The notes below the pieces were generated by a model. The model saw nothing but the letters and a program-made list of their open reading frames with translations, did not search any database and was not told where the DNA came from. The position numbers and the translations under genes were made by a program. A DNA stretch of 34,682 nucleotides from Promethearchaeia archaeon (GTDB taxonomy: Archaea; Asgardarchaeota; Lokiarchaeia; Sigyniarchaeales; SOKP01): contig JAHQWI010000107.1 in NCBI GenBank assembly GCA_029856085.1, positions 1-34,682 of the forward strand, read 5' to 3'. Shown in pieces: positions 1-34,682 of the stretch (within the stretch, counting starts at the first letter, position 1; each line of letters begins with the position of its first letter).

Positions 1-2
1 GT

Positions 3-362
3 AAAAATATATCTATAAGATATGCATCAGAAATACTAGATGACATTGCATTAGAGCCACTTGATAAGTTTAAATCATTAAAAATTGATTTAAACGACGT
101 TGCAGTGGTATTTTTAGAGAATATCGACCAAACGATAGAAGTTCTAAAGAAGGAAGAAAATATCAACTATGGCATTAATGGGATTGATAATATTGAAACT
201 CAAATTAGAGTTCTGAAGAAATTTAATAAAGATCTAAATCTTAATTTAAACGAAATTCAGAATATTCTTCACCAAATTTCATTTGTCAATAAACAAACGC
301 AAGACCTTGATAATTTACGTGAAGTCGTTAAAAGTGAACTTAAAAGAATAAGAAAATCTTAG
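3..362 (+). CDS. C-terminal part of an unidentified coiled-coil protein (5' end outside window)
   Basis: The reading frame is open from the left edge of the window to a TAA at 360-362, giving about 119 residues, so the gene starts upstream. A GTG at 105 would give 85 residues, but the codons before it read as ordinary protein, so I do not take it as the start. The protein is rich in Lys, Glu, Asn, Ile and Leu with heptad-like spacing (for example the stretch ending NLREVVKSELKRIRKS), which suggests alpha-helical coiled coil. I see no catalytic motif, membrane segment or signal peptide. It converges on the DJ-1/PfpI gene, with a T-rich stretch after the stop. I do not recognise the family. Confidence 0.6.
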   Translation, partial: KNISIRYASEILDDIALEPLDKFKSLKIDLNDVAVVFLENIDQTIEVLKKEENINYGINGIDNIETQIRVLKKFNKDLNLNLNEIQNILHQISFVNKQTQDLDNLREVVKSELKRIRKS

Positions 363-447
363 ATTTTTTTATTCCCACATTATTATTTTTATAAAATTTT
401 GAAGAAAAATAGTATTATAATACCCAATTTCAATAAAATTAAAATAG

Positions 448-966
448 TTATTTAGCAAGGAAATCTAACACTGCCTTCATGAATTGAGGCAAGTCATCAG
501 GCGTTCTTGAAGTGATTAAATTTCCATCAATAACTACAGGTTCATCCTTAAATTTTACTCCCGCGTTTATCATATCATCACGTATAGCAAAATAACTGGT
601 AGCTTCGCGATCTTTAACTATTTTTGCGGAGATTAGAACCCAACCAGCATGGCAAATTGCACCTACTAATTTCCCTTGTTCATTTATTTTAGAAACGAAT
701 TCTAATACCTTTTGGTTTCTTCTTAAATAATCAGGATTCTTGGTTCCCCCAGGTACTATAACACCATCGTATTCATCTGGATTCGCATCATCAATTTTTT
801 TATTCGGCATAATGGGATAACCCCATTTTCCCTTGATTTCTCTCTTTGTTAGGCTAATCAACTCTACTTTATATCCTTCTTCTATTAATCTTATTCTTGG
901 ATAATGAAGTTCCAAATCCTCATATCCATTTGTTCCTAAAATTGCAATTTTTTTTGTCAATATCAT
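448..966 (-). CDS. DJ-1/PfpI family protein (intracellular protease/deglycase-like)
   Basis: The 172-residue product matches the PfpI/DJ-1 superfamily in length and motifs. An N-terminal Rossmann-like strand KKIAILG is followed by YEDLE, which supplies the conserved active-site Glu. The nucleophile elbow is GAICHAGW, with Cys near residue 105 and the adjacent His that PfpI proteins carry. The segment VIVPGGT lies before it and the TSRTPDDLPQF segment is typical of the PfpI C-terminus. Members act as peptidases, glyoxalases or deglycases, and the sequence does not decide between these. The ATG at 966 is preceded by a purine-rich AGGAAGG that could bind the ribosome. The protein has no signal peptide and should be cytosolic. 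The gene stands alone, converging on the coiled-coil gene. Confidence 0.9.
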   Translation of the reverse strand: MILTKKIAILGTNGYEDLELHYPRIRLIEEGYKVELISLTKREIKGKWGYPIMPNKKIDDANPDEYDGVIVPGGTKNPDYLRRNQKVLEFVSKINEQGKLVGAICHAGWVLISAKIVKDREATSYFAIRDDMINAGVKFKDEPVVIDGNLITSRTPDDLPQFMKAVLDFLAK

Positions 967-1126
967 AACCTTCCTTAATTAATTTATTGGAGTAAATTTG
1001 TATAGTATTAATTTCAACAAAATAATGTTATTATTTTAGCATTTTCATTATATTTAATTATATTTTGCTATAAGCCGATAATAAATTATTGGATTATTCC
1101 TCAAAAATTCTATTTTTTTAAGAATT

Positions 1127-1777
1127 CTAATTAGAGATGATAAAATTCATTACACCTATATAAATAACGAAAATAGCAATAAGTATTAGTAAGGCATTAT
1201 AAGGTGTTGGAAATATTCTAAAGGGTGTCTTTTTTTTATATGAGTTCATTCTTTTTTGTCCATATTTAGGGATGAATATATACTTTTCTTCCAGAAATGC
1301 CTGCAGTTCTAACAATACAATTATAAAAGGTGCAAGTAATAGAGAAATAAATGAATCAAGAATAAAGGCTAAACCTAAAAAGATAAGAGCCCAAAAAGCG
1401 TGCTTCGGGTGCCTCATTATCTCAAAAACTCCTTTAATATTAATAGTTACTTTTCCCTCGGCAATATATTCTCTATTATTTTTAAACATTGTTTCTAATT
1501 TGATTCCCACGATAATAAAAATAATTCCTAATATTAGAAACCATATCCATAATACCTGAAAGTAGCTTTCTTGATTATTGAACTCAGAAAAAAAACCAGA
1601 ATTTATTATGGGTATTGATATAAGGGGAATTGCCCACAAAGTAACATAAATCTTCTTGTAAATGTTCCAAAATTTCGTCTCAGTGTCTTTAGATCTCAAA
1701 AATATTATCCAATATAGGAAATAATTTATAAGAAAGATCGACACTAAAACTATATTTAGAATTATCAATGGAATCAT
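1127..1777 (-). CDS. Isoprenylcysteine carboxyl methyltransferase-like membrane methyltransferase (PEMT/ICMT family)
   Basis: This 216-residue protein has about five or six hydrophobic segments. The C-terminal half carries the ICMT/PEMT signature: GVFEIMRHPKHAFW (the RHP motif that binds S-adenosylmethionine), then an EE pair in LEEKYIF and the FxxY-like YGQKRMNSYKKKTP. These elements and their spacing match small archaeal and bacterial membrane methyltransferases of this fold. The substrate cannot be read from the sequence; lipids, prenylated groups and small isoprenoids are all used by relatives. I place the start at the ATG at 1775-1777 rather than the TTG one codon upstream. The gene is monocistronic and divergent from the DUF1015::MetAP gene, with about 317 nt between them. 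Confidence 0.75.
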   Translation of the reverse strand: MIPLIILNIVLVSIFLINYFLYWIIFLRSKDTETKFWNIYKKIYVTLWAIPLISIPIINSGFFSEFNNQESYFQVLWIWFLILGIIFIIVGIKLETMFKNNREYIAEGKVTINIKGVFEIMRHPKHAFWALIFLGLAFILDSFISLLLAPFIIVLLELQAFLEEKYIFIPKYGQKRMNSYKKKTPFRIFPTPYNALLILIAIFVIYIGVMNFIISN

Positions 1778-1780
1778 CAA

Positions 1781-2094
1781 AAATTCATATTTATTGTTAC
1801 TTTATATCTATCTATTAAATAATTTATATTCACATTATTAATTAACTAATTCTATAATGTAATAGCTAATACAATTGAAACATAGAATAATCTTTATTTG
1901 TTCATTAACACTGTAAGAATTATTTAAAATTCAACCATTTTACTCTTTGAGTAGCGAAATTAAATTTATGACTCATTTTCGAGAAAAACCCTCAAACTAT
2001 TAAAGATTTAATAATAATTAATAAAAAATTTTTTAATTTTTGAAGGTTTTATAGAATTATAGACTTTTAATTAAACTATGATAATTTGTTTTAA
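1781..2094. promoter_or_regulatory. Divergent intergenic region between the ICMT-like and DUF1015::MetAP genes
   Basis: This 314-nt AT-rich stretch has no convincing reading frame or RNA gene. It must hold the promoters of two divergent genes. A TATA-like TTTTATAG at about 2047-2054 sits some 40 nt upstream of the ATG at 2095, a plausible distance for a short-leader archaeal transcript. I see no clear repeat or operator. Confidence 0.4.
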
Positions 2095-3915
2095 ATGCCA
2101 GAACTTATACCTTTAAGGAGTTTTTATTATAAAGTAGGAAGAAAGGATTCAGAAAGATTAAAGAAATTAGTAGCTCCTCCTTATGATGTCATTTCTGAAG
2201 AAGAATTAATCGAAATGAAAAAAGATCCAGATAATATTTGTCATATAATTCTTCCCGAAAGTTATAAAGATGCTGGCAATAAACTAAAACAATTAATAGA
2301 TTTAAATCAACTTGTTTATGAAAAAAGTCGATGTATCGGTATTTATGGAATTGATTACAAGAAGCCTGATACAGGAGAATTAATTAGTCGATATGGATTT
2401 GTAGGTCTCTTAAAATTAGTAGAAATCTTTCCGGCGAACGATGGAGTAATTCCCCATGAAATGACTTTTAAAAAATATACAGATGATAGACTACAGTTAA
2501 TACAAGAAACTGATTCAAATTTTTCTCCAATATTCACGGTATACAATGGTAATGGTACAGCAGAAAACCTTTTCAATAAATATATCCATAAAGAACCATT
2601 TCTTCAAACAGAGGACAGAGATGGTTTCATACATAAGATATGGAAAGTGTGGAAGAAAGAGGACATACAAGAATTCCAGGAAATTGTGAGAAAGCACTCA
2701 ATCATAATTGCTGATGGCCATCATCGTTATATAACAAGCCTTCGCCACAGTCGGCATGGCGGATGTCAATATATATTTGCATTATTTATTGATTTTAATG
2801 ATCCTGGCCTAATAATTTATACAAATCAACGACAAATTCACAACCTCCCTGTTAAAAATATTGGTGAACTTAAGCATAAATTAGAGAATTATTTTGAATT
2901 ACAGAAAATTAACGAGTATGAGATATTAAAAAATTTAATGAAAGAGAATAAAAAGTCAAATAGTGAAACTCAAGAAGAAAAAAGCAAGGAAGAGTTAGAA
3001 AAAGAAGAAGAAGATAGAATTAAAATAGAATCACTTAGAAAGGCAGGAAAAATAGCACAAGAAGTTAAAAAGGATATTAAACCAAAAATCAAGCCTGGAA
3101 CGAAAGCATTAGATATTGTTAAGATGGCCGAGGCTAAAATTGAAGATTTAGGTGGTTTATGTGCATTTCCTGTAAATTTATGTATAAATAATATTGCAGC
3201 ACATTATACATCTCCTTTAAAGGATGACGGATTAATGATAGGCGAAGGTGATTTAGTAAAAATAGATTTGGGCGTGCACATTGAAGGTTATATCGTCGAT
3301 ACTGCATTCACCGTTAATTTCAATGAAGATGAATCACTTGAAAATATTGTACAAGCAACAGAAGTTGCTCTTGATGCGGCAAAAATGATGATAAAACCAA
3401 AAGTAAATACGAAGGAATTAGGGCAAAAAATTGAAGACATAGTTAGAGGATTTAAATATAATCCAATAAAAGAACTTGGAGGCCATCAAATTGAGAGATG
3501 GACAGTTCATGGGGGAAAACAATTACCCGAATTAGGTTCTCAAGGGGGAGATATAATGGAAGAAGGTGAAGTTTTTGCTATAGAAATATTCGCTAGCACT
3601 GGTGAAGGATCAATTCACAATACGCAATACTCACATATTTATGAGTTGAATCCATATTCTGGAAGAGTTCCCTTACGTAGAAAAGCCTCTAAACAGCTTT
3701 TAGGTTTTGTGAATAAAAATTACAAAACATTACCATTTGCTGAAAGATGGTTAGCTAATGAATTTAGGATGGGAATAGCATTTGGGATTCATGAGTTAGT
3801 ACAACAAGGAAAACTGCAAGCTCATTTTGTATTAGCAGAAAAAAAAGGAGTTTATGTAGCACAATCTGAGGAAACTATTTTGGTTGCAGAAGATGGATAT
3901 GAACAATTAACTTAA
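2095..3915 (+). CDS. map: DUF1015 domain fused to type II methionine aminopeptidase
   Basis: One 606-residue frame joins two unrelated domains. Residues 1 to about 260 are DUF1015-like: VAPPYDVIS (26-34), R-GFVGLLKL, PHEMTF (120-125), DRLQLI (131-136) and IADGHHRY (205-212) are hallmarks of that family, but its usual C-terminal part (about 400 residues in total) is missing. A charged Glu/Lys linker spans about 282-312. Residues 312-606 form an archaeal/eukaryotic type II methionine aminopeptidase with AHYTSP (369-374) and all five metal ligands visible: D391, D402, H464, E497 and E592. The enzyme should remove initiator methionine from nascent proteins. DUF1015 has no settled role that I know of. 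The frame has no stop or obvious frameshift at the junction. An internal start near M282 could also produce a free aminopeptidase. Confidence 0.9.
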   Translation: MPELIPLRSFYYKVGRKDSERLKKLVAPPYDVISEEELIEMKKDPDNICHIILPESYKDAGNKLKQLIDLNQLVYEKSRCIGIYGIDYKKPDTGELISRYGFVGLLKLVEIFPANDGVIPHEMTFKKYTDDRLQLIQETDSNFSPIFTVYNGNGTAENLFNKYIHKEPFLQTEDRDGFIHKIWKVWKKEDIQEFQEIVRKHSIIIADGHHRYITSLRHSRHGGCQYIFALFIDFNDPGLIIYTNQRQIHNLPVKNIGELKHKLENYFELQKINEYEILKNLMKENKKSNSETQEEKSKEELEKEEEDRIKIESLRKAGKIAQEVKKDIKPKIKPGTKALDIVKMAEAKIEDLGGLCAFPVNLCINNIAAHYTSPLKDDGLMIGEGDLVKIDLGVHIEGYIVDTAFTVNFNEDESLENIVQATEVALDAAKMMIKPKVNTKELGQKIEDIVRGFKYNPIKELGGHQIERWTVHGGKQLPELGSQGGDIMEEGEVFAIEIFASTGEGSIHNTQYSHIYELNPYSGRVPLRRKASKQLLGFVNKNYKTLPFAERWLANEFRMGIAFGIHELVQQGKLQAHFVLAEKKGVYVAQSEETILVAEDGYEQLT

Positions 3916-3927
3916 AATAGATAAAAA

Positions 3928-4866
3928 TTATTTTCTCACTGATATTAACAAATGTTTAATTTTCTCCATAATCTTCTCTTTATTTAAGCCATAAAAATTT
4001 AACAACTTCTCTCTATTGCCAGATTGTCCAAACGATTCCTCAATACCAATGAATTTCATTGGCATAGGAAAATATTCAGAAATAATTCTAGCTAAGATGC
4101 TCCCAAATCCACAATAAATATTATGTTCTTCAAGAGCTACGACTCCTTTTGTGTTTGATATCTCTTTTATTAAAGCACTAATATTAATTGGCTTAACACT
4201 AGAAAGATTAACAACTTTTATGGAAATCCCTAATTTTTTCTCGATATAAGGAGCGGAATCTAAAGCTAATATAGTACCATAACCAGTTCCTACTAAACAA
4301 ATGTCATCACCTTCTTTAACTACATCTGGTTTTCCAATAAGGAACTTATAGTCTTCATTATGAATTTTGGGAAATGATCCTCTAGGTAATCTAATATAAA
4401 AAGGGCCCTTTGCATCAAATATATATTCTAACATTTTAATAAGTTCAATATTATCTGATGGGTTTAAAATTTTTAAATTAGGGAGTGAACACATTAGGCT
4501 TAAATCTTCTAATGCATTATGAGTACTTCCATCTCCTCCTACAAAACCACTATGAGTTGTGATAATTTTTATATTTAAATTATCATGGCATGCCAATCTA
4601 ATGAATTCCCATGCTCTTCCTGAAGTAAAAATTGAAAAACCACTTACAACTGGAACTTTTCCGGATATTGCGAATCCTAAGGCAGTGCCTAGCATGTTTT
4701 GCTCAGCTATACCCATATTAAAGAATCTATCAGGATATTCTTTAGCAAATTTATAAGTTCTTGTAGAAGAAGATAAATCAGAATCTAAAACGACAACATT
4801 ATTATTTGAATGTCCAATTTTCACTAAAAATTCCCCAAATGTATCCCTAAGATCTTGTTCACTCAT
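3928..4866 (-). CDS. Transketolase, C-terminal subunit
   Basis: This 312-residue protein corresponds to the pyrimidine-binding and C-terminal domains of transketolase, which are a separate polypeptide in many archaea. The pyrimidine-domain motif NMGIAEQNMLG carries the Glu (E55) that activates thiamine diphosphate. It is followed by THSGFVGGDGSTHNALEDL, which holds the family His residues, and by YIRLPRG. With the N-terminal subunit it moves two-carbon units between sugar phosphates, here most likely making sedoheptulose 7-phosphate from ribose 5-phosphate and xylulose 5-phosphate. Its start overlaps the end of the N-terminal subunit gene by 8 nt. It is the last gene of the minus-strand heptose operon. 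A DXS or pyruvate dehydrogenase E1-beta assignment fits less well because its partner has transketolase-type motifs. Confidence 0.92.
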   Translation of the reverse strand: MSEQDLRDTFGEFLVKIGHSNNNVVVLDSDLSSSTRTYKFAKEYPDRFFNMGIAEQNMLGTALGFAISGKVPVVSGFSIFTSGRAWEFIRLACHDNLNIKIITTHSGFVGGDGSTHNALEDLSLMCSLPNLKILNPSDNIELIKMLEYIFDAKGPFYIRLPRGSFPKIHNEDYKFLIGKPDVVKEGDDICLVGTGYGTILALDSAPYIEKKLGISIKVVNLSSVKPINISALIKEISNTKGVVALEEHNIYCGFGSILARIISEYFPMPMKFIGIEESFGQSGNREKLLNFYGLNKEKIMEKIKHLLISVRK

Positions 4867-5725
4867 TATGGGGAATCCCTCTTTTTAAATCATTCTCAAT
4901 ATCCTCAAGTTCTTTCAAAGCTAATGTGAATTCTTCCTCATTTGGGGCGCGTCCATGATATTTTTGGGTATGTTGCATGAATGATACGTCAGCGCCTTTA
5001 ATTAAATATGAAATCATAACTTTTGGCTTCCCAACTATGCTTTTACACCTTTCAAATCCTTGTAGAATTTCTTTAAGATTTGACCCATCAGTTTCAATAA
5101 CTTCCCATCCGAAAGCTTTCCATTTTTCTGCTAGGGGTTCTAAAGCCATAATTTCTTCAGTAGATCCATCATTTTGAATACCATTTCTATCTACTATCGC
5201 GATTAGGTTATCTAATTTATAATGACTCCCTGCCATTACAGCTTCCCAGATTGAGCCCTCATTTAACTCTCCGTCTCCTAATAATACATAAATCAATCTT
5301 TCTTCATTGTTCAGCTTTGCTGCTAAAGCACACCCCACTCCTATTGATAAACCCATGCCTAAAGAACCTGTAGATATTTCAATTCCAATTTTTAAGTTTT
5401 TTACTGGGTGCCCCTGTAGATCTGAACCAATTTGCCTTAAAGTAAACAGATCTTTTCTTTTAATAAATCCTATCTTTGATAAAACTGCATACAAAGCTGG
5501 TGCTGCATGTCCTTTACTTAAAACAAATATATCTCTTTCAGTCCATTGAGGATCCTCTCGATTAATCCTCATAACGTTATTATAAAGAAGATAAATAATA
5601 GTAACACAGGAAAGTGACCCACCAGGATGACCAGATTGGGCCTGAAAAATCATTTTCAAAATATCTTTTTTTATTCCCAAAATATCATGTAAAATTTTTT
5701 TCCCTTCTGCTTCTGATAATGTCAT
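4859..5725 (-). CDS. Transketolase, N-terminal (thiamine diphosphate-binding) subunit
   Basis: The 288-residue product is the diphosphate-binding half of a split transketolase. Motifs in order are SGHPGGSLS (31-39), KGHAAPALYA (71-80), QGHPVK (104-109), STGSLGMGLSIGVG (118-131), and the thiamine diphosphate/Mg signature starting GDGELNEG at 150 and ending with VDRNGIQ (N181). The conserved His residues at 33, 73 and 106 are those that contact substrate and cofactor in transketolases. The ATG at 5725 lies 21 nt after the HldE-like gene, and the 3' end overlaps the C-terminal subunit gene, so the two chains are probably translationally coupled. Many archaea lack transketolase and make pentoses by the ribulose monophosphate route. 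Its place beside gmhA and hddA points to sedoheptulose 7-phosphate supply. Confidence 0.93.
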   Translation of the reverse strand: MTLSEAEGKKILHDILGIKKDILKMIFQAQSGHPGGSLSCVTIIYLLYNNVMRINREDPQWTERDIFVLSKGHAAPALYAVLSKIGFIKRKDLFTLRQIGSDLQGHPVKNLKIGIEISTGSLGMGLSIGVGCALAAKLNNEERLIYVLLGDGELNEGSIWEAVMAGSHYKLDNLIAIVDRNGIQNDGSTEEIMALEPLAEKWKAFGWEVIETDGSNLKEILQGFERCKSIVGKPKVMISYLIKGADVSFMQHTQKYHGRAPNEEEFTLALKELEDIENDLKRGIPHNE

Positions 5726-5746
5726 TCTTAAACCTGTATTACTGAT

Positions 5747-6745
5747 TTATTTATTATTGGAATTTGAGATGATAAAATTGCTAAGTTTATCAGAATCATA
5801 AAACTCTACTGGAGGTAAAGAAGCAGTAAGTGCTGCAGCAGAAAGAGCTATTCTTGCTCCACTAGAAACTGGAACTTTTGATGCAAATGATAAGCCTAAT
5901 GTTGCCATTATCACACTCCCAACTGCCACATAACTCCTAGCAGGTTGTTGTAAGATTGGTTTAATCTTTTCCACCTTCTCAAAATTCTTATAAAAAAGAT
6001 AAGAATCTAATTCTAAATAATTTAATAATACATTTTTACATTTAGATGAGTTTAAAATTCTCTTCCCTGCTATTATAATACTAGTTTCATTACGACAATC
6101 AATTGAAAAGGTTTCTAAAGCTTTTTGAAGGTTCATTTTAATTAAATCCACATCTTCATATAGATAATAATTGGAGATAGTTGGACGAGCAAGAATAGGA
6201 ATATTTCTATAATATTCTTTCAACCTTGATAATAAATTTTGAATAAAAATATCTTTAAATAACCCTCCTGTACCATAATCTAAAACTAATATTGAATCAA
6301 TATCACGAGATCTAGTTTCAATTTTATCATAGAATTTCTCAATTATATTTTCTGAGATTTCATTAGTATAATCTGTTTCTAAACGTAAAACATGTTGATT
6401 CAATGCTTTAATGCGGGTAATTTGGGGTGTATTTATACTTTCATCTACTATTATACCTGATGGATCAATATTTAGTTCTTTGATACATTTTAAGAAAAAA
6501 TCCCCTTCAAAATCACTACCAATAACTGTAAAAACTTCTGGTATACCACCTAAAGATTTAATATATTGCAATACTAATCCAATAGCACCAATATATGTTT
6601 CACTTCTTTCAATTTTTACATTTGGAACTGGGGCATCAGGAGAAATTCTATCAGCATAGCCAAAAATATATTTATCTACTAAAGCTTCTCCTATAATTAA
6701 GACTTTCTTTTGTTTCCATTCTTTGATACTTTCAATTTGAGACAT
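5747..6745 (-). CDS. HldE N-domain-like PfkB-family protein with degenerate active site (probable pseudokinase)
   Basis: The 332-residue protein aligns by eye with the kinase domain of HldE/RfaE (D-glycero-beta-D-manno-heptose 7-phosphate kinase). The N-terminus LIIGEALVDKYIFGYADR and the following ISPDAPVPNVK (35-44) match the HldE heptose-binding region, and LVLDYGTGGL (153-162) matches its DYGKGAL. Key PfkB motifs are lost. The GGAANVA glycine motif reads IGAIGLV (52-58), the DPK segment reads ARP (186-188), and the catalytic GAGD/anion-hole motif reads AVGS (274-277), so the general base Asp is Ser. The fold seems intact and the frame is open, so this is not simple gene decay. It may be a non-catalytic or regulatory partner, or may bind heptose phosphate. 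The operon also has hddA, which would do the kinase step. Family confidence is high; function is unknown. Confidence 0.8.
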   Translation of the reverse strand: MSQIESIKEWKQKKVLIIGEALVDKYIFGYADRISPDAPVPNVKIERSETYIGAIGLVLQYIKSLGGIPEVFTVIGSDFEGDFFLKCIKELNIDPSGIIVDESINTPQITRIKALNQHVLRLETDYTNEISENIIEKFYDKIETRSRDIDSILVLDYGTGGLFKDIFIQNLLSRLKEYYRNIPILARPTISNYYLYEDVDLIKMNLQKALETFSIDCRNETSIIIAGKRILNSSKCKNVLLNYLELDSYLFYKNFEKVEKIKPILQQPARSYVAVGSVIMATLGLSFASKVPVSSGARIALSAAALTASLPPVEFYDSDKLSNFIISNSNNK

Positions 6746-6767
6746 TGCTATGAATTTGCATTATTCT

Positions 6768-7424
6768 TTATCTATTTAATTGACCTTTTAATTTCTTCCA
6801 ATCTCTTAGAAAAGCTTCTAAACCTTTTTCAGTATTCGGGTGAACAAACATTTTTTCTAAAACTGAAAATGGGATAGTTGCAATATGTGCTCCCAATTTT
6901 GCAGCTTCAACAACATGTCTAGTATTTCTTACAGATGCAACTATTAATTCTGATTTAAAATCATAAGCATTTAAAATTTCCATCGATTCCCATAGCATAT
7001 CAATCTCGTTTTGACCATTATCCATTAACCTTCCAATGAAAGGACTAATATAGGAAGCACCTGCTTTTGCTGCTATCAGAACTTGATTTTGAGAGAAAAC
7101 TAAAGTTACATTTGTTCTAATATTTTCAGCCTCAAGAATTTTTACTGCTTTTATCCCCTCCTTTGTCATCGGAATTTTAATAACAATGTTAGGAGCGATT
7201 TTTACCAATTCTCTTGCTTCTTTAACCATTTCCTCCGTTTTTAACCCAATAACTTCAGCACTAACGGGACCATCAACAGTTTCACAGATTTTTTTTAATT
7301 GTTCTATAGGATCAACCCCTTCTCTTGAAAGTAGGGTAGGGTTGGTAGTTACACCATCGATTATACCTAGTTCTTGCATTTCTTTTATTTGCTTTAAGTT
7401 AGCAGTATCTATAAAAAATTTCAT
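6768..7424 (-). CDS. tal: Transaldolase, small TalC/MipB type
   Basis: This 218-residue protein is a short transaldolase (subfamily of about 215 residues). It starts with MKFFIDTAN and has DGVTTNPTLL (23-32), the Schiff-base lysine in VIKIPMT (K83), RTNVTLVFS (103-111) and SPFIGR. The Phe at residue 129 is the transaldolase form; fructose-6-phosphate aldolases have Tyr there, so transaldolase is preferred. It transfers dihydroxyacetone units between fructose 6-phosphate/erythrose 4-phosphate and sedoheptulose 7-phosphate/glyceraldehyde 3-phosphate in the cytosol. With the transketolase and epimerase of the same operon it completes the non-oxidative pentose phosphate interconversions that control the heptulose pool. 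Spacing is 22 nt to the HldE-like gene and 45 nt from gmhB. Confidence 0.93.
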   Translation of the reverse strand: MKFFIDTANLKQIKEMQELGIIDGVTTNPTLLSREGVDPIEQLKKICETVDGPVSAEVIGLKTEEMVKEARELVKIAPNIVIKIPMTKEGIKAVKILEAENIRTNVTLVFSQNQVLIAAKAGASYISPFIGRLMDNGQNEIDMLWESMEILNAYDFKSELIVASVRNTRHVVEAAKLGAHIATIPFSVLEKMFVHPNTEKGLEAFLRDWKKLKGQLNR

Positions 7425-7469
7425 ACAATTTCACGAGTAAATTTTATTGATTATAATGATAATTGGTTA

Positions 7470-8018
7470 TTATATACTTATAGCAAATTCTTTTAAGTTT
7501 TTAAATATCATGTCTGGTATTATCGATTGTATTTTTTTTTCTTCTTCTTTTCCATAACCTGTTAAAACTAAAACAGTTTTGCATCTCACAGCATTACCCG
7601 TTTGAATATCATTTAAAGTATCTCCAACCATGTAGGAACTTTTTAAGTCTATATTATGCTGTTGTTGTGCTTTAAGAATCATACCTGGATTTGGTTTCCT
7701 ACAATCACATGGGCCAGAATATTCAGGATGGTGAGGACAGTAATAAATCGCATCCAATTCTGTATTATTTTGTTTTAAAATGTTTATCATTCTCTCATGA
7801 ATTTTTTTAAGAGTCTTTTCCGTAAAATAACCTTTTGCAATACCTGCTTGATTACTAATTACAATAAGTAAGAAACCTTTCTGTTTAAGAATTTTTAAAG
7901 CTTCAATTGAACCCTCAATAAATTCAAAATCATTTGGATCTGATAGATAATTAACTTCTTTATTTATCACACCATCTCGATCTAAGAAAATTGCTTTATT
8001 TTTTTTTGTTATTTTCAT
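7470..8018 (-). CDS. gmhB: D,D-heptose 1,7-bisphosphate phosphatase (HAD-IIIA)
   Basis: The 182-residue product has the complete GmhB pattern. The HAD nucleophile and acid/base are FLDRDGVIN (D13, D15). Motif II is VISNQAGIAKG (53-63). A GmhB-type zinc loop CPHHPEYSGPCDC uses C94, H96, C104 and C106, then RKPNPGM, and the Mg-binding GDTLND (132-137) follows. The enzyme removes the C7 phosphate from D-glycero-D-manno-heptose 1,7-bisphosphate to give heptose 1-phosphate. Histidinol-phosphate phosphatases share this fold and zinc loop, but gmhA and hddA in the same operon favour the heptose role. Its 5' end overlaps the 3' end of the rpe-like gene by 23 nt, which suggests translational coupling. 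Confidence 0.93.
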   Translation of the reverse strand: MKITKKNKAIFLDRDGVINKEVNYLSDPNDFEFIEGSIEALKILKQKGFLLIVISNQAGIAKGYFTEKTLKKIHERMINILKQNNTELDAIYYCPHHPEYSGPCDCRKPNPGMILKAQQQHNIDLKSSYMVGDTLNDIQTGNAVRCKTVLVLTGYGKEEEKKIQSIIPDMIFKNLKEFAISI

Positions 8019-8643
8019 CGGATTCTTTAAATAATTTGATTATTTGATTAGGATCCTCGGCTTTTAAAATTGCACTTGCACTAGTTAAAATATCCACATT
8101 TATCAATTTAGCATTTTCAGGACTTATGCCGCCATCAACATCAATTTCAAAATTCAATTTATTTTGATGCCTATAAGCATATAATAGATTTATTTTATCT
8201 GAAGTTTCCCATATAAATTCTTGTCCAGAATATCCAGGATTAACAGACATAATTAAAACAAGATCAATTTTATTTAGGTATGGTATTATTTTTAGAAGAG
8301 TTGTATCAGGACTTATAGCAATTCCAACTTTTTTATCGAGTTTTTTAATTTTATTAATGATATTTTCGATATCTCCTCCCGACTCATAATGAAAAACAAA
8401 GATGTCAGTATATTTAATGACTTTATCTATATAAGTAAGGGGATTCTTAACCATAAAATGACCGATTATTGGTATATCATAGTTCTCTTTTAGAATTTTG
8501 AAGATATTTAAGTAGTTTTGTTTATTTTCAACAAATTTTCCATCCATTACATCAACATGTACATAATCAAGCCCTTTTAAACCTTTAATTATATCTGGGT
8601 CGAAATTTTCGGTTGCGTGTAATGAGACCGCGACTTTCTTCAT
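7996..8643 (-). CDS. rpe: Ribulose-phosphate 3-epimerase-like protein
   Basis: This TIM-barrel protein of about 215 residues belongs to the ribulose-phosphate 3-epimerase family. Counting from the ATG at 8641-8643, metal ligands and catalytic residues are H29 and D31 in VHVDVMDGKFV, H62 in GHFMV and D170 in DVDGGI. The phosphate-binding MSVNPGYSGQEF is also present. It would interconvert ribulose 5-phosphate and xylulose 5-phosphate, feeding transketolase. It is somewhat divergent (VSLHA in place of the common PSILSAD-type start, and SASAIL for the GSAIF phosphate loop), so a related substrate such as allulose 6-phosphate cannot be ruled out. A TTG at 8652 directly after the gmhA stop would add three residues; I prefer the ATG. 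It overlaps gmhB at its 3' end. Confidence 0.85.
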   Translation of the reverse strand: MKKVAVSLHATENFDPDIIKGLKGLDYVHVDVMDGKFVENKQNYLNIFKILKENYDIPIIGHFMVKNPLTYIDKVIKYTDIFVFHYESGGDIENIINKIKKLDKKVGIAISPDTTLLKIIPYLNKIDLVLIMSVNPGYSGQEFIWETSDKINLLYAYRHQNKLNFEIDVDGGISPENAKLINVDILTSASAILKAEDPNQIIKLFKESDENNKKK

Positions 8644-8652
8644 TAAAATCAA

Positions 8653-9219
8653 CTATTCAAAGAGTTCATTTTCCACTAAATAGCAAATAATATGTCCAAC
8701 CGTTATATGACACTCTTGAATTCTTGGAGTATCAGTCGAGGGCATTTTGAGACAATAATCTACAATTTCTTCAATTTTGTTTTGTGTTTGACCTGTCATT
8801 CCGACAGTTATTGCACCCTTTTCTTTAGCTTTCGCTAACCCTTTAATTACATTTGGAGAGTTTCCTGAAGTACTTATCCCAATAGCTATATCTCCTTCTT
8901 CTACAAAAGCATTAACTTGGCGTTCGAAAATTAAATCATAACCATAGTCATTAGCAATAGCAGTAACGGAAGATGTGTTTGTATGAAAGGCTAACGAGGG
9001 AAGTGATTCACGGTTTTTGTAGAATTTACCAACAAATTCGGCAGCTATATGTTGAGCATCTGCAGCACTACCTCCATTTCCAAAAAGGACAACTTTCTTT
9101 TTATTTCGGTAAGCTTTAATAATTTCTTCAGAAACCCTTCTAATTTGAGGAGCTAAATCCTTAATTGCTTCTTTAACTTTAATGCTTTCATTTAAAATTG
9201 AAATAATTTTATCTTCCAT
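8653..9219 (-). CDS. gmhA: Sedoheptulose 7-phosphate isomerase (SIS domain)
   Basis: The protein of about 188 residues is a single SIS domain of the GmhA type. Counted from the ATG at 9219, the sugar-phosphate loop is LFGNGGSAADAQH with H57, then AAEFVGKF with the catalytic Glu E61. TSSVTAIANDYGYD is the usual GmhA segment. The second phosphate loop is GISTSGNSPNVIKG, and QECHITVGH near the C-terminus gives Q168 and H176, which complete the zinc/acid-base site known for GmhA. It converts sedoheptulose 7-phosphate to D-glycero-D-manno-heptose 7-phosphate, the committed step of heptose synthesis. A GTG at 9228 could add three residues. It follows hddA closely and abuts the rpe-like gene. DiaA-type SIS proteins are similar but lack this context. 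Confidence 0.94.
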   Translation of the reverse strand: MEDKIISILNESIKVKEAIKDLAPQIRRVSEEIIKAYRNKKKVVLFGNGGSAADAQHIAAEFVGKFYKNRESLPSLAFHTNTSSVTAIANDYGYDLIFERQVNAFVEEGDIAIGISTSGNSPNVIKGLAKAKEKGAITVGMTGQTQNKIEEIVDYCLKMPSTDTPRIQECHITVGHIICYLVENELFE

Positions 9220-9248
9220 AATTTTCACTTTAATTTTTAATATTTTTA

Positions 9249-10259
9249 TTAATTAATTTCCCAAACTTCAAGACCTTTTGGATTGAAATGAAAATTAACA
9301 ATTTTTCCTCCAATTTTTTCTAATTCTTGAATAACTCTGTGCTTTTTATTAGGTTCTGAAAATAATAATAAATGTCCTCCACCGCCAGCACCTAATAATT
9401 TTCCTCCAAGAACTCCAAACTTTCGTGAAGTTAAATAGAAGTTTTCTATCTCTTTATTTGAAATTTTTGAGCTTAAACTCTTTTTTGCTAACCAACCTTT
9501 ATGTAAAAGTTCACCAAATTCGTTTAATCGACCAATATCATTAGATTCAACAATATTCCTCATTGAATGTGCCACATCCTTCAAACCTTGCATAGCCTCC
9601 ATGTAAGATTTTTTTTCAATTTCGTAGCCTTTTAAAACTTCATCTTGAATATCGGAAGAAAAATGTGATCCTCCAACATAACATAAAATTAAACGATATT
9701 GTAATTCATTTACTATTTCATCTGTTTTCTTTATAGGGGTTACCTTTACAAAATTAGTGAATTCAATAAAATTAAATCCACCATAAGCAGCAGCAAATTG
9801 ATCTTGATAACCACCCTTCTGTTCTAATTCAATTCGTTCGATATCATAAGCTTTTTGAGCGATATCGTGTTCCGATAATCCAAAATTATAATAAACGTTA
9901 AATGCACCTATTAGCGCAACCGATAATGAGGAGGATCCTCCCATACCTGAACCTGCGGGAAGTTCTGAATAAGTTGTAATATTAAATCCCTCATTAATTT
10001 CCAAGACATTCACAATTCCTTTGAATATTTCGAAATCTGTAGAATAATCTTTATCACCAATATTAAAAACCAACTCTTGATTATAATTTAATGAAAAGAT
10101 CCGGATTTTTTTATCATCCCTGGGTTCTATCGTAACATATACATGGCGATCAATAGCTGTGCTTATTACACAACCGCCATATTCTATACAGTAGGGGGCC
10201 ATATCAGTACCACCTCCTCCAAAACTGACCCGGAAAGGGGCTTTTGAACGTACTATCAT
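9249..10259 (-). CDS. hddA: D-glycero-alpha-D-manno-heptose 7-phosphate kinase (GHMP family)
   Basis: The 336-residue protein is a GHMP kinase of the HddA subgroup. It begins with SKAPFRVSFGGGGTD (5-19). The ATP-binding loop PAGSGMGGSSS spans 101-111. GGYQDQFAAAYGGFNFIEF (149-167) holds the catalytic Asp D153, and the C-terminal GAGGGGHLLLF is GHMP motif 3. It should phosphorylate C1 of D-glycero-D-manno-heptose 7-phosphate in the alpha configuration, which in bacteria leads to GDP-heptose for S-layer glycoproteins or capsules rather than ADP-heptose for lipopolysaccharide. Related GHMP kinases for fucose or GlcNAc exist, but gmhA and gmhB next to it decide the call. It is the first gene of the operon. 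Its 5' flank is the 284-nt divergent region shared with the GT4 gene. Confidence 0.92.
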   Translation of the reverse strand: MIVRSKAPFRVSFGGGGTDMAPYCIEYGGCVISTAIDRHVYVTIEPRDDKKIRIFSLNYNQELVFNIGDKDYSTDFEIFKGIVNVLEINEGFNITTYSELPAGSGMGGSSSLSVALIGAFNVYYNFGLSEHDIAQKAYDIERIELEQKGGYQDQFAAAYGGFNFIEFTNFVKVTPIKKTDEIVNELQYRLILCYVGGSHFSSDIQDEVLKGYEIEKKSYMEAMQGLKDVAHSMRNIVESNDIGRLNEFGELLHKGWLAKKSLSSKISNKEIENFYLTSRKFGVLGGKLLGAGGGGHLLLFSEPNKKHRVIQELEKIGGKIVNFHFNPKGLEVWEIN

Positions 10260-10543
10260 ATAAAATACAATCTTAAATTAAGTCTCAATATCAAATTGAT
10301 TTCATACTAAATCATTAAAAAATTTGATTGTTATTTAATAGTTTATATTTAATATTTTGCAAGATTTGACATTTCGATTCTCATTGAAAAATAGTTAATA
10401 AATAGAGAATTACTATATTCCTTATTTTAAATCGATCGAAAAATCGAAATGGGAATATACATGTTAAAAATTCAAATAAAGTTTATACACAAATAACATA
10501 AGCTTTTTATAAAAATCAATCAAACTAAGGAATTGTATATATA
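10260..10543. promoter_or_regulatory. Divergent promoter region between the heptose operon and the GT4 gene
   Basis: This 284-nt region carries no gene. On the plus strand a clear TATA-like box, TTTTTATAAAAA, lies at about 10504-10515, some 30 nt before the GT4 ATG at 10544, so that transcript would have almost no leader. For the minus-strand operon I see an AT-rich region but no unambiguous box. The short imperfect palindrome CTTAAATTAAG at about 10271-10281 lies too close to the hddA start to be a TATA box and might be an operator. Confidence 0.5.
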
Positions 10544-11653
10544 ATGGAAAAACTTAATATTTTTCTTGTAACTTTAACATTTGCTCCTGATACTCAAGAT
10601 GGGGCAGCAAAATTCTTCACAGGAATCTATAATTACTTAAAAAATCAAGGTCATAATGTAAAAGTTATAACTGGAAAATGGAATATTAAACTTTCAGATC
10701 CTAATATCATTCAGCTAAATATAATTCCGAAACGATTTTTGTGGTTCCCCCAATTTAATCTTAGCACGGTTAAATATCTGAGAACACAAGAATTTGACAT
10801 AATACATGGAAATAGTCCTAAAGGAATATTACCAATTATATTATCAAATCAAAAGCGATTCATATCTACAATTCATGATTTAGGTCCATTTGAGACGAGT
10901 TTTACAAGAATTCCAATTGAAAAATTTTTAATTAAACTTGCAGTTGAGAGATCTACCTACATTACAACTTGTTCTGATTTTATAAGAAAAGAAATAAAGG
11001 ATTATCTTCCTAAAGTAGACATTAATACCATCTTTAATCTCTATTCAGCAATAGAAGATAAATATAAACCACTTCCTTTAGAAGCAGAAAAATTAAAACA
11101 GCAATTACAAATCGAAGGGCCCATAATTTTATATATAGGGCGAATAGCAAAATACAAAGGAGTTGATAATATTATAAAGGCTTATAAGATTGCAAAGAAA
11201 GAAATTCCTAACCTCAATTTAGTTATGGGAGGTAAACCAGATTTTTATATGGAAAAAATCTACCAAGAGTGGAAACAGAAATATAAGGATATTCATTTTG
11301 TAGGATTTGTATCTGAAAAGGAAATTCCCGTTTATTATTCAATGGGAGATATTTTTGTAACATACTCTTATGCATCAGAAGGATTTGGTCTAACTCCGAT
11401 CGAAGCAATCGCATGTGGAACTCCTGTAATTTGCTCCTCTATGATTGCCTATAAAGAAGTATTACAAAATAATGCAATTTTTGTTCCTCCAAGGAATTCA
11501 CAACAATTAGCCAAAGAAATTGTAAGCCTATTAAAAGATGATTCAAAAAGAGAAGCACTTATAGAAAAAGCTCAAAATTTTATAAAAAGATACTCTTGGG
11601 ATTCAGTAGGGCAAAAGCTTGAAAAAGTATATTATAAGTTTTTAGATTATTAA
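10544..11653 (+). CDS. GT4-family glycosyltransferase
   Basis: The 369-residue protein is a GT-B glycosyltransferase of the GT4 class. The N-terminal domain opens with NIFLVTLTFAPDTQDGAAKF and has the typical STIHDLGPFE and TTCSDFIRKEI segments. The C-terminal donor domain has LYIGRIAKYKGVDNIIKAY, HFVGFVSEKEIPVYYS and the E-x7-E donor-binding motif in EGFGLTPIEAIACGTPVI. It has no membrane segment, so it should act at the cytosolic face of the membrane. It is transcribed away from the heptose operon and could use the heptose made there, but the donor sugar cannot be read from the sequence. A short gap separates its stop from the convergent DUF354 gene. Confidence 0.9.
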   Translation: MEKLNIFLVTLTFAPDTQDGAAKFFTGIYNYLKNQGHNVKVITGKWNIKLSDPNIIQLNIIPKRFLWFPQFNLSTVKYLRTQEFDIIHGNSPKGILPIILSNQKRFISTIHDLGPFETSFTRIPIEKFLIKLAVERSTYITTCSDFIRKEIKDYLPKVDINTIFNLYSAIEDKYKPLPLEAEKLKQQLQIEGPIILYIGRIAKYKGVDNIIKAYKIAKKEIPNLNLVMGGKPDFYMEKIYQEWKQKYKDIHFVGFVSEKEIPVYYSMGDIFVTYSYASEGFGLTPIEAIACGTPVICSSMIAYKEVLQNNAIFVPPRNSQQLAKEIVSLLKDDSKREALIEKAQNFIKRYSWDSVGQKLEKVYYKFLDY

Positions 11654-11685
11654 GGTCCTGCTCTCTCTCTGATTTAAAAGTTATT

Positions 11686-12798
11686 CTATTTTAATTTACT
11701 TAATCTATTCTTGATAAAATTAAAGCAAATATCTATGGGATTCTCAAATTGGCTGATCTTTTCTTTGAATGAGCTAAGATTAAACCTATTAGGTGAGGGT
11801 CCTTGAGCTAATATTTTATTTGCTCTTTCAATTATTTCATCAGAGCTTCTAATGTGTTCTAAAGGAAATCCGTTCTTTATTAAAAATTTCTCTTGAGGTG
11901 CAGAATCGCCTGGAAAAAACTCTATGCTTGGAACATTCAATAGGCTTGATTCTCTTACGATTGTCCCACCGCCACTTATAATTAGAGATCCATAGAAACA
12001 TAAATCAACTATATTCGGTAAGTATTGAGTAATTATGATATTTTTTTCTTTCCTTAATTCTTTTAATTTTTTCAAAAGAAATCCTTTTTGCTTTTCAGAT
12101 CGAACTAGAAGGATATATTTATGATTAGGGAATTCTTTATAAATTGATGGGAGAAATTTGCTAATCAATGTCTCATCGGGTTTAAGTTTATCAATAAAAT
12201 AACTAGCATGGGCAGGTTCACTTCTTATTAGAAGAAAGTTACCTTTTTCTAAATTAAACTTATCAAGGATATTTGGGTCAGGTTTATACTCCGAGAGCCA
12301 AGCAATTTCATCTAAACCATTATAACGAATAATTTTCTCTGGATCAGCATGAAGATTTATATAATGTTCTATAGGGATACATTCCGGAGTTATAATATTA
12401 TCTATGAAGGGGTGAATTAATTTGCAGACAGGTTCATTGCGTGGCTCATCATTTATACCCATTGAAGGAATTTGTAAACCGTATGCTATTCGTGTTCCTT
12501 CTATAGATAAAAACGTGACAAAATAATCAGGTGAAAATGTTTTAACTAGAGGAAGAAGAGCTTTCAATCGATCAATATAAGTTTCTAATTTATCCTCTAA
12601 TTTTTGCCCACCATGTTTGCCAATCATCTTATAATTTATACTAAAATCTTCTAAAATTTGATATGTTGAATCATAGTCTCTTGCTGTTATTAAAAGATCA
12701 GATTCTTCATTTTCAAATTTCTTAATTAAAGAATGAAACATAACAGCAGTTTTAGGTTGCTCGATATCAATCCAAATTTTCTTCTTTAAAAGGCTCAT
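11686..12798 (-). CDS. DUF354 family protein (GT-B-like, possible glycosyltransferase or sugar-nucleotide epimerase relative)
   Basis: The 370-residue protein matches the archaeal/bacterial DUF354 family. It starts with KKIWIDIEQPKTAVMFHSLI, in which the conserved Asp, Pro and His of the first loop are visible, and has SPDYFVTFLSIEGTRIA and GINDEPRNEP. In the C-terminal half, LIISGGGTIVRESSLLNVPS is the glycine-rich donor-binding loop seen in DUF354 and UDP-GlcNAc 2-epimerase/MurG-like proteins. The substrate and reaction are not established for this family. Its position next to a GT4 enzyme and the heptose operon suggests work on surface glycans. It has no membrane segment. It is convergent with the GT4 gene. 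Confidence 0.8.
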   Translation of the reverse strand: MSLLKKKIWIDIEQPKTAVMFHSLIKKFENEESDLLITARDYDSTYQILEDFSINYKMIGKHGGQKLEDKLETYIDRLKALLPLVKTFSPDYFVTFLSIEGTRIAYGLQIPSMGINDEPRNEPVCKLIHPFIDNIITPECIPIEHYINLHADPEKIIRYNGLDEIAWLSEYKPDPNILDKFNLEKGNFLLIRSEPAHASYFIDKLKPDETLISKFLPSIYKEFPNHKYILLVRSEKQKGFLLKKLKELRKEKNIIITQYLPNIVDLCFYGSLIISGGGTIVRESSLLNVPSIEFFPGDSAPQEKFLIKNGFPLEHIRSSDEIIERANKILAQGPSPNRFNLSSFKEKISQFENPIDICFNFIKNRLSKLK

Positions 12799-12924
12799 TT
12801 TTTACTTTAAAAATGTTAAAAAATTATTTGTTTTTCATAAAAGAATAGAATATTCATTAGAAATTTTGACGGTTTATAGGATTTTCTAATAATTTTTTTA
12901 CTCGAGCTTATTTTAAGGTAATTT

Positions 12925-13218
12925 TTATTTCCAGCAAATACATGGATTGGATTTGCACTTTATACACATATTGGGATATTTTTTAAATAAAGCATATTCG
13001 AGGTCAATATCTAATAAATTTGCTAAGGAAGTTGTCCAGGCAAAAATGTCTGCTAATTCTTCTGACGCTTTATTGGCATCAATTTCTTGATTCTTTAAAA
13101 TATTTGCTAATTCCCCAATTTCTTCTATTAACCAAATAAAAGTATTTTTTATACCTCTTATTTGATCCTGTTCAAAATAAAGGTTTTTAATAAGCTTCTG
13201 AAATTCTGATATTTTCAT
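12925..13218 (-). CDS. MazG-like nucleotide pyrophosphohydrolase with Cys-rich tail
   Basis: This 97-residue all-alpha protein has the MazG/dUTPase-like metal site: EEIGELA near residues 31-37 and EELADIFAW near 53-61, together the ExxE...ExxD arrangement that binds Mg. It should hydrolyse a (deoxy)nucleoside triphosphate to monophosphate and pyrophosphate, as a house-cleaning enzyme. After the catalytic helices there is a short tail, CIKCKSNPCICWK, with four Cys in two CxC/CxxC-like pairs, which looks like a metal-binding knuckle. Similar Cys-bearing tails occur in some archaeal MazG-like proteins. It lies 46 nt downstream of secG on the same strand and may be co-transcribed with it. Its exact nucleotide is unknown. 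Confidence 0.85.
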   Translation of the reverse strand: MKISEFQKLIKNLYFEQDQIRGIKNTFIWLIEEIGELANILKNQEIDANKASEELADIFAWTTSLANLLDIDLEYALFKKYPNMCIKCKSNPCICWK

Positions 13219-13264
13219 TTAAGATAAATAAGAATTTAAATTAATATTAAATTAAATATTCTGA

Positions 13265-13486
13265 TTAACCCCCACCAGGTGTAAAAAGCCAGTTGAAAAT
13301 TCCCACGTGTGCTAAGATCACTAACATTATTAATGTAATAGATAAAATAATTGTACTTATTGGTCCAACTTTAATACCAATTGAACTATCTTCAAAGAAT
13401 CTCATTAATCCTGCACCTCCCATAGGCATAGGAGAACTTCCACTTCTTCTTTTCTTGCGTTTAGATTGAGTACGACTAGTTGACAT
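13265..13486 (-). CDS. secG: Preprotein translocase subunit SecG / Sec61-beta
   Basis: The 73-residue protein has the archaeal Sec61-beta layout. A basic, Ser-rich cytosolic N-terminus is followed by the conserved PMPMGGAGLMRFFED (20-34), a VGPISTII linker and one C-terminal membrane helix (about 43-67). It is the small accessory subunit of the SecYEG/Sec61 protein-conducting channel in the cytoplasmic membrane. Length and motif order match the archaeal family, which is closer to eukaryotic Sec61-beta than to bacterial SecG. It starts 149 nt from the divergent ribophorin I-like gene, which is noteworthy because in eukaryotes the Sec61 channel and the oligosaccharyltransferase work side by side. 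Confidence 0.93.
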   Translation of the reverse strand: MSTSRTQSKRKKRRSGSSPMPMGGAGLMRFFEDSSIGIKVGPISTIILSITLIMLVILAHVGIFNWLFTPGGG

Positions 13487-13514
13487 AACAAAAAAATCTC
13501 TTTAGAATAATAAT

Positions 13515-13525
13515 GTGTATAAATA
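13515..13525 (-). promoter_or_regulatory. TATA-like promoter of secG
   Basis: Read on the minus strand the site is GTATTTATACA, an archaeal TATA-like box about 30-40 nt upstream of the secG ATG at 13486. That spacing fits a very short leader. It is assigned by pattern only. Confidence 0.5.
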
Positions 13526-13578
13526 CCTTAAAAAATTTAAAATTTTATATAAAAGTTTTAAAAATATATTATAATAAA

Positions 13579-13588
13579 TTTTTATAAA
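13579..13588 (+). promoter_or_regulatory. TATA-like promoter of the ribophorin I-like gene
   Basis: A TTTTATAAAC box lies about 50 nt before the ATG at 13636, preceded by further A/T-rich sequence. A purine-rich tract from about 13616 to 13635 could include a weak ribosome-binding site. It is assigned by pattern only. Confidence 0.45.
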
Positions 13589-13635
13589 CGGCATTCATTA
13601 TTTTTAGATAACTTAAGAAAAGAAAAGATAGAGAA

Positions 13636-15486
13636 ATGGCAAAAAAAGAAAAATTTTTATTATTTTTTACGAGTTTTTTACTATTTATAGTAATTCTCTC
13701 ATATATACCAGCGGATTCAGAAATACGATACATAGATTATAATAATACCAGCAAAATTCCAGAAGTATCCGCTAGCGTGGAAGGAATAGAAAATGTTATG
13801 GTTACAAAAGTTGCAAGAGACGCTAATGTAAATAGTTATGGTTTGGTAATTTTTGAAGATTCAATAGAATTTAAAAATTTAAATAATTATCCAATCTCCT
13901 CAATATTTTTTGGACTTCCGGGATACAATCCTGAAGATTTGATTTTCTTTAAAGCGACAGGAATAAACGAAAACACATTATTAGCTGAACGTTCTAGTAT
14001 CATAATGAATGGATTTGAAATGATAGTCATATATTTTGATTCACCACTCTTACCACATCAAAAAAGTACTGTCAAGTTTACTTATATCTACAATAACATA
14101 GTATCTTACACAATGTTAGATAATCAATATGCAGCTCTTTTGGTTACCGTTTATCCAATTCTACCCTATAAGCTAGAAGGTAATATAGCCGCATATTTTA
14201 GTGTCCCTATAGATTCCTCAGACTTATATGGAGGTTGGGGTACGCAGCTTGGCGGAGTTAATACACTCTTTTATGATTTTGAAGAGATCAGGCTGCAAAT
14301 TGGAGCTGATTTTATAACTCCTTTCATGGAAAATTTAGATGATAAAATGCTAGTTGAAATATCTTTTGTTAACAATGAAAAAACTAAAACAGAGATGAAA
14401 GAAATAAACCGTGATATATTTATCTCACCATGGGGAATAATAAGAGTCAACGAAAAGTTCTCAATAGAAAATCTTGGAGAAATCAATTTTAATACAGTTT
14501 CATTAAAAATTCCTCAACATGCCTCAAATCTCAATATATTTGATGATTTAGGGGAAATATTAGGTGTAGTAATTGAGAACTCAGGAGATTTAACGTATAA
14601 AAGAGTTACAATCAATTTATTACAAAATCGTATAAGGCTAAAACCTAATTCAACATTTAATTTCAATGTTGAATATAATTTACCTTTTGAAAATTATGTT
14701 TCATTAAACTGGTTCCAACAATCAATTCAGATTGATTTGTTAACAACTACATATGACTATATGGGAAGAGATCAGACTATTAATGTGATAATTGATGGTT
14801 GCTATAATGTTGATTCAATTTCTGAATATCCAGAAGCTATCAAAAAATCTCAGGGAACTACAGTACTTGTATATAAATCTGATTTTATTTCACCTTTTGA
14901 AAGCATGGTAATACAATTTACATTTACAATTGATTTATTCGACTTACTTCTAAGACCTATAATTTTTATGCTTTTAATATCTTTTATTGCGTCAATTTAT
15001 GTTTTAACTGTTAAATTAAGAAAGAAAGAGCGTGATACGATTATTTTAAAAAGAGAATTTATCCCCGTTAATGAAATCCGAGAATTTTGTTCATTATATG
15101 AAGAAAAAAATGCTTTTCTCTTAGAAATCCGACAAGCAGAAGAAGATGCAAGAAGAAAGAAAATAGCAAAAAAGAATTATAAAAATATTTTGGATAAGAA
15201 TACATCAAAAATAGATGAAATACAGAAAGAAATAAATCCTTTTAAGAGAGTTTTATTAGAAACGAATATTACTTTTGAAAACGTCATAAAAAGGTTAGAT
15301 CTTCTAGAAGCAGAGCGAATTAGTGTTAAAGATAGCTTAAATCTTTTAGAATCTCGATATAAAAGAGGTAGATTGCCTTCTAGAGCAGCTTATCTTAAAC
15401 TATCTGAAGATTTCAAGAAAAGGAGAAGAAGAATTGAAAGAAATATCGATAAATTAATTCAACAATTAAGAAGTTATCTCCTATAA
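13636..15486 (+). CDS. Ribophorin I (OST1)-like membrane protein
   Basis: The 616-residue protein has an N-terminal signal sequence or anchor (about 5-24), a large extracellular beta-rich region (about 30-435), one membrane helix (about 436-459) and a cytosolic coiled-coil tail (about 490-612). This is the topology of ribophorin I, the OST1 subunit of the eukaryotic oligosaccharyltransferase. Two segments resemble it directly. RDIFISPWGIIRVNEKF (259-275) recalls the ribophorin stretch around ISHWGNI, and NVEYNLPFENYVSL (344-357) recalls its YNLPSYEYL. LVYKSDFISPFES before the helix also fits. It would sit at the membrane surface and support N-glycosylation of translocated proteins. The call rests on pattern memory; distant adhesin-like proteins are the main alternative. 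It is divergent from Sec61-beta and heads a run with trm112, tRNA-Gln and an ALG7-like gene. Confidence 0.7.
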   Translation: MAKKEKFLLFFTSFLLFIVILSYIPADSEIRYIDYNNTSKIPEVSASVEGIENVMVTKVARDANVNSYGLVIFEDSIEFKNLNNYPISSIFFGLPGYNPEDLIFFKATGINENTLLAERSSIIMNGFEMIVIYFDSPLLPHQKSTVKFTYIYNNIVSYTMLDNQYAALLVTVYPILPYKLEGNIAAYFSVPIDSSDLYGGWGTQLGGVNTLFYDFEEIRLQIGADFITPFMENLDDKMLVEISFVNNEKTKTEMKEINRDIFISPWGIIRVNEKFSIENLGEINFNTVSLKIPQHASNLNIFDDLGEILGVVIENSGDLTYKRVTINLLQNRIRLKPNSTFNFNVEYNLPFENYVSLNWFQQSIQIDLLTTTYDYMGRDQTINVIIDGCYNVDSISEYPEAIKKSQGTTVLVYKSDFISPFESMVIQFTFTIDLFDLLLRPIIFMLLISFIASIYVLTVKLRKKERDTIILKREFIPVNEIREFCSLYEEKNAFLLEIRQAEEDARRKKIAKKNYKNILDKNTSKIDEIQKEINPFKRVLLETNITFENVIKRLDLLEAERISVKDSLNLLESRYKRGRLPSRAAYLKLSEDFKKRRRRIERNIDKLIQQLRSYLL

Positions 15487-15510
15487 AATATCTTTCTTGT
15501 GTAAAAATTC

Positions 15511-16134
15511 ATGAAGCCATGGTTATTTGATATATTAGCATGTCCCATTGATAAATATTTTCCATTAAAATTATATATATTTTCTTTTGAAACTAAAGCT
15601 GAAGAATTTCAAGCATTTATTGATATATATGAAAAAAGAGATCTAACCTTCATAAAAGAACAGAAAGTAATTGAAGTATCTCAAGAAAAAGATTTCCTTT
15701 TCATAAAAGATAATATTACTATAGAAAAATCTCCTTTAAAATCTTATCTTGGATTAATTATTTCAAGTATTAATGAATTAGATAATATCTTTGACAAGAC
15801 TAAAAATATATGTAGTAAAAAATGTTTTAGCATAATAAAGATAGAAATTAAACAAAAAATTGTTGATTTTTTGAAGAATTTCAATTTAAACGATATTGAA
15901 AATATCTTTCCTGAATTATATTTTTTAAATAAAATAAAAGTAGAAACAGAAATTGAATCAGGCCTATTATTTTGCGATAAATGTAATCGTTGGTATCCCA
16001 TAATAGATACAATACCACAAATGCTCCCAGATCAATTTAGAGATAAAAAAAAAGAAATTGAATTCCTTAAAATCAATAAAAATTTATTAGATGAAGAATT
16101 TTTTAATCAAAACCTTAAACCATTTAATTTATAA
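15511..16134 (+). CDS. Trm112-like methyltransferase activator with long insertion
   Basis: The 207-residue protein has the two halves of a Trm112 zinc domain. The N-terminus LFDILACPIDKYFPL (C11) matches the usual start, and LLFCDKCNRWYPIIDTIPQMLP (C155, C158; 152-173) matches the C-terminal knuckle and the IP-x-LLP-like end. About 120-130 helical residues lie between them, much more than in bacterial relatives (about 60 residues in total) and more than the insertion of yeast Trm112. The second Cys of the first knuckle is missing (Y16). C101 and C105 in the insert might replace it. Trm112 stabilises and activates S-adenosylmethionine-dependent methyltransferases acting on tRNA, rRNA and release factor. 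The stop is only 6 nt before the tRNA-Gln gene, so the two may share a transcript. Confidence 0.8.
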   Translation: MKPWLFDILACPIDKYFPLKLYIFSFETKAEEFQAFIDIYEKRDLTFIKEQKVIEVSQEKDFLFIKDNITIEKSPLKSYLGLIISSINELDNIFDKTKNICSKKCFSIIKIEIKQKIVDFLKNFNLNDIENIFPELYFLNKIKVETEIESGLLFCDKCNRWYPIIDTIPQMLPDQFRDKKKEIEFLKINKNLLDEEFFNQNLKPFNL

Positions 16135-16140
16135 AAAAAG

Positions 16141-16242
16141 AGCCCGGTGGTGTAGTGGCCAAGCATCTGGGGCCTTGAACCCCGTGACCACGGTTCGAGT
16201 ATTAACAAGTATGCTTGTTAATTGAAATTCCGTGCCGGGCTA
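16141..16242 (+). tRNA. tRNA-Gln (UUG) with an intron in the T-loop
   Basis: The acceptor stem AGCCCGG (16141-16147) pairs fully with CCGGGCT (16235-16241), with discriminator A at 16242. The D-arm spans about 16150-16166. The anticodon stem 16168-16172/16180-16184 closes the loop CCTTGAA, with anticodon TTG at 16175-16177. The T-stem CACGG (16189-16193) pairs with CCGTG (16230-16234). The T-loop is interrupted by 29 nt; after removal it reads TTCGAGT, a canonical T-loop. No CCA is encoded. It follows the trm112 stop by 6 nt and is followed by a T-run. Confidence 0.92.
16200..16228 (+). other. Archaeal tRNA intron (bulge-helix-bulge), position 59/60
   Basis: The sequence folds as a strict bulge-helix-bulge. 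The T-stem CACGG/CCGTG, a 3-nt bulge ATT (16227-16229), a 4-bp helix TTCG (16194-16197)/TGAA (16223-16226, one G-U), a 3-nt bulge AGT (16198-16200) and a perfect 9-bp hairpin ATTAACAAG (16201-16209)/CTTGTTAAT (16214-16222) closed by TATG. Cutting each bulge after its second base, as the archaeal tRNA splicing endonuclease does, removes 16200-16228 and restores a 7-nt T-loop. Confidence 0.88.
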
Positions 16243-16249
16243 TTTTTTT
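16243..16249 (+). terminator. T-run terminator after tRNA-Gln
   Basis: TTTTTTT directly follows the discriminator base, after the single T at 16241 and A at 16242. Oligo-T is the usual archaeal termination signal. Confidence 0.5.
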
Positions 16250-16316
16250 ATAAAGAAAAGGGGAAATGTTCAATATATAACACTAATTATTGTAAATAGA
16301 AATATCCTGCATTAAT

Positions 16317-17711
16317 ATGCCTCATCTTACACAGTTAAATTGGAGTTTTTTAGAAATATTTTATTTGATAATAATTTTCTTAGTAGGATTTTTGGTAACT
16401 TTTAAAATCCTCCCTTTTCTAATAAAATTTATGAAAAAGAAAGATTATATAGGCTATGATATACATAAAAACGCTCAACCTAAGGTAGCCGAATCTGGTG
16501 GAATCGTTTTAGTTATTGGTTTTACAGTTGCTTCAATTTTCCTAATGTTCTTTTTTCCAGTATTATTCAAAAAGACTCTCATTTTTCTCTTAACTGTTAT
16601 TAGCGCAGGAGCTATAGGATTTATAGATGATCGAAAAAAATTAAAATCACGATATAAAATTACTCTTTCAATTTTTTGTGGTAGTGCTATTTTTTTTGCT
16701 AATTTCTTTGGTTTTATAGCAATATCTTCGCCGACAATTCCTTTTATTGATAAAACTAGATTAAACTTCATTTATCCGCTCATCATACCTGTAATTGTAG
16801 CCGTTTTTATAAATAGTGTAAATATGCTGGAAGGATATAATGGAGAAGGTTCTGGGACTTGTTTAATTATAGTTATATTTCTGTTCATATGCGGTTTAAT
16901 ATGGAATTCTGCTGAAGCAGTGTTTTTTACTATTCCTGTAATTGCGGTACTAATCCCATTTCTTATTTATAATAGATATCCCGCAAAAGTATTCCCCGGG
17001 GATGTAGGAACTCTAAGTATGGGGGCGATGATTGCATGTATTATGTTTTTTGGTTCACTTGAAGTTGCTACATTTTGCGCACTTTTAGCTCATATATTTA
17101 ATAGTTTTTATGTGATTAATTCTGTTCGCGGGTTTTTTGAAAGTAGTGATATTCATAAAGATAAAAGTGATATTATATTACTTAAAGATGATCGAATCCA
17201 AGCATCAGATAAGAGAGATGCTGCACTAACACTACCTCGGCTAATATTAGCGAAAGGGTCATTAACAGAACCAGAATTAGTAAAAAATTTCTATGCCCTT
17301 TCAACTATTTGTGGGTTCTTTTCTATTATCTCGATAATTTTTTTACAGGTTTCCATAGGAAATTTTGAACTTATTGTTTTTTTTGTTTCAATCATTATTT
17401 GTTTTGTTCCTACTAGTTTTTTATTATATAAGTTTCCCAGAATAAGGGGGATAATCGTGCAGATGATCATTTTACTAGTTTTTATAATAATTTTCCTAGC
17501 TATTATTGATATTCTTATTATGCCTCTACCATTTGAAGATATTGGGTTTGGTATAATAAAAATCCCGGTTAATCTTTTAATTTCTTTTCTCTTAGTTGTT
17601 CCTGGATTATTAATTTGGTATTTTCTTACTATTAAATACTTTTGGTCGGTGATTGAGAAAATGAAAAAGAAAAACGAAAAGAAGCAAAGAGAAAAAAATG
17701 AGGTATTGTAG
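16317..17711 (+). CDS. ALG7/DPAGT1-like UDP-GlcNAc:dolichyl-phosphate GlcNAc-1-phosphotransferase
   Basis: The 464-residue protein has about ten or more membrane helices and the motifs of the MraY/WecA/ALG7 superfamily. GYDIHKNAQPKVAESGG (46-62) resembles the eukaryotic DPAGT1 segment with PESQG. GFIDDRKKLKSRYKI (101-115) has the catalytic DD at 104-105. NSVNMLEGYNGEGSG (166-180) replaces the eukaryotic NAINILAGINGLE, and YPAKVFPGDVGTLSMGAM (221-238) has D229. A later LPRLILAKGSLTE fits the cytosolic loop with the HxPRHR-like motif of eukaryotes. It should transfer GlcNAc-1-phosphate (or a related sugar) to dolichyl phosphate, the first step of N-glycan lipid assembly. The C-terminus is longer than in bacterial homologues. 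Its stop abuts the TTG of the M48 gene. Confidence 0.88.
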   Translation: MPHLTQLNWSFLEIFYLIIIFLVGFLVTFKILPFLIKFMKKKDYIGYDIHKNAQPKVAESGGIVLVIGFTVASIFLMFFFPVLFKKTLIFLLTVISAGAIGFIDDRKKLKSRYKITLSIFCGSAIFFANFFGFIAISSPTIPFIDKTRLNFIYPLIIPVIVAVFINSVNMLEGYNGEGSGTCLIIVIFLFICGLIWNSAEAVFFTIPVIAVLIPFLIYNRYPAKVFPGDVGTLSMGAMIACIMFFGSLEVATFCALLAHIFNSFYVINSVRGFFESSDIHKDKSDIILLKDDRIQASDKRDAALTLPRLILAKGSLTEPELVKNFYALSTICGFFSIISIIFLQVSIGNFELIVFFVSIIICFVPTSFLLYKFPRIRGIIVQMIILLVFIIIFLAIIDILIMPLPFEDIGFGIIKIPVNLLISFLLVVPGLLIWYFLTIKYFWSVIEKMKKKNEKKQREKNEVL

Positions 17712-20261
17712 TTGAAAAAATTATTCAGAAATTTACTATTTATAATATATCTTTTTGCATCAATTGGATTATTCATCTTATTGAATAAGATATTCTTTCA
17801 TTTTGATTGGTTAGAACTTCTATTAGATTGGAGTTTTTTAATAACAATTTTCTTGTATTTATTAACAATCGAAGAATTTTATCATTGGGTTCGAAATAAT
17901 AAAAGAAGTGAAATGAGCGATCTTGTGGCAATAGCTTTTTTCTTTTTCCTCATTTTTTTCTTTTCTAAGGATTTTTTAACTTCTTTAATGGGGGCATTCT
18001 CAATTTATCTGTGGATTGGAATTTTTGAATTAAGAGAATATCCAATATTAAATAAAATATTAATAATCTCATTAGTGACTTATAATGTTATATTTTTTGC
18101 AGGTATCCTTTCTTTCTATCAAGATAATCCTATATTTATCGATACCGCTTTTGCATTTTCTTTCTGGATTATACTGATTATGGGATTTATATTATTTGGG
18201 AGAAAATATTTAATTGTGTGGAGATTTATGAGCCCAGAATATTTAACACTATTTTTATATATAATAGCTTGGTTAGTAGTTGTCTTTATTAATCAATTTA
18301 CGGCTCTCAACTTCATTAGTAATAAACCATTGATTTTTAATCAATTTACTACTCTCGATTTTTTTATGAATATCTATTTTATCCTAATATGTGTGAATTG
18401 GATAATTTATTTTGTTTCAGGTTCAATTTTAGACAAAATGCTTGGAATCAAGAGAGTAAAAGATAGCAATATGTTAAAAAAAGTTAGGAAAGTAAAAGAT
18501 AATATTGGAATTAAAGGTAAAGTAAAAGTAGGCTATGGAAAATATCCAATTTTAAATGCCATGGCATATGGCTCTTTTTTTGATAAAAGAATTGCAATTA
18601 TTGCTGAAGATCTGAACCAAATTCCAAATGATGAGTTGAATGGTATTTTAGCTCATGAATTGGCACATACAAAAGGAAAACACACGTTAATTTTAACTTG
18701 TATTACATCTGGAGATTTAATTGTTAGAATGTTTTTAGGTATACCTGCTACACTGTACGATTATACATTTGGAAATCCTCAGATACCTATGATAGTTTTC
18801 ATTATTTTGAATTTAGCAATATATATCCTTCTTTTTATATTTGTAAGAATTTTAGAGGGAAAAGCAGATTTAAAAGCGAAAAAAGCAGGATATGCAAATG
18901 AGCTTGCAAAAGCACTATATAATTTAGAAAGCTTTTATGCCACCGGACGAGAAATTGGATTTAATACTATGCTCCTATGTGATGAGAAAATTACAAAGGA
19001 TAACCAACTATTAGATTATATGAATACAGCCACTTATTTAAATCGCTCAATAATCAAACCCTCACGAATTTCTCTCATAGGGAGTTTTATTAATTCACAT
19101 CCCCCGAGTTATATAAGAATTGCAGCAATATTGGGTAATGAATTAAAACCAAGTAAAGAGGCAATTCTTCCATTCATATGCTTAAAAAAATCAAAACAAC
19201 AAAAATATGCTAAGAAATTTGAGGTTGCTCGCCAAAAGTTTAAAATTATCGCGAATAAAAAATTTAAAGAAACATTTGAAATTAAAGATATCCCTTTTTT
19301 AATGGAAAACCTGAGAAGAAAAGAGGTGTATAAATTTGATCTTAATAAAGATTTTGTTTTTAGAAATAAGATTACTGATGATATTATATTAGGTAAATTA
19401 AATGATATTAAATTCCTTGATGAAATTAGCGAAAGTGAACAATTTGTAATTACTAATCTAAAAACCAATCAAAAAGAATTCTTAAATTCATCAATATATA
19501 CTCATTTTCAAATTGATTTAAATGAAACATATTTTTTAGAGAAGAAAACTCCGTTAACTTTAATAGACATTGATTTAAATAGGAATAATCATAACGGGAA
19601 CTTCTTAATCTTTTTAGATGAAGAGAACAACAAAATTTTAAAGCCAATTTTAAAAACTAAACTGCCAAATTCAATTGCCTTCATTAAAAATTTTAAAGAA
19701 CAAGACATTTTTTTCAAAAAAAAAGGAGAATTAAAAATTTCAAGATGTATAGATGTCTTAGATGCTAGTGAGATAAAAGGTTATGAGTTAATCCTAACTA
19801 ATTTTGAAATCACGAAAAACCATGAACAAAAACATTTAAAATACGTTATAGACGAATTGATTATTAAACCGAAAAGGATAACTCTACCTATACATAGAGA
19901 TCGAAAATTTCGAGAATCTGAATTACAAATAATAAAATGGTTGATAAATAAAGACCTTCTTTCATATATTTATCTAAAAAAACCAGTAAATAATGTAGAA
20001 ATTGGATTTATTCGGAAAATAAATTTAAAACCACAAAATATTGAAAACTATCATAAAAAAACTGAAAACGATGATAAAGAAACTCTTGTATTAAAAAATA
20101 TTTTTGGAAAAGAAATAAAAATTCCTTATAATAAAATAGAATTAATTATTTTTGAATATACTAGTGCTATGATTCAAATTAAATCTGAGACAAGCTTCTC
20201 AAGTCGTTTAGGCTATAAAATATTGAAGAAATTTAAACCGGAAAGAATCTTAATAACTTAA
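17712..20261 (+). CDS. Large M48-family (HtpX/Ste24-like) membrane metalloprotease
   Basis: The 849-residue protein starts with about seven hydrophobic segments (7-240). A zinc protease core follows: GYGKYPILNAMAYGSFFDKR (274-293), then ILAHELAHTKGKH (312-324) with the HExxH ligands H315, E316 and H319, and the third ligand E382 in LEGKADLKA, all typical of M48 peptidases. Two more membrane helices lie between these motifs. Residues from about 510 to 849 are a charged, strand-rich cytosolic extension that I do not recognise. HtpX-like enzymes degrade misfolded membrane proteins and Ste24 processes prenylated peptides; the extension may select substrates. The start is a TTG directly after the TAG of the ALG7-like gene, since the next in-frame ATG would remove membrane segments. 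Confidence 0.85.
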   Translation: MKKLFRNLLFIIYLFASIGLFILLNKIFFHFDWLELLLDWSFLITIFLYLLTIEEFYHWVRNNKRSEMSDLVAIAFFFFLIFFFSKDFLTSLMGAFSIYLWIGIFELREYPILNKILIISLVTYNVIFFAGILSFYQDNPIFIDTAFAFSFWIILIMGFILFGRKYLIVWRFMSPEYLTLFLYIIAWLVVVFINQFTALNFISNKPLIFNQFTTLDFFMNIYFILICVNWIIYFVSGSILDKMLGIKRVKDSNMLKKVRKVKDNIGIKGKVKVGYGKYPILNAMAYGSFFDKRIAIIAEDLNQIPNDELNGILAHELAHTKGKHTLILTCITSGDLIVRMFLGIPATLYDYTFGNPQIPMIVFIILNLAIYILLFIFVRILEGKADLKAKKAGYANELAKALYNLESFYATGREIGFNTMLLCDEKITKDNQLLDYMNTATYLNRSIIKPSRISLIGSFINSHPPSYIRIAAILGNELKPSKEAILPFICLKKSKQQKYAKKFEVARQKFKIIANKKFKETFEIKDIPFLMENLRRKEVYKFDLNKDFVFRNKITDDIILGKLNDIKFLDEISESEQFVITNLKTNQKEFLNSSIYTHFQIDLNETYFLEKKTPLTLIDIDLNRNNHNGNFLIFLDEENNKILKPILKTKLPNSIAFIKNFKEQDIFFKKKGELKISRCIDVLDASEIKGYELILTNFEITKNHEQKHLKYVIDELIIKPKRITLPIHRDRKFRESELQIIKWLINKDLLSYIYLKKPVNNVEIGFIRKINLKPQNIENYHKKTENDDKETLVLKNIFGKEIKIPYNKIELIIFEYTSAMIQIKSETSFSSRLGYKILKKFKPERILIT

Positions 20262-20299
20262 TAAAATTTAATATAATTATACCTTTCAATGGGTTGTCA

Positions 20300-21247
20300 A
20301 TGTCAAATAAAATTAAAAATTTTTTAAACCTTCTACGTATACGGCAATATTACAAAAACGTAATGATATTTGTCGGGATTTTTTTTAGTGAAAGACTCTT
20401 TGAAATAGATCTCTATTTAACTCTCTTTATTGGTTTTTTTTTGCTATGTCTTGCATCATCCTTTAATTATATTATTAATGATATAAGAGATATAGAAAAA
20501 GATAGAAATCATCCAGAAAAAATCAAAAAAAAACCTATAGCCTCAGGTGATATTTCAATTTCTTTCGCTATACTGTTATTAATTATATTAGGAGGGTGTA
20601 TTATTTTATTTTTGATTTTTCTGATTCCAAATATAGGTTTTGCTTTTATGATAATTTTGACAATTGTCACAGGTCAACTTTATAATCATCTTTTTAAGAA
20701 TTACGCATTTATTGATATTCTTATTTTGTCTACTGGATATCTATGGAGAGCTTTAGCAGGATGTGCAATAATTGAAGAATATGTTTCTGCTTGGTTATTT
20801 TTAGCCATTTTTGAAGTAGCTATGTTTTTGAGTATCGCAAAAAGAAAAGGAGATTTGATAATTCTTGGAAATAATAAAGCAGTTGACCATAAAAAAATTT
20901 ATGATCAATATTCTCTTAAATTATTAGACCAATTTCATGTAATAATTGCGGGGTCATTGTTTATGACATATTCTCTATATCTTCTTATTAATTTTAATCT
21001 TATTAGTTTCAATTCCACAGAGACTCGAAATGCCAATTTTTATGAATATATTTCTATTTTTACAATACCAATTTCACTGTATATAATCATGCGTTATATG
21101 TATCTAACCTCAACAAAGCCAGAAATCGCTAGAAACACCGAAAAAGCCTTTTTGGACAAAGGAATAATCATTGCTGGTGCTTTTCTGTTTATTATATTAT
21201 TATTTTCTTTTTATTTTGATATATTTCTCGAGTTTTTTCAAACATAG
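20300..21247 (+). CDS. UbiA-family prenyltransferase, decaprenylphosphoryl-phosphoribose synthase-like
   Basis: The product of about 315 residues has eight or nine membrane helices and the first UbiA aspartate motif NDIRDIEKDRNHPEKIKKKP (here beginning near residue 60), ending with the HP typical of the DPPR-synthase subgroup. The preceding LRIRQYYKN is the RPxQWxKN-like start of that subgroup. The second motif region reads KRKGDLIIL and YDQYSLKLLDQ. DPPR synthases move phosphoribose from PRPP to a polyprenyl phosphate, giving a lipid-linked pentose donor for surface glycans. Other UbiA enzymes make archaeal lipids or quinones, so the acceptor is uncertain. I prefer the ATG at 20300 to a TTG at 20294. 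The tail of a second copy lies just downstream. Confidence 0.82.
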   Translation: MSNKIKNFLNLLRIRQYYKNVMIFVGIFFSERLFEIDLYLTLFIGFFLLCLASSFNYIINDIRDIEKDRNHPEKIKKKPIASGDISISFAILLLIILGGCIILFLIFLIPNIGFAFMIILTIVTGQLYNHLFKNYAFIDILILSTGYLWRALAGCAIIEEYVSAWLFLAIFEVAMFLSIAKRKGDLIILGNNKAVDHKKIYDQYSLKLLDQFHVIIAGSLFMTYSLYLLINFNLISFNSTETRNANFYEYISIFTIPISLYIIMRYMYLTSTKPEIARNTEKAFLDKGIIIAGAFLFIILLFSFYFDIFLEFFQT

Positions 21248-21328
21248 GAAATACTTCTTAATAATTAGGATATATATCTCTTCAGAATAGGATATTTTTA
21301 TACTGCTTTTAGTGGATTAAAATGATGG

Positions 21329-21478
21329 AATATAATTATGAGATATATGTAAATAACTTCAGCTAAACCTAAAATTGCTCGTAATACGGAAACGGCCTTT
21401 TTCGACAAAGGAATAATCATTACTGCCCTCATTCTGTTAGTAATCTTATTTTTTTTTTTATTTTTAAAAAATTTTTAA
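21329..21478 (+). pseudogene. Remnant of a second UbiA prenyltransferase gene (3' end only)
   Basis: Read from 21329 the frame gives NIIMRYM, a TAA stop (21350-21352), ITSAKPKIARNTETAFFDKG, III and a hydrophobic helix ending at TAA 21476-21478. This aligns almost residue for residue with the C-terminus of the intact gene upstream (YIIMRYMYLTSTKPEIARNT, EKAFLDKGIII, then a helix). The in-frame stop replaces a Tyr. Nothing clearly homologous remains upstream of about 21329. It is best read as a decayed partial duplication. Confidence 0.85.
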
Positions 21479-21805
21479 AATAATGAAATGACGTATATTA
21501 TCCCATTTCATTCCCATTTTAGCATACTTAAATTGTTGAACTAAAAATTTTTATCATTATGAAATTAGTAACTTTCAGAAAAATGATGCTTTTAATTATT
21601 ATAAAGCCTTATTTAACAAAATAGTTTAAAGATGGAGAGTCTTTAACCCAGACTGTTTAATTGATTTTTTAAAACCTATTATGATTTCAATAATCAACGA
21701 AAAAAAAAGGAAAAACCTTATATGTTTCCAAATTGAAGAACATACTTAACAACATATTTAATAAAAATTATAAAAAAAAATCATAAAACTATTAGTGAAT
21801 TTAAA
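21479..21805. promoter_or_regulatory. Non-coding leader of the peptide-transport operon
   Basis: This 327-nt AT-rich stretch contains no convincing gene. A TATA-like CCTTATATG at about 21716-21724, with an A-rich run before it, is a fair promoter candidate for the binding-protein gene; it would give a leader of roughly 55-60 nt. A short hairpin, TTAAAGA/TCTTTAA around a 7-nt loop, lies near 21627-21647; its role is unknown. Confidence 0.4.
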
Positions 21806-23518
21806 ATGGAAAAGAAAAATTTAGCAATAATAATCTTAGCTGTTGTTCTGGGAGTATCTGGTGTCGGAAATATTATCCTTGGGACGTTGTATGCCGTACC
21901 AGAGCCATCAGTGAAAAATACCATAATTGCCGGTGATATGTATGGTCCTGATAATTTGGATCCCCACGAATTGTGGGAGAGTGCAGGATACGATATAGCT
22001 AGCCAAATTTACGAGGGGTTGTATAGATATGATATTGCCTCACCCGGTTTGGAACTTATTCCACAGTTAGCAAGTGCTTTTGGCACGTGGGAATTTTCCT
22101 CAACAGAACCGGAAACTAGCCAGGCAAATTGTACTATTCCACTAAGAGAAGACGTATGGTTCCATGATGGAACTAAATTCAATGCTGCAGCCGTTAAATG
22201 GAGCTTCGATAGATTAGCTTATTGGATGAATGTATCAGGTGATCTTCCTGGTACTGAGACTGTGGCCCAAATAGAATGTCTCTATAGGTGGCCTGATTGG
22301 ACTCCCGTAATTAATCGTACTGAAGTTGTAGATACTTATACAATAAAATTCGTGTTAAATAAGCCTTATGGTGTTTTTGATGCAATTCTAACCTTCACTG
22401 GAGCAGCGATTATGTCTCCTTCAGCAACTATGTTCGATACAAGGATACAAGTATCACAGGCTGATGCCCCAGGTGGATCTGGACACCAAATCTCTGGAAC
22501 TGGTCCTTGGCAATTTATAAAATATATTGCTGGTGTAGAGACAAGAATGAAACGGTTTGATGACTATTATCTAGGAGCTGCACAAGTTGAAAACTTAATA
22601 ATCAATATTATACAGGATGCAGATGCCCGAAATAACGCAATGTTAGCGGGTGATATTAATGTTTTAGAATCCCCACATCCTTCGTTTTACGACGAAATGA
22701 GAGCTTCTCCTGATGTTAATCTTGTAGAAGTAGACGCTGGCATGGCAATTACTCAATATCTTGGGATGAATAACAAAAGAATTAATAAAACATGGAGACA
22801 AGCAATTTCATGGGCGCTTAATTATGATTATATGATTGACGAACTTATGGAAGGCTATGTTATAAGATTAGAATCTCCCATTCCTATGGGAATTGCATAT
22901 GCTAACTATTCACATCAAGAAGCTACCTATAATGTTACAAAAGCAAGAGAAATCATGAACAGCATGGGACACGGAGTTGGTTTCACTACAGACGCTCAAT
23001 GGCAAGGAGCCACTTTTAGGACTTTTAACTATACATATAATCTGGGTAATAAATTTCGAGAAGATATGTTAATATTATTACAACAAAATCTGGATTACAT
23101 AGGATGTGAAGTCATAGACAATGGTAAAGAATGGACTCCATATCTCGACTTAGTCTATAATAGAACATCACCTGGTTATGATGGATTGAGCCTCTGGTTT
23201 ATTGGATGGATACCCGATTATAACGATGCGAGTAATTATGTTAATTCTTTGATGTCCAATGTATCATCTGGGAACGCCGCCCAAATTAACGACCGCATTT
23301 TAGAACCTTTGCTAAGAGAAGGTATTGCGGAAACTAATGCTACCAAAAGAAAGGTTATCTATGACGAAATTCAAAGATATTGTATTGAAGATCTCATGCC
23401 CTGGGCATGGGGTTATACCTCGTTAAACAGGGATGCCTTTGCGCCTAATGTAAAAGGATTTCCAACGAATCCATGGGGTTACAGTTATTTCTATCCTTGC
23501 TATATAGTTGTAACATAG
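21806..23518 (+). CDS. Peptide/oligosaccharide ABC transporter substrate-binding protein (SBP family 5)
   Basis: The 570-residue protein is a family 5 solute-binding protein (OppA/DppA type). An N-terminal helix (about 5-29) serves as signal or membrane anchor; there is no Cys lipobox. The mature part opens with IIAGDMYGPDNLDPHELWE and has ASQIYEGLYRYD, WFHDGTKFNAAAVKWSFDR and YTIKFVLNKPYG, all family landmarks. It would capture peptides, or sugars in some archaeal relatives, outside the cell and hand them to the DppBCDF-type permease encoded downstream. Its coding sequence is visibly richer in G and C than its neighbours (for example around 22240-22520), which fits high expression or a different origin. 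A T-run follows its stop. Confidence 0.92.
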   Translation: MEKKNLAIIILAVVLGVSGVGNIILGTLYAVPEPSVKNTIIAGDMYGPDNLDPHELWESAGYDIASQIYEGLYRYDIASPGLELIPQLASAFGTWEFSSTEPETSQANCTIPLREDVWFHDGTKFNAAAVKWSFDRLAYWMNVSGDLPGTETVAQIECLYRWPDWTPVINRTEVVDTYTIKFVLNKPYGVFDAILTFTGAAIMSPSATMFDTRIQVSQADAPGGSGHQISGTGPWQFIKYIAGVETRMKRFDDYYLGAAQVENLIINIIQDADARNNAMLAGDINVLESPHPSFYDEMRASPDVNLVEVDAGMAITQYLGMNNKRINKTWRQAISWALNYDYMIDELMEGYVIRLESPIPMGIAYANYSHQEATYNVTKAREIMNSMGHGVGFTTDAQWQGATFRTFNYTYNLGNKFREDMLILLQQNLDYIGCEVIDNGKEWTPYLDLVYNRTSPGYDGLSLWFIGWIPDYNDASNYVNSLMSNVSSGNAAQINDRILEPLLREGIAETNATKRKVIYDEIQRYCIEDLMPWAWGYTSLNRDAFAPNVKGFPTNPWGYSYFYPCYIVVT

Positions 23519-23549
23519 TTAAAAGAATAAATATAAAAATAAATTATAA

Positions 23550-23562
23550 TTTTTTTTTTTTT
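23550..23562 (+). terminator. Oligo-T terminator after the binding-protein gene
   Basis: A run of 13 T lies about 30 nt after the stop at 23518. Oligo-T is the usual archaeal terminator, so partial termination here would give more binding protein than permease. The rest of 23519-23754 is AT-rich and without a visible gene. Confidence 0.5.
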
Positions 23563-23754
23563 AAATATTATACATAACTGAAAGTCATAAAATATAGACA
23601 AATAACTCTTAGAACCTTAAAAACTGAATCGACAATTAAGTGGTTTGAAAAATCAAAATAATAAAAAAATTAATAAAAAAATAATTATTAATCAGATTTA
23701 TAACAGAACGATAAACGATTTTAAATTAGAATAAATTAATTTAGTAGAAGTCTA

Positions 23755-24234
23755 ATGAGCAGAACTAAAATTGAGTTTGGTAGGCAAGGTAATTTTATAG
23801 TTACCCTTCTAATGACTCACTTCGTATTTTTTGGATACATATCCAATCGATATAGAAAATCAATAGGTGAAGATATATTATATTTGCATAAAATTCTGTT
23901 TAATCCATATTCTTTTCTATCATTAATTATTCTTTTTATAATAGTATTTATTATGGTGATTAGAGAAAATTTTTTTGAATATGGTATTAGGAATAGTATA
24001 TGGCTTACTCCGTTCATAATAGCCCAATCTTGGTTTTGGTATATATTTGTCAATTACAAATTAGATATATTTGTCCAGATTGGGCGATTTTTTACTAGTT
24101 ATGAAGGATACCTTACAATTTTTTCAGTATTGGGTATTAATTTGTTAGCAGCAATTTTGGCTGCTTTTTCCAAGCAGAAATATAATGAACATTTCAAAAA
24201 AATTAAAGAGATTCAAACTTTAAAAAAATTTTAA
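23755..24234 (+). CDS. Unidentified small membrane protein inside the peptide-transport cluster
   Basis: The 159-residue protein has about four hydrophobic segments (roughly 15-30, 52-70, 80-98 and 118-137), a short basic N-terminus and a Lys-rich cytosolic tail ending in EIQTLKKF. I recognise no family motif. It lies between the binding-protein gene and the first permease gene, on the same strand, 45 nt before the latter, so it is probably co-transcribed with the permeases. This position suggests an accessory role in the transporter, but nothing in the sequence proves it. The ATG at 23755 gives the longest frame; no strong ribosome-binding site is seen. Confidence 0.65.
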   Translation: MSRTKIEFGRQGNFIVTLLMTHFVFFGYISNRYRKSIGEDILYLHKILFNPYSFLSLIILFIIVFIMVIRENFFEYGIRNSIWLTPFIIAQSWFWYIFVNYKLDIFVQIGRFFTSYEGYLTIFSVLGINLLAAILAAFSKQKYNEHFKKIKEIQTLKKF

Positions 24235-24279
24235 AAATATTAATAATAAAATATTATCAAAATTGGGCAGTGTCAAAAC

Positions 24280-25299
24280 ATGAGTATGCTTAAATATATA
24301 TTCAAAAGAATTTTACAATTAATACCCATATTATTCGGAGTTTTAATTTTAACATTCTTCCTTTCTAGAGAAATGCCAGGGGATCCAGTTGAGGCACACC
24401 TCCCACCACTATTTACTCCAGCCCAATATGAGGCGAAATTGCATCAACTCGGATTTGATTTACCATTATTGCAACAATTTTTTATTTATATGGGAAACTT
24501 ATTTTTGGGTAATTGGGGTAAATCCATTTCTATTAATAGGGGACAAGACGTTTGGGAACTTATCTGGGAAAGATTTCCAAGGACTTTAGATATAGCTATG
24601 TTTTCAATAATTATTGCCTCATTCGTAGGTATTAAAATTGGAGTAATTGCGGCAACCCATAGAAATAAAGCTAAAGATACAATACTTAGGGGGTTTGCTC
24701 TTATCGGAGTATCCATTCCAATTTTTTGGTTAGGATTACTACTTCAATTCTTTGTATCCTATAAGCTAGGTTGGTTTCCAGCAATCGGATTTAAAGATAT
24801 GAGATATGAAGATCCTCAATTAGTAACTGGTTTCAGAATAATAGACTCAATAATTGAAGGTAAATGGTATTTAGTTGGAGATTACTTAATTCATTTAGTG
24901 TTACCTGTATTTTGCTTAGCTTTTATATTTCTCGCAACATTTACGAGGCAAACCCGCTCAAGCATGCTTGAAATATTACAACAGGATTATATTAGAACCG
25001 CAAGAGCAAAAGGTTGTAAAGAAAAAGATGTAATAAAAAAACATGCTCGAAGAAATGCATTAATTCCTACTATAACTGTTATTGGATTAAGCATTGGTGG
25101 TTTATTAGGAGGAGCTATGCTAACCGAAATTACTTTTAATTTACATGGGATGGGTGAATTATTATTACGTGCTATACTTGATCGTGACTATTATGTATTA
25201 AACGCGATTGTATTCATGACTACAATAATATTCATTCTTGTAAATTTATTTACTGACATGGGGTATGCGTATTTAGACCCAAGAATAAAGTATGATTAG
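24280..25299 (+). CDS. dppB: ABC transporter permease, DppB/OppB type
   Basis: The 339-residue protein is the first permease of a peptide-type ABC importer. It begins KYIFKRILQLIPILFGVLIL, the standard DppB N-terminus, followed by TFFLSREMPGDPVEAHLPPL, LGFDLPLLQQFFIYMGNLFLGNWGKSI and RFPRTLDIAMFS. The ATPase-contact loop is QDYIRTARAKGCKEKDVIKKHARRNALIPT, with the EAA-like Ala-x-Gly-x9-10 pattern. About six membrane helices are visible. It should pair with the downstream DppC to form the channel for substrates delivered by the binding protein. The gap to dppC is 27 nt. Confidence 0.93.
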   Translation: MSMLKYIFKRILQLIPILFGVLILTFFLSREMPGDPVEAHLPPLFTPAQYEAKLHQLGFDLPLLQQFFIYMGNLFLGNWGKSISINRGQDVWELIWERFPRTLDIAMFSIIIASFVGIKIGVIAATHRNKAKDTILRGFALIGVSIPIFWLGLLLQFFVSYKLGWFPAIGFKDMRYEDPQLVTGFRIIDSIIEGKWYLVGDYLIHLVLPVFCLAFIFLATFTRQTRSSMLEILQQDYIRTARAKGCKEKDVIKKHARRNALIPTITVIGLSIGGLLGGAMLTEITFNLHGMGELLLRAILDRDYYVLNAIVFMTTIIFILVNLFTDMGYAYLDPRIKYD

Positions 25300-25326
25300 A
25301 AAATAAAGAAACAAAAATAATATGAA

Positions 25327-26346
25327 GTGAAAAAGATTAAGCAGCAAACTTATCAACAAGAAATGGAAGAAGTAATTGAAAAAGAGAAAAAAGAGGGTAC
25401 TTTAAAATTCATAATCTTATGGATTTTCTCTCATATTAAATTTCTTCTTATACCGGGCTCTAGAATAGAAGAATTGTCACTTCGGGAATCTGTATATGAA
25501 AGAACGGTTAGTAAAAGAAAATTCATTCGGAGATTGAAAGCGCCCTTAACCATCTTAGGAATAGGAATTGTTATTTTAATTGTAACACTAGCTGTTTTTA
25601 TGCATTGGATTTCTCCCTATACAATTGAAGAAGCGGATGCAATATTTGCTGGTTCGTGGGACGAACCATCTCCAGAACATCCTTTAGGGCAAACTAATTT
25701 TGGACGTGATATTTTAGCAAGAATAATATACGGAGCAAGATCTTCTTTAACGATTGCCCTACCAGCAATAACATTAAGTGTAGTTGTAGGTGTCATATTA
25801 GGTGTGATTGCCGCGTATTACGGTGGATGGGTAGATACAATTATAATGAGAATTGGAGATATTTTTCTTGCTTTTCCTGCTTTAGTTTTTGCTATTGTAT
25901 TAGTAGGAATTTTAGGTCGAAAAATGGAAATTATAATTATGGCTTATGGAATTCTCGGTATACCTTATTATTCACGTTTAATTAGGGCATCAGTATTACA
26001 AGCACGAGAATTACCTTATGTACAAGCAGCAAAAGTTGCTGGTGCAGGAAATATGAGAATAATGTTTAGGCATATCCTACCCAATTCTATACAACCAATC
26101 ATAATTTCATTCACATTTGATATAGGCGGAGTCATTTTGAGTTTTGCGGGGCTCGCATTTCTAGGTTATAGCGACCCTACATTAATCGAATGGGGAAGAG
26201 ATATTGATATTGGACGCGGTCATCTCATTAATGCCCCTTACGCGGCATTATGGCCAGGAATAATGATATTGCTTACAGTGTTGGGCTTTATGTTAGTTGG
26301 AGATGGATTAAGAGATGCTCTAGACCCGAGATTAAGAAATTTATAG
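25327..26346 (+). CDS. dppC: ABC transporter permease, DppC/OppC type
   Basis: The 339-residue protein is the second permease. It has the family segments PSPEHPLGQTNFGRDILARI and YGARSSLTIALPAI, and the ATPase-contact loop in LPYVQAAKVAGAGNMRIMFRHILPNS. The C-terminus ends GDGLRDALDPRLRNL, the classic DppC ending. The N-terminus is extended: about 70 residues with a charged helix (1-25) and an extra hydrophobic stretch (about 27-45) precede the first usual membrane helix. The start is a GTG at 25327, because the ATG at 25322 runs into a stop after two codons in another frame. Confidence 0.92.
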   Translation: MKKIKQQTYQQEMEEVIEKEKKEGTLKFIILWIFSHIKFLLIPGSRIEELSLRESVYERTVSKRKFIRRLKAPLTILGIGIVILIVTLAVFMHWISPYTIEEADAIFAGSWDEPSPEHPLGQTNFGRDILARIIYGARSSLTIALPAITLSVVVGVILGVIAAYYGGWVDTIIMRIGDIFLAFPALVFAIVLVGILGRKMEIIIMAYGILGIPYYSRLIRASVLQARELPYVQAAKVAGAGNMRIMFRHILPNSIQPIIISFTFDIGGVILSFAGLAFLGYSDPTLIEWGRDIDIGRGHLINAPYAALWPGIMILLTVLGFMLVGDGLRDALDPRLRNL

Positions 26347-26394
26347 CATTAGATCTAATCTTTTCTTTAAATTATTATTGAGTTGACATAGAAA

Positions 26395-27660
26395 ATGGAT
26401 ATAACAGAAAATATAAAAACAGATCAAGTAGATTTAGATTTTAAAGATAAATCAGAGAAACTGCTTGAAGTCAAAAATTTAAAAGCATACTTTTATACCG
26501 AAGAAGGTATTGTTAAAGCAGTTGATGGTGTTTCATTTGATATATATTTAGATGAGGTACTTGGTCTTGTCGGCGAAACTGGATGCGGAAAATCAGTTAC
26601 AGCTCTCTCAATTTTACAACTTGTAGGCGAACCTGGAAAAATTATTGATGGTTCAATTAAGTTTAATGATATAAATCTTCTGGAGTTATCCGAACAAGAT
26701 ATGAGAAGTTACCGTGGCAATCAGATTACTATGATATTTCAAGATCCTCTTAATTCACTTAATCCCGTAATGTCAATTGGTAAACAAGTGTCAGAAGTAT
26801 TTCTTCTACACCAAAGAGAAAAACTTAAAAAAACTCTAGACAACCGTCGTTTAAAGAGGAAAAAGTTAATTGATGAAAGAATGAACTTAAAGAAGGAATT
26901 AAGAAAGAAAGAAAAGGATGGACTTATATCTGAAGAAGAAAAGCAAACTTTTCAGTTGAGAATCAACGAACTTAAAGATAAAATACCGAGACCACCACAG
27001 TTAAAAAATATTGCATTAGAAGAAGTAGAAGACATTATCAAAGAAGTAGGAATTGCTGATGCGAAGGGTATACTAAAAAGATATCCTCATGAGTTAAGTG
27101 GCGGTATGAGACAACGTGTTATGATTTCTATGGCACTTTCATGTAATCCGCTACTTTTAATTGCTGATGAGCCAACGACTGCCTTAGATGTGACTATTCA
27201 AGCTCAAATTCTTGATTTAATGCAAATATTAAAAAAGAAATTCAAAACTTCTATCCTTTTAATAACACATGATTTAGGAATTATCGCGGAAACATGCAAC
27301 CGGATCGCTGTCATGTATAGCGGAAACATAGTAGAATATGCAACTGCTAATGATTTATTTAAAAATCCACGCCATCCATATACTAAAGGCCTGATAGCAG
27401 CTATTCCTAGTATTAAAACAAAAAATCAAAAATTAAAAACTATTCGGGGGATGGTTCCAAACTTGATTTTCCCCCCATCAGGTTGTAGATTTCACCCAAG
27501 ATGCGACGAACGATTGGAAATCTGTGATAAAATCAAACCGTCTTGGATTGAAATAAGTGATAGGTATCATATCGCATGTCATCTTTATGACCCTAAATAT
27601 AAAGATTCTCCAAAATACAAATGGATGAAAGAAGAAGATGTTGAATCTTATAAAGTATAA
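26395..27660 (+). CDS. dppD: Peptide-type ABC transporter ATPase, DppD/OppD type, with coiled-coil insertion
   Basis: The 421-residue protein is a complete ABC ATPase. Walker A GETGCGKS is at 60-67, the Q-loop Q116 in IFQDPLNSLNP, signature LSGGMRQRV at 234-242, Walker B LLLIADEP at 253-260 and H-loop H292. The C-terminal OppD/F extension has four Cys (C364, C370, C377, C395), the arrangement now linked to a [4Fe-4S] cluster in DppD/DppF proteins. Between the Q-loop and the signature, about residues 140-200 form a highly charged helical insertion (RRLKRKKLIDERMNLKKE and onwards) that most relatives lack. It works with DppF as the second ATPase. Confidence 0.92.
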   Translation: MDITENIKTDQVDLDFKDKSEKLLEVKNLKAYFYTEEGIVKAVDGVSFDIYLDEVLGLVGETGCGKSVTALSILQLVGEPGKIIDGSIKFNDINLLELSEQDMRSYRGNQITMIFQDPLNSLNPVMSIGKQVSEVFLLHQREKLKKTLDNRRLKRKKLIDERMNLKKELRKKEKDGLISEEEKQTFQLRINELKDKIPRPPQLKNIALEEVEDIIKEVGIADAKGILKRYPHELSGGMRQRVMISMALSCNPLLLIADEPTTALDVTIQAQILDLMQILKKKFKTSILLITHDLGIIAETCNRIAVMYSGNIVEYATANDLFKNPRHPYTKGLIAAIPSIKTKNQKLKTIRGMVPNLIFPPSGCRFHPRCDERLEICDKIKPSWIEISDRYHIACHLYDPKYKDSPKYKWMKEEDVESYKV

Positions 27661-27704
27661 CATTGAAAATAAATTTTTATCAAAAATTTAATCAAAATAG
27701 AAAA

Positions 27705-29183
27705 ATGCCTGTAGACAAAGAAAAAATTAACAATATGGGGAAGGGAAAAATCATTCTCTCCATAAAAAATCTTAAAACATATTACCCCATTTATGGAGGT
27801 ATCTTTAAACGCACCATCGGACATGTTAAAGCTGTTGACGGAGTTTCATTTGATCTATCGAAAGGGGAAACTTTGGGATTAGTCGGTGAAAGTGGGTGTG
27901 GAAAAACCACAATTGGAAATACTGTATTGGGATTAGTTAGTGCTACAGAAGGCTCTGTCAAATTAGAAAATCAACAGATCTGGAAGAAAAGAAAATTTAC
28001 TAATAAATCTTTTCCAAATGCTTTAATAGATAATCCCCTCATGCATAATACTTTAACTGGTTGGCTTAAAGGAGTATTTCTTGGAGCACCCTCACGCCTT
28101 CGCAAAAGAAAAGTTATTTCCCCACTAGCAAAAATACCATTTCTACTTTTGACACGCTCTATAGTACCCTTGATTGCGATATTTATGTCAATTATCTCTA
28201 TAATATCGATACCAACATACCTGACGTCGACTTTAATAACCAATTTTTCTCTTGGGCCCACAATTTTACTGATATATATTGTTACATCGATTATATTGCT
28301 TATGTCGCTTGTTGTATTATCATTTTTAATATTTGATATATTCAAGAAGAACCCAAGAAGGGATCAAAGCATAAGTTACAATACTAAGTCAATTCTGTCA
28401 GATTATTATGAAGAGTTAAGATTTAATGTAGAGATTCGTAAGAAAGTACAGTTGGTATTTCAAGATCCAGATTCTTCATTAAACCCGAGATGGAAGATTG
28501 TTGATATTATTGGGGAACCTCTAAGAATTCTCCTAGGAATGAAAAAAAAGCGAAATATTCGCAAACGAGTTCTTGAACTATTAGAAATAGTATCAATGAA
28601 AGTTGAGCATTTAGATCGATATCCCCATGAATTCTCCGGTGGTCAAAAACAAAGGATTGTAATTGCTAGAGCATTAGCTTGTAATCCTGAATTAGTTATC
28701 TTGGATGAGCCAACCTCCGCTCTTGATGTATCCGTCCAAGCTCAAATTTTGAATTTATTAAAAGAACTTCAAAATAAATTTGAATTATCTTATCTTTTTA
28801 TAACTCATGATTTAAGTGTGATACAACATATCGCTGATAGAATCGCAGTAATGTACTTAGGCAAGTTCGTGGAAACAGGTACAATTGATGAGGTTTTCTA
28901 TAATCCAACACATCCATACACAAGAGCATTATTATCAGCTCGACCCACATTCGATCCTACTTCAAGAACAACCAGAATCATATTAGAAGGAGATGTCCCA
29001 AGCCCAATTAATCCACCAGAAGGTTGTCCCTTTCATCCTAGGTGTCAAGAAAAAGACAAACATGTAGGATGTGGTATAGAAGATCCTAAGAAAATCCATC
29101 TGGGCGGTGAACATTATATGATGTGTTTACCTTTTAAGAAAGAAGATAAATCTTACAAAGGTATGACATATATTTCAGATTAA
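27705..29183 (+). CDS. dppF: Peptide-type ABC transporter ATPase, DppF/OppF type, with two membrane helices inserted in the nucleotide-binding domain
   Basis: This ATPase has all catalytic motifs. Numbered from a possible TTG start at 27663, these are Walker A GESGCGKT (75-82), Q-loop Q267 in VFQDPDSSLNP, signature FSGGQKQR (324-331), Walker B LVILDEPTSALD (344-355) and H382. The C-terminal Cys set is C455, C461, C470 and C488. In most DppF proteins only some 40-50 residues separate Walker A from the Q-loop; here about 185 do. The extra part (about 101-258) has two strongly hydrophobic segments, about 158-186 and 196-226, flanked by Arg/Lys clusters. The frame is uninterrupted. I place the start at the ATG at 27705 because the first 14 codons add nothing recognisable, but the TTG at 27663, two bases after the dppD stop, is possible. 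Confidence 0.9.
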   Translation: MPVDKEKINNMGKGKIILSIKNLKTYYPIYGGIFKRTIGHVKAVDGVSFDLSKGETLGLVGESGCGKTTIGNTVLGLVSATEGSVKLENQQIWKKRKFTNKSFPNALIDNPLMHNTLTGWLKGVFLGAPSRLRKRKVISPLAKIPFLLLTRSIVPLIAIFMSIISIISIPTYLTSTLITNFSLGPTILLIYIVTSIILLMSLVVLSFLIFDIFKKNPRRDQSISYNTKSILSDYYEELRFNVEIRKKVQLVFQDPDSSLNPRWKIVDIIGEPLRILLGMKKKRNIRKRVLELLEIVSMKVEHLDRYPHEFSGGQKQRIVIARALACNPELVILDEPTSALDVSVQAQILNLLKELQNKFELSYLFITHDLSVIQHIADRIAVMYLGKFVETGTIDEVFYNPTHPYTRALLSARPTFDPTSRTTRIILEGDVPSPINPPEGCPFHPRCQEKDKHVGCGIEDPKKIHLGGEHYMMCLPFKKEDKSYKGMTYISD

Positions 29184-29359
29184 TTTTTGTATTCAACTTT
29201 ATTTTTCAACTTTATTTAGGAAATTAATCGAAAAATCCTGAAGTAATATAACTATATACGGCTTACTTATCTTTATCAATTATCTGTCACTTAACTTAAA
29301 AGAGTTTTGATAAAATACTGGACTTACTCTTTTCAGAGGAAGTAATTAGTTTAAAAGAT

Positions 29360-29380
29360 TTGACATTAGGTTAATGTCAA
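29360..29380. repeat. Perfect 9-bp inverted repeat
   Basis: TTGACATTA (29360-29368) and TAATGTCAA (29372-29380) are exact reverse complements separated by GGT. The length and symmetry fit an operator for a dimeric regulator or a small RNA hairpin. It lies just before the open stretch that starts at 29370. Confidence 0.6.
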
Positions 29381-29624
29381 TTTAAGCGATGGTTTTTTCA
29401 AATTTTCAATAACTCAAATCCAATATCAAAATTTATTTTTCGTTTATTCGTTAATTATTACTTCAGCAGCTATTGCGGCAATGGTTAGAAGTTTTTATTA
29501 TGCTAGAACAGATTTAACCTATGAAAAAAGTGTTAGTTGGTACATTAAGGTTATTGTTATAGGTTCTGTGTTTTATTATTTCTATACTCTTTTTTTACTA
29601 ATTGATATTCTTATGAGATGGTAA
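29370..29624 (+). pseudogene. Possible small membrane protein or 5'-truncated gene remnant
   Basis: The frame is open from 29370 to the TAA at 29622-29624. The only standard start is the ATG at 29481, which gives 47 residues. The codons before it still read like protein, with a hydrophobic helix (LFFVYSLIITSAAIAAM), and after it a second helix follows (WYIKVIVIGSVFYYFYTLFL), ending DILMRW. Because the first helix has no start codon, I lean towards the tail of a decayed gene. No family is recognised. Confidence 0.35.
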
Positions 29625-29766
29625 AAGGAGTTGATAATTATATATATTGAATATATAATAATTATGTTCGGCTAAAGAATGAGATTTATTTAAGGATTAA
29701 TATAAAAAAAGTTGTTAGAACACAAATCAGAAAAAAATTTAGTGTTTTTTAATTTTATTTTTTCTT

Positions 29767-30972
29767 TTACAGCTTATCTAATCTTAAATCAATGCTCCTT
29801 AAAGTTTGGGAACAAATATTTAAACACCCATTTAGATTTTCAAGAGAGCATTTATCAGGTGTATCTTTTAAAGAGTGTATGAACTTTGAATCTTTATCTG
29901 AATGAAAACAGCTTATTTGTAATTTTTTTCTTTTACGGCGAGCATATCTTTTGAACATTTTGTAATCGCTTTTCGGTTTAATAATTTTATTAAATAAATC
30001 TAATGGAATCTTTAACTGTTTTGCTGTTGCTTCAAAAATATCATTCAAATCATGATTTATTTTTCTTCTAATAATAAATCCTGTTTTATTTAGAAGACCA
30101 ATGTATGACCCAACCATATCAATATTAATATAATATGATCTATCTAAATCATAGTTATCCATTAAACTATCAAAACGATTTCTACAAAATTTTCTTGAGC
30201 CTTTCATACCCCATTCTTCAGCTCCCGTCCATATGATTAAAAGATCCATGTTATTAAGTGGATTTTTTTTAAATATTTTTGCTAGTTCAATTAAAATTGC
30301 AACTCCACTTGCATTATCAATCGATCCAGATGAAGGACTTTCAATGAAAACCAAAAAAAGTATCGGAATTGAAATGAATACTCCGATGACTGTAGTAAAA
30401 ATTATTAATAAAATAATAAAATTCGATAGAGGAACGATGTTCAAAAAATCAAGAATAAATAATGTTGAAAAAATTATAATAACTAAAATATAGAATAAGA
30501 TTATAAGTCTGTATATAAAGAATAATAAAACTTGTATCGTGTAAGGAAGATTCAGAGAAATTGAATCATAATGAGCAGTAAATATAACTAATGGACGATT
30601 TTTAGTTTGGTCTTTAGATGATATTTTGGCAAAGATATTTTTTGATTCCTCTTTATTTACCAAGGTTATATTTCGCGTTCTTTCAAAGAAATTTTTTATA
30701 AGAAAATAGACGACAATTACTAAAAATAAGCGAAAAAGGATTAAATAGCTTAAAATAAAGACATAACTCATTCTCATCAATATCCTCATAGGGCCTATCC
30801 AATCAAAATGTTCAACTTTTGCATTAATATTTCCTTCCATTAACGCATTTTCTATATAATTTAATGCCTCAGTTTCTCCCGTAGTTGTAGCACTTCGATT
30901 AAATGCTAAAGATTTTACATGTTTAATAGTATCTGATTCAGTATATAGTTGTATAGTAGAAATTGAAATCAC
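29767..30972 (-). CDS. Membrane-bound M28-family aminopeptidase-like protein
   Basis: The 401-residue protein has the di-zinc site of M28 peptidases: FTAHYDS (H134, D136), SGSIDNASGVAIL (D219), WTGAEEWGMKGS (E252, E253), YYINIDMVG (D285) and IHSLKDTPD (H366). Three hydrophobic segments are present, about 66-94, 148-176 and 183-210. The latter two lie between the first and second metal-binding motifs, so the catalytic domain itself is interrupted by a membrane hairpin. It probably removes N-terminal residues from peptides at the membrane; the side of the membrane is unclear. The start is a GTG at 30972. It faces the end of the peptide-transport operon, which may be a functional link through peptide uptake. 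Confidence 0.85.
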   Translation of the reverse strand: MISISTIQLYTESDTIKHVKSLAFNRSATTTGETEALNYIENALMEGNINAKVEHFDWIGPMRILMRMSYVFILSYLILFRLFLVIVVYFLIKNFFERTRNITLVNKEESKNIFAKISSKDQTKNRPLVIFTAHYDSISLNLPYTIQVLLFFIYRLIILFYILVIIIFSTLFILDFLNIVPLSNFIILLIIFTTVIGVFISIPILFLVFIESPSSGSIDNASGVAILIELAKIFKKNPLNNMDLLIIWTGAEEWGMKGSRKFCRNRFDSLMDNYDLDRSYYINIDMVGSYIGLLNKTGFIIRRKINHDLNDIFEATAKQLKIPLDLFNKIIKPKSDYKMFKRYARRKRKKLQISCFHSDKDSKFIHSLKDTPDKCSLENLNGCLNICSQTLRSIDLRLDKL

Positions 30973-31090
30973 AAATTTGTAATTAATTAAGAAATTATTA
31001 AATATTATAGGCGTTCAATCCTAATTTATATTCTTTTTTTCATTAAATTTGTCATAATATCCTAATAAATTAAAAAGAATATCTAAAAAA

Positions 31091-31115
31091 TGCAGGAGGT
31101 GGGATTCGAACCTAC
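31091..31115 (-). pseudogene. Isolated tRNA 3' fragment (T-arm plus 3' acceptor strand)
   Basis: On the minus strand the sequence GTAGG, TTCGAAT, CCCAC (31115-31099) forms a T-arm with one A-C mismatch and a perfect T-loop. CTCCTGC (31098-31092) and A (31091) follow as 3' acceptor strand and discriminator. No matching 5' strand GCAGGAG or D-arm and no anticodon arm is found on the 5' side (31116-31240). The acceptor resembles tRNA-Leu, but identity cannot be fixed. Confidence 0.6.
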
Positions 31116-31241
31116 AATTAAGGTATGAAATTTATTTCAGATTAAATTTTTTTTTATCCTTTTTTATTTATTTTTCAACAGATAATTATAGTTTCTAATA
31201 TTAAATCTTTTAAGATTGATTACAAATTAAATCAGTTCTTC

Positions 31242-32414
31242 ATGATGCCAAAAAACTCTCAAGTATATGCAATAAAAACATCCCCTAAATCTGTTTTAGA
31301 AGACTATCAGAAACTAATGCACCTTACTAAATATCAAAAATTCTTTGAAACCCCTAGTAAGATAATTTTGAAGCTTAATTTGAGCTGGTCAAAATTTTTC
31401 CCTGCTTGCTCTAGCCCTCCATGGCAAGTTGAGGGTATACTTAAAGCAATGATTAATGATGGCTTTGATCCAAAAAAAATTTTTACTGCTGAAAATAGAA
31501 CAGTAGTTACTAGTATAGAGAAAGGATTAAAAGGAAACAAGTGGGCACCAATTATAAAGAAATATGGTGTTTGGTTTGTACCATTAACTCGAATTCCATT
31601 CGTTTCATATGAATCTTTAAGACCAAAATTTTTAGCTTTTAAAAATAAAAAACTTCACGCTTTAGATTCCAAAATATTTCCTGAGGGATTTAGAATTCCT
31701 AAATTTTATGTTGGGAAACCGATAATTCATCTTCCTACAATGAAAACACATGGTCATACGGGTGCTGTAGGCGGGTCATTAAGGAAAACTTCCGAAGAAA
31801 TGAAGCATGGGGGAATAACTTGCGCTATGAAAAATGCTTTTGGAGGGCTGTTAACAAAAAGAAGACATTTCTCACATCAATATATGTCTGAGGTTTTAGT
31901 AGATCTTTTAATCATCCAGAAGCAAATTCATCCACAGATCCTCTCAATAGTTGATGGAACTGTATGTGGTGATGGAGCAGGACCAAGAACCATGATTCCT
32001 CGTATAAAGAATTATTTACTTGCAGGATATGATCAAGTTGCTGTTGATACAGTTGTTGCTCGGATGTTAGGATTTGAACCACTAGAACTACCTGCTATAA
32101 AAATGGCTCATGAAGAAGGCCTTGGATGTGGAGATTTTGATCAAATTGAAATAATTGGAGAGGATGTATCAAATATTAACTGGAACTTTAAAGTGAAACG
32201 CAGTATAATAATATGGGGAGATCAAATGGTACGAAAAGGACCATTACAATTTCTTTATCCATTATTCCGCAGTGAACTCTTCTTTTTAGGTCCCACTTAT
32301 GCATCCATGATATACCATGATATGCTATGGTATCCCTTAATTGGTAGGCAAAGAATTAAGAAATTTTACCAAACAGAATGGGGTAAAATGTTCAAGGAAT
32401 ACCCTGTTAAATAA
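31242..32414 (+). CDS. DUF362 family protein
   Basis: The 390-residue protein has the DUF362 pattern. IILKLNLSWSKFFPACSSPPWQVEGIL near the N-terminus matches the KPN/ln-rich segment with its Pro-rich loop. PIIHLPTMKTHGHTGAVGGSLRK and AMKNAFGGL are the central KTH and KN-xxG motifs, SIVDGTVCGDGAGP is the conserved DG-xxGDGP-like loop, and VAVDTVVARMLG follows. The family is linked to iron-sulfur proteins and redox chemistry in other genomes, but its reaction is not established. No ferredoxin Cys cluster is seen here. The gene is monocistronic, and two adjacent ATG codons (31242, 31245) are possible starts. Confidence 0.85.
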   Translation: MMPKNSQVYAIKTSPKSVLEDYQKLMHLTKYQKFFETPSKIILKLNLSWSKFFPACSSPPWQVEGILKAMINDGFDPKKIFTAENRTVVTSIEKGLKGNKWAPIIKKYGVWFVPLTRIPFVSYESLRPKFLAFKNKKLHALDSKIFPEGFRIPKFYVGKPIIHLPTMKTHGHTGAVGGSLRKTSEEMKHGGITCAMKNAFGGLLTKRRHFSHQYMSEVLVDLLIIQKQIHPQILSIVDGTVCGDGAGPRTMIPRIKNYLLAGYDQVAVDTVVARMLGFEPLELPAIKMAHEEGLGCGDFDQIEIIGEDVSNINWNFKVKRSIIIWGDQMVRKGPLQFLYPLFRSELFFLGPTYASMIYHDMLWYPLIGRQRIKKFYQTEWGKMFKEYPVK

Positions 32415-32460
32415 AAGTAATTCAATAACGGGTTAAATTCTTTTTATTTGTAAAACCTAT

Positions 32461-33243
32461 TCATAATATAACATTTTTAATTAACCTGTTGAAATCATTA
32501 TTTAAACCTAAATCTTCTAATTTTATATGAATAAAAAATTCAATAGATCCTTCTTTACCTAATATGGGTGATTTGATTATATTACAAGGAAAAAATTGAT
32601 TCATTAGGCACCATTGATTTAGATCTGTTAGAATTTGGTAAAGTTGTTGAGGATCTTGAATTATTTTGAATTTTGGAATATTTCTAAATTCAGTTTCAAA
32701 AATGGGCTTTACTAAAGCTATGATATCTCCATTAAATTTGATAAATTTTTTTGTATTGGGAAGGATTGTTCTTAGTGATGCAAATGTAATATCAATAGTG
32801 CAAATATCCACTTCTTCAATTATATTTGGCACATTCCGAGCATCTACACCTAACATCGGAATTATTTTTCCTTTTATTTTCTCACATCTTAGTGACGGGT
32901 GAAGTAAATCTGTAGCTTTGTCTATAACATATATTTTTCTTGCTCCATTTTTTAAAAGACAATCTGTAAAACCACCAACTGAAGCACCTATGTCTACACA
33001 AGTTTTATTTTCAACCGAAATTGAAAAATTTTTTAATGCCGCTTCTAATTTTAATCCTCCTCGACTCACATAAGGAAATTCCTTCTCTAAAGTAATTTCT
33101 AAAGAATTGTCTACCTTTTTTCCAGGCTTTATTATTTTTTTTCCATTAACAGATACATAACCGTTTGTTATTAACCACTGTGCTTTAGTTCTACTTTCAA
33201 CTAACCTTCTATCTACTAAAATAACATCAATTCTTTCTTTCAT
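32461..33243 (-). CDS. tlyA: TlyA-type rRNA 2'-O-methyltransferase (S4 + FtsJ domains)
   Basis: The 260-residue protein has an N-terminal S4 RNA-binding domain (about 1-60; RIDVILVDRRLVESRTKAQ, NGYVSVNGKKI) followed by an FtsJ-like methyltransferase domain. VSRGGLKLEAAL (59-70) holds the first Lys. VDIGASVGGFTDCLL is the S-adenosylmethionine loop. ICTIDITFASLR has the catalytic Asp, ALVKPIFE has the Lys and Glu, so the K-D-K-E set is visible. Bacterial TlyA methylates cytidines in 16S and 23S rRNA. In an archaeon the target is not known. Its ATG overlaps the TAA of the acyltransferase gene upstream by one base, so the two are one transcription unit. Confidence 0.9.
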   Translation of the reverse strand: MKERIDVILVDRRLVESRTKAQWLITNGYVSVNGKKIIKPGKKVDNSLEITLEKEFPYVSRGGLKLEAALKNFSISVENKTCVDIGASVGGFTDCLLKNGARKIYVIDKATDLLHPSLRCEKIKGKIIPMLGVDARNVPNIIEEVDICTIDITFASLRTILPNTKKFIKFNGDIIALVKPIFETEFRNIPKFKIIQDPQQLYQILTDLNQWCLMNQFFPCNIIKSPILGKEGSIEFFIHIKLEDLGLNNDFNRLIKNVIL

Positions 33244-34385
33244 TAATTTACTGTTATACTCTTTTTTTTATTTAATCTTTTCTCAATTCTAGTTGTAATA
33301 TCTAAACTTAATTTTCCTATTTGAACCTTAATAGAGGCTTTTTCTCCCCATCGTTTATATATAACCCTAAAAACAAAACCTATAGAAAAAAATGATGCTC
33401 CAGCAAATAACCAGATACTAATCAAATTTAACTGATGTAAAAATAGAAAATACAACAAATTATGGACCAGGTAAATAGTCAGTGAATAATAAGAGTAGTA
33501 AAAAATGAATTTGTAACTCTTTTTTGTCTTTATAATATTAAATTTTTCAATTGATATTAGTATAGAAAACAGAGTGATATCAATTCCTATTGAATATATC
33601 ATCCATGAAAGACTCCTTCTTATTAAAAATTGAGGAGTATAGAGAAAAATTCCAGAAATTATTAAAAAAAATCCAATTATTAACGTAGGGATTAAGAATT
33701 TATTTTTGAAATGAATGTTTTGATTCTCATCATCAGGATTTAAATTAATAACTTCGTAGATTATATCACCTATAACAGTTCCGATGAGGAAAAATGGAAA
33801 AAATATAAGAATAGGATCTTGGGAAATAAGATTATATAATATGTGAAATAATAATCCAAAAATATTTGAATCACCTTGAAAAGGTAATAACCATGAAACA
33901 ATAAAGAAATGCAGAACAGTAACTGTTATTGCAATAGAAATTCTAAAGAGTTTGGATGTTTTTAATAGTGGCCACGCTAAAAAGAGCGAAATAGCAGCAG
34001 TCAACAGTACAAACCATGTCCAAATCATAGATGGATCTTTTAAAACTATTGCAGTTGGAATATTATAAACTAAGGCTATTAATAATATAAAAAATGCTCG
34101 AAAAAGATATGAATTTCTGATCATTCTATAGTTATAATCTTTTGAAACTCTAGCCTTATTTAATCTTGTTCTATATGATAGAGCTATACTTACTCCTGAA
34201 ATAAATAAAAATCCTGAAGCACCAATAGGATCAATTATCATAATAGCAAGTGAATATAGCCATTTATATTCCGATTTTATCCACCAATCTATTAAATGGT
34301 TTAAAACCATCCAAGCCATGCATAATCCACGAAAAATATCTACACTCTTCAATCTTTGCGATTTTATGGGGATAATGCTTTTCAT
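33243..34385 (-). CDS. HGSNAT-like membrane acyltransferase (DUF1624-type)
   Basis: The 380-residue protein has about ten membrane helices. The N-terminus RLKSVDIFRGLCMAWMVLNH (11-30) contains the signature DxFRG...NH of the heparan-alpha-glucosaminide N-acetyltransferase catalytic family; the Asp and His are the residues thought to carry acyl transfer. GASGFLFISGVSIALSYRTR in the next helix is also typical. It probably moves an acyl group across the membrane onto a sugar or another acceptor. The acceptor is not known, but the many glycan genes in this window make a surface sugar plausible. It is the first gene of a two-gene unit with tlyA, which is hard to explain functionally. Confidence 0.8.
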   Translation of the reverse strand: MKSIIPIKSQRLKSVDIFRGLCMAWMVLNHLIDWWIKSEYKWLYSLAIMIIDPIGASGFLFISGVSIALSYRTRLNKARVSKDYNYRMIRNSYLFRAFFILLIALVYNIPTAIVLKDPSMIWTWFVLLTAAISLFLAWPLLKTSKLFRISIAITVTVLHFFIVSWLLPFQGDSNIFGLLFHILYNLISQDPILIFFPFFLIGTVIGDIIYEVINLNPDDENQNIHFKNKFLIPTLIIGFFLIISGIFLYTPQFLIRRSLSWMIYSIGIDITLFSILISIEKFNIIKTKKSYKFIFYYSYYSLTIYLVHNLLYFLFLHQLNLISIWLFAGASFFSIGFVFRVIYKRWGEKASIKVQIGKLSLDITTRIEKRLNKKKSITVN

Positions 34386-34462
34386 TTTGAGGAAATTGTT
34401 TAATTAAAAATGTTTTACATTATGGTTTAACTACCCTAATATTATCAATTAACCTGTCTTGC

Positions 34463-34651
34463 TTAATAATATCTTTTTTTTAATTCAATTATCATCTTAG
34501 CAGACTGGCTAAGTGAAATATCATTGTTTATTATTTTTTCTATTATATCTTTTACTTCTATGGGTGACTCATTAACTACTTTTAATAATTTTTCATTCTC
34601 TTTTCTATTATTTAAATTTTTATTTTTATAACTAATTTCATGTCCAATACA
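34463..34651 (-). other. Open reading-frame tail of unknown identity
   Basis: On the minus strand an open stretch of 62 codons ends with a TAA at 34463-34465. It reads IGHEISYKNKN, then LNNRKENEKLLKVV, ESPIEVKDIIEKIINND and SLSQSAKMIIELKKRYY, which looks like helical protein. It has no standard start codon, and a stop precedes it. It may be a gene remnant, the product of a frameshift, or chance. It lies upstream of the acyltransferase gene on the same strand. Confidence 0.3.
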
Positions 34652-34682
34652 TTAGTTATTACTTTCTTTGGGTTTGTCTTTT

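Follow-up and report, generated by a model that had tools for sequence, protein, structure and literature searches.

Why should a Lokiarchaeal gene for an apparent ribophorin I stand back to back with the gene for a translocon subunit? In eukaryotes, ribophorin I (OST1) is a subunit of the oligosaccharyltransferase (OST) beside the Sec61 channel, and to our knowledge the position of OST1 at the junction of ribosome and translocon was long held to be eukaryotic. The locus analyzed here, within a stretch of 34,682 nt that we refer to as the window, therefore raises two questions: whether the encoded protein is a genuine OST1, and whether its gene order preserves a trace of the eukaryotic translocon-OST complex. 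The features on which the answers depend are collected in Table 1.

Table 1. Genes, protein segments and intergenic blocks around OST1, in window positions
Feature	Position	Strand	Details
DUF354 GT-B-fold protein	11686..12798	-	Recurrent GPT/OST1 neighbour in Asgard genomes
MazG-like protein	12925..13218	-	Conserved secG neighbour in the order
secG, Sec61-beta subunit	13265..13486	-	73 aa, ATG start; PF03911 44.4 bits (cut-off 27)
TATA-like block facing secG, AAATTTAAAATTTTATATAA on the + strand	13533..13552	-	Pairwise identity 0.70
TATA-like block facing OST1, AATAAATTTTTATA	13573..13586	+	Pairwise identity 0.86
Conserved block where OST1 transcription would be expected to begin, TTCATTATTTTTAGATAACTT	13594..13614	+	Pairwise identity 0.82
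OST1/ribophorin I homologue	13636..15486	+	616 aa, ATG start; profile, fold, phmmer
N-terminal hydrophobic helix (signal peptide/anchor), residues 2-22	13639..13701	+	AlphaFold model and sequence
Extracytoplasmic beta domain 1, residues ~51-245	13786..14370	+	Model; matches lumenal part of human/yeast OST1
Extracytoplasmic beta domain 2, residues ~252-432	14389..14931	+	Model, profile, Foldseek
Single membrane helix and cytosolic continuation, residues 434-471	14935..15048	+	Model
Cytosolic four-helix bundle, residues 478-613	15067..15474	+	Homologous to MK-D1 OST1 domain 8WHN
Trm112-like zinc-ribbon protein	15511..16134	+	207 aa; PF03966 37.2 bits; directly 3' of OST1
GPT, polyprenyl-phosphate GlcNAc-1-phosphate transferase-like (Alg7/AglH candidate)	16317..17711	+	PF00953

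Identity and architecture of the OST1 homologue

The topology predicted from helices and hydrophobic segments comprises a signal sequence, an extracytoplasmic part, one membrane helix and a cytosolic bundle. The position of the open reading frame and the AlphaFold model (built from 38 sequences, mean pLDDT 83.9) bear out the original prediction of a protein of this length with a signal or anchor, a large extracellular part and a single membrane helix, while the tail that it had described as a coiled coil is present but forms a four-helix bundle, as in 8WHN. As a single sequence, the protein matched neither PF04597, in a Pfam search covering the window and the whole genome of this archaeon, nor any NCBIfam model. 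The PF04597 miss is a limit of sensitivity, and family profiles were therefore used instead. A profile of 15 family members (A1) matched human OST1 (E = 5.9e-11), with ISPWG (residues 263-267) placed opposite human VSHWG and the YNLP segment (residues 347-350) opposite human YNLP; both motifs lie within beta domain 2, and their proposed likeness to ribophorin I is upheld by this alignment. An Asgard-wide profile of 23 relatives (A3) matched human OST1 over its full length (residues 31-603, E = 8.2e-38) and yeast Ost1 (E = 6.2e-20), and 14 of these 23 relatives matched PF04597 themselves (best E = 4.6e-32). Judged from these profiles, the signal to OST1 is far above chance.

The predicted fold gave a parallel result. 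The model contains the two tandem beta domains of the OST1 fold, and a Foldseek search of the PDB returned human and yeast OST1 chains at all of ranks 1-8 (E from 2e-32 to 4e-21), followed at rank 9 by 8WHN, the cytosolic domain of MK-D1 OST1 (48% identity, rmsd 2.0), which phmmer also retrieved with the window sequence (E = 5e-35). The ribophorin I assignment is thus borne out by profile and by fold alike, and the outcome named beforehand as its refutation, an insignificant profile match together with another fold, did not occur. From the single-sequence Pfam miss and coiled-coil matches that were all weak, one might have read a surface protein unrelated to OST1, with a coiled-coil tail and a chance likeness at ISPWG and YNLP, but the A3 profile, the Foldseek ranking and the crystal-domain match are specific to OST1 and refute it, leaving it a negligible probability.

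A variant of the protein was observed in another Asgard family (f8), in which OST1 reaches ~980-1010 aa (L065:7444-10380 and L078:7080-10052) through an N-terminal extension. This extension includes a domain of the FKBP prolyl isomerase type (E = 1.9e-11 in L065, 2.6e-5 in L078), and that of L078 has an Ig-like domain as well. Most places of this family among the matches listed have open frames longer than 880 aa, and by domain prediction a folding enzyme is fused to an OST subunit here.

Divergent pairing with secG

The secG product, well above the PF03911 cut-off, fell just below that of NCBIfam NF002318 (47.7 vs 55). The gap between the two divergent genes spans 13487-13635, confirming from the coordinates and the Pfam match that OST1 starts 149 nt from the Sec61-beta gene. 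All relatives from named genomes are labelled "Candidatus Lokiarchaeota" or "Lokiarchaeia archaeon", which assigns the window to a Lokiarchaeia MAG. We counted adjacency in 51 named Lokiarchaeal loci in which most of OST1 is present: secG adjoins OST1 in 50 of them (46 divergent, 4 on the same strand), and the last locus is cut off by a contig edge 427 nt upstream of OST1. The divergent gaps measured 102-231 nt, except one of 496 nt. The pairing is common to three families (f1, f2 and f3) of one order; in a fourth family of the same order (f4), secG was absent from the one sampled locus (L073, covering 7.7 kb upstream). Among the fetched OST1 loci of other Asgard classes, none contained secG; for some families such absences rest on loci reaching roughly 1-9 kb upstream of OST1, on MAG contigs that are often short. 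Where secG and OST1 shared a contig in other classes, they lay 17 to 254 kb apart among the matches listed, the set to which these distance data refer.

The divergent secG-OST1 pair shows strong conservation across one order of Lokiarchaeia. The sampled loci of other Asgard classes have no secG close to OST1, so the pairing appears to be a derived, lineage-specific Lokiarchaeial trait rather than an Asgard-ancestral one. The gene-order comparison thereby splits the original prediction: the pair is kept in one order, and it was not seen in the sampled loci of other classes, so that a "genomic echo" of the eukaryotic translocon-OST complex, understood as ancestry, is not supported. The pairing with Sec61-beta apparently arose within Lokiarchaeia, which corrects the tempting story of an ER-translocon fossil.

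An intergenic alignment of 21 relatives showed three conserved blocks (Table 1), the first ~50-60 nt from the secG start and the second ~55 nt from the OST1 start, while the rest of the gap had a pairwise identity of 0.52 (0.39 expected from composition); the blocks were picked by eye after alignment in AT-rich DNA, and these identities are descriptive. The opposed TATA-like blocks persist across the order together with the divergent pair, which suggests two opposed promoters in a shared region of ~150 nt. The shared promoter region originally proposed is compatible with this arrangement, from which we infer that secG and OST1 may be co-regulated. The strongest rival account, to which we assign somewhat less than an even chance, holds that the pairing is neutral inheritance of gene order between two unrelated units whose regulation does not tie the translocon to glycosylation. 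The confinement of the pair to one order fits such inheritance, as do the apparent TATA-like block of each gene's own and the tolerance of one genus (g3) for an inverted MazG gene between secG and OST1, or for secG upstream on the same strand; it sits less easily with a gap held at ~100-230 nt in most loci, even at OST1 identities of ~27-30%, and with the survival of the pair while heptose genes, DUF354 and an ABC transporter move.

Two further arrangements were observed around this cluster. In a relative with a single-contig genome (G004), a second copy of secG adjoins DUF354 (C1:2970467-2972096) and lies ~2.4 Mb away from the OST1-secG locus; this end of the cluster, secG plus DUF354, may have been duplicated or rearranged. 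On the minus strand of the window, positions 3928-10259 encode transketolase halves, a transaldolase, a Ru5P epimerase, a GmhA-like SIS protein, a HAD phosphatase and a kinase resembling HddA (NF049969, E = 5.2e-76, short of the model's cut-off). Judged by predicted function, these genes resemble a nucleotide-heptose pathway that supplies its own sedoheptulose. This cluster sits between DUF1015-M24 and GT4, which are adjacent genes in most relatives, and was seen in only one other locus (L079).

Linkage to GPT and candidate N-glycan genes

OST1 is also associated with the PF00953 gene GPT, present in one copy in the genome of this archaeon (3.26 Mb, 214 contigs, ~80% complete) and in one copy in each of nine relatives. 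Like archaeal AglH and eukaryotic Alg7 (DPAGT1), it belongs to PF00953, and among solved structures its best match was human DPAGT1 (E = 9.6e-10); MraY scored almost as well (E = 1.4e-9, both from a single-sequence search), which keeps the sequence-based assignment at the level of a candidate, and scores with the NCBIfam MraY models were far below cut-off. Of the named loci, 51 have the Trm112-like gene directly behind OST1 and 46 have GPT downstream, some contigs ending earlier. Beyond the family of the window, 17 of 35 sampled genomes have GPT no more than 5 kb away from OST1, over nine families (f2, f3, f4, f5, f7, f8, f21, f22 and f27), with one, rarely two, GPT copies per genome; the linkage was absent in about half of the 35, in part because MAG contigs are short. 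For one gene placed at random in 2-4 Mb, the chance of such proximity is below 1% per genome, related genomes not being independent. The older and more widespread linkage of OST1 is that with GPT and N-glycan synthesis, not that with secG, and its recurrence is stronger support for a part in N-glycosylation than the secG link. Through a usually single-copy GPT-like gene, gene order provides independent genomic evidence for Asgard OST1 in N-glycosylation.

Other genes of the neighbourhood showed features of their own. The Trm112-like gene also occurs near OST1 in some other Asgard families; in the window protein, a long insertion splits the halves of the zinc ribbon, the PF03966 match extending from residue 5 to residue 166. 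Positions 20294-21247, which follow GPT and the gene for an 849-aa M48 peptidase-like membrane protein, encode a UbiA-family member similar to decaprenyl-phosphate phosphoribosyltransferase (NF008977, E = 1.4e-52, short of its cut-off); it is conserved at this place in the family and may make a lipid-linked pentose. The catalytic subunit STT3 (PF02516, E = 1.3e-50) is encoded in the same genome on a contig (C117) other than that of OST1.

One study did not find Alg13- or Alg14-like sequences in most Asgard species (PMC8993221). DUF354 was found near OST1 or GPT in nine families (f1, f2, f3, f7, f13, f20, f22, f27 and f29), in several of them right beside GPT; the genomes sampled from f8 and f9 lack it and have Alg14 instead, located in f9 at 3.5 kb from GPT. 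Across the sampled Asgard genomes, 32 had DUF354 alone, 7 Alg14 alone, 2 both and 4 neither, a near mutual exclusion (Fisher P = 2e-4, with genomes treated as independent though they are not) that raises the possibility of DUF354 standing in for Alg13/14. We considered DUF354 as an Alg13/14 homologue, a candidate weakened by its predicted structure: the fold is GT-B, and the nearest solved structures are UDP-GlcNAc 2-epimerases, not MurG or Alg13/14. Given this likeness, DUF354 may act in providing a sugar and not in its transfer. A broader reading, which we regard as rather unlikely, is an ancestral Asgard island of OST1, GPT and DUF354 in which DUF354 would perform the second step, or supply the second sugar, in lineages without Alg13/14, the island having been wired to the translocon in one order of Lokiarchaeia through the divergent secG-OST1 promoters; the OST1-GPT linkage in nine further families, the recurrence of DUF354 beside GPT or OST1 in many families, the near exclusion of DUF354 and Alg14 and the place of Alg14 near GPT in f9 speak for it, and the epimerase-like fold speaks against it. 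The neighbourhood yields concrete candidates through which Asgard N-glycan synthesis, its missing second step included, can be approached.

Proposed role and comparison with known systems

Collectively, we hold with high confidence that the gene encodes a Lokiarchaeal OST1, situated in an N-glycosylation neighbourhood and divergently paired with secG in one order. By analogy with the eukaryotic OST, its two extracytoplasmic beta domains would lie beside the catalytic STT3/AglB, and its cytosolic bundle might bind the ribosome where it meets the Sec61 channel, in keeping with the ribosome binding published for the MK-D1 bundle (PMC11417166). OST1 would then tether ribosome and STT3/AglB at the Sec61 channel of the plasma membrane, where sequons of the nascent chain could be glycosylated during translocation, and the paired opposed promoters in ~150 nt might balance the expression of OST1 and Sec61-beta in this one order of Lokiarchaeia. 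We consider it improbable that OST1 has left the OST to serve chiefly as a receptor for ribosomes at the Sec61 channel, tied to secG and not to STT3: its divergent pairing with Sec61-beta, the published binding of ribosomes by the cytosolic domain from MK-D1 (PMC11417166) and the location of STT3 on another contig would all suit such a receptor, but both extracytoplasmic OST1 domains are kept, and the linkage with GPT holds inside and outside the order.

A protein of this kind is already known, since Asgard OST1, the structure of its bundle and its binding to ribosomes are all published. Carilo et al. 2024 reported OST1, OST3/6, STT3 and TRAP in MK-D1, solved the structure of the MK-D1 OST1 bundle, found it to bind human ribosomes and reported OST1 homologues in TACK archaea too (PMC11417166), and a 2023 study listed OST subunits across Asgard archaea, with Ost1 said to have been reported earlier (PMC10307638). 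Gene order is not discussed in the available text of PMC11417166, and in the accessible parts of the open-access literature on Asgard OST clusters, synteny, DUF354 and Alg13/14 we found no report of the OST1-secG or OST1-GPT order. The place of OST1 among sugar-pathway genes, and beside secG in its order, looks unreported; with the presence of Asgard OST1 now published, this gene order is the new part, and a modest clue.

The closest known counterpart is OST1 of the Lokiarchaeon MK-D1 (Prometheoarchaeum syntrophicum; WP_147663064.1, 8WHN), which has the same architecture; the window protein belongs to a different family and is its diverged orthologue, with a bundle ~48% identical to 8WHN in the structural match. 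In L075, which is closely related to MK-D1 and whose bundle is 87% identical to 8WHN, a divergent secG like that of the window lies at a gap of 136 nt. Human OST1 (6S7O, 8B6L) and yeast Ost1 (6C26, 7OCI) align with the window model through two lumenal beta domains and the membrane helix (TM-score up to 0.75 by target length), at ~14% identity, and the cytosolic bundle is found in human OST1 as well. The human and yeast proteins reside in the ER, whereas the window OST1 would be placed in the plasma membrane, as presumed for Lokiarchaea, and its gene, unlike those of human and yeast, is clustered with a GlcNAc-1-P transferase-like gene.
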